The position numbers were made by a program, and so were the translations under genes. The notes under the pieces are model-generated. The model did not search any database. It was given only the letters and a program-made list of their open reading frames with translations, and was not told the origin of the DNA. A DNA stretch of 64,000 bases from Basidiobolus meristosporus CBS 931.73 (Eukaryota; Basidiobolomycota; Basidiobolomycetes; Basidiobolales; Basidiobolaceae). This document shows, one piece after another, positions 1-64,000 of the stretch. The stretch lies in assembly GCA_002104905.1 (NCBI GenBank), contig MCFE01000072.1, positions 121,202-185,201 on the forward strand, in the 5' to 3' direction. The stretch's first letter is position 1; each line of letters opens with the position of its first letter.

Positions 1-284
1 CTGGCATAGATTTGACTGACATGTGCCAGTGCACCAACATTGCAGGGGATGGTAAGGAATCCAGTGTGGCATGCTGGCACAATCAAGAAGCAGTTGCTTG
101 CAGTCTGTATTCCTCCTCTTGAAGTTCACCTCCTAATACCTCAAGGTACTCACTTATGCTCTGCCTGATACATCAGAACTGTTGCCTTGATGAGTCCTGT
201 GTGTATTGCTCTTAGAAGCCACTTAGCTCTACTGATATATCACATAGTACATTAGTCATTTGAGGCAAAAACTCATTCAAAATA

Positions 285-493
285 GACTTGTTCCATCATT
301 CTAGCTGATCATAGTGCCCAATAGTGCCATAGAGTGCTAGATGGTGCCTGATCATGCCACAGAGTGCCAGATGGTGCCATAGAGTGCCAATTTGGGATCA
401 AAATTGACATTCATATGACCCTAAAATATCAAATTAATAACAAAATATACAGCACTTTCTGGCACTATGATCAATGACACAATGGAACAAGTC
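285..493. mobile_element. Short TA-flanked foldback element, 209 bp
   Basis: The element starts with GACTTGTTCCA and ends with the reverse complement TGGAACAAGTC. A TA dinucleotide lies immediately outside each end (283-284 and 494-495). The left half is packed with variants of the heptamer AGTGCCA (for example at 317-390). It has no coding capacity. Ends and subterminal heptamers match the larger foldbacks at 966-1697 and 5451-6182, so it is a non-autonomous member of the same family. TA flanks are typical of Tc1/mariner-like and some Harbinger-like elements; the mobilising transposase is inferred, not shown. Confidence 0.75.
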
Positions 494-495
494 TA

Positions 496-965
496 ATCTC
501 TTTGGTTCCCAAAACTGCGGCACAAACAGATGCGTCCAGCCCATACTGTGCAAATTGAGCATGGAATTGTTTGTGCACAGCTTCCTCATCAAGTCCCCTC
601 ACTCTCAGCTCATTCTTGATTTCCTACTTGTCTTGTTGTATATCTTTTTACATACATCCACTGGAATCTTGATGTAGAGCTCATGCCAGAGCCTTCAACT
701 CAGATTCTTTCATTTCTGCCCACTCTCTGTGGTATCCAGCTCTGCTAGATTAACTAGTAGTGACCATGTATTGGTATGAAGGCTTATCATAGACACTTGG
801 GCCATACTAAAATCATTTGGCAAGAACTTAAATGGATCTGTCAATAACGTTTCTGGTCCAGACTGTGCTTGTGAGCTGGGGGATGTGTTTTGTCTGGGAT
901 GTACTAAATATGAGTTGAGACTTGGTAGAGGGACCATAGAGATGGATCTGGATTCTTATACAGTG
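496..965. other. No gene seen between two foldback elements
   Basis: The short open frames here match no protein family I recognise and have no start context or intron structure. The stretch is probably older repeat sequence. Confidence 0.5.
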
Positions 966-1697
966 GACTTGTTCTGTTGGATAGTGCCACATTGAGCCAT
1001 GAGTGCCAAATGATGCCATAGTGTGCCAGAGAGGCCAAGTGAGCCTATACTTGGCCACAGAGTGTGAAACATGGATCTGCATCTTCATGCAAAGCAGCCC
1101 CTGTGTTTCACCTATGATGCAGGAAAAAATCCATTTTTTGACGTTTTTTTGTGGATCAATGTTATGCAGGATGTGTAAGAGCACAAAAGGATTGAAAATA
1201 TGCATTTGGTACTCAATACCCATGGCACTCTGAATCTAACTCCTGTGGCTTGTAACATGTCACAACAATGCATGGCACTATCTTGGTCCACTGGTACTAT
1301 CTGGCACTATAAGTGCTTTGTATAGATCTTACTTTAGGGCTAATAATTAAATATAGTGCCAGATAGTACCAGTGGACCAAGATAGTGCCATGCATTGTTG
1401 TGACATGTTACAAGCCACAGGAGTTAGATTCAGAGTGCCATGGGTATTGAGTACCAAATGCATATTTTCAATCCTTTTGTGCTCTTACACATCCTGCACA
1501 ACATTGACCTAAAAAAAAAGGTCAAAAAATGGATTTTCTCCAACACAATTGGTGAAACACAGGGGCTGCTTTGCATGAGGATGCAGATCTATGTTTCACA
1601 CTCTGTGTCCAAGTATAGGCTCACTTAGCCTCCCTGGCACACTATGGCATCATTTGGCACTCATGGCACAATGTGGCACTATCCAACGGAACAAGTC
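966..1697. mobile_element. 732-bp foldback element, near-perfect long hairpin
   Basis: Two arms of about 340 bp are near-perfect inverted repeats around a loop of about 40 bp near 1310-1352. The ends are GACTTGTTC and GAACAAGTC. TA lies outside the right end, and TG (a probable mutated TA) outside the left. The AGTGCCA/TGGCACT heptamer recurs throughout both arms. A second copy of exactly the same length is at 5451-6182 with its loop in the opposite orientation. Short frames read from the arms (including one beginning MGIEYQMHIF) occur in every copy only because the arms are repeated; they are not credible genes. Confidence 0.85.
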
Positions 1698-2089
1698 TAG
1701 TAATATATTGGCATCAACCTGGTCTTGTATGAAATTTATATGAAAACTAATGTGATTGTTGAATATTCCATACATTATGCATAGTGCATGTTGGATTGCA
1801 TTGACATGGATCAGATCACATCATTGCAGATTTCTTATTTGATTATAGACTTGTGAGTATATTATCAATAAAGCCACAAAGTCATTGTTTCAGGATGATT
1901 TTTGCAACATAATGTTGGGATTCATGTCAATTAATGAAGATTTAGTCACAATGAATGGAAATAGATAATTAAGCTGATTACACCAAATCAATTTTAACAC
2001 CTCTACTCAATCATGGACCAATTTTTATGACTTACTCATCTGAATGGTCTTTTCTCATCAGTCCCATCACTACAGCCGGATATCCTTTT

Positions 2090-2915
2090 GACACATTAGA
2101 AGATATATATACCAAGTATTATGGACCATCTAGCCCAATCTAATCAAGGAGATCCCCTGTTAAGCTTCTCTGCTATTAAAAGAGCTATTGCCCTACAAGC
2201 TTTCAATCAACCATTGATGGCAACAGATGTACTGGAGGCTTTCATTCCCAGCTGACGGCAATGAAAACCATCTTGCAGTGGGTATGAATGACTTGGAGTA
2301 AGCCTGGAATACTATACTCAGAAGCACCAATAGACTTCCATATCTCACAGCATTCAGCCACAGGTTCCCTATTAGGAGTGTTTTGGATACCTTCCCAGTC
2401 AGGATTAACAGGCCTTCTAGAGGGCAGAGTCACTTTTATTCTGGCAAATACAAGGCACACTGTATGAAGTTTCAAGTACTGTAACATCATCTGGTTTAGT
2501 GGGTGATTTGTTGGAAGTAGGCATGGCAATGCACTCTGGGTAGAGAATCATCCAGGATTCAGTGGAGAGGAGAAGTGTAGGGCAGACTTAGCTTATATAG
2601 GAGAGGATTGTCTGAGATTAGGATGTATTACAGCTCATAGGAAGCTAAGGAATGGAGTGCTTAGCAGGAAGCAGAAGCTCTACAATGAGATATTTAATAA
2701 TCTCAGAGTGAGAGTAGAGCATACATCTGGATATGTAAAGAGATTCAGCATATTAGCAGGTAAATACAGAGGAAAGTTATGAACAGGAGAAAACAGCAGA
2801 ATAGGTAAAATAGTCACAATACTTATTAAAGCACAGTACATTCATACAAGAAGACATCCACCAAGAGAAATGTGTCTGAATCTTTATGAAGAGTAAATAA
2901 AGCACAAAAAGCACT
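2090..2915 (+). pseudogene. Harbinger-type DDE transposase remnant (DDE_Tnp_4-like)
   Basis: Broken plus-strand frames carry two stretches typical of PIF/Harbinger DDE transposases: FYSGKYKAHCMKFQV near 2430-2480, and RVRVEHTSGYVKRFSILAGK near 2706-2767 (the VEH..G..K.RF pattern of the C-terminal catalytic lobe). Between them is a DLAYIG segment where the family has its second Asp. Several frameshifts and stops separate the pieces, so the gene is dead. About 90-140 bp downstream is a right terminal end of the GACTTGTTCC family (ending at 3058, followed by TA), which makes this the best local candidate for the transposase that moved the foldbacks. I could not find its left end. Nothing is recognisable between 1700 and 2090. 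Confidence 0.6.
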
Positions 2916-2984
2916 GTTCTGAGTAACATAAGTAAGGTTGATTAGAGTTACCAGTAATTGTATCTTACCACTGGCATAATGGTA

Positions 2985-3058
2985 GGCATAAGAGTGCTAT
3001 ATCAATCTGGCACTATAAACACGCTAGCACTATGTGGCACTATCCAGCCAAACAAGTC
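2985..3058 (+). mobile_element. Right terminus of a GACTTGTTCC-family element
   Basis: TGGCACT-type heptamers cluster here and the sequence ends in CAAGTC followed by TA at 3059-3060, as in the three complete foldbacks. Immediately right of it the sequence is the reverse complement of the Tnp2 element around 10910-10930, so this element inserted into a Tnp2 copy. Confidence 0.6.
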
Positions 3059-3060
3059 TA

Positions 3061-4099
3061 ATATATTCCTTCTCCCTGCTGGATAATAGTCCCCCTTTGT
3101 TGAAAAGCAAATGAATTGCTCCTGGTGGAAAGCATTTGCTCCAACAGATACCCTCTATCTTAAGCATCTCTGGATTCCATTAATTACATATTCTGGTTGA
3201 TGGCTTATAGCTTGCAAACTTTGTTGCAATTACAGATTATCTTTTATATGTTCTCTGTGCAGGAAGACAATGTCCTAGTGCTAGTGTTTGGCCAACAATA
3301 ATGTGTGTGTTATGGAGTAAGTCCCCTGGATCTCACTGATGGAGATCCCACTGACAGACAAGGCTACAACATCAAGAACTCAAAAGACTATCACAATGCC
3401 TTTGGTGGAATTTTGGAACATTAATAGGCACACCAAGGGGTTGCATCACTTCTTCAAGAGCAGTGCTCAAGAATACACACTTGAAAATTGCAAGGACCTG
3501 TTGCAATGACTGGAGGATGAGATGCTAGACCTTGCAGTGCTGGCCAAAGACCAGGATGTGTGGGAACCAGTGAACAAGCAGTGGCATAAAGCTTTTGGGT
3601 TCCCACCAAAGTCATGGAAACAGAGCATTACACCAGAAATACATATTGAGTGGTGGATTTTAATGGAGGTACTTGTTGAGTGTGGTGTTGGGCTTAATGT
3701 TAGTGTAGGGTACAGGGACTTGTATAGGTCAATATAATTAGCTATTGAGGTACAATTGAAGTTTTAACCGAAAGAAACAACTTGTTTGCATGAAAAATAA
3801 GTGAATTGGTTGAGTCAGGTAGTAAGGAGTGTGAAAAAGAGGCAATAACCAATCAATGCACACAAATGTAGGAGGTGAAAGAGTGTCTGGGATCAGAATG
3901 TGAGAAAATTGGCAGAGAACTAATTAAAAGCCACTTTTGTATTGTTGTGATGAAAAATTTTGACCAAGTTTTTTATGATATCTTGGGTGCAATTATTTTT
4001 TGACACTCTTTGCATAGTGTCCTGGTGGAATCATTACCTCTTAGTCATGGGAATTGGAATCTGTGACAGCCTTTTGATGGAATCATCACAATAATTTTT
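3061..4099 (-). mobile_element. Internally deleted, inverted copy of the Tnp2 element
   Basis: Read on the minus strand, this stretch follows the Tnp2 element of 4635-11430 but with large deletions: 3061-3085 matches 10905-10930 reversed, 3090-3320 matches about 9800-10040 reversed, and 3325-4099 matches the accessory-gene region reversed. A residual open frame at 3394-3737 (+) encodes the C-terminal part of the accessory protein (EFWNINRHTKG, then KDQDVWEPVNKQWHKAFGF). This copy keeps the empty site (around 3480-3495) of the solo LTR that interrupts the other copy at 5251-6515. Confidence 0.65.
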
Positions 4100-4107
4100 C
4101 ATAGAGA

Positions 4108-4218
4108 AAGTATTTCTCACAGGCTCCAAGCAATATTGATATCTATATGCAACAATACAAACACAAGGATTGGATGGACTGGATGAATATTTATTCAAGT
4201 GGCCTTCGGAAGCAATTT
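4108..4218 (+). pseudogene. Fragment of Tnp2 transposase
   Basis: The sequence closely matches 10163-10262 of the larger Tnp2 gene, including the region encoding KSKDWMNWICIYSSG there. It is a short isolated fragment with no start and is not functional. Confidence 0.65.
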
Positions 4219-4630
4219 CTTAGTAGCAACTGAGTCCTGTTTGATTGGATACCTTCAGCTCCTTAGATAGGCAGGCTTTAGTCTCCTCCAATATTTCTAA
4301 GTTATTGGCAGCAATAATAAGTTCATCCGCACATAAAGCTAATAGACCTGAATCTGTTCTATCTGGCTTATTGTATATAGTATAGTCTACAGTACTCCCT
4401 CATGAACCCAAAGATTCCATATATGAGTCCATCTTGCAATTCTAGGCATTTGGTGACTGTTTGAGTCTATTTAGGGACTTTTTAAGCTTACAGATATAAT
4501 GGGAGCTATCCTGGTCAAAAAACCCATCAGGCTGGTCCATGTACCCATCCCAGCAAGTTTCCTTGTCAAAGATGCAATCTTGACATCCATTTGATGACTC
4601 AAAAGCCTATACTTACCTGTAATATACCCT
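4219..4630 (-). pseudogene. Ty1/copia reverse-transcriptase fragment
   Basis: The minus strand encodes HQMDVKIASL (the copia hallmark HQMDVKTAFLNG, degraded), then KLKKSLNRLKQSPNA, SYMESLGS, YTIYNKPD and LLALCADELIIAANNLEIL, where copia elements have the YVDD catalytic box; here it reads CADE. Frame changes and the altered active site show it is dead. It covers the part of RT missing from the copia remnant at 11650-13730 but is not contiguous with it. Confidence 0.75.
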
Positions 4631-5250
4631 ATGATAAATTATTGAGATGATCCCATCAAAAGGCCATCACAAAGTTAGAGTCTTGTGATTAAGAGGTACT
4701 GATCTTGTCAGGACACCATCCAGAGACCATTGAAAAATAATTGCACCCCAGATTTCACAAAAAACTTCGTCAGAATTTTTCATCATGACAATGTATAAGT
4801 GGCTTTTGATTGGTTCCCTGCCAATTTGCTCACTTTCTGATCCCAGACACTCTATTGCCTCCTATGTTTGTGTGAATTAATTGGATATTGCCACTTTGTA
4901 CACTCCTTACTTCCTGACTCAACTGTTTCTCTTACTTTTCATGTGTACAATTTAATTTATTTCCGTTGAAACTTCAGTTGTACCTCAATTGCCAATTGTA
5001 TTGACCTATACAAGTCTCTACACCCTACACTAACATTAAGCCCAACCCCACACTCTACAAGTAACTCCATTAAAATCCACCACTCAATAAGTATCTCTAC
5101 TGCAATGCTCTGGTTCCATGACTTTAGCGGCAACCCATTGCCTTATGCCACTTTTCATTCACTGGTTCCCACATGTCCTGGTCTTCAGCCAGCACTGCAA
5201 GGTCTAGCTCCTCATCTGCCAGTCTTTGCAATAAATCCTTGCAATATTCC

Positions 5251-6515
5251 TGTTATGAATAGACACAAGGCAGGAGAGTAGGGCTAGGCTAGGCAGGACC
5301 AGGAAAGGACTTAGGTTTGGATCAACAAGGCAAGGCAGGTTTCCAAGGCAAGGCTGTTTATTCAAGACCTGTGTTTATCAGACTGAGGAATACTTAAGGG
5401 GGGATAGGACTATATATACTTTTTGGTTATACTGATTCCAAGAGATGCTAGACTTGTTCCATTGGATAGTGCCACATTGAGCCATGAGTGCCAAATGATG
5501 CCATAGTGTGCCAGAGAGGCCAAGTGAGCCTATACTTGGCCACAGAGTGTGAAACATAGATCTGCATCCTCATGCAAAGCAGTCCCTGTGTTTCACCTAT
5601 GATGTAGGAGAAAATCCATTTTTTGACGTTTTTTTGTGGATCAATGTTGTGCAGGATGTGTAAGAGCACAAAAGAACTGAAGACATGCATCAGGTACTCA
5701 ATACCCATGGCACTCTGAATCTAGCTCCTGTGGCTTGTAACATGTCACAAAAATGCATGGCACTATCTTGGTCCACTGGTACTATCTGGCACTATATTTA
5801 ATTATTACCCCTAAAGTAAGATCTATACAAAGCACTTATAGTGCCAGATAGTACCAGTGGACCAAGATAGTGCCATGCATTTTTGTGACATGTTACAAGC
5901 CACAGGAGCTAGATTCAGAGTGCCATGGGTATTGAGTACCAAATGCATATTTTCAATCCTTTTGTGCTCTTACACATCCTGCACAACATTGATCCACAAA
6001 AAAACGTCAAAAAATGGATTTTCTCCAACATAATTGGTGAAACACAGGGACTGCTTTGCATGAAGATGCAAATCTATGTTTCACACTCTGTGGCCAAGTA
6101 TAGGCTCACTTGACCTCTCTGGCACACTATGGCATCATTTGGCACTCATGGCTCAATGTGGCACTATCCAACGGAACAAGTCTATTGGCTAATACTAATG
6201 GGGTTGTGGGGTGAGGCACAGCAATGTGCTGGGGATAATAATATAGAAGGCAAGGCACTGAGACAGGATGGGGAAATGGATTGGGTCACCTGATCATGTG
6301 ACTAAGTCATGTGACCTGGTATTTCCATATATGGTACTGGACTATGAGAAATACAATGGGAAGCTTCCTTGGAATGTTCCATTGTGTAACAAGGGTTTGG
6401 AATGGTCAGGAACTTTCTGGAAGGTGGTAGAAGGTTCCAGAAGGAATCTCTTAGAAATTGAGCTAGGAAGCTGAAATTTGGCATGGGTGTTCATGGTTGT
6501 CATGTGATCATGACA
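5251..6515. mobile_element. Solo LTR inside the Tnp2 accessory gene, with nested foldback
   Basis: The sequence starts TGTTATGA and ends TCATGACA. It is flanked by ATTCC (5246-5250) and ATTTC (6516-6520), a 5-bp target duplication with one mismatch. Without the 732-bp foldback at 5451-6182 the LTR is about 530 bp. The uninterrupted host sequence is preserved at about 3480-3495, which proves an insertion. It is unlike the copia LTRs at 13149-14286, so it represents another LTR family. Confidence 0.7.
5451..6182. mobile_element. 732-bp foldback element, second copy
   Basis: Its length, GACTTGTTCC ends and arms match those of 966-1697, with the loop inverted. TA flanks are intact on both sides (5449-5450 and 6183-6184). 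It sits inside the solo LTR, so it is the youngest layer here. Confidence 0.85.
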
Positions 6516-8516
6516 ATTTCAGTGTGTTTTCTTGAGCACTGCTCTTGAAGAAGTGCTGCAACCTCTTTGTGTGCCTATTAATGTTCCAAAACTCCACTGA
6601 AGGCATTGTGATAGTCTTTTGAGCTCTTGAAGTTGTAGTCTTGTATGTCAGTGGGATCTCCACTCTGTCAACAATGGAGGCTGTGGAGGCTGTGGTAGAC
6701 AAATTGCCTTTTTCAGCAAACTCATCTATCTTGCTGGAGTGAATCTCAACTGGCTGCACTTCCAACTCATGTGAAAACAGCTGTTTTCTGGTTGGTAATT
6801 CCTCTTGGTTATGATGGGAATCAGTCTGTTCCTGGCTTGCAGCATTAATTGGCAAGAACTGCAGTTTTTTTTACATGCCTCCCTGTCTCAGGCTTGGGTA
6901 GACATTTTTCCCTTTACCTTTTCCTTTATCACTGCCAGGTCTTTCACTGCTACTTTGTCTGAGAGCTTTTTGTAAAGAACTACTTTTTCTCCTGGATAAA
7001 TTCTGCTCTGATATACCTGTTTTGGCCTGCTTGTTCATTACTGTCACTCTTCTGGCAACATGACGTTTCTTTTCAGCTTGTTTTGAGCTCTCAACTGTAG
7101 TTGTGATGGGCTCCTGCAAAGCAGCTGGTTTTTATCACTGCCAGGTCCTTCACTGCTACTTTAACTGGGTGCTTCTTGAGTTGTACTACGCTTTTTCCTT
7201 GATAAATGTTGGGCTGGTGCATCCATGTCTGCCTGCTTGTCCCCAATTGGCACTCTTCCAGCTGCCTGACATTTCTTTGACACTTGTCTGGAGCTTTCAG
7301 CCCTGCTTGTAACATGCTCTTGAAAAAGCCACTAGCTTTTAGCCATGGCACCCTTGTTTTTCTGCCTTTGATAGTTTCCACTATTCTTAAGATACTTTCT
7401 TAGCATACCAATGCTGGCCCAAAATCTGTTTGCCCATTTGAATCCAGGATAATGCTCATGGAACAAGTCAAGTGCATTCTGCTTGGCCTTAAGTTCCTGA
7501 TGGTCCCATGGTATGCCAGCCTTAAGGTGATAGGGTGCTAGACTTCTAATGGCCTCTTGTATATTAGCCCACTCTTCATTATTGCACTCAATGGCTTCAA
7601 GGATCTTCAATGTCTTTTGATTTTTAGGCTTTGGTATAAACACCACATTGTCTCCCTCCCACGCTGTGATGGGTTTTTCTGTGGGCTTTATCTTTGGGCA
7701 CTGTTGTTGTGCTTCAAAGACTGTACAGTGTTCCTCTGCTGTTACATTGGGAAATGGCTCAGCTCTTGGCTGTGACATTGAGCTACTTGAGTTCCTTCTT
7801 TGCAGCAAAGATACTGCTTTCTCCACCTGGGATATTGATTACTCTACACATTTTATCTGCTCATCCTGTTTCTGGACTATTTCCTGATTTCTCTAGGCCA
7901 TTGCATCTATCCTATTGGCCACTGCACCTAATTGTTTCATTAATGCTTTGGTATGAGCTGTCAACATACTTGCTAATATGGGTGGTGGTGATGTTATCAT
8001 GGCCACTTGCTGATCTTCAACTGAGGGTACTGCATTTGCTACATTCTCATCTGCCTGAGCATAATGGTAAGCTTGTGGCTCCACAGAGATTCTCAATTGC
8101 CTACTTGACTGAGAGCCTGGGGAGTCCGCATTATTACCTTCAATGGGCACACTGTCCACAGGGCCTTTTTTGCATGTAGCGCTGCTTGTTGCACTGAATG
8201 TCAAAGCAAGCTGTTGCCCAATTGTTCTTCTGTTGCCATCACCAGTGAGATTTGGTTGAGAACCAGACAACTTTGCTTTACTTTTTGGCAGCATATATAT
8301 GGAAGTGAGGCAAACCAAAGGGGAAATAGTGTTACATATACGTTTGTATGTGGTGCAACAACTTTATTTATAATGCTTACTATGGCAGGTCATCATTGAA
8401 TCTTACCTTCATGTAGGTGCAATGTCTCAAGTACAAGACTGTCTTAAGTTCACATGAGTATTGACCAAAAAGTGATATAATAGTGTTACATTGTTGAAAG
8501 TCAAACTGTTTGCCCC

Positions 8517-11202
8517 ATGGACAAGAATACTTTGACTCAATGTTGTAAGAGAAGAGAAAAAAGACCATGTGGCTATTGTGGCAAGCCTCTCAGCCATGAT
8601 GCATGTAGACAGTATAGGAAGTATTACAAGGATCATGGCCAGTGTTTTGCCACCCAAGTTATATTTGACCATTCATTGGTTACTACTGTACCAACATTAT
8701 CTTGCTGGCCAGTTGATACTTCTATATCAGCACCTGGCTGTCTTTGTCACCTTGCACAAACTGAGTCAGGTGAGTTTGTGACACCTTTAGGCTCACCTCA
8801 GCCTTCTGAATATGGAACACAGAGTGATAGCTCTGACAAAGAAGGTTCATTGATGGATTTGTGCCTATCTCCCCTAATAACAGTACCACATATGAGGCTG
8901 GACAGATCCCTATATGCAATGTGACAATACCCATTGAAACAAATGCCAAGGATACTTTATGGAGCCAAGTGAGCCCAGTAATCCATCTACTGGTGAATAA
9001 TGTAATGTTGTGGCTAGAGAAGTGGCGCATTTCCACTAATATCAGTGATGGGGGCTTTGTGGATTTATTACTACTTCTTACCAAAATCATTCCAGGATGC
9101 AACTTACCATGTACATGGTACAAGTGGAGAACCATCATGCAGCTGGCAACATATGATCCAGAGACTGTCCTGATTCCAGCATGTGTCAACAGTTGCATGG
9201 CATTCACATCCAAAAATGCTACTATTGCAATGTGTCCAAATTGTGAGGAATCCACAACCATTGAGGGAAAAGATTGTTCTCACTCCGGATATATTCCGGT
9301 CATACCCCATCTGAGGAAGCTGATGCAGTCCAACAAATATTGCAAAGCTATACAGTACCGCACTCAGTATCAATCAAGCACAAACATATCCAATATATTT
9401 GATGGCAAACATTGCAAACAGCTAAGCAGCAAGGGCTACTTTCAAGGTATGTATGACCATGCCTTTGCTTTAGCACTTAATGGATTCTCAATAAACAAGT
9501 ACTCTACCAGCAAATCCTGCTGGCCACTGATTCTCATCAATCTGAATCTGCCACCCATCTTACGGTATCAGAGCAATAATCTGATGGTAGTCCCACTGGT
9601 ATCTGGGTCTAAACCATCACCCAACCTGGATAGCTACCTGTATCCATTGCTGGATGAATTTTGTATGCTTTCCAGTATGATAACAGTAAGTGGCTGTCAT
9701 GTAAAAGTGCATATTATTATCTGCATTGGAGATACCCCAGCCATCAGCAAGATAGCAGGTTTTCCCAGGCACAATGGATGGTATTGCTGTTAAATGTGTG
9801 AGATCCAGGGGATTTACTCCATAACTCACACAGATTATTATTACCCAAACACTAGCACTAAGAACATCATTTTTCCACAGAGAGAATGTACAGAAGAAAG
9901 CATGCAATTACAGCAAAGTTGCCAAGCTATAAGCCATCAGCCAGAATATGGCATCAATTGGAAACCAGATACTTAAGATAGAGGGTATCTGTTGGGGTAA
10001 AAGCTTTCCACTGGGAGCAATGCATTTGCTTTTCAACAATATCCCTATATGGATGACCAGTTGTACATGGGGCATTTCAAGCTAAATGAGCCCTTTGAGA
10101 TACTGGAGAAACTTGAAAGAATTGGCAAGATATTACAGAGTATCCACTACCCTAAGTACTTCTCACAGGCTCCAATTAATATTCATATGCATATGCATCA
10201 ATACAAAAGCAAAGACTGGATGAACTGGATATGTATTTATTCAAGTGGTGTTCTGAAGCCATTCCTACCAAGAGTACATTAGAAGCATTGGGAGTCATAT
10301 GTGGACATTGTAGGAATATTTATCCAGAAGCAGATCACCAATGCCAACCTGATGCATCTAAAGCTGTTGTGTGAGGAGTTTGTGACAGGATTGAGTGGCT
10401 ATACTACAACCATAAAGCTGAATGTGTAGATCTCTGCCACTACTGTATCTATACTCTACTCCATCTTGCACTGTGTGTGGAGAATATCAGGCCTTGCATG
10501 ACCTTTTGGAAGTTTCCTATGGAGAGGATGTGTGGGGAGATAGGAAGACAAGTCAAGTCACAGGTACTACCATATCCCAATCTCATCAAGAATATTACCT
10601 TCGAGTCCATCATGGATGTGTTGAGTTGGCACATGGAGGACAGCCAGCAAGAGCTGGAAAATTCTGAGGACAGATGTGCACATGGAGACACCTATGCCTA
10701 TGGCATAATGAATTTAAGCAGTCCCAATGCCTGGGTAGTTGGTTAAGTAAAGCAATGTTAGGTTGGGTGCAACAAGCAACAAAAATTTTATTAGAAAACC
10801 CTACAAGGTATGCCAGATTTCTCTTGACTGCAAGCCAATTTCTATACCATTCAAGACAAAATTCACACAAACAAAAGCCAGAGCGCACCTATAAGGGGGA
10901 CTAGAATCCAGCAGGGAGAAGGAATATATTGGATAAATACCAAGAAGTTCATTGCAGATATTCAGGAGGTGTTCATGGCAGAAGTGGCAACAACCAAGCA
11001 TACATTTGCAAGATGTATATGTTACCAGCAGTACAAGGTATATGGCAACTTTTCAAGTAATACACTAAAAAGCCAAAAAGTTGAGGTGATAGAAGTATGT
11101 CAATTGTGGCAGGTGTGCGCGTTTGTAGAGGTTAGTAAGCAGGTGGCCATAGTTTTTTTTGACTCAAACTATATTTGGAATACCCAAGGTAGTAGTGGGT
11201 AA
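8517..11202 (+). pseudogene. Tnp2-family (CACTA/EnSpm-type) transposase, decayed
   Basis: The gene starts at ATG 8517 with a Cys/His cluster (CGYCGKPLSHDAC) typical of the N-terminus of Tnp2 proteins. The frame at 8861-9793 holds the family core: YDPETVLIPACVNSC, CPNCEE, FDGKHCKQL, ALALNGFSINKYSTSKSCWP, ILINLNLPP, and PNLDSYLYPLLDEF followed by GDTPAISKIAGF. Downstream frames continue with CEIQGIYSITH plus YYYPNT, KDWMNWICIYSSGVL (10193-10258), and TFWKFPMERMCGEI (10502-10545). The frame at 10969-11202 may be the C-terminal end. In-frame stops and frame switches (at 8925, 9794, 9976, 10282 and 10746) are too many for introns alone. The intact protein would be a cut-and-paste DDE transposase. 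I did not find CACTA termini. Confidence 0.75.
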
Positions 11203-11439
11203 GCAAACAAAGAAAGGTGATTCTACAGTGGAATATATGAATTGCACAAGGGGAGGTAGAAAAAGGAAATACCATTTGGTAAATTGGTATGGTAGCATTA
11301 TACAGAACCAGCAGTAGGCCATCATACTGCCAATATAATGCCATCAGAATCTTGCTGTGAGGCCATTGAAATACTGTCAAGTTTCTTGCCATATAAGGCA
11401 ATTGGATGTCCTGGCTGACTGGATCCACTTAAAATAGTT

Positions 11440-11690
11440 ATAGAGTGCTGAAAGACAGCAACAATACCATGCAAATATTGTCACAGCACCAATAAAATAT
11501 TGTCAAGTTTTATCCCTTTATTTGGCTGTAAAATTAGCAAAACACCGTCATGATCTCATCATAAGACTGTTAAGAGGGTCACTAATTCCAAGCTGCTGTT
11601 ATTATGACAGTCTCTAAACAGGATCTTAACAGCTGATCCAGACCGGATCTACCTGTGGGACCAAATTATTTTTCATCGGGTTAATAGCCA
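11440..11690 (-). repeat. Dispersed repeat, copy 1, joined to copia RT
   Basis: About 250 bp is shared with 14405-14655, including the GGACCAAA.TATTTTTCAT segment. On the minus strand it is fused to the truncated end of the copia RT frame near 11650-11690. Its origin is unknown. Confidence 0.55.
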
Positions 11691-13730
11691 ATATTAGTCT
11701 GATGAAATCAAACTTGACTAGCAGTACAAAGGTCTTGGTATAGTCAAGTCCTCTTGTTTGAGAGTATCCTTTGGCCACAAGTCTTGCTTTGTATCCTTCA
11801 AATGAACAATAAGCCTTGTATTTCTTCTTGAAGACCCATCTGCATTCAATTGCTTTTTGGTAGATTTGTAACTTGACTAAGCCCCAAGTTTGATTTTCCA
11901 TCAGGGCATGATACTCCTCAGTTGTTGCAGATCTCCAAAACTTTGTCTAAGAGCTATTTGGGCCTCTTTTACAGTATGTGATTCATATATATGTACTGAA
12001 TAGGCATAGTCTAACTTTGTGCACTCATTGATATGGTAATTTGGACTACTTCTGGTCTGGTTGGATCTCCTGGTTTGAGATACTAGAATGATCACCTCTG
12101 GGATATTCCTGGACACTGATTTGGGCTGAACCATGGTTTCAGAGTCCTCTGGAGTGAAAAAATTCTCATTGTTTTGCTCTGATTCAATCATGACAATGGG
12201 TGGACTTGTGATGAGATTTTTTATCAGCATCAGATGTCATTTTTTATGTAAATTTCAAATTTTTATCAAATGACACATGATCTTTTTTTGGTATTGTAGA
12301 GTCTTTATGTGTTACTTTCATTGCAGTGACCCAAAAATATGCATATTACACTTTTTGGCATTTACTTTGATTGATATCTGAGCAGTTTCTTGGTATAAAC
12401 GGTGCACCCAAGTATTCTTAGATGCTCTGTACTTGGTTGCATCCATACCATGCCTCAAATGGAGTAGAATCACAAAGTATTCTGTGATTACATCTATTTT
12501 TAAGGCACACAGCTGCATCAAGTGATTCCGTCCAAAAATCATAGCACTATTTTTGATCACAGATCATAGACCTTGCCATATCAATTATTGATCTGTTTGC
12601 ACATTCTGCTACTCCATTTTGCTGTGGAGAGTGTGGTACAGTAGCCTCTTGCTTTATCCTACAAACCTTGCAGAGGTGAATGAAGAGTTTTGCGGTATAT
12701 TCTCCACTATTGTCAGAGTTTGTTTTCTTGATTTTTTCACCAGTTCCTCTCTCTGCCATGGCCTTAAGCTCCCTGAGCTTAGACAGAGCTTCTTCCTTTC
12801 TTTCCATGGAGTAGACCCATGTGTATCTTGTATAATCATCACAGAAAGTGATTGAATACTTCATCCCACTAATAGCTATTCAGCATGGCAACTATCACAT
12901 CTTCATTAGTAGTTGGTATGCCTGCAGATTCTGTCTCATCCACCAGCAGGGTAATTCTGCTAATTGAATTTTCTTTTTTTTTCTCCTGGCAGCATCTTGG
13001 TAGTTAAGAATTTTTGTATGATATATTTTCTTAGCTGATGAACATGACTGATATGTGTCTTTTAATGCCTTCCAAGCATTCATTACTGCTTTTACTCTAG
13101 AGCATGGAATTAGCAATTGGTCTTTGATATTAAAGCAAATGCAGTTAATGTAATAAGAGTCATGGAGATATTGGAAGTGATTTGGGAGAACAAGTAGATT
13201 ATGTGGTTTTCACTTAATGATTTATTGAATGTATAAGTAGTATTTATACTTTTTCATGATCTTGGCATAACAAGCACATAGAATAGGTTAAGGAAGGTTT
13301 GAAGAACATGTGTGCAAAGTTTGGGGCTGTTTGCACAACTTTGAGAATTTTCATGTTCTGGGTACCTGGTATTTTGGTGAAAATACTACAAGTAAATCCC
13401 AACAAGGAATTTGGGCAGTATTCTCTAGGATATGAAGGTAATGATCTAAGTGACTAAGTTAGGTGAATATTTAGGTGGAAATACAAATTTTTACAACAGT
13501 TAAAGGCTCTTTGTTCTTTCTTCTGGTACTTTAAAGCTTCCTCTTCAATGTTTGGATGAGGGTGCTATTGTCCCTTGACAATATCCCAAAGGCCTCTTTC
13601 TTGTAGCAGCATCTTCATCTTCACCTTCTACACTTGGTAGTTGGATCCATCCAACCTTCCAGCAGAGGGGAACATTCTAGTAATAGCAGTAGTAGAAATT
13701 GCCAAGAATAACAGCTTGGGGCTCATAACC
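11650..13730 (-). pseudogene. Ty1/copia gag-pol remnant
   Basis: Read on the minus strand, the pieces lie in copia order. Gag N-terminus is at 13730-13499 (LDGSNYQV, KMKMLLQERGLWDIVKGQ, EEALKYQKKEQRAFN); gag continues at 13143-12895 (CFNIKDQLLIPCSRVKAV, then NAWKALKDTY). Integrase core is at 12864-12547 with D, D and E positions visible (FCDDYTRYTWVY, SDNSGEYT, PHSPQQNGVAECANRSI). Integrase C-terminal part is at 12560-12318, linker at 12230-11901, and the start of RT at 11901-11650 (RWVFKKKYKA, KARLVAKGYSQTRGLDYTKTF). Stops, frame changes and loss of most of RT and all of RNase H make it dead. Gag is split by a solo LTR of the same family at 13149-13498. Confidence 0.85.
13149..13498 (-). mobile_element. 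Copia solo LTR inserted in gag, perfect 5-bp duplication
   Basis: The LTR reads TGTAATAAGAG to TTTTACAACA on the plus strand (350 bp). GTTAA occurs on both sides (13144-13148 and 13499-13503). Removing it joins two halves of a copia gag frame (QRAFN to ICFNIKDQ). The orientation call follows the gag it resembles. Confidence 0.85.
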
Positions 13731-13733
13731 TAT

Positions 13734-14345
13734 TGTAATAGTCTTGGAGTTATTGGAAGTGATTGGGAGAATGAGTAGATTATGTTGTTTTCACTTAATG
13801 ATTTATGGCATACAAAAGTAGTATTTATACTTCTACATGGTCTTGGCAAGATAAGCACATAGAATAGGCCTGGGTAGGTCCCAAGAGCATGTGTGCAAAG
13901 TTTGCAGTTGTTTGGATGACTTGTCTAACTTTTGTATTCTGGGTACCTGATATTAGTTGTAAGAGTCTTGGAGATTTTGGAAATGATTGGGAGGACAAGT
14001 AGATTATGTGGTTTTCACTTAATGATTTATTAAATGTAAAAGTAATATTTATACTTTTACATGGTCTTGGTACAACAAGCATGTAGAGTAGGCTAAGGAA
14101 GGTTCCAAGAGCATGTGTCCAAAGTTTGGGGCTGTTTGCACAACTTTGAGAATTTTCACATTCTGGGTAACTATTCTAAGTAAATCCCAACAAGGAATTT
14201 GGTCAGTATTCTCTAGTATTTGAAGGTAATGATCTAAGGGACTAAGTTGGGTGAACATTTAGGTGGAATTGCAAATTTTTACAACAACATTCTGGTGATA
14301 AGTGACCAAGTTAGCTGAATATTTAGGTGGAATTGCAAAGTTTTA
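13734..14345 (-). mobile_element. Copia 5' LTR region, LTR interrupted by a second LTR
   Basis: 13734-13957 is the first two thirds of an LTR. 13958-14286 is a nearly complete LTR (TGTAAGAGTC to TTTTACAACA). 14292-14345 is an LTR tail. The first LTR abuts the gag start of the remnant to its left, so it is the 5' LTR of that element read on the minus strand. I could not identify a clean target duplication for the inner LTR. Confidence 0.7.
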
Positions 14346-14404
14346 GTGTAATTACACAAATAATCAGAGTATTGGCTGGTTAGGTTCTGTCAAATACATG
14401 TAGG

Positions 14405-14655
14405 CTACATTAGGACTGCTTTAATGCCATATAAACCCTGCAATAAGGCTGTCAAAACACCATCAAGTTTTGTACTATATTTGGCAGCCAAGGCAGCAAA
14501 GCACCATCATGGTCCCACTATGACATTGTGAAGAGGGTCAACAATTCTAAGCTGCGGGCATTACTACAGCCTCGTTGCAGGATCCTGATGGTAGATCCAG
14601 ATTGGATCCAACCACAGGACCAAAATATTTTTCATAGGGATTAACAGCACTTTTG
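14405..14655 (-). repeat. Dispersed repeat, copy 2
   Basis: Diverged copy of 11440-11690. Its right edge runs into an inverted copia LTR fragment at 14660-14744 (ACTTAATGATT and flanking sequence reversed). Confidence 0.55.
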
Positions 14656-14744
14656 CATTCACCCAATCATTAAGTGAAAACTGTGTAATCCACTTGTTCC
14701 CCCAATCTCATCTAATATCTTCAAAACTCTTACAAAATGGACTA

Positions 14745-15781
14745 GATTAAGAATCTTGGTCACTGCTGTATTTGACTTTAACATCAATCCTATATAAGCT
14801 AAATCAAAAGTCACTAGTTGCTAATCTAGTATCTGGTTAAGCAGAAATATTGGGTGCCAGGGCAATACAGGTGTTAAACTAGATAGGGCTAACAAAAGGT
14901 ACAATGCGGATTTTTAAGAGCCCCAAACACTCGATGATTATTAGAGCATATTTAGGCTCAAAGCTTATACTGCTTTGACACATTTGAAAGAGTATAAACC
15001 ATGCTGCGTGCGATATGATTTGCAATTGGTAGAAGCAAACCCAAGCATCATTGTGATTTGATCAAGAATTGTGGTATAGATAGTATGAAGGAGATCGAAC
15101 TCGACCTGAACTAGTAACAAATAAACGAGCATTGAAATTGTGTAATACGAGCATTTAGATGTAAATCCTGGAGCGAAATAGGATAATTTTGGGCTGATCT
15201 ACTCTACTCGCAATCAACGAAGAGAAGCTTCTATATGCGATTGACATGGGGGAATTGGGGCGCAATACGGATTTCACACGCTCTCTACTTGAAGCAGAAA
15301 GGCAGTCACGTATGACTTCTGGGCGATGGAGTGATCTCTCTACATTGATGGGTGGGGCACTCTAGTAGTACGTTGTATTCATCAAACATAATGAGCTGAA
15401 CGATTGTGCCGTCTAGCCAAGAGCGAAATCCGATGATAACTAGGGATCGGCATTCATCACTGACGTCTGTGGCATTACCAAAAGCGGGTAGTCGAACTTA
15501 ATAAACGGTGGATGTTACGATGTGGGACTGGATATGGAATAACCTGATGACGCAGTTCTTCCAGATCCATTGTCTTTCGAGCAAACAGGTGAATCATAGA
15601 GCTAATTAGACTGGCAGCAGGCTGTGGATCATTGGAATTTTGAATACCAAAAGCAAGGTGCACAGCGTACCTTGGGCATCCATCGTTTTTTTTCCTGATC
15701 CAATTTTATGACTGGTGGACACCGCATATAAAGATCACGCGTGGTGCGTCTTGATGCAAGATAAACTCTCTTCAACCCAAT
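14745..15781. other. Transition from repeats to gene island, no gene seen
   Basis: No protein family is recognisable in any frame. Base composition rises towards that of the genes from about 15.2 kb. The last few hundred bases presumably hold the DED1 promoter. Confidence 0.5.
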
Positions 15782-18073
<2,292 letters not shown>

Positions 18074-18517
18074 AGAAACAGGTAGTGCGAAGAGATGGAT
18101 GCCCGAAAAACGCCTAGCCACCATCCCCCCCCGAAAAAAAATCACTGGTAAAGGTGAGATCTGCCCGTACTTCTTCATCTGTACATAGATCGGACTTTTC
18201 CCATTCCAACCTACCCATAACCCATGCATTCAGTGCTCTTCTTGTACAAACCAAACCGCGATATAAGGATATTTTTGAATTGCAACTAATCACACAAACG
18301 TCGAAGTTGATGTAATTTATGTAGTAACTGGAATAAAATACGGTTCATGCCGAGTGTTAGTACGTCATGGGGGCCGGGTCGAGGGTGAGGGTGAGGACGA
18401 GGATGAGGACGAGATTCATGAATAAAAAATTTGTCTCCCGAAATCTATTTATCCAACCACCATACTGAAACCAGTCCTACGCTTCAGTAATCATACGATA
18501 AGCTACCACCGCCCAAC

Positions 18518-19751
18518 ATGAACCAGTGCACGAAGAGATTATTGGTCGTTGGTGGGACCGGCTTCTTAGGTGGGGTTCAGTATTAGCTACGGTGACCAAA
18601 CGCTTTCCTCAAGTGAGACTCACGACGGTTGACTTGACTGAATTGCATAGGCCTAAATATCTGCCGTTCCGCCACCCTTAGGGGCTGGAAAGTGACCAGT
18701 TTGAGGTGGGTTTCTGTTTCGTCTCGAGAGTCGGCAGCCTCGCAAGCCACTAAGCCCGCTTGGTATCTTTAGTCGCAGCGGAAAGCTCAAGCAGGAGAAG
18801 GAAGAGCCGACGCCCGAATGGGTCAGCAAGGTGAGAGGTTTCGGCTCGCCCCATTCCCCGCACCAGCTCGGTGACCAACGTTTCTCCGACAGGTAGATTG
18901 GGCTCAAGGGGATTCCCTTCAACCCGAGAGCTACAGGGACCTCTTGAAGGATTGCACCAGTGTGGTTCACACGGTTGGTATCCTGATGGAGAACAATTAC
19001 AAGAACATCGTCCGAAGCAACAACCCACTCGCCGCCTTGATGAACAACCTGGTCGACTGTAACAAGCAAGAGGCGAACCCATTCAAGCGCTCTAGCACAC
19101 CCACCCGACAGAGCACCTCTCCCGACACCAACACCTACGAGCGAATGAACCGGGACACAGGTACGTTCTCTCCCCCTCTTCTCGACCTCTAGTCGCAGTG
19201 TTCCGTCGCCCTTGCTGACCCCCTCTAACCGCCTAGCTGTCATGCTTGCCAACGAGGCAGCCATGCACGACAACATCCAAACGTTCGCCTACATCTCGGC
19301 CGCCGATGTCTTCCCCTTCATCGACAAGAGATACATCTCCACCAAACGGGACGCCGAAGCGGAGATCCAGGCACACCCGGAGTTTCGATCGATCATCCTC
19401 CGACCTGGTAAGTAGATCCAGCACGATAGGCGAGCACTTCCTGTCAAGGACCCCTCCTTTCTCCTGAACCTGAACCTGAACCTGACCCCGATCCTCTGAC
19501 CACCAGGATTCATGTACTCCGATCACCGACCATTCACTGTCCCATTCGCGGGCGCGTTGGGTTTGTTTGGTCAATTCACGAAGAACCTCCGAGAGGACGT
19601 GGACTACGGCCTGCTCACCTCCCACCTGAAGAAGCTGGGGACCAGCCCGCTGCGTGTGGAGACTGTCTCCGAGGCGGTAGTGACCGCGTTGGAGAGACCT
19701 ACGGTGAAGGGGGTGTTGAATGTACCCGAGATCCTCGAACTCTCCCAATGA
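18518..19751 (+). CDS. COQ11: Mitochondrial SDR-like protein Coq11
   Basis: Atypical short-chain dehydrogenase of the mitochondrial coenzyme Q synthesis complex (yeast YLR290C). Exons: 18518-18569, 18651-18705, 18773-18830, 18893-19160, 19237-19407 and 19507-19751, giving 282 aa. The first exon carries the nucleotide-binding loop VVGGTGFLG, and spliced sequence continues ICRSATLRGWKVTSLSRSGK. Later landmarks are SVVHTVGILMENNYKN, YERMNRDTAVMLANE, FAYISAADVFPFI, YISTKRDAEAEI and IILRPGFMYSDHRP, all in the order seen in yeast Coq11. The first donor (GTGGGG) is weak, but the frame across it is right. The gene follows DED1 on the same strand and converges with CSE1 (173 bp between stop codons). 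No obvious presequence precedes the Rossmann fold. Confidence 0.88.
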
Positions 19752-19844
19752 ATAGAATAAAAGCAGCATCCAAGCATGGATCGGATTGGATTGAACTGGC
19801 TAAGATATGGACACACAGATAGCGTGTGGGACGGTGGCGTGATG

Positions 19845-19868
19845 GTCAAGGTCAAGGTCAAGGTCAAG
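19845..19868 (+). repeat. GTCAAG hexamer repeat, four copies
   Basis: Four perfect tandem GTCAAG units lie in the short 3' interval between the convergent COQ11 and CSE1 genes. It is a simple microsatellite with no evident role. Confidence 0.8.
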
Positions 19869-19923
19869 GGTTAAGGTTACGAATATGAATGGATATGATT
19901 TATTCCAGATTGAATCACAAAAT

Positions 19924-22900
19924 TTACATCAACGTGCCAACGCCAGCGCTTTGGAGGTAACTACTAAGGGCACTCATCGAATCCTTGGGCAGTCCCTGTT
20001 GGATCGCGGTGGAGATTCGATTGGGGTTGGCTTGACAAACGGTGGCCAGGCATTGGCTGAGGTAGGCCTTGGGGTCTTGGATGTGGGATGCGGGGTCGTA
20101 GGTCATTTGCTTCGATGTGGCAAGGCGGGAGAAAGAGGCCTGGTAGCCGGTCTCCTCGAGATCGATCGCGTAGAGCTCCTCGTTCTCGTCCCCAGCCACC
20201 TCTTGGGGCGATTGCAGGATCTGGATGATCACGTCCAACACGATGGTCCATTGGCTGAAGTAGGGATCCTTCAGCATGGCGGTGGACTGGGTGAGCAGAC
20301 GGATCATCGCCACCGCGGCTACCTTGCGCTCCACCAACCCGTGGATGGTCTGGGTCTCGGGGACGACGAAGGACTTGACGATCTCGAAGAAGAGGCCGGG
20401 CTGGATGGAGTCGAAGAGCTCGAAGATCGAGTTGGCCGAGCCTTGTGGGTCCACCACCACGATGTAGGAGCAGATGAAGTACACGAATCCCTTGGTGAAC
20501 TTGGGGGTTCTGCTGCTTTGGAGACGGGTCAACAGCAGGGTGATCACCGCCTTCAGGTAGGGGTTCAAGGTGGCGATGGGGACGTTGCGGACAAGGGCGT
20601 TGAGGATGTCGAACCCGTGGGTGTCATTGAGTTTCGAGGCGATCAGCTTCTGGAAGATTCCCAGAATGGGGGTCAGCTGGTTCTGCTCCACGATGAACTT
20701 GGCGCCCTTGTTGAGGTACGATTGGATCAACCGGGACAGCGCAGGGATGTTTCCTTGCTGCTCCCACAATGTGGGCTGCAACAAAGGAGTGAGCATGGAT
20801 TGGTAGGAGGCGGGGAGCTCCGATTCCTGGTGGGTTTCCAGCATTTGGGACAACAGCTGGAATACGTATGGGGTGAACTCGGTGACGTCCTGCTGCAAGA
20901 TACCCTGGAATGGAGTGAAGAGCAACGACTCGAAGTCTCCGATGGCTGCTGGGTTGGCACTGCAGGTGAATCGGATCAATGCGCCAACCGATTCGAAGAC
21001 GTAGTGGTTGAAGCGGGGGTTGCTGGGGTTTCTGCTGATGACGCTCAAGATGTTGGTCAGCTTGTTGAGAACAACACTGACGTAGGGAACGATCTCCTCA
21101 CGGCTAATCAAGATCACTCTCATCACTGCCTTCATGAGGTGATCGTTCTCGGCCAGCTTCTCGGGTGTGGCTCCCTGCTCAATTAGCTTGAACAGGTTGG
21201 TCAAGATACCCTCCACGTAAGGCTGGATATCCTTGGCGTTGAAGAGAATGGCGCGTTCTTTCTTCATGAAAAGAATACGCTCCAAGCAGATGGATGCGTA
21301 GGTATACACGACATAGTTGTCAGAGCCCAAGTGGGTGACCAGCAGAGGGAAGCAGTTGACCAGGTCATTCTTGTTCATCTGGTTTCTGAAGGTGTACAGG
21401 TATTTGAGGGCGTCTACCTTGAGAATAGGGTGGACGGAGCCAAATGGTGCTTGGAGATCCTTGAGCACGTTGTTGGCGAAGAATTCCACAACGTTGATGA
21501 AGTCATTGGTCTTGGTGACACCGTGCTGAGTGCTTGCGTTCTTCGAAGCGATGGAGATCAGAAGATAGACGGCGGTGTCTTTGTCTTTCCAGTTGGCGGT
21601 GGGGTTGGCGTTATAGTTTTGAAGGTAGTGTGAGATGTAGTTGGACATGGTGGAGGTGATTTCACTCTCGAATTGCTCCAAGAGACCACGCACGAGATCG
21701 GATGCAGCACGACGACGGGTGTCGTTGTCTGAACCCTCAAGATCTCTACGGATGAACTCGTTTGGATCATCCTCGAAGAGCTCTTCATCGGAGGTACGAA
21801 GGGACATGTTGGGAAGAATGATCTTCTCACACATGTTCTTGAGTGTATCGCCAACCAGGAATAGATTTCTGTGTCTTTGGAGCTTGGCGATGGTAGTGAT
21901 CACGGAGATGGCCTTGCTGACAAGTAGATCATTCTTAGGGTCCAAGTTGGTGACGGTGAGAAGGGACCATACGGTCTCGACGAACTTGGGAAGCATGGGG
22001 AAGTCTTCCTCGTATCTTTGAGCGTAGAGCTCAACGCTCTCGCATATGCTGGCCTTGATTTTCTCCAGTGGTCCGGCCTCATCTTCATCGTCAGATTCCA
22101 ACAGTGGGTTGGTGTAGGTTAAATATTTGTGGAGAAGACCCATGAATTCAGACATGTGGTCTTCAAAGAACACTGGCAAATCTTGGCAATTGAGACTGTA
22201 GAAGATCTTCACCAACAACAACATGGTTTGTGCAAGGACCTTGAGGGCTTCGCCGTTGTTGGCATTGCTTTCTATCATAGCATCGGTAGCCTGAAGGGAA
22301 TAGGTTTAGAGTGGAGCGAAGATGTGCATACAGCAAACGGGATCTTACTTTGAAGAGCTGGAGATAAGGCTCGCAGAATTGGTCCAAGACGAACTTGATC
22401 TCAGTGAAGAGTTCGTTGGAACGGAATTGAGATCTCCATCTGTATGATATCAACAGCGTTAGCATTCAAGTGGCCTGATGATATCGGTAGCTAACTACCA
22501 GCCGGACTTACCTCTTGAAGATTGAATGAGCAGTTTGTAAAACACCGTTGTTTACGCTGTAATCATTAGGGCTGAGTTTTGAGACCAATTCCTATAGAGA
22601 ACGACCGCCTTAGTATATTGTCCTGTAAGGGCCATAGTCCAATAAGCAGTACCGGAATCAAGTTGTTCCATTTCTCAGGGAAATCACTGTCGGCGATAAT
22701 TGACAAAGCTTCGCTAAGCTGAATCTGAAGTTTGGCAGGAACGCTGATCATCAAGCCAACAATACGGGTTTTGATGGCGGTTCTATCGGCTTCATTTATG
22801 GTAACATTGTCCCCATCCTGGAAATGGAAACCTTCGTTAATCGAAACCAACGAGCTGGCCAAGGTTGGTCCAACGTTACCTGCTCCCAATTGCGCTTGAC

Positions 22901-23169
22901 GAAGTTTTTGAATAGAAGAGCAGCAGCGAAACGCACACTAGGATCAGCGGCCTGGTTTTCCACCAAAGCTAGTAGCAATATGGAGAAGTTTGGGTTCTTC
23001 TCAACCGAATATAAGTATTGTTCGGCTACAACGTGCGAGAAAAAGCTTTAGCATGAGGGTAACCAAGAGCGAACCACGCACGGGAAATACCTTGTCTTCT
23101 AGTGTTGGGGTCGAGGGTCTGTTTGAGGTATTCGGAAAGAGCGTTGAGGTTTTGTTCGTTGACTTCCAT
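19924..23169 (-). CDS. CSE1: Exportin-2 (Cse1/CAS), importin-alpha re-exporter
   Basis: Karyopherin-beta family export receptor that returns importin-alpha to the cytoplasm with Ran-GTP. Exons on the minus strand: 23169-23091, 23025-22880, 22817-22653, 22591-22512, 22439-22349 and 22290-19924, giving 975 aa, close to the 960-971 aa of yeast and human proteins. Splicing yields the family landmarks ALLFKNFVKRNWEQ, ISVPAKLQIQLSEAL, IIADSDFPEKWNNLIP, TAHSIFKRWRSQFRSNELF and TEIKFVLDQFCEPYLQLFK. The large last exon holds the rest of the HEAT-repeat solenoid. The protein starts MEVNEQNLNALSEYLKQTLD, a typical first HEAT helix. The plus strand of the last exon shows a 433-codon open frame that is only a shadow. 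Confidence 0.95.
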
Positions 23170-23592
23170 TTCGTTAAATTAGGGGATAAATTGATAGTAT
23201 GGTATGTAATAATGAGAATGGTAGAGGGAGTTGCTACCAACAAATCGCAGAGAAATTGTAGGAACGTCACCGAAAAAAAACTTACGTATATAAAATATAA
23301 ACACACACCTCAAAACAATAATAACCTCCCCTGTTGCATCGAATTTTTTGTATTTACCATTTACCCTGCAATACGAACCTGACCCCAATCAATTGAATCA
23401 ATGCTACACATCGTTTGATGTCCATGATTTTTAGTTTTCTCATCAGTCAGCAAACATTTAATTGCCATTCTATTCTAGATTCTAAGCTTGATCAACTTAA
23501 TCATAGATGGTTTACCAAGAGGGATTTTATTAACTTAATTTACAGAGCAAACCCCTTGGGTTTATATGAATGACTGGATAGGATGATATGAT
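23170..23592. other. CSE1 promoter side and 3' side of MFS copy A
   Basis: AT-rich spacer between two minus-strand genes. I see no conserved coding or RNA feature. Confidence 0.5.
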
Positions 23593-24939
23593 CTAGGCGG
23601 AGGCTTCAATCTTGGCCTCGTTTTCGTCAGTATTGTTGGTATCCTTGATACCACCGACAAGAATGTAGGTGAAGGGGATGGAGAATGCAAACAATGCCCA
23701 GTTGAGGATCATTTGGGTCAAGAAAGCCGTTCCAATTGCGTCAATTCTCCATGAGATGGCGCCTCCAATCGACTGGATGGCCTTGGCATATCCTGCATAC
23801 TGGGCAAGAACAGTGGAGTCGTTGGAGAGTGACCCGAGGATCCAGAACACAAGTGTTTGGCACAAGGCGTCGCAAAGACCGAACAGCACATACAACAGCC
23901 ACTTGGGCCAGAATGCTCCGGGTGTGTCGATGAAGTCGAGGTCACGAGGGTGGTCCTCACGAGTGTATTGCAATTGCAAGGCCAAGCATCCTCCCCACAC
24001 GGCCATGCAGATGGTGCTGACTGCGGTCAACGCATACAGTCCCTTGGTCTTACGGTCATATCGGGGGGTATCCAGGAAGCGGCCAAGAGCGTAGGCGCCG
24101 AGCATCTCAAAGGCCCAGTAGAACACGTTGTTCCACGAGCGAGAGCGAACACTGAACAGAACGCCGTTGATGGCTCCGAACTCATAGGAGTAGTAGAAGG
24201 TCACGCAGAACAGGAATGGGGTGATCAGCAGAATCTGCTTGTGGGTGAACACCTTGAAGGTTCCGATCACCTCCTTCATGATGTTGGTGTCGAACTTCTT
24301 GACTGGGACCTTGGACCCATCGTCACGGACCACCTTGGATGGTGGGAGCAACAGCCAACTGATGGCCGCTCCGACAATCATGATTCCCAGGAATGCAGCA
24401 TATGTGCCATCACTCACCGCGCCAGCGTTGGAGTTGAAGTTCATGCCGAATGGAATGAAGCCACCTAGCACACCTCCGAGGTTGAACACGATGAAGAAGA
24501 GTCCGACCGCCTTGCCCTTCTGTCCCTCGGACGGGTACGACATCATGATCACACCTTGGGCTGTCCACAGACAAGCGGCACCAAGACCCAACACTGCACT
24601 GGCTCCGATGACGAATGCCTTGTTGTGAGTGTGATTGTAGTTGAGGAGAGAGCCAGAGTAGAGAGCATAGCAAAGGCCACCGATGCACAAGGTGAGACGG
24701 ACACCGAGGAAGTTGTACATGGCTCCACCGAAGAAGCCAAACACGGCGAAGGCTGCATACAAGGCGACGTTACCGTCCTTGGCGGTACTATCGTCCATCT
24801 GGCCACCGGCTCCCATGCCGTTGATGACGTTGTACATGCCGGGGCAGCAGAAGCAGACCATTCCTACAAGGAAGACCTGGAAGATTGGATCATTGTAGCG
24901 GATGCGCCCGAAAAGCTTAATGTTAGAAAAGTCTTTCAT
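23593..24939 (-). CDS. UNC93-like MFS membrane protein, copy A
   Basis: Multi-span membrane protein of the UNC93-like branch of the major facilitator superfamily; substrate unknown. Intronless, 448 aa. I chose ATG 24939 because copies B and C start at the same residue (MKDFSNIKLFGRIRYNDP) and a TATA element lies about 55 bp upstream; a longer open frame to 25017 runs past that TATA. About 12 hydrophobic segments are visible. Family-like stretches are FQVFLVGMVCFCCPGMYNVI near residue 20, GAACLWTAQGVIMMSYPSE near 130 and YALGRFLD near 300. The protein is nearly identical to copies B and C except for the last 11 residues (here DENEAKIEASA). The UNC93-like assignment rests on remembered family patterns. 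Confidence 0.82.
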   Translation of the reverse strand: MKDFSNIKLFGRIRYNDPIFQVFLVGMVCFCCPGMYNVINGMGAGGQMDDSTAKDGNVALYAAFAVFGFFGGAMYNFLGVRLTLCIGGLCYALYSGSLLNYNHTHNKAFVIGASAVLGLGAACLWTAQGVIMMSYPSEGQKGKAVGLFFIVFNLGGVLGGFIPFGMNFNSNAGAVSDGTYAAFLGIMIVGAAISWLLLPPSKVVRDDGSKVPVKKFDTNIMKEVIGTFKVFTHKQILLITPFLFCVTFYYSYEFGAINGVLFSVRSRSWNNVFYWAFEMLGAYALGRFLDTPRYDRKTKGLYALTAVSTICMAVWGGCLALQLQYTREDHPRDLDFIDTPGAFWPKWLLYVLFGLCDALCQTLVFWILGSLSNDSTVLAQYAGYAKAIQSIGGAISWRIDAIGTAFLTQMILNWALFAFSIPFTYILVGGIKDTNNTDENEAKIEASA

Positions 24940-24993
24940 GACAGAAAGAAGAATGGGAAGAACTTGATGCTCAGCAGACGCGGGAAGGGGACA

Positions 24994-25000
24994 TTTTATA
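24994..25000 (-). promoter_or_regulatory. TATA box, MFS copy A
   Basis: TATAAAA on the minus strand, 55 bp upstream of the chosen ATG at 24939. Equivalent boxes precede copies B and C at similar distances although the surrounding sequence does not align. Confidence 0.6.
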
Positions 25001-25174
25001 CAGTATTTTTTTTTCACCGTTGTTATCAGCTTCTAGTACTCGGACATCATCACTCCACTAGGCAATTCTTAATATATCTCTTCCCTAATATAACGGCGTT
25101 TTGCGGAGCTTATGCGTATGGTAATGGTAGCAATCAATCATCTTGCCTTTCAGATATTCCAAGACTTACTTTAG

Positions 25175-25381
25175 ACACATGATCCCCTATATCTAGTAGA
25201 GTGTGTAACCTCATCAGTGTTCCTTCACCAAACCTATACACCTGCGATAGTCGCTTTATTCAAAAATATTATCCGCCATTGGCCTTCCAAACCCAAGCAG
25301 TACTGGATTCCAATTGGAGTTTCCATTTATGGTGCGATTGGTTATCTGTTAGCCAGTGCTGTGGAGCTTTATCATGAATAA
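25175..25381 (+). CDS. Possible small membrane protein, terminal exon only
   Basis: A plus-strand open stretch follows a possible acceptor (TTTAG at 25170-25174), with another after CAG at 25217, and ends in TAA at 25379-25381. The encoded tail reads TPAIVALFKNIIRHW, then PKQYWIPIGVSIYGAIGYLL and ASAVELYHE: a basic segment followed by one hydrophobic span, the look of a small mitochondrial inner-membrane subunit. A first exon ATGCGTATG with donor at 25119 would join in frame, but this is weak. I do not recognise the family, and it could be chance. Confidence 0.25.
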   Translation, partial: THDPLYLVECVTSSVFLHQTYTPAIVALFKNIIRHWPSKPKQYWIPIGVSIYGAIGYLLASAVELYHE

Positions 25382-25862
25382 GTCTATGGATCAAGTCTGT
25401 GTAACCGTACACACCCGCTCATTTTCGGGCTATATCGTTCGGGATCCACCCTGTTGCCTTGAACACATCACTGAAATCCACACTTTTCCCGCTTTGTTTC
25501 CCTCACCTTTCCTCTAAATCGGACAAATCCCCTAGTGGCTTTTTCCGATGGTAGTTGCGACAACGTGATTTCCTTTGAACACCCGCTTCGCTTCTTATCC
25601 CCTTGAGCCTCATAGCGGAGTTTACTTATTCGGAAGGGATCACAAACCCATCTGATTCGTTCCCTAAAGTCAACGTATCGTGATTGTTGGGATGGATTTT
25701 CACTTTTGGCATTGGGCTGAAATGGAAATTTCCTTGATATTTATTGTGGTTTGTTAGTAGTTTATTGATCTGGGTGGAAAATTAATGTACATCAGCAGTG
25801 TTTCCTGACCATTTCTAATTGAATATTGTCAGCATTGATTAGTGCGATAGTGATCTCTAGGA
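25382..25862. other. Intergenic between MFS copies A and B
   Basis: I see no gene. It does not align with the A-side or C-side flanks. Confidence 0.5.
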
Positions 25863-27209
25863 CTAGGCGGCTGCCTCGATCTTGTCTTCACTTTCCTCAG
25901 TGTTGTTGGTATCCTTGATACCACCGACAAGAATGTACGTGAAGGGGATGGAGAATGCAAACAATGCCCAGTTGAGGATCATTTGGGTCAAGAAAGCCGT
26001 TCCAATTGCGTCAATTCTCCATGAGATGGCGCCTCCAATCGACTGGATGGCCTTGGCATATCCTGCATACTGGGCAAGAACAGTGGAGTCGTTGGAGAGT
26101 GACCCGAGGATCCAGAACACAAGTGTTTGGCACAAGGCGTCGCAAAGACCGAACAACACATACAACAGCCACTTGGGCCAGAATGCTCCGGGTGTGTCGA
26201 TGAAGTCGAGGTCACGAGGGTGGTCCTCACGAGTGTATTGCAATTGCAAGGCCAAGCATCCTCCCCACACGGCCATGCAGATGGTGCTGACTGCGGTCAA
26301 CGCATACAGTCCCTTGGTCTTACGGTCATAACGAGGGGTATCCAGGAAGCGGCCAAGAGCGTAGGCGCCGAGCATCTCAAAGGCCCAGTAGAACACGTTG
26401 TTCCACGAGCGAGAGCGAACACTGAACAGAACGCCGTTGATGGCTCCGAACTCATAGGAGTAGTAGAAGGTCACGCAGAACAGGAATGGGGTGATCAGCA
26501 GAATCTGCTTGTGGGTGAACACCTTGAAGGTTCCGATCACCTCCTTCATGATGTTGGTGTCGAACTTCTTGACTGGGACCTTGGACCCATCGTCACGGAC
26601 CACCTTGGATGGTGGGAGCAACAGCCAACTGATGGCCGCTCCGACAATCATGATTCCCAGGAATGCAGCATATGTGCCATCACTCACCGCGCCAGCGTTG
26701 GAGTTGAAGTTCATGCCGAACGGAATGAAGCCACCTAGCACGCCTCCGAGGTTGAACACGATGAAGAAGAGTCCGACCGCCTTGCCCTTCTGTCCCTCGG
26801 ACGGGTACGACATCATGATCACACCTTGGGCTGTCCACAGACAAGCGGCACCAAGACCCAACACTGCACTGGCTCCGATGACGAATGCCTTGTTGTGGGT
26901 GTGATTGTAGTTGAGGAGTGAGCCAGAGTAGAGAGCATAGCAAAGGCCACCGATGCACAAGGTGAGACGAACACCGAGGAAGTTGTACATGGCTCCACCG
27001 AAGAAGCCAAACACGGCGAAGGCTGCATACAAGGCGACGTTACCGTCCTTGGCGGTACTATCGTCCATCTGGCCACCGGCGCCCATGCCGTTGATGACGT
27101 TGTACATGCCGGGGCAGCAGAAGCAGACCATTCCTACAAGGAAGACCTGGAAGATTGGGTCATTGTAGCGGATGCGCCCGAACAGCTTAATGTTAGAAAA
27201 GTCCTTCAT
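25863..27209 (-). CDS. UNC93-like MFS membrane protein, copy B
   Basis: Intronless, 448 aa, same protein as copy A apart from its C-terminal tail (EESEDKIEAAA). Nucleotide differences from A are few and mostly silent (for example around 26160, 26330, 26720 and 26900). The flanks share nothing obvious with those of A or C. The 5' leader is under 55 bp from TATA to ATG. Three near-identical copies in 6.3 kb suggest a dosage-selected transporter or ongoing gene conversion; both are inference. Confidence 0.82.
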   Translation of the reverse strand: MKDFSNIKLFGRIRYNDPIFQVFLVGMVCFCCPGMYNVINGMGAGGQMDDSTAKDGNVALYAAFAVFGFFGGAMYNFLGVRLTLCIGGLCYALYSGSLLNYNHTHNKAFVIGASAVLGLGAACLWTAQGVIMMSYPSEGQKGKAVGLFFIVFNLGGVLGGFIPFGMNFNSNAGAVSDGTYAAFLGIMIVGAAISWLLLPPSKVVRDDGSKVPVKKFDTNIMKEVIGTFKVFTHKQILLITPFLFCVTFYYSYEFGAINGVLFSVRSRSWNNVFYWAFEMLGAYALGRFLDTPRYDRKTKGLYALTAVSTICMAVWGGCLALQLQYTREDHPRDLDFIDTPGAFWPKWLLYVLFGLCDALCQTLVFWILGSLSNDSTVLAQYAGYAKAIQSIGGAISWRIDAIGTAFLTQMILNWALFAFSIPFTYILVGGIKDTNNTEESEDKIEAAA

Positions 27210-27256
27210 TGCGAGAGATTGATGAATTCTGATATGATAGCGACGGAACTCCTGCG

Positions 27257-27264
27257 TTTATATA
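27257..27264 (-). promoter_or_regulatory. TATA box, MFS copy B
   Basis: TATATAAA on the minus strand, 48 bp upstream of the ATG at 27209. Confidence 0.6.
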
Positions 27265-28577
27265 CGGATGCGGTGCCATGAAGACTATTGATATCCAAAG
27301 TCTTTGCGTTACCTGAAAGACACAATCTTACTCAGGAGACTCTTCGGAGCAATCGTTTGTGGAGAATCTACGGAGCTAACTGTTTGAAGATTCCAGCAAA
27401 GCCCATATTTAGGACCTCTTTACGCATCAGTTACCATAGAGCAAGCACCATATTCGATCGGTACCGATATGATTGGTAGAGGGGTTGACAACGCACTTGA
27501 TCCTGGCGAGTTGGTAAGTATCCATGTCTCGATACTTGGTTAAACAAGATCTAGAACTGTTGGGAATGTATGGACATTAAAGCGGCATAATTCTACATGA
27601 AAATGAAGTCGTGTCTATGGAGTAAAGATACCTGACCCTCCGTATATGGCTATCCGAAGTCCACCTCGAAATAAAATGGGGAAGCGTGGAGCAAATGAAC
27701 ACACGCCTAGTGAAGTGATAGCACGGCTTGCGTTCTGGTATAAGCGCATCTAGGCATTCAGGAACACATCTCGATTCCCTAATACGCGTTACTTTTAATT
27801 CCAATAAGAATCGATTCCGAACGGGGTAGTGGTCAATCACATGTATAGCGGCTACTATTGGCTCTCCCCCATATGGAGAATTGTCGAATCGCTCATTTGT
27901 CATTGTAGTGCATGACCCATTTATAATATGTACACGGTTATAGATCAGAAGGTTAATGTCAATTGAATTTAATGTATCCCAAAAGAGATCCGGGAACTAG
28001 ATTCTGATCATTTAAAGCAAACAAGCGTATGTGTATACCAGATAGAGCAACTCCGCTCGTTATGCCTATTTTGGTAACACTGTTACCTTTACGAAAATCC
28101 TTTACACGGGCGTAGAATGTCATTTCCAAAATACCCAACTTGAGGTTGGCCTCTTCGTTTTTCTTATGGAATTAAAAGCTTTAAGAACCTGCCTTTTATG
28201 ATCAGCATAGCCAGGATAAATGTTTTTAGTGAAGCAACGACTGTTTGAGCCTTGGCGAGTGATCATCGCTAGAACGAATTTCCCAGGCCACAGTCTAATT
28301 CGATTTCTCAGAATCGTCCTACCAGATATCATCGTTCAAACACTTTGGGATACAAACATGCGCGTGAAATTCCTGTTGACCTCCTGGTTTTGACCTCTCA
28401 ACAAAATCCGCGTTGTCACATGAGAACTTTGTGCTTCATTGTAACGAACTATTTATTATGATTGTATGATTATTGTATACAAAATTTTGATGATATTTCT
28501 TCAGGAAACAGCTATTCTATGAAACTTAAGAACCGACCTTGACGAGGTCCCATCTTGTTTCGTTTTCGAATAGCAGG
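27265..28577. other. Long spacer between MFS copies B and C
   Basis: 1.3 kb without a recognisable gene. The open frames present (for example 27577-27903 minus) have no family resemblance or intron support. Confidence 0.5.
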
Positions 28578-29924
28578 TTAAGCAGCTGCCTCAATCTTTT
28601 CTTCATTTTCCTCAGTGTTGTTGGTATCCTTGATACCACCGACAAGAATGTACGTGAAGGGGATGGAGAATGCAAACAATGCCCAGTTGAGGATCATTTG
28701 AGTCAAGAAAGCCGTTCCGACTGCGTCAATTCTCCATGAGATGGCGCCTCCAATCGACTGGACGGCCTTGGCATATCCTGCATACTGGGCAAGAACAGTG
28801 GAGTCGTTGGAGAGTGACCCGAGGATCCAGAACACAAGTGTTTGGCACAAGGCGTCGCAAAGACCGAACAGCACATACAACAGCCACTTGGGCCAGAATG
28901 CTCCGGGTGTGTCGATGAAGTCGAGGTCACGAGGGTGGTCCTCACGAGTGTATTGCAATTGCAAGGCCAAGCATCCTCCCCACACGGCCATGCAGATGGT
29001 GCTGACTGCGGTCAACGCATACAGTCCCTTGGTCTTACGGTCATATCGGGGGGTATCCAGGAAGCGGCCAAGAGCGTAGGCGCCGAGCATCTCAAAGGCC
29101 CAGTAGAACACGTTGTTCCACGAGCGAGAGCGAACACTGAACAGAACGCCGTTGATGGCTCCGAACTCATAGGAGTAGTAGAAGGTCACGCAGAACAGGA
29201 ATGGGGTGATCAGCAGAATCTGCTTGTGGGTGAACACCTTGAAGGTTCCGATCACCTCCTTCATGATGTTGGTGTCGAACTTCTTGACTGGGACCTTGGA
29301 CCCATCGTCACGGACCACCTTGGATGGTGGGAGCAACAGCCAACTGATGGCCGCTCCGACAATCATGATTCCCAGGAATGCAGCATATGTGCCATCACTC
29401 ACCGCGCCAGCGTTGGAGTTGAAGTTCATGCCGAATGGAATGAAGCCACCTAGCACACCTCCGAGGTTGAACACGATGAAGAAGAGTCCGACCGCCTTGC
29501 CCTTCTGTCCCTCGGACGGGTACGACATCATGATCACACCTTGGGCTGTCCACAGACAAGCGGCACCAAGACCCAACACTGCACTGGCTCCGATGACGAA
29601 TGCCTTGTTGTGGGTGTGATTGTAGTTGAGGAGTGAGCCAGAGTAGAGAGCATAGCAAAGGCCACCGATGCACAAGGTGAGACGGACACCGAGGAAGTTG
29701 TACATGGCTCCACCGAAGAAGCCAAACACGGCGAAGGCTGCATACAAGGCGACGTTACCGTCCTTGGCGGTACTATCGTCCATCTGGCCACCGGCTCCCA
29801 TGCCGTTGATGACGTTGTACATGCCGGGGCAGCAGAAGCAGACCATTCCTACAAGGAAGACCTGGAAGATTGGATCATTGTAGCGGATGCGCCCGAAAAG
29901 CTTAATATTTGATAAATCTTTCAT
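28578..29924 (-). CDS. UNC93-like MFS membrane protein, copy C
   Basis: Intronless, 448 aa. The start is MKDLSNIKLF at 29924 by analogy with copies A and B; an upstream in-frame ATG at 30119 lies beyond the TATA and would add a non-conserved extension. It differs from copies A and B by Leu at residue 4, Val for Ile at two positions near the C-terminus and the tail EENEEKIEAAA. Most silent sites agree with copy A (for example the ATATCGGGG stretch near 29043), others with B, as expected from patchy conversion. Confidence 0.82.
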   Translation of the reverse strand: MKDLSNIKLFGRIRYNDPIFQVFLVGMVCFCCPGMYNVINGMGAGGQMDDSTAKDGNVALYAAFAVFGFFGGAMYNFLGVRLTLCIGGLCYALYSGSLLNYNHTHNKAFVIGASAVLGLGAACLWTAQGVIMMSYPSEGQKGKAVGLFFIVFNLGGVLGGFIPFGMNFNSNAGAVSDGTYAAFLGIMIVGAAISWLLLPPSKVVRDDGSKVPVKKFDTNIMKEVIGTFKVFTHKQILLITPFLFCVTFYYSYEFGAINGVLFSVRSRSWNNVFYWAFEMLGAYALGRFLDTPRYDRKTKGLYALTAVSTICMAVWGGCLALQLQYTREDHPRDLDFIDTPGAFWPKWLLYVLFGLCDALCQTLVFWILGSLSNDSTVLAQYAGYAKAVQSIGGAISWRIDAVGTAFLTQMILNWALFAFSIPFTYILVGGIKDTNNTEENEEKIEAAA

Positions 29925-29965
29925 GTTGAAGAAGATGGCTTGAAAGAGAGATGAGCCGTTGCCAC

Positions 29966-29972
29966 TTTTATA
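29966..29972 (-). promoter_or_regulatory. TATA box, MFS copy C
   Basis: TATAAAA on the minus strand, 42 bp upstream of the ATG at 29924. Confidence 0.6.
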
Positions 29973-30136
29973 CCTTCTCTGCTCAACCGCCAACTCCATG
30001 ATCGGCTGGACCACAAAATGCTCGTTTCGTTCAGTCCACATTTGAATGCAAGGTAACTCACTGGGCGAATCAGCAAGTGGTAGTGGCGGAGTTTCCGGAT
30101 TAGGGATTTTTTTGTGCAATTGCCGTACCTTAACAA

Positions 30137-31474
30137 CGACTACTAGAATGGAAGAGAATGCTTCAATATTAGAAAGAAAGAGCTAATACGGCATCTTATG
30201 GTCTTCAAAAGTAATTAATATTTCTTGATTCTGTGCATATTGCAAGCCACCAAGGATGACCATGCCAGATGGTTATAACTTGGGGACATCGCTCGGTAAC
30301 TCCTTAGGAGTCGCGACGTCCGGAAACGACCTGGTTTTGGTTAAATTAAGTAACCGGAGAGATTATTTCGAGGCAGCCATGACCTTGCACCTAGGCAAGA
30401 GTTAATGGTGGATGTTGGGGAGAAGTAGTAAAGCATCCTCCGGCTAAGGAACTTAGTTGACCCATCAACCACAGTAAAAGTAAATCTCATGACAGCCCGA
30501 ATATGGCCACACAGGAGTTTTTGTGTTGTGATCAATAGAAATCAGAGAGTGAGAATCGTATCGGTAGTACCAATAACACCATATCTAGATTTTTCACGCA
30601 GCAGGTTACTAGCCCTTCGTGAACTTTTCTGGCAATCACAGTTTCTAGGTCTTGGAGTTGAAGATTCTCTGCCTTGAATGGAATCCATACTGAGGTAACG
30701 CTCACCGCTGCATCATTGCTAAAAAAGGATTAGCTCATGAGAGTGTTCGTTTTGGTAGTATTATCTACTACTTTATTGACCAGCAATGTTTTTGCTGGGA
30801 CACGCGATATACGATTGTCATGCGTTTTTTCAGTCCTTGAGATAGGTAGCCCCACTGGGGAATTGATCGAATACCTGTTGCCGAAAAGCTTCTAGATTTT
30901 ACGGAGATTCCCGTGCAAAGGAATTGGGGATAAATGTCATGGAATATTACAATCTCGAAGTATTGCAGAATAATGAGCCCTAATTGCAAACTTTACAAGT
31001 GTAACGATTAATTACCGGGAGGGTAGGGTAGGGTAAGGCAGGGCAGGGCTCTAAATTATATTCCTATATATAAGGTTGTCGATTGGTGATGGCATCACGT
31101 GACTCTGTAGCGTTATGTCCGCCTGATACGGCTTATGTAAAGGCTTACGGTATATGATTTATTCGGATGCTAATACATGTGGATTGTATCGGATTTTGCC
31201 TGATATATATACGTGTCATGCATTCATTTCGTTGTAGCCCTACAAATTAAATCCCAAGTAGATGATTCATAATTCAGCAATAAGCTAAATAGAATCTTAA
31301 GGTGTATGTTGAAGATTTTTAACGAATTCAAGTAGCTGGATTTAGATGCTTGTAACCGAGGAGGGTTGACAAGGATTTGTATAAAGCATAGAGCATTGGA
31401 GTTTCTATTGTTTTTGTTTACAGATGATATTCATGGTTTTTCAAAATAGTCTGATAGTATCTCCAAATACAGCA
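30137..31474. other. Spacer, no gene seen
   Basis: No recognisable coding sequence. A G-rich tract at 31020-31048 (GGGTAGGGTAGGGTAAGG and continuing) resembles a degenerate telomere-like repeat. Confidence 0.45.
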
Positions 31475-31479
31475 TGAAC

Positions 31480-31822
31480 TGCTGAAAGCTTCGTAATTAC
31501 ACCTAAACACTCCATTAACTTAGTCACCTAGATCATAGCAGATGAATCTTGGGATATCTTGGCCAATTTCTTTGTTGGGATTTGCTTGGAATCTTTTACC
31601 AAAATATCAGGTACTCAGAGTATGAGAATTCTACAGATTGTCTAAGGCCCCTAGGCTTTGCGCACATGTTCTTGAGGCCTTCCTAAGTATATTGTACATG
31701 TTTGTTCTGCCAAGTCTAAGTAAAGGTGTAAATGCCACTTTTACATTCAATATATCATTAAGTAAAAGCCACATAATCTACTTCTCCCAATTACTTCCAA
31801 TATCTCCAAAATTCTCACAACA
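31480..31822 (+). mobile_element. Copia solo LTR in the gene island, perfect 5-bp duplication
   Basis: 343-bp LTR starting TGCTG and ending CTCACAACA, the reverse orientation of the LTRs at 13149-14286. It is flanked by TGAAC on both sides (31475-31479 and 31823-31827). It is diverged from the 13-kb copies. It is the only clear transposon trace inside the gene island. Confidence 0.85.
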
Positions 31823-31827
31823 TGAAC

Positions 31828-32582
31828 TTGGTGTAGCTATCAGGAAGCTATGGTGTTCAGTACTGCATGGAGCATTGTGCTAAAGTATGGCCTCTGATCA
31901 TCATTGCTGATGTTGGATTTCCATCAATAATTTCTGAGAGGGAGTGGACACTAACACTACCCCAAGTCCTAGATGTTTACAAAGTTCATTTAAATTCACA
32001 CAAATTATAATTTTGGAGTAGGGTCGTAATTAGGAGCATTGAGCTTACACATCATGAAATGCCCTATTGAGTCTTCAAGGCCCTTGACAACACTGTCCCT
32101 TGATTTGGCAACATTCTGTGAAGGAGAGAAGGATGTTGGTCGTGGACACAGAATGTGTATCATCTGGAGTCATAGTTCCCGTTTAGGCATCGGAGCTCCA
32201 TGATGCTCTGTCCGAGGAATTATTCTGGTGGTGATTAGATCACTATATGCTCAAGGCTCGCATAGTTGACTCCGACCCATCGTGCCAGCCGAGGATGCTA
32301 CTTCTCACCACAGTTGGTGTGATAGAGCCGCCGTTCGGACTTGCCATCATCAGGGAATTCCATGGCGGAATGGAGATACCAGCCACATGTACACCGTAGA
32401 ATTGGAATTCCAAAGAAATCCAATCAGCATTGAACAACCTCCAACGTCATGCGGGACCGATTTGGGAAAGCAAGATCCGTTGAAATTGGGGTGAAGCATG
32501 ACAGTCCGAACAAACCATCCGGTTGTGACTGAGGTATAAAGGGAGGCGTCGTGAGCATCGGCACCATTTTCCAAGTTGTTTC
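31828..32582. other. Upstream region of the NT5DC-type gene
   Basis: No gene recognised. A minus-strand open frame overlapping 32424-32951 is a shadow of the next gene's first exons. Confidence 0.45.
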
Positions 32583-34791
32583 ATGCAGGCCAAATCCATT
32601 CTGAACCCCGCCCTTCACCTGCGACGGGTCCGAGCACTCCACCCCAGGGTGATACAAGCCTCCACTCGAGGTGTCCACACCCATGAAGGCGAAGGTAGTG
32701 GTCGTCGCCCTCTTACCCACGCAAAGACCGACTTCAAAGCCAGCCTGGAGTTCGACCTGATCGAACGTTATTATCAAAAAAAGCAGCAAATCTTCTCGGA
32801 CAAATCCCCTTCCCATTCGCACCTCAAACCTAGCCACCTGATCCAGAACAACCAAGTGTAAGTCCACCTCCCTGGCTAGATATGCTCCTAAACTCGGGTC
32901 AGGTTCATTGAGTTTGGTTCCCTCCCATAGGTTCGCCAATAACGACATCAACTTAGGGAAGATATCGGTCTACGGTTTCGATTACGACGTAAGTAGGCTT
33001 TGGGTTGATAACCAAGAGATTTGTCAACGGGCTAAAGTTTCCTTATTTTTGGGGGCGAATGGGTTAGTATACTTTGGCGAACTACTCGGAGATGTTGCCC
33101 ATCATGATCTACACCAAAGTAAGAGACATGCTTGTCGACCATCTAAAATACCCAACCGGCCTCAAGGACCTGACTTACGACCCCAAATTCGCCATCCGCG
33201 GTCTACATTACGGTGAGCAGCAGTTCGGAGCTGTGGTGCTGACGTCCCATCCCCCCCCCGCTAACCCCAACGTTTCCTAGATTTCCAAACCGGATGGATG
33301 ATGAAGATTGACGCCTTCCACAACATCCAACTTACCACCGTCCATTATGGTCGCGAGCCTATCAAGAACCAGGATCTGGTGACGGGACGACACCATGGGA
33401 TCCATGTCTCCCCTCAGTATCTCTCCAAGAACATGCGCCAGCTAATCGATATGTTCAGCATCCCTGAAGCCTGTCTGCTCGCGGATGTGATCCAATACTT
33501 CATTGATCATCAGATACGGTAAGCGCGCACGAATGGACCCTGTGGAGGGAAAGACACCATACCAACCACCCTTCGCTCTCCATGTAGTTTCCATCCTAGA
33601 TATCTGGCTGATGACATCTGGAAGATGGGCCGTTTGCTACACACGGCGGACTCCACCGGATTGGCAGTCATTCATGTGGAGATGATGAAAAGCATCGACG
33701 TGTATCTGAAGAAGAACCCCACCATTGTGGAGTATCTGGAGAACCTTCGGAGAAACGGAAAGAAGCTATTCCTGCTGACGAACAGCAGCTACGCGTTCGT
33801 GTAAGTTTCAGCTTGGCCGGTGGGCGTGTCCAACGAACTCCATCTAATGCACCTCCGGAACTTCTGTAGCGACCGTGGGCTCAGTTACATGACCTCCTCC
33901 AACAATTGGAGAAACCTGTTCGATGTCTGTATCTTTGCCTCCAACAAACCTCACTTCTACAATTCAAGCAGACCGTTCCGTAAGGTGCACACATGCACCT
34001 CGAAATACGGCACAGCCTCCTGGGATTATGTGAACAGCTTCAACCCAGGGGAGGTGTACCAGGGGGGAAATATCAAACAGTTTAGCAAGTTGACTGGCTG
34101 GTAAGTCATCCACGCCTCGATTTCTTCCATTCACACACTAATGGGACCACGCGTTCGGGCGCCGGCTTCAAATAGGACTGGGTAAGTACCTTCATGTCTT
34201 GTTTGAGGAGATGATCGATGAATAACCATCGTTCTTTACAGAGGTTCAGTCATGTACATTGGGGATAACATCTACTCAGACCTTATCGATCCCGCCTCCC
34301 AGCAAGGGTGGCGAACGGGAGCGATCATCAGCGAGCTGGAGGAGGAGATCAATACGCACAACTCGGAGGAATATCGCCGCAGCCTTCAGTGGATGTTAGA
34401 GCTAGAGAATCTCATACGAAAGGCACAGTCGGAATGCGTATCGCGTACGGACACCTATTACTCGCTGGTGGAGTCGTTGCGCGAAGAGCGTCGTGAGTAC
34501 CGGGAGAAACTCAAGGATGATTTCAACCCACATTTCGGCTCGGTCTTCAGAACCCACACGAACCCGACCTACTTCGCGAACAAAGTCTGCAATTTCGCCG
34601 ATCTGTAAGTGGCAATCACATCTCTTCCCTTTCGGCCCGAGCCCGAATGCTAACCCCGATCTACCAGGTACACCTCGAAGTTGGAGAACTTCAAGAATCA
34701 TCCCATAGACTACATCTTCTACCCTGAGCGGATGTACCTGCCCCATGAGAGACTTAGCGCCGCTGAGGCGGAGTACCATGCCGCCCAATAG
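32583..34791 (+). CDS. HAD-type 5'-nucleotidase domain protein (NT5DC2/3-like)
   Basis: Haloacid-dehalogenase phosphatase of the cytosolic IMP-GMP 5'-nucleotidase/NT5DC family; the basic, Arg-rich N-terminus suggests mitochondrial import. Exons: 32583-32857, 32931-32988, 33068-33212, 33281-33518, 33588-33800, 33870-34100, 34176-34181, 34242-34604 and 34668-34791, giving 550 aa. The nucleophile motif GFDYD|YTLANY is split across exons 2 and 3 near residue 110. NSSYAFV follows exon 5, and GDNIYSDL is near 396. The 6-nt exon 7 is required: joining exon 6 to exon 8 directly creates a stop, whereas including it gives LTGWTGGSVMYIGDNIYSDL, colinear with human NT5DC2. The natural substrate is not known for the family. 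Confidence 0.9.
34176..34181 (+). other. 6-nt microexon of the NT5DC-type gene
   Basis: GACTGG lies between an AATAG acceptor and a GTAAGT donor. Introns on either side are 75 and 60 bp. It supplies the end of a Trp codon plus Thr and the start of a Gly codon. Confidence 0.85.
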
Positions 34792-34967
34792 GATACCCGA
34801 CTCCCACTCTGAATCATCGAATTATCTGTTGCATTCCCACCACCACGTTTTAAATAACATGAATAAAAAAAATGGAATTCCCCTTGATGGCCTTCCTTTC
34901 GGGTATCTGGAGCTCATCCATCCACCGAAAATCCTGCTCCCGATTATTGCTGCAGCCCTTTAGAACC

Positions 34968-36428
34968 ATGGTAAAAGCCAGCGGCTGGAAAGCGTTGAAA
35001 GTGAAACCCAAAGAACTCTGTATAAGCACCACCCTCAACTCTGGGCAGACCTTCCGTTGGAGGAAAACCGGGGAAGCCGAATGGTACGTAATCCTTACTG
35101 AAATCCACCAACAATCACGCAATAAAGTACCCATAACTGTAACTATGCAATCTTTGCCCTCGTCGCATCCTCTCTGCCCACTTCTGACTTTTCACCAAAG
35201 GTCCAACGTGCTAAACGACACCCTCATTACACTCCGACAGATAGGTATGTTTACTTGTTCCAAACCGGGTGCTCTAAACTGTGAGTCTCAAGTGCGCGTG
35301 TGTTGTTGCAGAGGATTCCGTCGAGTATTGTACATACGAGGAGGAGGGAAGAGGGGAAAGAGGGGAAAGGAGACGTGGAGGAGTTGCTTACGGACTACTT
35401 TCAGCTCAAGGTCGATCTTGACGAGTGTTACAGGCGCTGGAACTCCATCGATAAGAATTTCGCGAACAAGAGTGAACACTTCTTAGGGATAAGAATTCTA
35501 CGTCAGGACCCAGTGGAAAACCTTATATCGTTCATATGCACTTCGAACAACAACATCAAACGGATATCCCAGATGGTAAGGGGCTTTGAACCTCCTTCGC
35601 AGCCTGGAAACCAACACGAACTCACTCCCCTACGCCAGGTAGAAAAGCTGTGTGCCAAGTACGGTAGGTACAAAGGCACCATCAACGAGGTGCCCTTCTA
35701 TGCCTTCCCGGAGTTGGAACTGCTAACGGGGAAGGAGGTCGAGGTGGAGCTAAGAAATCTTGGGTTTGGCTATCGCGCGAAATTCGTTCGGGAGACTGCC
35801 AAGAGTTTGGTGGAGCTCCACCCGGACCCAAAGGATTGGTTGCTCACCCTACGTGAAGCCCCCTACTCCGAGGCACACACAGCGCTATTAAAGTTGCCAG
35901 GGGTATGTTGCCGTCAGTACTGTTGGACCAAGATTATATGCACTAAGTTTCGCATTGAAAGGTCGGCGCCAAAGTAGCCGATTGTGTGGTAATTGCAGAG
36001 AATCAACTAGCTTCTTCAGATGCGCGTACTTACTTGGATGTTTACACAGTGCTTGATGTCACTGGACAAGCACGAGGCAGTGCCGGTCGATACGCATGTA
36101 TGGCAGATCGCTAAGAGAGACTACGGCTTTCTAGAGGGGAAAGCAGTCAAATCGCTGACTCCCAAGATTTACGCCGAGGTCGGGGACCACTTCCGAAACC
36201 TGTTTGGCGACTACAGCGGGTGGGCACACTCGGTACGGACTTCGCATAGTGAATGAGATGAGAACACTGCTGACCTTTCGTTTTTGGTAGGTTTTATTCA
36301 CTGCTGATCTGAAGGAGTTCGGGGAAAGGATGAAGAAAAGAGCCACCACAAAGGATGACCAGGTGGAAGAGAAAAAGGTGAAGGTCACCAGCGGCACAAC
36401 CCTTCGAAGGTCTCGGAGGAGTACGTAA
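34968..36428 (+). CDS. OGG1: 8-oxoguanine DNA glycosylase/AP lyase Ogg1, frame broken
   Basis: Base-excision repair enzyme that removes 8-oxoguanine. Exons: 34968-35083, 35201-35244, 35312-35575, 35639-35902, 35962-35988, 36050-36232 and 36291-36428; about 344 aa if one base is ignored. Landmarks: GQTFRWRKTGEAEW, ISFICTSNNNIKRIS, LGFGYRAKFV, helix-hairpin-helix LPG|VGAKVADC, and CLMSLDKHEAVPVDTH with the catalytic Lys and Asp both present. Exon 3 begins in the frame of EDSVEYCTYEEE, aligning with human EQLHCTVY, but after the purine run 35341-35373 the homologous frame (DVEELLTDYFQLKVDL) is +1. An in-frame alternative is a TGTGAG acceptor at 35285, which leaves a 41-bp intron and non-homologous residues. 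An upstream in-frame ATG at 34872 would add 32 residues, possibly a targeting peptide. Confidence 0.85.
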
Positions 36429-36709
36429 AGGCACCCCTCCTCAACCAACCGACCCCCTCCCTTCCGAAGAAAAGTGCATCTACAGAACCAAGAATTCGCG
36501 TGTTCAACTTGACGGAACCAGAGTGAAAATACCAACAGAATAAAAAAGGGGGGATTTTTTTTAAAAAGACTTGCGTAGAAAAATACACGATTAGAAACGA
36601 CCTCTCGAAAAGAGCTTGAGTTTGCCCAACATTCTCACCGATGATTAAGCGAGTGGATGAAAATCTACTAAGGATGTATAAACACAATGGGCTATTGCAC
36701 TTGATCAAC
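36429..36709. other. Convergent 3' region of OGG1 and SEC61
   Basis: 281 bp between stop codons. AATAAA at 36539-36544 followed by a run of T is a plausible 3'-end signal for OGG1. Confidence 0.5.
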
Positions 36710-38349
36710 TTAGAACAACAAAGACTCAAGCGAGCCGGACTCTTGCTGCTCCTTGACGAAAATCTCGAAGTATTGGTAGATGATGGTGACGGCCATCAAG
36801 ATTCCGGTGCCAGAGCCAAGAGCCCCAAGCAAATCGGCAGTCACGGTGACTGCACCAATGAGAATGCCACCGACGGTAGCGGCAAGAGGAATCAACTTCT
36901 TGAGGTACTTGTAGGTGGATTCTTCACGGTGGCCGACGAGAACAATCTGCTGGTCCTTCAATTGCTTGGAAACATCCTTGGGGGATGAGCCAGAGATCTC
37001 AACCCAGGTGCGAGAGAACATGGCGCAGGTGCCCAAGATGAAGGCGACATATATAACAAAATGAATTGGGTGGATCAAGGCATCGACAAAGCCTTGGGGA
37101 GGGGACATCAAGTAGGCGAGTCCACCGCTAGCGAAGATCTGGTTGGATCCGGCGTTGGGCTCCCAGACACCGAGAAGGCGTACAAGGATGTTGTTGGGGA
37201 AACGGTTGTAGAGCATTTGAGAGATCAAGAACACGTTGGAAGTGAGAGCAGATTGAAGCATGATGGGCATGTTCGAGGTGTAGAACAACTTGATGGGATA
37301 AGTGGCACGGACACCGCGAACACGGGTGTTCTTGATGGGAAGATCGATGCGGAAGCCTTGAAGGTAAATGACGGCAGCAAAGATGGCAACGGTGACCACC
37401 AAGTTCATGACGTTGGGCAAGTAAGGTCTGTACAGGGCGTCCTTGATAGCACGGATCTTGTCATTGCGGCCGAACAACATGGAGACAGTGGCGATGATGG
37501 CACCTTCAAATTCGGGGCCACGGCCTACGTCAAGAGTTCTGGGGCTGAAAGCCTTCCACACGATGGTCTCACAGATGTTGGTAGCAACGAAGAGAGAGAT
37601 ACCAGAGCCAAGCCCGTAGCCCTTTTGGAGGAGCTCGTCCAAGAGGATAATGACCAGGCCGGCAACGAAGAGTTGGATGACGAGCAAGAAGCACACACCA
37701 GCACCGAGCTCCTTAGGATCGCCGTACATTCCGGTCCAGACCGAGATCAAAGCTTGACCGAGAGTAATGATCAATCCGAACACTATATGTGGAATGTTTA
37801 ACATCTCTGAAGTGTCTAGTATGTTGGCGAGAACTTACATTTTTGAGCTCCATTGAACAAATCTCTGTCTTCCCTCGAATTGTGATCAACGCTGATAATG
37901 CCGGCTCCGGCAAGCAGCTGCATAACCATACCGGAAGTGACGATGGGTGAGATGCCAAGTTCCATGAGGGTTCCACGGTTGGAAGCCAAGATGGCACGCA
38001 TCCAATAGAGCGGATCAGATGAATCGGAGGACATAATACCGTAAAGAGGAATCTGGGAGCAGACCAAGAAGACGAACAAGGTCATAGCGGTCCAGAGAAC
38101 CTTACTTTTGAAAGCAACCTAGGACGTTGGGTTAGTCTTCGAGAACGGAGAACGGAGAACGCATAAATAGGAGTGCTGTGGTAGTTACCTTTCTGTCGGG
38201 AGCTGCAACCTCTGGGAGGATGGCCATGAAGGGCCTGATGAGATGGAGAAACCGAACTACAGACAGCAAAGGATGATACGTTAACTGGATTGCTCGATGT
38301 GCGGGGACAGCGGAACCCGAAGGGAACCTGAAGAATACTTACAAGCCAT
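36710..38349 (-). CDS. SEC61: Protein translocon subunit Sec61 alpha
   Basis: Channel-forming subunit of the ER Sec61 translocon. Exons on the minus strand: 38349-38343, 38256-38189, 38118-37839 and 37782-36710, giving 475 aa (human 476). The first exon is only ATGGCTT, and splicing gives [18 protein letters not shown]. Conserved stretches: [52 protein letters not shown] and YLMSPPQGF. The last intron must end at the TATAG acceptor (37784-37783): this restores AQKLFG, whereas reading from the ATG at 37804 includes intron. Ten membrane spans fit the family. The sequence is closer to animal Sec61A than to yeast Sec61p (for example VLWTAMTLF and [13 protein letters not shown]). It diverges from ATP2 across 738 bp. 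Confidence 0.95.
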
Positions 38350-39087
38350 ATCGGTTATGTCACTAAGTAAAAAAGTGAAAGGAACAAAAGGGTAAGAAAG
38401 AAAAATGAGAATTAATATAGGTCGATTCTGGAGTAGATGATTGAACCTGGGTGTGCTTTAAAATCGCCCAAGATACCGTTGGACTTGACCCTCGCTTTTC
38501 ACAAACGAGCCAATTACCACCAATTATCTCGGATATCGTGGTTGGTTTGACTCGAAAACAACCGCCTTAATATTTCCCTCTACGTATATCCCATCGTGAA
38601 CCATTGGATACCAGGATCCTTGAGATATCTCGGAATCCCACCAATCAAAGGGATATAAATTGGCTTGATTTTTTGCCACATTCTGTTAAATCCACGTCGC
38701 CTGCAATTTCGTGTAATCTCCAGGCAAGCACCAGAAATGCACAAATTTCCGCGAATGCAACACAAATTATGCTCCCCTAACCCTAATCCTAGCCCTAGCC
38801 CTAGCCCTAATCACACTTGAACCATCTCGACTCCAATGAGCGCAATGCTAGTCTTACGTTGGTTTCCTAGGTCCCCAAAAGTATTCCCCACACCTCCCCA
38901 TTCAACCTCACCAAGTTCCCCACCTGCTAGTCTCAATGCTTAATCATCTTCCAATAAAAATTCTTCTCATGGGATGGCCCTGGAACCCCGTTCGTCCCTC
39001 GCCCAAAATTTTCCCTCACTAACATGCGGTGATTTTTATAGAAGCCCCAACGCATTCCAGGGCTTCACCTTGTACTCAACTGTAGTC
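38350..39087. promoter_or_regulatory. Divergent SEC61/ATP2 promoter with telomere-like repeat
   Basis: At 38774-38812 there is a run of CCCTAA/CCCTAG units (CCCCTAACCCTAATCCTAGC and on to CCCTAATC). In fungi, TTAGGG-type sites in promoters are bound by telobox Myb proteins such as Tbf1, so this may be a regulatory element for one or both housekeeping genes. The rest shows no gene. Confidence 0.55.
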
Positions 39088-40829
<1,742 letters not shown>

Positions 40830-41210
40830 GCACGATCACTAGTTCATACCACATCACCTCGGCACATTTCCTTCTGTTGACGCATACTTTGCACTTGAGC
40901 AGTAACATTTGTCTACCGGAATCCATGTTCACACTTGAAGTTTCTTTTATGTTAGAAAAATGCCAGAAACCCACGATGCATTCTTCACGTTTCCCATCAC
41001 CACATTCATTCATGAATTCAAATAAACATCCCTTCAGTCTATCTTGTGTGCATCTACGCATTCCAGATCCGCTCCATTCTGACCTACGTAAGTTCCCACC
41101 AACCAGCCAAGTGCGATGATGAGTAAATTGAGATTTTTATGAAACTGTTTCCATGAGGGGTGGGGGATGAACACAGCAGGGAGATGTTGGTTGGAGATCG
41201 TCCAGATGGG
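40830..41210. other. Convergent 3' region of ATP2 and ARPC3
   Basis: 381 bp with no gene seen. Confidence 0.5.
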
Positions 41211-42057
41211 TTACAAGGATTTGCCCATGAATTTGCGTTTCAAGAAGCACATCCACCATTTGCTGGGTACGTTCTCGTTTCCGTAGACACGCTCAAGTAG
41301 TCTGGTAGCGAGCTCTTGGCGCAGCTGAGTGAGGTACTGGCGGAGTAAATCTAGGGGGATCGGTTCCAGGTTAGCACAACATCGAGCCATCAGCAATGCC
41401 CCGGGAATCCGCTTACCTTGTTCTCCACGGTCGGTGGGTGCGTGATACATGGCGTTTAGGGGGAAGGATGGCTCTCCGGGAAGGGCGAAATGGGATAGAG
41501 CGGCGGTCTGTAGGATTTTGTTGGCCTCGAGTTTGCTGGGTTGGTTGGAGAGTTTTCCCAAGCATTCGGAAATGTACAAGATGAGATAGATGAGCACCCT
41601 GTCGGCGTTTCCTTTAATCTCAAAGTTGCGGAAGAAACAGTTGGCTCTGAACAAATTAAGTGCTTCCTCAACGATATCCTCGGAATTGGGGTCGGCTACA
41701 GAAACGGGGATGGTGCAGATGAGTAGGTGGTACTTGGGCCAGCTGTTTGCTGGGAAGAGAGGGATCTCTCGTTGAGATGGTCCCCCCCCGGTTGTAAAAT
41801 AACAACATTTACCTAGAGTAGGGGCAGGTCCACGGAACTTTGTACGAATGGGTAGCATAGCCATGTTACCTAGAGAACGGAATTCATCCTCGTTGAAGTT
41901 GGAGTGATAGGCCTTTGATATTCAAGATGTGTTAATCAACAGAATGCTCGTTTATTTCGATCCAGTACACGAGTTGAGGAAACCTCCGTCGAACACCACG
42001 CACAGTGAAATTCGGCGTCGTACTGGGGTGGATGAAGGGGAGATGACTTACTGGCAT
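41211..42057 (-). CDS. ARC18: Arp2/3 complex subunit 3 (ARPC3/p21)
   Basis: Subunit of the actin-nucleating Arp2/3 complex. Exons on the minus strand: 42057-42052 (only ATGCCA), 41912-41813, 41695-41417 and 41350-41211, giving 174 aa (human 178). Spliced sequence: MPAYHSNFNEDEFRSLGNMA, MLPIRTKFRGPAP, EDIVEEALNLFRANCFFRNF, DRVLIYLILYISECL, LPGEPSFPLNAMY, LRQYLTQLRQE and SKWWMCFLKRKFMGKSL, all aligned with ARPC3. Introns 2 and 3 are in frame or nearly so and could be mistaken for coding; they are placed because the family lacks those residues and the junctions are canonical. The symbol follows the yeast name. Confidence 0.93.
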
Positions 42058-42410
42058 TGTTGAAAGGTATCGCGTGAGTGCACTACGAAAAATTCAAAAC
42101 TAGGAAAACAACCTTGGTAGTCTTAAGGAATTTCAATACTCAGTTGAACATTGGTAATGACGACAACTGCTGGAATTGGCTTTAGGGAGCGTTCCTATTG
42201 GATGTGCAGGGGGATTTCCACGATGGATACCAAGTCGATTAGCTTTGTGGTTAGCGCCTGGCTCGATGTTGGTTATTTGTTGTTTAACGTTTATTATTGG
42301 GATATCTCTTGCATGATGGGATTTCTCACTAGCAAAAATGAGAGGGAATCTAGATATTATAAAATACAGCTATTACGGGTGCGTATCTAGATAATTTACA
42401 GCTATTTTGG
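42058..42410. other. ARPC3 upstream region and 3' side of chitin synthase
   Basis: 353 bp with no gene recognised. Confidence 0.45.
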
Positions 42411-45400
42411 CTACAATCGACCTTGTAATATCATATCGATGCACGAGTTGACATAGTCCTTTCTCAAATTCATATCTACATGGAAATGGGCGGATAGCTC
42501 ATCCCGAACTTGTTTCTTCGTGATTGCCATCAAATCTGCGTTGGATAGGATTACCCGGATTTCATCCACAATCTCGGAATCGCCAGGAAACGCTGGGCCT
42601 TCATCATACGCTGTGGATGGGCTCAAGCTGTATTGACTAGCCCGGTGATGCCCTCGCAGATCCATGGCCGAGCCACCAAACCTCGGCTCCCCTCCTCCAA
42701 AGTTGCGGGTATGGACCTTCTCTTGAGAGCGGGATGCTGCTCGTCCAGTCACGCTTCTGGGCGATGTGGAGTATCTGGGAGCAATGGGTGACATGGAGCG
42801 ATCATGGTCGTAGACCCTGGGGGTACCCATAGGTGGTCCGCCGTACATGGAGGGTGTGTTGGTTGGTACAGTGGTGTAACTCGAAGGTACCCCAGAGATA
42901 TATGCTGATGACTGCCCTGCATAAATCGAAGGGCTACCGTAGATGGTGGCAGGTGGCTCGTTTCGCGAATACTTCGATACGTAGGTAACGCGACTACCAT
43001 GGGAACCTGTACTCCGTTTGCTTTCCCGAGATTCATGGGAGGCTACGGTTCCCATCTCCCATACCTCCTGCTCGTAGTCGGACCATTTCTTCAACGGTAT
43101 GGAGCTCGGGTCAAAGCTTTCTTCACTCGAGACATGCGCAACCTTGCCCTTCTCCCCTAACACCACCCTGGTGTTACCCCAACTGAAGTCGTCGAAATGC
43201 CAGAATGAATAGATCGGCAAGAACATGCTGAACACTGGTAACGAAATCAGATAGATGATCATCCAGCCGATATGTTGCCATTGGCGTTTCAATAAGAAGA
43301 TGAACACTTGGAACCCGTAGATACATGCAAGCAAAAGCAAGGACACCAGTGGAACGGCCGAGGGATCCGACGCTACCTTATAAATAAGATAGCCAAGATA
43401 AATGCATTGGATTGGCATGATGATCGTCGAGAGTAGATCCAGAAAGACCACGAAGCGCATCGAGAAGCAGCAGAAACCACACAGTTCCTCCAGATACAGC
43501 AGTTCCGCCAGGTTGTGTACCGTGGAGTTGATCCAACGACGCCGCTGCGATAGGAGAACTGACCAGGTATCTGGCGCATTCGTCTGGCACTTGGCAGCGG
43601 GGGTAAAGGTCATCTTGTTGTAGTTGAAATGCTTCAGCATGAGCGTGGTTAAGTAGCGATCCTCCCCTAACGATAGAAGATTCTTCTTGTGAAGCGTGTC
43701 CACTTTGTTCTCAGAGTAATCCTCAATAACGGCGTTTGCAACCAACAGGGGCTGATTCTTGGTGGGCGTGCGGAATCGATACATGCAGAAACAGCCTGGG
43801 AGGCAGGTGACCGAGCCAAACAGGGATTCGAAGGCCTTGTTCAGATGGTGGGAGATGAAGTACTCATACACCTGAATCATCGTAATGAAAGTGGCCTTTT
43901 CGTTCATCAGTTGGGTCTCCCCGCAGATGCCCATGATCTTCGTGTCATGAAGCATGCATGCGATCATGTGGTTCAGCGAATCGCTCATTACGATCGTGTC
44001 GGCGTCTACCATCAGTACGAACTCGTAGTAGAATGGATCGACGCCGATCACATCCTTGATCTGATGATACATCTCCAGCTCCAGGGGACACATTTCCTTG
44101 TTGAAATGGACCTTGTTGAAGAAGTGCATCAGTATCAGCTGCGAATCACGCTTTCCTCGATTCCCTGGTCTGGAGCGTTCCGTAGGCTTGCCCACCTTCA
44201 CCACGACCAGATAGGGGACCACGTGCCCAGCACACTCGTACAGTCCCGAGTATACTTTGGCCATGTTCAACTGGTGGTTCCCCTCCCCCAAAGCTTTGTA
44301 GGCCAACGCTTCCGGGTCTACACTCGGATCGACCCCCAATATGTCTAGCACAATTCGTGGTGTGGGCCGGTCGTTCCCGCCACCTACAATCATTCCATCC
44401 GCAACAATGAAGAGGAGCTTCCTCTTGTCATCGTACTTGAGTACAGTCAGGGAATCAATCGTCCTCCTCAAGGAATCTTCGCTCTCTGTGTAGCATGGGA
44501 CCTGGCAAACCACGAACTTGTCCTGGTCTTCAGGCTCTCTGATGGAACCCAGCTGTAAGGCGGCTAGGAACTTGAAGAGCAACACTGACCCGAGGAATAT
44601 AGAACAAGCCAATAGCACGTAGTTGGAGAATTTGCATTGGGCGGAGTTTCGTGTGTCCACCACGCCGACATAAAACAGGTTTTGCAGACAGACCTTCATC
44701 TTGTCCCTCAACAACGGGTTGTCCGAATATAACTTGTTGAATCGGTCTGTGATGTCTTCGCCCTTGTTCACAACAAACAAGGTTACCAAGTCCGGGTCCA
44801 TGAAGTCCAGGTCAATCGGGCCAGAGGGTATGGTGTTGGGCGGATAAATGGCGTAGCGTTGCCCACGAGAATAGGAATTCAGGTCATACACCATGTTGTT
44901 GATGATGGCCCAGCGGCGGTCCTGGTTTCTCGCTGCGTCCATCACCGTTTCTGGAGCATGTGCCATCTGGCCCTTCAGCCGTTTCGTTCTCAAAAGGGCC
45001 ATCACGTTGTCCTGGTAAAAGTTCTTCATATTGTCGCCAAGCTTGGAGTACCGGTAGTCATGGTACTGAGCATTCAGATCGGTGTAGTTTTCCAGTACGA
45101 CCGCGGGGCTGATTCCATATTCTCCACGGCCATCGCACATGAAGCTTACTTGAACCGGGAAGAGAAGTTGCCCTACATCTCGGCCCGCGTATGCTTTGAT
45201 CAGTTCGTCGCTAGTGACACCTCGGTGATTGAAGTCCTTCAAAGTAAAAGCCTCGCCTCGGATTGACACGTAGGGCGAGTCTTTGGTGTTGTATGTGGCC
45301 AGCTCACCCTCGGAAAACACATACTGCCTGGGGCAGATCAATTGCCCAAAGAATATCAGGAAAAAGAGCACAAACAGACACAGAAGAAAGATAATGATAC

Positions 45401-48123
45401 ACAAGGCGGTTTTCTCTCTCCAAGCGATTTGTATATCAGGCCGCTTCATCTTGCCGCATGTCTTTAAACAGAAGGATGGGACCCACCATGTGAGACCCCA
45501 GGTGCAACACAGCCAACGCTTCCTCTGAGTGGAGACCACATCTTTCACTTCCACAGGCTCGGTTTCGAGTGTATATCCTTTCTTTAGATCAGAGCTTCTC
45601 AGATTCTCGTGAGATAAAGTATACGTTTCCGACTCCACGACGGATTCACTTGCACTCCGTTCAAAGAAATCGTCGTCACTATAGTAGGATCTATGGTCGG
45701 CATGGCCACTGCGCAATGACTGTTGATCTATTGAAGGAGATGCCACGTAGCTTGGTGCATACGTATACCCTGAGGTGTATTTGGTGAGGCGCGGATCGTA
45801 CTGCGATTCGACTCCTTCGGGAAGCTGGGAAAGTGCTTGGGATTCATGGGCTCTCCTACGCTGCTTGTTTTCAGATTCCTTGGCACGCAACGAATCCTCA
45901 AGTTCTCTCCAAACATCATAGCACAAGTAAACCTTGCTCTTCCCAACCGCCATCTCCTTATCACTCCACTCGTAGACATGCTTAGCAGAGAGACACTTCT
46001 GCCGTAGATCGGGGATGACGTTTACTCCGACTATGGTCAGAATCTCGTCGTATCGCTTGACAAACTCCTCTTGAGTCATGGCAGAGACGAACTCGACTTG
46101 TTTTCTCTCTGCGATCTTGGCTAATCCCAGGTGTGAAACTTGCTCACTAATCTTTGTGATATTCGCCACCGATTCCTTGTTTGATGCATCCCTGGGATTT
46201 ATGCAGAACACAAACCAAGGCTCCGTTTCTTTCAAGGATTCTATTAATTCCCCAAGTGCACCCTGGAACTGGGAGGCAACGCAAGATACCTTTTTGCTCG
46301 TCTTTTCGGTGTCCGGCTTTCGTGGCTTACGGACAGAAGGTCGTCTTCTTGGTATGGCAGGTTGTTGCGCAGCGATGATCGCTTTTTCGTTTCTTGGGTG
46401 ACTTTCGTAAGTAACGGTTTTCTCCGTGAACAGACCCGACACGAAGGAGTTGGTTGTGGGTTGGAATTCCGCACTACCCTTGAATAAACCCACGAAGTCT
46501 GGGCCAATGATTTCCGTGTTTTTCTCCAGAAACCCTGTGACTTGATAGTTTACTGGCCCGCAATAGTGCTGCACCATGAAGTTGCTATTGGTTCCTTGTG
46601 GGACCGTAAAGTTCGGGTGCCCTTGATTGTCACTTGCAAACGCTTGCAAGACTTCTTCATCAGCCAAATCAGTTCTATTTTTGGTTGTCTGGCTCTCCAA
46701 AATGGCGAACAAGCCGGTTTGCGGCTTCATGAACAGGTATAGGCAAGGTGTGTTGTCGGCGAAGGTGACATTGGGTACAATCGTGATTCCTTGCTCGGCA
46801 TACTCCTCATTTTCGTACTCCAACAGATACTGAGTGCAATAATGAAATAGTCGTTCGTTAGCGAAGTTGACGCAAAACTCCTGGAAGTTGTTGACTGGGA
46901 AGTTGTGTTGGCCTAGCAGGTCCACCAAACCGAGGAAATTGTTTTGGTTGTCAGAGCATATCTTGGTGTTTAAAAATTCAACTAGCCAGCTGAAGAGGAG
47001 GGAGTAGAGGGAGCGAGCCAGAACGTCCCGTTGTGCAGCGGCCTGTAGTGAGTTTAGAAACACGCTGCATATTTCGCCATTAATCAGCTGGGTCTTATTG
47101 GTTAGCACGGCCTCTAGGGAGGCAGGTTCCACTCCCAGAAATTTCGCGGCAATCTCCAGCGATTCGATATTTTTGACTGTGGCAGGCTCGCTAATTCGTT
47201 TGGGATGATCGACAAAAGTGATGTTCCCCAAATGGAGGATGGCCGATAATAATCGAAATATCTGCACCTGGTATTTTCGGTTCAGGCCCAGCGATTTGAA
47301 TGCTTTCTTGAGACGAGCAAAGTTCTCCGGAGTGTAGCGGGTGTTGTCCGAGTCGGTGCTGCCGCTGTTTAGGTAATTGAAAGGGAGGTTCTCGTTGAAC
47401 TGTAATTGGGATTTCTCCTCGGGAGTTGCGCCCTCGTGAAGGTAACGGAAAATATGGAAATTCCTTTGCTCGCCTGAGCTGGATGTCAGCCGGGATTTAT
47501 CCAGCATGTAATCCATGATCTTGGCGCCGATCACCCTACCACGCTCATTGAACTGGATCTCGGTGTAGTTACCGAACTGCGAGGCATTCTCGTTGGTTGC
47601 GGTTTGTGCATTGCCAAACGCTTCCAGAATATCGGTTGCATTTGTGATCTGGTTCATCAGATAGGTTTCTTTCTTGGAGGATTCGCGAAGTGCCAACAAC
47701 ATGCGAAATGCCAGCATTTTTGTGTAAGACTTGCCACTGCCGGACTCACCACTAGAGTTCGATCCGTTTAGTTGGTGTTGACTCACAGATACACGCCTGA
47801 ACATACCTCAGAATGATTGTTTGGTCAAAGCCCGTACGTCGCATATTCAAGTAGGCGTCGGTGACGGTATGGAATATATGTGGTTGCAGCTGGCCGTGGC
47901 GTGTCCCAGTGTTTTTGTAATCTGCCAAATATGCTTTAATCAATTCGTCGTTCTGTGGGCCGCCCGTTCTTGCGGAAGCAACGCCTATTAACACCTTGGC
48001 TCCGATCCGCGTATATAGAATATCATCTTGGTATCTATCGTATAATGTTGAGGCAATCTCATCTGAGGTGATGTTGGGGATGGAAACTAGATCTTCGTTC
48101 CCTGATACAGTTGTCGATGCCAT
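42411..48123 (-). CDS. Chitin synthase with N-terminal myosin-like head
   Basis: Processive membrane enzyme polymerising UDP-GlcNAc into cell-wall chitin; the myosin-like head is linked to delivery to growth sites. Two exons, 48123-47807 and 47751-42411, give 1885 aa. The single 55-bp intron splits the P-loop, and splicing restores IILSGESGSGKSY near residue 106. Head: NENASQFGNY (switch I-like), and LVDLLGQHNF where myosins have D-I-x-G-F-E (switch II altered). Then membrane spans (near 890 and 1155), a cytochrome b5-like stretch (YVSIRGEAFTLKDF), MVDADTIVMSDSLN near 1360, LGEDRYLTTL near 1470, QRRRWINSTVHNL near 1508, further spans, a Ser-rich tail and a C-terminal DEK_C-type domain (1826-1885). 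This is the class V/VII architecture. Confidence 0.93.
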
Positions 48124-48964
48124 TTCTGCTAAATGTATGGGTTCTATAATAAATGTTTGTTAGAAGCTTAGCCCCTTCCTGATTAGCCGGATTGCCGTCT
48201 TACCAATACAGCTTGAGAATGGGCATGTCCCAAGGCTCGTTTATAGATTGGCGGCCAAGAAATGGTGATAGTCTAAATGGTTACTATACTTGTAGGGACC
48301 GAAGAGTTATAAACGTCTATAGCATGAGGGGTTTCATATTAATCTACTGCTACAAGTTGGCTGATATGGACAGCAATCAAGGGGCAGATAAGGGAACAGA
48401 AAGGGGCGCGATATAAATGAAGTAATGCCGCTACTAGACGCATTCACTAAATGTAATGTATCTTATACTATCCAGCTTGTGGTTACATTGCTTGATCTGA
48501 ACACTTAGTAAGGATTTGGTGAGCAAGCAATATGGCTAGCACGACTCACCCCCTTATTTGGCCTTTGACTTAAGGGTGACCTTCTGAGAATTCATTGTGC
48601 ATTGCTTTGGATCATTCATTTCATTGAAAATCACTGCACCATCACGCTAACCCTGCTGGATGATATAGCCTAGATTGGCCAACACGATGCACATCTTTCT
48701 CAAACCCTGGTTCAAGTTGAAGATCCTCTGTTAACTGTACATATGACGATCATTCTGAAGCGCAAGATCCCATCGGAATGATCCAGGAACACTGGTGATC
48801 GCTTTCCCTAATTTAGCTAGAAATTTGCTTTTGCCACTAACCTTCCATCCACCTGTTGATCCATATATAGGGTTCATGCGAAGATATAGCTGTAGCATTT
48901 ATTATCACGAATGCCTAATATTTGGCAAGTTTTTCAATCTGATGTGGGCGAACAAAGTTTTAGG
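48124..48964. other. Chitin synthase upstream region
   Basis: No gene recognised. Confidence 0.45.
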
Positions 48965-50377
48965 CTAAGCAAAAGGCTGGTTAGAGAGCCAGCGGTTAAT
49001 CATATCCAATGCATTCTCTGGTTGATTGTAAGGCACCATATGGCCAGCTCCGAAAACTCTCAAAAAGGTGAAGTTGCCGGAATTTCTAACCTCACCTGCA
49101 GGGGTGTTTCCGTTATTCCAAGGGTGATCCTTGGCTTTGTTGAAGTCACTCTTTCCACTCCAATCCAGGTCCAAGGTCCAGGCCTTGTTTCCATACCAAT
49201 TGCAGATAAAGTCCGCATCTCCGGCGTAGATTAGCACTCGAATTCCATCCTCAAGAAGGCTTGGAATCACCTCAAAGTATGGGTACATCCAGTCCCCAGA
49301 TACCATAGTGTATCTATTATAGACTCCATCATCACACTCTGCGTACATTCCACGGTCCGCGCCCAGTTCTTGCTCGATCTCAGAATTATTTAACCACTTG
49401 ATGAGCCCCTCTTCCGTAGGGTAGCATTGGTCCTGAGTAGGACACTTCTGACGCACATCGTATATATTGACATGCTTTGCTTCGTCAAATCTGTTCAAAA
49501 TCCCATCGCAGTAAGTGAAAGCAGAGGCACACGTGTGGGAGTCGCGGTTAGCATAGCAGCTTGATATCATTTTCGCACATTTGGGATACAAAGAATCCAT
49601 TTGAGAGCAAGTACTTTGTTTGAGAATGGCCGGATAGGTCGAATTACACGCCATCGTTGAGTAATACTTGTACTGAATCAGTGGATTGATCAATCCATTT
49701 CCAATCGCGATGCTCTTCAAGTTGATCTTATCTTTCTCCTTACTCGCCTGTTTATTGGCTTGGTGAATGGCATTCCCAACAGCCGGAACGTAGTGGCCTC
49801 CGTAGGACTCGCCAGTGACGTGGAAGTCAAGCTCCTTGTACTTGGGATAAGCTTGTAAGAAGAGGCTTAGGAATGCTTGGACACGGTCAGCTCCTTGAAC
49901 AGAGGTAGTGAGATTTTCTCCGTAGGAAAAGCCCGTCCCGAATGGCTGGTCCAGAAAGATCATGTTGGCTTTGGTATTCCACGAGTTGGGATTTAGATTT
50001 GTTCCGTTGCCACTAGGGTCGGCCCTGCAAGGACCTAATTCCATGAGGAGGCCGAGCAAAGATGAGCATCCCGGCCCCCCATTGAGCCATAGTACCAGAG
50101 GATCGGTTTCGGGGCTTGAGCGAGATTCGAAGAACCAGAAGAAGAAATGCTGATCATCACTCAGATCCAGGTAGCCAGATACCTGCTTCACCGAAGGATC
50201 ACAAAGTTTGGGTTCCTTCACTCGTAATTGGAAGTCGGGGTAGTCTTGGTGAGTGTAATGGGCCCATCCGATGTCGTAGGTAGCGGAGGGACTTTGAGTC
50301 TTTGTTGGTAAAGCCAAAGCGCTGATGGCCCAGCTGAAAAGCAGGGTGCTCACAAGTAGAGGGCACTTGAAGAACAT
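48965..50377 (-). CDS. Secreted/vacuolar serine carboxypeptidase (S10, CPY-like)
   Basis: Serine carboxypeptidase acting in the vacuole or secreted. Intronless, 470 aa. An N-terminal signal peptide (KCPLLVSTLLFSWAISALAL) is followed by a short propeptide-like region. Catalytic triad motifs are all present: GESYGGHYVP near residue 190, AGDADFICNW near 387 and GAGHMVPYNQP near 445. The oxyanion motif WLNGGPGCSS is near 95, and many Cys and N-glycosylation sites are visible. The propeptide is much shorter than that of yeast CPY. ATG 50377 is supported by a TATAAA element (50431-50436) about 55 bp upstream. Confidence 0.94.
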   Translation of the reverse strand: MFFKCPLLVSTLLFSWAISALALPTKTQSPSATYDIGWAHYTHQDYPDFQLRVKEPKLCDPSVKQVSGYLDLSDDQHFFFWFFESRSSPETDPLVLWLNGGPGCSSLLGLLMELGPCRADPSGNGTNLNPNSWNTKANMIFLDQPFGTGFSYGENLTTSVQGADRVQAFLSLFLQAYPKYKELDFHVTGESYGGHYVPAVGNAIHQANKQASKEKDKINLKSIAIGNGLINPLIQYKYYSTMACNSTYPAILKQSTCSQMDSLYPKCAKMISSCYANRDSHTCASAFTYCDGILNRFDEAKHVNIYDVRQKCPTQDQCYPTEEGLIKWLNNSEIEQELGADRGMYAECDDGVYNRYTMVSGDWMYPYFEVIPSLLEDGIRVLIYAGDADFICNWYGNKAWTLDLDWSGKSDFNKAKDHPWNNGNTPAGEVRNSGNFTFLRVFGAGHMVPYNQPENALDMINRWLSNQPFA

Positions 50378-50430
50378 CAGAGAAGAGATGAATAGTACTG
50401 AGTGCTCATTACGAGGTACCCTGTCGGTTT

Positions 50431-50436
50431 TTTATA
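50431..50436 (-). promoter_or_regulatory. TATA box, carboxypeptidase gene
   Basis: TATAAA on the minus strand, 54 bp upstream of the ATG at 50377. Confidence 0.55.
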
Positions 50437-51410
50437 TTCGGGCGGGTATGAACTGAAAGCCAAGAATTCCCAGAACATTAAACGCTAGGTAAGCCCTCAA
50501 AACCCATTAATTCGCTCCTTTCGATTAGTTATGGCCTTGGAAAGTATTGCCCATGGTTGGCTTCCCATTACTCGTTTGTGTTCCGCTAAGTTTTTGAGAC
50601 GGGAGTTTCACATATGCTCACATGTGGGTATATTTAGAAATCTGCTCACATCTACTTTCATTGGTTCACTATAGATATTTGCTCATATCTGCCTTCTTTA
50701 GCTCACGGCTTCCTTCATTGGCGCATATTTCAACGAGGTGTGATTTTTTTCCCATTTCTAGCAATTCTAGTCCAGTTGATGACTGGTGCTTATCAATTCG
50801 AGTTCTATACTGGTTACTGATGTGCGGGCCGAAGATATTACATTCTCAGTAGATCTGAGTGGTTTCTGTCCATACTGTGGTTTATGCGGAGATTGGTAAT
50901 GTTTAGTAGATGACCAATTATCTGATAGCTTATTCATCAGCGCTGTTTCCTATTACAGCGGGCACATCTTTACGGAAGAAAGAAACAGGGATGCTGCTGG
51001 TTGATGATACATGCTAATTATGGGTGAAAAGGTATGTGTGAGAATATTTGAAGCTACCATCGCCCACAAACTTGTACCGATAAAGAAGGGAGAGTGCCAT
51101 TGAACCTAAGTCTGTGCCTGGTAGGACAAAATGCCCATCACCGGTTTCAGCATCGCAAGATGTACACGCGGCTGATTATTTCATTTTGGAGATTAGACAG
51201 ATATAGCAGCTATAATTTCTAAGCTTCGGTGAATTTTTCCTGGATGACATCAGAGCAGCATCAATGCTACGCCTTGCTATCATTCGCAGTAGCACTAGTG
51301 GAGACAGGTTCCTACACCGAAGTATGCCAACAGAATTCAAAGCAGCGAAAGTACATACACTTTATTAATTACAAAATAAACGCTCAAATCACGAGGCTTC
51401 ACCCACCCAA
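50437..51410. other. Spacer between carboxypeptidase and sugar transporter
   Basis: No gene recognised. At 50610-50700 a motif like GCTCACATCT recurs several times. Confidence 0.4.
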
Positions 51411-52874
51411 TTAAATCTCATTCATAACCGGTGGATTAGTGGGTACCTCAGGCTCAGAGTGCCCAGTAATTTCTTCGATACTGCGACCCTTCGTCTCAGG
51501 TAAAAAGAAGAGAACGCCAATGAATCCAGCAATACAGCAACCAACAAAGATGAAAAACACATAGCCATGCATCGTCTCCTTCAGGGATGGGAAGAAGAAG
51601 CCCACAACAAAGTTTCCGAGCCAATTGAGACCAAGGGCGCAGGATGCTACTGTAGACACGGCTCTTGTAGGGATCAACTCGGATATAATCAAGAAAGGGA
51701 TAGGTCCCATGCCCAGAGCAAAGGAGACGACGAATGCGAAAAGTCCGAGGATAACAAGCCCAGAATCGTTGCACTCGATTCCTATAACCATGAGTACGTT
51801 GAACGACGCCATCCCGGCAAGACTGAGAAGCACCAGGAATTTTCTTCCAACGCGATCAATCAGTAAAATGGTGACGATGGTAGCTAGTAAATTGATCGCC
51901 CCAACGCCAACAGTAAGATATTGTGCGGTTCTGTTACCATAGATCGATGTAAAGATAGCTGTGGAATAGTACATGATTCCATTGATTCCGCAAAGCTGCT
52001 GGATAATACTCAAGAACATGCACATAAATGCGTGCTTCCGAGTGAGCGGGTCGCTCATCATATATTTGAATCCGTCCATTATTGAGGTGTTATCTCCATG
52101 GGCTCTGGCCTGGGCGCGAGCATCAGACATCAGTTGGAGCTCGCGTGTGATATCCATGCCTTTGCGTAGCTTCAGTAATGATTTTTCGGCGTCATCAACA
52201 CGATCCTTCGACATGTAGTAACGCGGAGTCTCTGTAATGAAAGACAATGTGACCAGCTGGATGATAGCGACTACCCCAGTTAGACTCATACAGATACGCC
52301 ATCCGGCACGGCTAGAGAGACCAAGACCAGCTGCTTGAGTGACTAATTGTCCAATGACACAAGTGAGCTGGGTCATCGCACCATAAGCGCCACGGACTTT
52401 GGTGGTGGACACCTCGCCAATATACGTCGGAAGAACAACGGTTCCAAACCCGGAGCCAATCCCAGTGAAAAAACGTCCAACAATCCACATTCCCTTGTTC
52501 TTTGACAGCCCTAACAAAAGAGCGCCAAGAATGAAGAAGAAATTGTTAAACAGGAGTGAGTTACGGCGGCCGAATCTTGCTTGAGACCATCCGGCAGAAA
52601 GACCTCCAATAGCTCCGCCGATGGAAAAACTACTGATGGCAAAACCCAGTAACCAGTTGCCCATTGGAAAACAGCGAGGGAAGCCGTCCACCTTTTCATC
52701 AGGATTCTCACAGTCAATCATGGAGGCTTGAATGATATTGGTATCGGAAGTGTTCCAACCATTGTTGAAAGACACCAAACAGGCAATGCAAACGCAAATA
52801 ACTGTGTATGTGGAGAACCCACCCTGTAACGAATCAAGAGAGCCTTTTGACTCTTTGGTAGAACGACCAAACAT
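51411..52874 (-). CDS. Sugar transporter, MFS hexose-transporter family
   Basis: Plasma-membrane sugar porter with 12 spans. From ATG 52874 it is 487 aa, intronless. Family signatures: GRRNSLLFNN after TM2, GRFFTGIGSGFGTVVLPTYI, ETPRYYMSKDR before the central loop, QQLCGINGIMYYSTAIF (the QQxxGIN sugar-binding motif), DRVGRKFLVL, and PETKGRSIEEI at the end. An open frame continues upstream to an ATG at 53006, but a TATA element at 52958-52965 lies inside that extension and the extra 44 residues have no counterpart in the family, so I prefer 52874. The exact sugar cannot be told. Confidence 0.9.
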   Translation of the reverse strand: MFGRSTKESKGSLDSLQGGFSTYTVICVCIACLVSFNNGWNTSDTNIIQASMIDCENPDEKVDGFPRCFPMGNWLLGFAISSFSIGGAIGGLSAGWSQARFGRRNSLLFNNFFFILGALLLGLSKNKGMWIVGRFFTGIGSGFGTVVLPTYIGEVSTTKVRGAYGAMTQLTCVIGQLVTQAAGLGLSSRAGWRICMSLTGVVAIIQLVTLSFITETPRYYMSKDRVDDAEKSLLKLRKGMDITRELQLMSDARAQARAHGDNTSIMDGFKYMMSDPLTRKHAFMCMFLSIIQQLCGINGIMYYSTAIFTSIYGNRTAQYLTVGVGAINLLATIVTILLIDRVGRKFLVLLSLAGMASFNVLMVIGIECNDSGLVILGLFAFVVSFALGMGPIPFLIISELIPTRAVSTVASCALGLNWLGNFVVGFFFPSLKETMHGYVFFIFVGCCIAGFIGVLFFLPETKGRSIEEITGHSEPEVPTNPPVMNEI

Positions 52875-52957
52875 AAGTGCAGGTTGTGAAGCTTCTGGTA
52901 TTGAAATAAGATGACTGTTACAGTGTGCGAGTACCTGCAAGTTACTTGAAAGCGTAG

Positions 52958-52965
52958 TATTTATA
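52958..52965 (-). promoter_or_regulatory. TATA box, sugar transporter
   Basis: TATAAATA on the minus strand, 84 bp upstream of ATG 52874. This decides the start codon choice. Confidence 0.55.
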
Positions 52966-53027
52966 CGAATGGTGGGCAATCGATCAACACTGCACTGGTT
53001 ATCCATTTTTGGTATTCAAGAAGAGCC

Positions 53028-53115
53028 AGTTGCAAATAAGTGAATGCTCGATGATAGGGTCAAGGTAGCATAGTTGCAAATTAGCGAATGCTCAATGATA
53101 GGGTCAAGGAAACAT
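53028..53115. repeat. 44-bp direct repeat upstream of the transporter
   Basis: Two units (53028-53071 and 53072-53115) share AGTTGCAAAT, GAATGCTC and ATGATAGGGTCAAGG. They sit 63-157 bp upstream of the TATA box and could be duplicated activator sites; this is inference. Confidence 0.6.
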
Positions 53116-55147
53116 GAATCCCGACCACAAGATCACTGTTAATTGCATTTGGCTTTTTGGTCACTTCAGCTGGGAAATCTTACGGTTTGGGTGGCCGTTG
53201 ACATAAATGGGTTGGCGAGTGCGGGGTCAAGTGATGCTACTTGCACTCTCGATCACCACTTGGCTAGAGTCGCTCGCGAAAGCCGTTGGCTAGGTTGCAA
53301 ACTAGTCCGGAAGCACCGCACGGAAAAGGCCCGATTACTGGGTGAATAGGCCTTTGCCAATCGTCTATGCGGATCATGTCTTAAATGTGAGATCCTCTTT
53401 ATTTCAAACCCAATGGCCACGTATCCTTCAGCTTTACCAAGTGGCATTGTAGCCAAAAGGAGATTCGTCGAAAGTATTTCCTGGCCAATGCCATCCCTAT
53501 GGTGAGCAGCGTCATCGTTGGGTTGCTGCTGCGACATGAATTGGCCAGCTTGATGAGCCGTAAACACTGCTGCACTGCTCCGGGGGTTGGCATTAGAATC
53601 TTCAATATTTCGTTTTTCCATGTAGTCTTCGAAGTGAATCTTGCTGCTGCACCTTACCACACTCAGAGGTAAAGCAATGTGCAATAGTGAGTAGGAGTGT
53701 GAGGATATGGCTTCACACCAACTAAGGGGTCAAAGATGTAATCAGCAGTGTTTGCGCCTTGTTAGAGGAAGTAAGTGGCTACATTTGTACCACCAGGTGA
53801 AATCCTTGTTTGTGAAGCGCCAACAGGTGAAATCCTTGTTTGTGAAATCTTTATTTGCGAAGTGAGGAAGTATTAACTGGTAAATACTCGATCGATCGCG
53901 TTGAAACCAATAATGTTGAGATCTTGATCAAAGGCAAATACGTGAATTTCACCAATTCTCTGTTCGGCATGTAGCAATCACCGGCGAGGTGAAGGAAATC
54001 ATGTAGCGTTTCGTATCAAGATTGATATGTCAATTAGAATCGCTCGTTTCCTAGCCAAGCCACCGCGAGGTTGATCATTAAGCGACCATATTTGCAATCA
54101 ATCGGAACATTTTCTCGGGGTATTCCTGGCCGAATCGACCCATACATCTCCAATATACACGACTGATGAAGCACTGTGTGCACATTGCTATTTAGTTGGG
54201 TGAGTTCCTTGAAAAACAACATTTATAATGATTATAACCACCATTTAAATGAGTGCTCCAACAATCAGCAGATTGTTTTCCACTACGGAGCAAGAGCAAC
54301 GTGTCTAACCCTAATCCTAAGTATTCTCATGAAACAAATTGAATACCTACGCTTGGTTATTTGTTTGTAAGCATAATTCGAAGATATGGACCACGCTCAG
54401 CTATCTTGATGCGTTCGGGAACTCTTGATGGCTCGAACAGCTTCCATCCAGTAAAGGCTTCAGCTAATAGAACCATCAACGATGAGACTCCCGCCAGTGG
54501 CATCCAACAATCATCAACGCGTGATATGTATATTAAATGTAATTGCAGTCTTAGGTTATAACTAAGACGTAAGGAACAGTGATTCATTCTGGACGTGTAT
54601 TTATGGGAGAGCAGATCTATGGGAAGGTGTGATATATTTTGCTGGAAATTAAATTCTCGGGATTTCTTTGATTTAGTGTGTGCGGCTTGCGGTTGATTTG
54701 TGCTTGATTTGCGCTTGATTTGTGCTTATGCTACATATTTAACTAATTGTGAAGTGAGATTTTGTAATTACGATTACGATGCCAAGTAATCAATGCTTGT
54801 TTACTCCTTCCATTCAATGAATTCAGTAATTTAGAATAGTTGATTATCAAACTGTGTAGTCTTTTTGATTCTTTCCAATCACGTCGTCCATTTCACTTGA
54901 ATGGTGATGCAAGGGTAAAATAGAGCGCAGGTAAAGATGTTTATTACGTGTAGCATAGGTTGTTGTACATTCCAGTTCATCAGATGTTCCTGCAAATTAA
55001 CATTACAGTGTAACAACCAGACCAAGAATAGTCCCCGCAATGTGCGTTTTATGAGTTGTAAATTAGAGTTGCGTTGGGTCGCTTTTATTGAAATTAGATG
55101 CCATAAATTTTGTCATACGTCTATTTCAAGTTTTGTAAGCTCGATCA
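53116..55147. other. Gene-poor spacer with old retroelement tail relics
   Basis: No gene is recognised. At 53788-53865 the sequence CAGGTGAAATCCTTGTTTGTGAA occurs twice, followed by GTGAAATCTTTATTTGCGA. These are degraded copies of the LINE/SINE 3' tail found intact at 57.3-63.2 kb. CCCTAATCC at 54308 is a lone telomere-like motif. Confidence 0.45.
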
Positions 55148-55522
55148 CTAATTACGGCCTTTAGCTACGGGCTTCTTTCCATTTCCTGGTCCAGGGACTT
55201 TCTTCTTGTTATCAACATTTGGCTTTTTGACCACTGGCTTGGGCTTCGCTACAGGCTTTGGTTTGGCTACAGGCTTGGGCTTTGCTACAGGCTTTGGTTT
55301 GGTTACAGGCTTGGGCTTCGCTACAGGCTTGGGTTTAGCAACAGGCTTGGCTTCGCTACAGCTTGGTTTCGCTACAGGCTTTGGTTTGGCAACAGGCTTA
55401 GGCTTTGCTGCCTGGCCACCATTGCGGCTTACACCTTTAGAAGGGAGAGCACCTGCTTGAGCTGCATTGATGGCAAGGGCCACGAAGAAGATGATTAAAA
55501 TTAATGGACTAGTGAACCTCAT
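55148..55522 (-). CDS. Small secreted Lys/Pro-repeat protein
   Basis: 124 aa from ATG 55522. I start there because the upstream extension begins at a GTG, and a TATATAA box lies about 40 bp above. The first ~22 residues are a signal peptide (FTSPLILIIFFVALAINAA). The mature part is mainly the six-residue repeat KPKPVA, about a dozen near-perfect copies, with one interruption containing the single Cys (KPSCSEAK) and a Lys/Gly-rich tail. It has no known domain. The strongly basic, extended character suggests a cell-wall or matrix protein binding acidic polymers; that is inference. Confidence 0.75.
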   Translation of the reverse strand: MRFTSPLILIIFFVALAINAAQAGALPSKGVSRNGGQAAKPKPVAKPKPVAKPSCSEAKPVAKPKPVAKPKPVTKPKPVAKPKPVAKPKPVAKPKPVVKKPNVDNKKKVPGPGNGKKPVAKGRN

Positions 55523-55558
55523 CGTTGGATATGTCACAACAACATTTCTACTGTAACC

Positions 55559-55565
55559 TTATATA
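55559..55565 (-). promoter_or_regulatory. TATA box, Lys/Pro-repeat gene
   Basis: TATATAA on the minus strand, 37 bp upstream of ATG 55522. Confidence 0.5.
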
Positions 55566-57287
55566 GAGATGGAGTCAGCTGTTAGCGTCCTAACGCAGTC
55601 AACACTCATCGTTCTAAAAATAGAAAGCTTGTCAAGTGGGACTAATAATCTGCGTTGCAAACAGAAAAAGGAATTTGCAATATCCCATCCATCCACACCC
55701 TCAGCGTATTTGGCAGTTTGTGCTATCTGAATGTTAAATTAGATGGAATTTCTTGAGATCCGAGGCAGGCGAAAGATAGGCAAGGTGTAATTCAAACACT
55801 GTATGTGTCCGACTATTCTTGGGAGTTACTCCTTTAGGCTTGCAGAGCTCAAGAGGATGTGCTCGATATATAGCAACAAAGATATTTCTGAACGAGAGTT
55901 TTGTTGTAGTTTGAACTGTTCGGATCCACTGCTCATCTTGTTATAAAGAAGCGGCTGCTATACTAGAATCTATCAAGTCTAAGGATACTCGATGCTAACT
56001 TCCGGTTACTATGATGAAGTTTGGTGATTTCCATTTTCAGTCCTCGATGCATCTTAGTGACCAAAGTGGATAATAATTCTAGCTGAGCTGAAATCTTAGT
56101 GAATAATAATTCTAGCTGAACTGAAAGAACGTTGAGGATTGTGCATTATGGTAACACGGTATGGCCTGCTGACTGCACAAGAGCAAACGCATGGATCCCC
56201 AGGGATAGCTGCTGCCTCGCATACTATTCCCTCCTTGTCATGACAGCAGTAAGCCCCACTGTTCATGTTTTGAGGTCATTTATAGAAAAAGTCGGGTATA
56301 CAAAGCGGCAGAGGGAAGTCTATCTAGCTTTGATACCTGATGTTTACGTTGTGGCATACGTATCATAATAATTCCTAATTATCGGTTGTACAGTACTACT
56401 TGATAATATAGCTGTCATCACTTGGCTGATACCACTTGAATCAAGGCATTGGTAAAAGGCATTCCTCTCCGGGTCCCATTCCAACTCATTAATTTGGGGT
56501 AGAATAGCTGAGTTGCAGCTGGTGGATTACATTGGGTTCACATTGCGGAGATCTGATTCCTGGGTATGTGGTACAATTTTTAGCGCGATGCATAATTGAT
56601 TCCAGGATGGGGTTCAAGGTGGCTTTAGGATTGGTTTAGCTCATAAAATTCAGAAGGGATAAGGGTATGACTTCACCAACAGGTAAAATCTTTATGTCAA
56701 TAACTCAAAACAAAGTCAAGTACTATAAGGGTAATTTTTTACAAGTAAATAAACAGAAGGGCATTATGAGAAAGAATGAAAAGCAAAGGTCACTAAGCTC
56801 AAGAGGAGTCATCATAGAGTTAGGTGCTACTGAAAGGATAACTAGAGGCAGTAGTGGTGCATCCATAACTGTAACCAAGTTAGAGAAGTATGGATTGGAG
56901 GAAAGTATGAATGAGTTATGGTGGATGAGGTAATTCCTTCATAAGTTGGAGGTGTATGAGGCATAGGCAAGTACTGGGTTCTTGAAGACTTGAATATACT
57001 ATTTCAACTGCTGCATCTGGGAGTTCCCACACATTATTCTCAAACAGGGCTGTGGGTTGGTGTAATATTGCCAAGCCACTCTCTAATTTGAGGGCACTGG
57101 CACTGGTAAGCATGACTAATACCCAGCAAGCAACTGATTACCAATTTTAGTATGAGTGCTAATTGGCCTATTCTCCTCTAGAAAGGATGGGTGCTTGTAT
57201 ACTGTGAAGCTAGTACCTAAGATATTTAAAGTTGTTACTTTTGTGAAAGTTAGAATTCAGCTGATATCATGATGGTGTTCTGCAGGT
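55566..57287. other. Subtelomeric spacer, no gene seen
   Basis: No protein family is recognised. A degraded LINE/SINE tail lies at 56670-56697 (TTCACCAACAGGTAAAATC, then TTTATG). Confidence 0.45.
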
Positions 57288-57814
57288 TAGGGGGGAGGAA
57301 AGTCACCAAGTGGTGAAATCTTTATTTACTTATGACAAGTATCTAAAGAAGCCAAGTTAATCTGAAGTTATTCCTAGAAAGCTAGGTCTGAGAGATATCT
57401 TCCTGGTAAGCCAGGTCTGACAGTTGGGAAGCTGAGTGGTACTATATTTCCTAGTTAGCTAGGTCTGAGAGTGGTTTCCTGGAAAGCCAGGCCTGAGAAG
57501 TGAGAATCTGAATATATTTGAGCTAAGTTATACTGGTTTGCTGTAGCTGAATTGTGGCCGGAATGGCCAGTAGACTGGGGGAACTGAGAGGAATTTCTGG
57601 GCAATCACTGGCCAAATTTACTAGGCAAATCTGGCCAATTAGCATTTCAAGGATTTCAGCCAATCAGAGCCTTTACTTTGCCCAATGGTTGATCAGGCCA
57701 TCTCCCAATGAGCACACATCAATTTATTAATCAAATTTTGTTGGATCCAGGATTTGAACCCACAACCATGGGTATGGAAGGGTTAGGGATAACCACAAGG
57801 CTAAGTGTTCTTGG
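57288..57814 (-). mobile_element. tRNA-headed SINE, copy 1 (full length)
   Basis: About 527 bp. The minus-strand 5' end has RNA polymerase III promoter boxes: A-box-like TAGCCTTGTGG (57803-57793) and B box GGTTCAAATCC (57760-57750), spaced as in a tRNA. The 3' end carries AAATAAAGATTTCACC, a hairpin (57304-57315), then GACTTTCCTCCCCCCTAACC. It is followed on the plus strand by TTAGGGG. No open frame. The tail is the same as in the neighbouring LINEs, as in known LINE-dependent SINEs. Confidence 0.8.
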
Positions 57815-57892
57815 TTAGGGGGGATGATCATCACCAAGGGTTAGGGGAGGAAAGTCACCAAGTGGTGAAATCTTTATTTACTTATGACACTT
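57815..57892 (-). mobile_element. Two ultra-short truncated retroelement tails between telomere repeats
   Basis: 57815-57842 reads TTAGGGGGG, then about 15 nt of degenerate tail ending CACCAAG, then GGTTAGGGG. 57843-57892 is the last ~50 bp of the SINE tail (hairpin at 57856-57867), again followed by TTAGGGG. They are extreme 5' truncations of the same elements. Confidence 0.65.
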
Positions 57893-59342
57893 AGGGGGGA
57901 GACAGTCACCAACAGGTGAAATCTTTATTTCAGTTGAAACAAAGAAGCCAGTGCTACTGTTGTAGCTTTGATACAAGAGTGTGTAGCTGAGGGGAATTAG
58001 TAGGTAAGCTAATAAGAAGTGATGATAGTTCTTCAGTGCTCAAGACACTGTTCAGTGGGAAGGGGGGTAGCAAGAGAGGTAAGAATGACTTGTGAACAAC
58101 ATTAATGAGGGGAATGTGATAAGGGTTGATATTCATCATAAAGGGAGTGTGCTGCTGCAGATATTGCTGCCAAAGGTCTGTCAAGTACTTCAGGTAGGCC
58201 AGCTTGGGTTTTTCTGACTGCAGAATATAGTGAGCAAACTTCTTGACTTCAGGATCTCCAAGTATAGTTCTCCAGCAGGAGCCAGGTGTTGTGTAGTGTG
58301 TTCTCTTCCAGGCCTTAATCAGTGGGTTGTTGCAGTTGTGAAGTCTGAGGTATAATCTGGTTCTAAGGTAGAGAAGTCTGATCTTATAGGGCATAAACCC
58401 AAAAGCACCAAGAATAGCATGTCTGTAGGGGCATTCAGGCAAATGAGGCACCAAGGAGGTAATGCACCATACTGCAAACTTGTCAAGCTTAGTGCAGTCT
58501 CTAGAAGTAAGAGAGAGAAGTGGTAAGCCAAATTCCAGGACAGGGAAGACAAACTGCTTGAGTAGAAGAAGGCAGCTGGGAGCTGAAGTTGTAGGAGGAG
58601 TAACAGCCAGTAGCTTGTGGAGTGCCTGTCTTGCCAGGATAATTCACTTCTTCAGGTGTGCTCCAGAGTCTAGTCCAGTAGAAGGAAAGGAAAGCCAAGA
58701 TATGTAGCGGAAACCTGAGCAGGTAGAGTGGAGTTCTCCAAGTTGATGGGAGAGCCCAGAAGGTACTGTCTTTGCAATGGAAAGCTGGAGATTATTCTTC
58801 TGCAGATACTGGTGGATGGTCTGGGAGTCCTGTTGCACATTGGAGGAGGATATTCTGATGTCATCAGCAAAGAGAGTAACCAGGCAGTCAGCTGAGAGTC
58901 TTGGGAAATCATTCAGAAAGATGGCAAACAGTATAGGACCAAGCACAGAGCCTTGAACCACTCCATTAGGAACTGAGAACACTGGTGATTGCTCACTTGG
59001 GTGCAGAATTCTTGCTTGTGGATCCAGAAACAGAGACCTGACAAGGAGGGTGAGAGAGGTACTGGAGAAGCATTGCAACTTGGACCAAAGCAGATTTCTG
59101 TCAACTGAATCAAAGGCCTTAGTAATATCAAACAGAACTGAGGGATACTTGCACTGGAGAGAGTGATCTTGGCTAAGTATGACTGCATATTCCAAGGAGA
59201 GGCCAGGAACAAAGCCAAACTGTGCAGGATGAAACTTGAGGGAGTCAGAGTAGAGCTCCTGAGCAAGCAGAAGCTCAAACACCTTTCTGCAGGTGGGCAG
59301 CAGAGATATTGGCCTGTAGGAGCTAGGATCCAGGTGCTTTCC
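57893..59342 (-). mobile_element. Non-LTR retrotransposon (LINE), family A, 5'-truncated
   Basis: The minus strand encodes one frame from about 59340 to 57954 covering reverse transcriptase and C-terminal domain. Motifs: SYRPISLLPTCRKVFE, FGFVPGLSLEYAV, VLFDITKAFDSVDRNLLW, GVVQGSVLGPILFAIFLND and LFADDI (FADD active site), then the thumb and PVLEFGL. A single in-frame TGA at 58646-58644 interrupts it (HLKK-stop-IILARQAL). Family B has Arg there (NNRIRLAQQAL), so a CGA-to-TGA change is likely. No endonuclease is present because the 5' part is missing. The 3' tail hairpin is at 57907-57918. The 5' end abuts TTTAGGGTTAGGGGG. Confidence 0.9.
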
Positions 59343-59346
59343 TTTA

Positions 59347-59609
59347 GGGTTAGGGGGAGGGAAAGTCACCAAGTTGGTGAAATCTTTATTTGAGTTAAGA
59401 ACTAATCTAGGTACAAATAAAGAAGCCAATTAAGAGGTCTAGAACCTCTCTAATAAGTAATCTAATTTATGTTTTGTTTCATCTCTAATGTTTGTTTCAA
59501 TAAAGTAAAGCTCATCAGGGGTAAATGTAAAATTCAGGGGTTTTGGGGGAAGTACAAATTGTAGATGTTTCTGATCAATATAATCCAAGACTGGAACCCA
59601 GCCTGGGAT
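59347..59609 (-). mobile_element. LINE family B, short 5'-truncated copy
   Basis: 263 bp nearly identical to the 3' end of the family B element at 63156-63411, with hairpin at 59367-59379. It is truncated where the coding sequence reads PGWVPVLDYID. A telomere-like TTAGGGGG follows directly. Confidence 0.85.
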
Positions 59610-60070
59610 TAGGGGGAGGGAAAGTCACCAAAGTAGGTGAAATCTTTATTTGATTTCAGACAAGTCTAACTACAAATAAAGAAGCCAGCTGGGAATAGAA
59701 GATTCCCAAAGTAAACACTAAGTTGAATATGAATAAATCTAAGCTAAAGTTAAGGCAGTATCCCAGAGTACACTGGAGTTCAGGTTCATGGGGGAGTGAA
59801 GTAGATAAGCTTGAGAGATATAATAATCTTTGAGGAAGTGGGTAACAGCAGGTGAAGGAGTTTTGATAGTGAGGGTGTAGGTGTTATAGTAAGGGCTAGA
59901 AAAAGGTTAGAAGAGCAGGGGGTCTGGGGGACGCAGTCCCCTAGAGAATGAAAAAAGCAGGGGGTTTGGGGGATGCAATCCCCCATACTGCTCTTATACT
60001 CTTTAAATTCCCGTTGGATTACTTTTCTCTCATTCTTGGTTCTGGTCCCTTAGGGTTAGAATTCCTCCTC
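59610..60070 (-). mobile_element. LINE family C tail, 5'-truncated
   Basis: It has the shared tail (hairpin at 59626-59639, then AAATCTTTATTTG and AAAGAAGCCA on the plus strand) but different upstream sequence from families A and B. A minus-strand open stretch at 59986-59786 (66 codons) may be its coding end. Two 40-bp spaced copies of GCAGGGGGT.TGGGGGA.GCA lie at 59917-59985. The left part is certain; the right border near the TTAGGGTTAG at 60052 is approximate. Confidence 0.6.
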
Positions 60071-60440
60071 CTAACCCTTATCACCCTAACCATAGATATT
60101 TTTACCCTACAATTGGCACATTGTCTGCTCATATGGTGGGCATGTCTGGGCCAATATTTGTCTCCCTATACTGTCCATATGCTCTGTATAAGTCTTGATG
60201 ACTATTTAATTAATAAATTGTTATTTTTAATATATATCTAATAATTAATGGGATTCATCCCAATCTGACCACAATCCCATATTTTGATAAGCTTGGGCAC
60301 CATAATATTGCGCGGCCCTAATATGATAAAAAAATTCATGGCCAATACAAATTTTCTGTAACCCGATTGCTTTTACCAAATATAAAGTGTATCCAAAAGT
60401 TCAATATATATTATGGCTATAATAGAAACTTTATTGGACA
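60071..60440. other. Subtelomeric spacer before satellite
   Basis: Contains AACCCTTATCACCCTAACC at 60075-60093 (telomere-like, opposite strand sense). No gene recognised. Confidence 0.4.
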
Positions 60441-61300
60441 CCATCGCAACTACTACTTATGTTCTATGCGCACATGTATCCCGCGGGAATTGTAAAACTT
60501 AGCCACGTGGTACAAAAGTGCTTTAATTTTTCATCATGATAGTTTTACATGAGTTCCTAACGCACTTTGAAAGTACGCAGTAGCCATACCCCAACAGGTT
60601 TTAAGGATGTCCACTAGCTACGTCTACTTGTGTCTAGCGGAGCCATCAATCATCAGCCGCGCAATACTGAAATGCTTTTATTTTTCATCATGCTAGTTTT
60701 GTATGAATCCCTAACGCACTTTCATAGTGCGCGGTAACCATACCCCAACAGGTTTTAAGGATACCCACTTGCTACGTTTACTTGTGTCTAGCGGGAGTCA
60801 TCAATCATCAGCCGCGCGGTAAAAAAGTGCTTTTATTTTTCATCATGATAGTTTTACATGAGTCCCTAATGCACTTTTATAGTGCGCGGTAACCATACCC
60901 CAACAGGTTTTAAGGATACCCACTTGCTACGTTTACTTGTGTCTAGCGGGAGTTATCAATCATCAGCCGCGCGGTAATAAAGTGCTTTTATTTTTCATCA
61001 TGATAGTTTTACATGAGTCCTTAACGCACTTTCATAGTGCGCGGTAACCATACCCCAACAGGTTTTAAGGATACCCACTTGCTACGTTTACTTGTGTCTA
61101 GCGGGAGTTATCAATCATCAGCCGCGCGGTAATAAAGTGCTTTTATTTTTCATCATGATAGTTTTACATGAGTCCCTAACGCACTTTTATAGTGCGCGGT
61201 AACCATACCCCCAGAAAGTAGTGTGGATGCTTACTTTAAACGCTCACTTGTGTATTGTACGGAATATCAACAAACAGCCGCGTGGGAATGGAACATCATA
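60441..61300 (+). repeat. 155-bp subtelomeric satellite array
   Basis: The marker CATCATGAT/CATCATGCT occurs at 60532, 60686, 60841, 60996 and 61151, spacing 154-155 bp. Three central units are almost identical; the outer ones are increasingly diverged (first from about 60441, last to about 61300). Each unit holds a hairpin-forming GCACT...AGTGCGCGG and a conserved CCATACCCCAACAGG. Confidence 0.92.
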
Positions 61301-61457
61301 GAAAAGCATTGCTTTGTTGTTAGCAAGTATTGATGCGCAAATAGTGGTACTATGTGAATTATTGAGTAACTATTTACTCTAGTTGGTTCCAAGATATTCC
61401 TAGACAATATGCTCAAAATCAATATTAGCATCAATAGCTTGCTCTTTGATCACTAAA

Positions 61458-61480
61458 CCACCGCACCCAATATGCGGTGG
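61458..61480. other. Perfect 8-bp stem hairpin
   Basis: CCACCGCA, 7-nt loop, TGCGGTGG. It is alone between the satellite and the orphan frame; function unknown. Confidence 0.6.
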
Positions 61481-61610
61481 CCTTGGTTTTGTCTAGCCGT
61501 CGAGGAATGAAACCAGAGTACAGTCACAAGAGAGGCAAAAGTGAAATGTGATGAAGTAAGTGTATATGAAAGTAATATAAATCTACAGGACAGAAGAGAA
61601 CAACTAGTAG

Positions 61611-61934
61611 TTAAACAGCACTCACTGACACTCCACCAAGTAGAGCACCAACACGGACAATAAACAAGTCATGAGGGGAAAGCTTAAGGACCGCTACTTG
61701 GGGATCAAGACCAAAAGAGGAAGCTGCCTCTACCATAGCAGTCCTTGCGCTCCAAAGGAAGACCAAGAGTCTATTATAGACAAAGATTGCGGCAAGAAGA
61801 GCAGTACAATTACCAGTTCTGGTAGTGGTACCTTTGGAAGTCCAAATACATGGAGAAAACTCGGAAAAATTGGCAGATGACTCAGTTGTCCTGAGGAGAA
61901 AACAAACCAATGCAATTGAGCAGTTCCGAAACAA
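61611..61934 (-). CDS. Orphan 107-codon open frame, possibly a truncated element
   Basis: Mixed hydrophobic sequence, unrecognised (ends HDLFIVRVGALLGGVSVSAV). Its 5' side meets telomeric repeats 24 bp upstream (61958 on), the same arrangement as the truncated retroelements, so it may be the coding end of another element rather than a gene. Confidence 0.25.
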   Translation of the reverse strand: MFRNCSIALVCFLLRTTESSANFSEFSPCIWTSKGTTTRTGNCTALLAAIFVYNRLLVFLWSARTAMVEAASSFGLDPQVAVLKLSPHDLFIVRVGALLGGVSVSAV

Positions 61935-61957
61935 ACTTCAGCTTAGTTCTCTTTAGG

Positions 61958-61987
61958 GCTAGGGTTAGGCTAGGGTTAGGGTTAGGG
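61958..61987 (+). repeat. Interstitial telomeric repeats
   Basis: GGGCTAGGGTTAGGCTAGGG then TTAGGGTTAGGGG: about five TTAGGG-type units, two variant, joined to the tail of SINE copy 2. Confidence 0.9.
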
Positions 61988-62509
61988 GGAGGAAATTCAC
62001 CAAGTGGTGAAATCTTTATTTACTTATGACAAGTATCTAAAGAAGCCAAGTTAATCTGAAGTAATTCCTAGAAAGCTAGGTCTGAGAGATATCTTCCTGG
62101 TAAGCCAGGTACTGAGAGTTGAGAAGCTGAGTGGTACTATATTTCCTAGTTAGCTAGGTCTGAGAGAGGTTTCCTGGAAAGCCAGGCCTGAGAAGTGAGA
62201 ATCTGAATATATCTGAGCTAAGTTATACTGGTTTGCGGTAGCTGAATTGTGGCCGGAATGGCCAGTAGACTGGGGGAACTGAGATGAATTTCTGGGCGAT
62301 CACTGGCCAAATTTACTAGGCAAATCTGGCCAATTAGCATTTCAAGGATTTCAGCCAATCAGAGCCTTTACTTTGCCCGATGGTTGATCAAGCCATCTCC
62401 CAATGAGCACACATCAATTTATTAATCAAATTTTGCTGGATCCAGGATTTGAACCCACAACCATGGGTATGGAAGGGTTAGGGATAACCACAAGGCTAAG
62501 TGTTCTTGG
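61988..62509 (-). mobile_element. tRNA-headed SINE, copy 2 (full length)
   Basis: About 95% identical to copy 1 by eye. A-box-like 62498-62488, B box 62455-62445, hairpin 61998-62009. The 5' end is at the same base as copy 1 (CCAAGAACACTTAGCC on the minus strand), which marks the true SINE 5' end. TTAGGGGG follows at 62510. Confidence 0.85.
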
Positions 62510-62513
62510 TTAG

Positions 62514-63019
62514 GGGGAGGAAAGTCACCAAGTGGTGAAATCTTTATTTACTTATGACAAGTATCTAAAGAAGCCAAGTTAATCTGAAGTTATTCCTAGA
62601 AAGCTAGGTCTGAGAGATATCTTCCTGGTAAGCCAGGTCTGAGAGTTGAGAAGCTGAGTGGTACTATATTTCCTAGTTAGCTAGGTCTGAGAGAGGTTTC
62701 CTGGAAAGCCAGGCCTGAGAAGTGAGAATCTGAATATATCTGAGCTAAGTTATACTGGTTTGCGGTAGCTGAATTGTGGCCGGAATGGCCAGTAGACTGG
62801 GGGAACTGAGATGAATTTCTGGGCGATCACTGGCCAAATATACTAGGCAAATCTGGCCAATTAGCATTTCAAGGATTTCAGCCAATCAGAGCCTTTACTT
62901 TGCCCAATGGTTGATCAAGCCATCTCCCAATGAGCACACATCAATTTATTAATCAAATTTTGTTGGATCCAGGATTTGAACCCACAACCATGGGTATGGA
63001 AGGGTTAGGGATAACCACA
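62514..63019 (-). mobile_element. SINE copy 3, truncated inside the A box
   Basis: Nearly identical to copy 2. B box 62982-62972, hairpin 62526-62537. It stops at CTTGTGG of the A box and is joined to GGTTAGGGGG, so this copy could no longer be transcribed from its own promoter. Confidence 0.85.
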
Positions 63020-63023
63020 AGGG

Positions 63024-63127
63024 TTAGGGGGAGACAGTCACCAACAGGTGAAATCTTTATTTCAGTTGAAACATAGAAGCCAGCGCTACTGTTGTAGCTT
63101 TGATACAAGAGTGTGTAGCTGAGGGGA
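63024..63127 (-). mobile_element. LINE family A, 100-bp truncated tail
   Basis: It matches 57897-57998 of the family A element, hairpin 63039-63050, and is truncated just inside the last codons of the frame. Telomeric repeats follow. Confidence 0.85.
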
Positions 63128-63155
63128 AGGGTTAGGGTTAGGGTTAGGGTTAGGG
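63128..63155 (+). repeat. Interstitial telomeric repeats
   Basis: Four TTAGGG units in a row ending in TTAGGGGG at the LINE B tail; the cleanest telomeric tract in the window. Confidence 0.95.
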
Positions 63156-64000
63156 GGAGGGAAAGTCACCAAGTTGGTGAAATCTTTATTTGGGTTAAGA
63201 ACTAATCTAAGTACAAATAAAGAAGCCAATTAAGAGGTCTAGAACCTCTCTAATAAGTAATCTAATTTATGTTTTGTTTCATCTCTAATGTTTGTTTCAA
63301 TAAAGTAAAGCTCATCAGGGGTAAATATAAAATTCAGGGGTTTTGGGGGAAGTACAAATTGTAGATGTTTCTGATCAATATAATCCAAGACTGGAACCCA
63401 GCCTGGGATTAGGTGTAGTAGGAAAGGTGTGTGGACTTGTAAGTAGCTCTGCCACATAGATCTTAGATGGTCCTGAGCCAGTAGTCTTGGTTTCTCAGCT
63501 TTTTGAAGTTTTGAAGCAAGCTCTGTTACTACAGCAGAGCCAACCAGGGTGTGCCAGCAAGAAGATTTCAGGGAGGAGTTAGATTGAAGCCATTGTTTGA
63601 TGGAGGGGTTATGTGATTTCTGAAGTTTGACTAGGAAGGAAGCCTGGAGATAGATCATTCGGATTTGGTATGGGTAGAACCCAAAGGCTCCATTAGTTGC
63701 ATGGATATAGGGAGATACTGGAAGATAAGGTACCAAGGATCTGATACACTGATGGAGAAATTTATCCAGGCGGTGAAGTTCTCTGGAGGTTAGGGGTATA
63801 ATGTGGAGACCAAATTCAAGTACTGGCAGCACATACTGCTTCAGAAGTATAGGGATCTTTTGAATTGGAGTGTCTGGAGTGACTACTACCAGAAGCTTTT
63901 TGAGAGCCTGTTGGGCAAGACGGATCCTATTATTCAGGTGGAGCTTTGAGTCAATCCCATGTTGACAAAACGGCAGACCTAGATATATTGCAGTTTGTTG
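63156..64000 (-). mobile_element. LINE family B, 3' part, continues off the window
   Basis: The minus-strand frame is open from the right edge (64000) to the stop at 63239. At the edge it reads IYLGLPFCQHGIDSKLHLNN (RT thumb), then RIRLAQQALKKLL and VLPVLEFGLHIIPLTSRELH, followed by a C-terminal domain roughly a third identical to family A (AFGFYPYQIRMIYL versus AFGFMPYKIRLLYL). Tail hairpin 63167-63179. No break is seen, so this copy may be intact and active; the catalytic part lies beyond the window. Confidence 0.88.

Follow-up and report, generated by a model that had tools for sequence, protein, structure and literature searches.

Retroelement array at a contig end

The window, a stretch of 64,000 nucleotides from Basidiobolus meristosporus CBS 931.73, ends where its contig ends (185201), within a LINE; no cap is assembled here, and assembled caps are present on other contigs. 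The last part of the window carries retroelement 3′ ends, which we sorted by tail into one SINE (A) and three LINE families (B, C and D). Coding regions were seen for B and C only, and D is represented by 3′ fragments only. The exact tail GGTGAAATCTTTATTT occurs nine times in the window, with starts at 57312, 57864, 57915, 59376, 59636, 62006, 62534, 63047 and 63176, always on the plus strand and never on the minus strand, and each of the nine is preceded by TTAGGG, or by TTAGGGG and further G. A local-alignment scan with two tails as queries found no opposite-strand copies in the window, and one shuffled window gave no match to one tail; together with six occurrences of TTAGGGTTAGGG in the window versus 0.01 expected, these controls exclude chance as the source of the tails. 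No T-run lies beside the tails or junctions of the window.

The first-pass annotation had placed the start of the array at 57288, and it in fact starts earlier, with the same-orientation remains of a decayed, older LINE (56661–57076, minus strand). Its tail relic ends near 56695 (tail scan score 42/66), and a relic of the ORF2 C-terminus, oriented as the array, lies at 56786–57076 (tblastn, 33% identity over 99 aa, E 4e-11). All elements that follow are on the minus strand. A nearly full-length SINE A (57287–57814), which a single TTAGGG (57281–57292) links to non-array DNA, is followed by a short tail-like piece, TTAGGGGGGATGATCATCACCAA, that is decayed or abortive (57815–57840; a comparable piece occurs in L048) and by a SINE A tail that ends after about 45 bases (57841–57890). 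Next come a 5′-truncated LINE C with reverse transcriptase (RT) and the C-terminal part of ORF2 in a broken frame (57891–59343; tblastn 94% to LINE C ORF2 at 57957–59345), a LINE B 3′ fragment with two TTAGGG units (59344–59608; 94% to LINE B of contig C1) and a LINE D 3′ fragment with the shared tail (59609–59872; 93–99% to D fragments on contigs C1 and C2).

A further correction concerns about 59873–61953, which is not LINE. This unstranded segment contains 155-bp tandem repeats (60501–61211) and is part of a repeat that recurs at other contig ends, a longer copy of which has an SNF2 ORF. Beyond it lie a degenerate G-strand telomeric tract (61952–61989, plus strand), a full-length SINE A of 528 bases with the B box GGTTCAAATCC (61983–62509), a second SINE A with slight 5′ truncation (62510–63023), a LINE C 3′ fragment of about 100 bases (63024–63131), four TTAGGG units (63132–63155, plus strand) and a LINE B that runs off the contig end and retains the C-terminal 253 aa of ORF2 (63150–64000).

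Element families and their shared tail

Alignment of two copies of each of A, B, C and D revealed a common tail made up of a hairpin, a C-run and CCTAA. In the example at 57287–57372 (minus strand), alignment and hairpins give TGGCTTCT ... AAATAAAGATTTCACC-loop-GGTGA ... C-run. Several LINE families and a SINE are present, as first proposed, except that A, originally counted among three LINEs, is the SINE, and that the third LINE, judged by its tail, is D.

The SINE measures about 0.53 kb (514–529 bases). In three copies the B box is perfect and a T4 run is absent; an A-box-like site has two mismatches. ARAGORN detected no tRNA in the SINE, and Rfam returned nothing. The element has the hallmarks of a SINE in being short and non-coding, with a predicted internal pol III promoter and a 3′ end shared with a LINE. 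On contig C96, five SINEs are spaced 525, 528, 534 and 531 bases apart.

B and C have the features of non-LTR retrotransposons: a LINE-type RT, ORF1 and ORF2, 5′ truncation, seen in many copies, and no LTR. ORF1 encodes 417 aa and LINE C ORF2 922 aa, and the TGA CTA that separates the two frames is a candidate site of readthrough; ORF2 matches RVT_1 (E 2e-24), and its best PDB matches are LINE-1 ORF2p. Copies of LINE C ORF2 are 98–100% identical, and LINE C looks recently active, since 45 of the best 48 copies are free of stops. The extra N-terminus of a 951-aa ORF on contig C1 is an in-frame reading of the tail of another LINE C.

The first-pass annotation had left it to a longer LINE B to show whether the family carries an endonuclease. 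An open LINE B frame of up to 949 aa does include a counterpart of the endonuclease-like region seen in LINE C (38–40% identity), with the motifs LNCN, GD.N and SDH kept in both families, but in that copy (L075) a Pfam search did not name it and a PDB search gave no relative. Exo_endo_phos_2 was matched at E 0.0005–0.002, under the Pfam curated cut-off, by two copies of LINE C and a fragment of LINE B, and a structure model of the region was poor (mean pLDDT 43). The APE endonuclease motif QET contains glutamate; in both families its position reads LIDV, with Asp for Glu. ORF2 has an RT and may also have an APE-like endonuclease. Neither LINE C ORF2 (922 aa searched) nor the LINE B C-terminus (253 aa searched) contains the C-C-H-C and RHD/RPD-type motifs of REL endonucleases, and by these motifs the LINEs would fall outside the CRE clade (MoTeR, FoTeR, Cnl1).

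Position and orientation across the genome

The host genome contains 1,705 exact tails, 1555 forward and 150 reverse. On contigs of at least 40 kb, we scored placement within 30 kb of the contig end predicted by orientation, and found there 86/88 two-unit junctions, 41/42 ORF2 copies, 121/121 endonuclease-region matches and 49/49 SINE tails, against chance expectations of 26–29% and 18%; the sizes of most contigs were interpolated, and two later checks deviated by 1–2%. Arrays at left ends have the mirror orientation. In the wrong-strand control, 0 tails lay beside the telomeric C strand, versus 569 beside the G strand. The tails thus adjoin the telomeric G strand only, and the 5′ ends of the elements face the chromosome end. 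Adjoining telomeric repeats in one orientation relative to the end, with internal copies rare, the elements have the character of telomere-specific retroelements.

These results bear out the first-pass annotation on several counts. Its set of at least nine 3′ ends in one orientation beside TTAGGG was recovered as nine exact tails, and telomere attachment in one orientation is supported genome-wide. The few internal copies (contigs C726, C558, C402 and C136) fall far below the many non-telomeric copies that it had named as counterevidence. The capping it had suggested also agrees with the data: at all five ends read, 191–238 bases of TTAGGG lie beyond the array, in one case directly on a full-length SINE, and a telomerase RNA-binding domain is encoded in the genome.

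A proposed route of attachment to chromosome ends

With a probability of roughly 60%, we favour a system in which LINEs B, C and D and the SINE attach to telomeres, the C-run of their RNA pairing with the TTAGGG of the chromosome 3′ end, which primes cDNA and so builds the array. The same estimate covers, as part of this explanation, the use of LINE machinery by the tRNA-like SINE through the shared 3′ tail. A LINE protein would bind LINE or SINE RNA at its tail hairpin, and the TTAGGG-ending 3′ end would then pair with the C-run at the RNA 3′ end and prime synthesis; an RNA 3′ end at CCCCCTAA would be expected under end priming or templating. The new DNA would lengthen the G strand outward, with synthesis frequently halting early, and the new end would either receive a telomerase cap or serve as primer again while bearing only about one repeat. 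Repetition of this cycle would yield a head-to-tail array, with the C-rich RNA end playing the part of the template in telomerase RNA. The first-pass annotation had proposed priming on the G-overhang or a cut in the repeats; priming by the G strand follows from element orientation, and the choice between overhang and nick is what divides the readings.

Junction structure speaks to that choice. Internal tracts mostly comprise one unit (43/59 junctions), and at least two exact units occur at 118/569 C-family junctions. The G-run beside the unit varies from 5 to 9, most commonly 6, as expected from variable pairing of GGG with the C-run, and abortive fragments of about 10–50 bases precede a further element. 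The one-unit tracts and variable G-runs are easier to reconcile with a nascent end that serves as primer or is templated than with random insertion into a full telomere. Several observations weigh against end priming: pure end priming would not need the conserved endonuclease-like region (LNCN, GD.N, SDH), single-unit tracts may also arise by later loss of unstable long tracts (compare MoTeR), only 15/31 truncation points overlap TTAGGG, seven of the 15 being the same SINE end, and internal copies exist on the four contigs named above.

The strongest competitor, which we consider possible yet clearly less probable, is endonuclease-dependent, target-primed insertion into double-stranded TTAGGG at a G-strand nick, as for SART/TRAS and as suspected for MoTeR, with long interstitial tracts later breaking or shrinking. 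The conservation of the endonuclease-like region between B and C would suit such insertion, as would the break-prone nature of internal MoTeR tracts of more than three units, part of the account in PMC7367193. Random entry into tracts of at least 30 units should, however, often leave several units rather than the single one that prevails, non-array DNA is joined through a single unit, and the endonuclease-like region scores under the Pfam cut-off or goes unrecognised there, lacks a PDB relative and has Asp at the QET glutamate.

It appears improbable that the arrays spread chiefly through recombination or break-induced replication from one chromosome end to another, with retrotransposition rare. 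Chromosome ends do exchange sequence, such processes are among those described for MoTeR arrays (PMC7367193), and contig C2 has three adjacent 120-base LINE C pieces; against this, even neighbouring junctions have different G-runs, unit numbers and truncation points, and the SINE spacings on C96 are not identical. That ordinary LINEs merely accumulate in subtelomeres, or that the assembly is at fault, is the least credible explanation, and one that the tests of position and strand largely refute: the excess of forward tails implies that contigs are oriented systematically in some way, a few copies are internal and most contig sizes are interpolated, but orientation is fixed relative to the G strand, with mirrored left ends and none on the wrong strand, the window junctions lack a T-run and the same pattern recurs across many contigs.

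A bolder version of attachment by end priming, which we offer tentatively, is that LINE and SINE RNAs ending in CCCCCUAA are alternative telomerase-RNA-like templates. The LINE RT would extend free ends directly, including broken ones, and copy TTAGGG from its own RNA. Chromosome ends would then be the joint work of telomerase and no fewer than four retroelement families, and the SINE would supply a non-coding template for them, made by pol III.

Comparison with known telomeric elements

MoTeR1 and MoTeR2 of Magnaporthe oryzae are a close parallel: telomeric LINE arrays in a fungus, head to tail with the 5′ ends facing outward and (TTAGGG)n separating the elements, 5′-truncated copies, LTR elements inserted in the arrays and a non-autonomous partner with a common 3′ end (PMC7367193). 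MoTeR1 belongs to the CRE clade and has a REL endonuclease (PMC12857005). The MoTeR system, as far as these sources describe it, has one such LINE family, whereas at least three LINE families, no REL motif and a tRNA-like SINE are found here. MoTeR2 has both its 5′ and its 3′ end in common with MoTeR1, and the available text of PMC7367193 does not call it a SINE; tracts there reach more than 20 units, in contrast to the mostly single units here. The FoTeRs of Fusarium oxysporum likewise comprise a telomere-only LINE with its 5′ end toward the chromosome end and TTAGGG at its 3′ side; they differ in their REL endonuclease (MoTeR1/Cnl1/CRE clade) and in the length of the 3′ tract, which measures between 3.0 and about 8 units, and the available text of PMC12857005 does not mention a SINE.

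The absence of a poly(A)-type T-run beside the window's tails separates the elements from SART and TRAS of Bombyx. SART and TRAS are APE-type LINEs. They too are LINEs of telomeric repeats, with telomere-like 3′ UTR letters that may anneal with the target, according to the portion of PMC7265360 available, which also describes their poly(A) tails, as opposed to the C-run/CCTAA end here, and their use of a defined (TTAGG)n site. Element orientation would fit priming by a free chromosome 3′ end of the HeT-A/TART type. HeT-A, TART and TAHRE of Drosophila attach to free chromosome ends. Their 3′ ends point toward the centromere, head to tail, as here (named in PMC10088271). Drosophila has no telomerase and its elements have poly(A) tails, in contrast to the TTAGGG caps and telomerase domain of this fungus. 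Gladyshev and Arkhipova reportedly described, in 2007, endonuclease-deficient Penelope-like elements attached to telomeres, with telomere-complementary letters at the 3′ end; these have another RT class, unlike ORF2, whose best PDB matches are LINE-1 ORF2p.

The novelty originally claimed is accordingly narrower, with fungal telomeric LINE arrays and a non-autonomous partner already known from MoTeR (PMC7367193, PMC12857005); the combination of putatively APE-type LINEs with a tRNA-like SINE appears to be new. A multi-family, non-REL telomeric LINE system would join the known fungal REL-type systems, and its SINE would be the first, as far as literature searches reach, to live at telomeres by borrowing such LINEs; a SINE is not mentioned in the available text on telomeric elements in PMC10088271. 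With hundreds of natural junctions to draw on in a single genome, long-standing questions come within reach of testing: how the end is shared between LINE reverse transcription and telomerase, which 3′ ends prime and what the RNA end is.

A chimera of family D and a Ty3/gypsy-type pol (RNase H, integrase) was rejected as an LTR element bearing a LINE tail. An LTR-like border (TGTTGTATCC or close) recurs five times beside different sequences, and we therefore read the chimera as LTR insertion into arrays with later loss of the distal part.

Array structure and genome-wide position

The window terminus is the exact terminus of contig C1002 (185,201 bases). The tail GGTGAAATCTTTATTT, the 3′ end shared by LINEs and SINE, has nine exact copies in the window, all on the same strand, and an exact search of the opposite strand found none. 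Directly before each stands TTAGGG or TTAGGGG plus more G, and each copy reads on the minus strand as body, AAATAAAGATTTCACC-loop-GGTGA, C-run and CCTAA. The first-pass annotation had described a one-orientation array of LINEs and SINEs in telomeric repeats; the nine one-strand tails adjoining TTAGGG(G) bear this out, with some details corrected. By tail, the families are A (the SINE), B and C (LINEs with coding regions) and D, found as 3′ fragments alone. The window also contains a myosin-motor chitin synthase gene, read by eye among the ORFs and, like others there, indicative of a fungal host, and, at 23593–30182, ORFs of three near-identical adjacent genes for a membrane transporter-like protein.

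In the host assembly (89,006,234 bases, 1311 contigs), tails number 1555 forward and 150 reverse, a minority of the 150 having been inspected singly, and (TTAGGG)6 has 6568 forward versus 68 reverse matches, overlapping matches counted; telomeric arrays are thus nearly always at right contig ends. This skew points to systematic contig orientation during assembly, of which it must be a product, and position was therefore tested contig by contig, on contigs of at least 40 kb, with success defined as lying within 30 kb of the orientation-predicted end. Contigs are numbered by size rank in lexicographic order; the lengths known for 31 of them drop monotonically with rank and the rest were interpolated, two that were read later deviating by 1–2%. 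At the predicted end lay 86/88 two-unit junctions (tails with two or more adjoining TTAGGG units; drawn from 100 listed of 118 matches), 41/42 ORF2 copies (from the best 48) and 121/121 endonuclease-region matches (from 149 of at least 150 matches), the last two lists sharing some elements, against a chance expectation of 26–29%. SINE tails were there in 49/49 cases versus 18% by chance (from 100 listed of 410). Genome-wide, tails adjoin TTAGGG in 569 matches and, in the wrong-strand control, CCCTAA in none. The proposed attachment to telomeres in a single orientation is therefore supported across the assembly.

The position test failed on C726, C558 and C402, and the tail-junction list outside that test gave a fourth internal site, C136:42597. 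Inside C726 (stretch L076, 55501–62500), two arrays diverge from a common piece of ~240 bases; C558 has three tails in the same orientation ~98 kb from the end; C402 and C136 have one each, cut or decayed. These copies may be what is left of earlier chromosome ends, or elements may on rare occasions attach internally.

Chromosome ends and telomerase

In all five capped ends read (C1, C2, C45, C83 and C353), the array passes into a TTAGGG tract of 191–238 bases that closes the contig. The outermost element of C83 is a SINE whose complete 5′ end, CTTGG, is joined straight to TTAGGG, in the phase in which such a SINE precedes another element. A telomerase is probable in the host: the telomerase RNA-binding domain (PF12009) has two adjacent exon-like matches on C880, at E 2e-8 and 1e-6, and one of them contains an internal stop.

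Junction structure and priming

We compared 59 distinct junctions with intact tails from the stretches read. TTA lies immediately 5′ of the G-run in 52, and complete units number one in 43, two in eight and four in one, with no clean unit in seven; at least two exact units stand at 118 of the 569 C-family junctions found genome-wide. Among the matches listed, 100 junctions had G-runs of 5 (17), 6 (45), 7 (23), 8 (6) or 9 (7), the most that the search pattern allowed, or another letter (2). The element always lies on the side toward which the G-strand 3′ end grows, which argues for the G strand as the primer. The C-run of the RNA could pair with GGG, and variation in this pairing would explain the varying G-run.

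We favour priming at the chromosome end, with a probability of roughly 0.6. Insertion primed at a nick within the telomeric repeats is the less likely course: random insertion into a tract of at least 30 units should leave a single unit less often than the 43/59 junctions observed. The single unit could be copied from CCUAA of the element's own RNA, or the reverse transcriptase could take ends where telomerase extension had just begun, or longer tracts could be lost afterwards; for MoTeR of Magnaporthe, the accessible text of PMC7367193 reports loss of tracts of more than three units. Some junctions hold tail fragments of ~10 to 50 bases followed by a new element. The truncation point overlaps TTAGGG letters at 15 of the 31 junctions with a comparable other copy; since seven of these 15 are an identical SINE end, the overlap is weak support.

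Coding capacity of LINE B and LINE C

LINE C has an ORF1 of 417 aa stop to stop at the end of C353, with a CPNC...CKC motif, and an ORF2 of 922 aa on C3 and C436, with an RVT_1 match (Pfam, E 2e-24) preceded by endonuclease matches under the Pfam cut-off (E about 0.001). Among the best 48 of 1,888 candidates, a selection biased toward intact LINE C copies, 45 lack stops and all 48 are 98–100% identical over the aligned part; to judge from its sequence, LINE C shows recent activity. On C353 (L080 1559–1573), the ORF1 start of LINE C is followed outward by two TTAGGG units, which may belong to the 5′ UTR, ~40 other bases and a SINE tail.

Many LINE B copies have open frames, the longest of 949 aa, and the LINE B ORF2 is 50% identical to that of LINE C. 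Whether LINE B carries an endonuclease, a check proposed by the first-pass annotation, received a mixed answer: the motifs LNCN, GD.N and SDH are retained in both LINEs, but searches of LINE B copy L075 found no endonuclease in Pfam (E up to 1) or PDB (E up to 10). APE endonucleases carry a QET-motif glutamate; at the position expected for it, both LINEs have LIDV. No REL-type motif was found in LINE C ORF2 or in the final 253 aa of LINE B. ORF1 and ORF2 share one frame in B and C (L053, L075, L080), separated by a single stop in the identical context TCTGCC TGA CTA. Since stop-codon readthrough is known to occur in the context UGA CUA, both LINEs likely encode a fused ORF1-ORF2 protein made by this route.

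SINE and shared tail

The SINE (~528 bases) has a perfect B box and the LINE tail; no T4 run was found in it. Its tail has 410 matches genome-wide, and a slightly shorter version adjoining TTAGGG has 354. In two aligned copies per family, the tail blocks TGGCTTCT, AAATAAAGATTTCACC and TTGGTGACT are common to A, B, C and D except for one edge letter, and the stem TCACC/GGTGA is conserved with loops of differing length. A tail common to a SINE and LINEs is a sign that one reverse transcriptase serves both. SINE copies in the window, such as 57287–57814 (minus strand), have four consecutive short inverted repeats (CCTGG...CCAGG, CCTAG...CTAGG, CCTGG...CCAGG, CCTAG...CTAGG), whose arms show matching changes; tandem hairpins in the SINE RNA are possible.

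Comparison with known telomeric LINEs

In the accessible text of PMC7367193 and PMC12857005, MoTeR and FoTeR (Fusarium) share the orientation and location of the present elements but are REL-type, whereas the parts of B and C ORF2 searched gave no REL motif. MoTeR already has a non-autonomous partner (PMC7367193, accessible text). SART/TRAS of Bombyx differ in having poly(A) and a defined site (PMC7265360, in part). In the sections available of a 2023 paper on telomeric retrotransposons, MoTeR1 is the sole fungal example and the word SINE is absent (PMC10088271). Our literature search, covering mostly sources outside subscription journals and some only in part, found neither a telomeric SINE nor a fungal APE-type telomeric LINE.

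Other repeats in the arrays

A further repeat occurs at 59873–61953 of the window, in L047 (C80), in L039 and L040 (C1) and in L044 (left end of C1002). It combines 155-bp tandem repeats with an SNF2-domain ORF (Pfam, E 6e-14) and a second ORF that resembles a tyrosine recombinase by eye, without a Pfam match, and has a recurring border close to GGGTGTAGG, frequently adjoining TTAGGG; it could be one more mobile element associated with telomeres. Ty3/gypsy-type pol (RNase H, integrase) with LTR-like ends also lies inside arrays (L043 4365–5813, L045, L040 and L044), the distal side of these insertions being cut off by TTAGGG.
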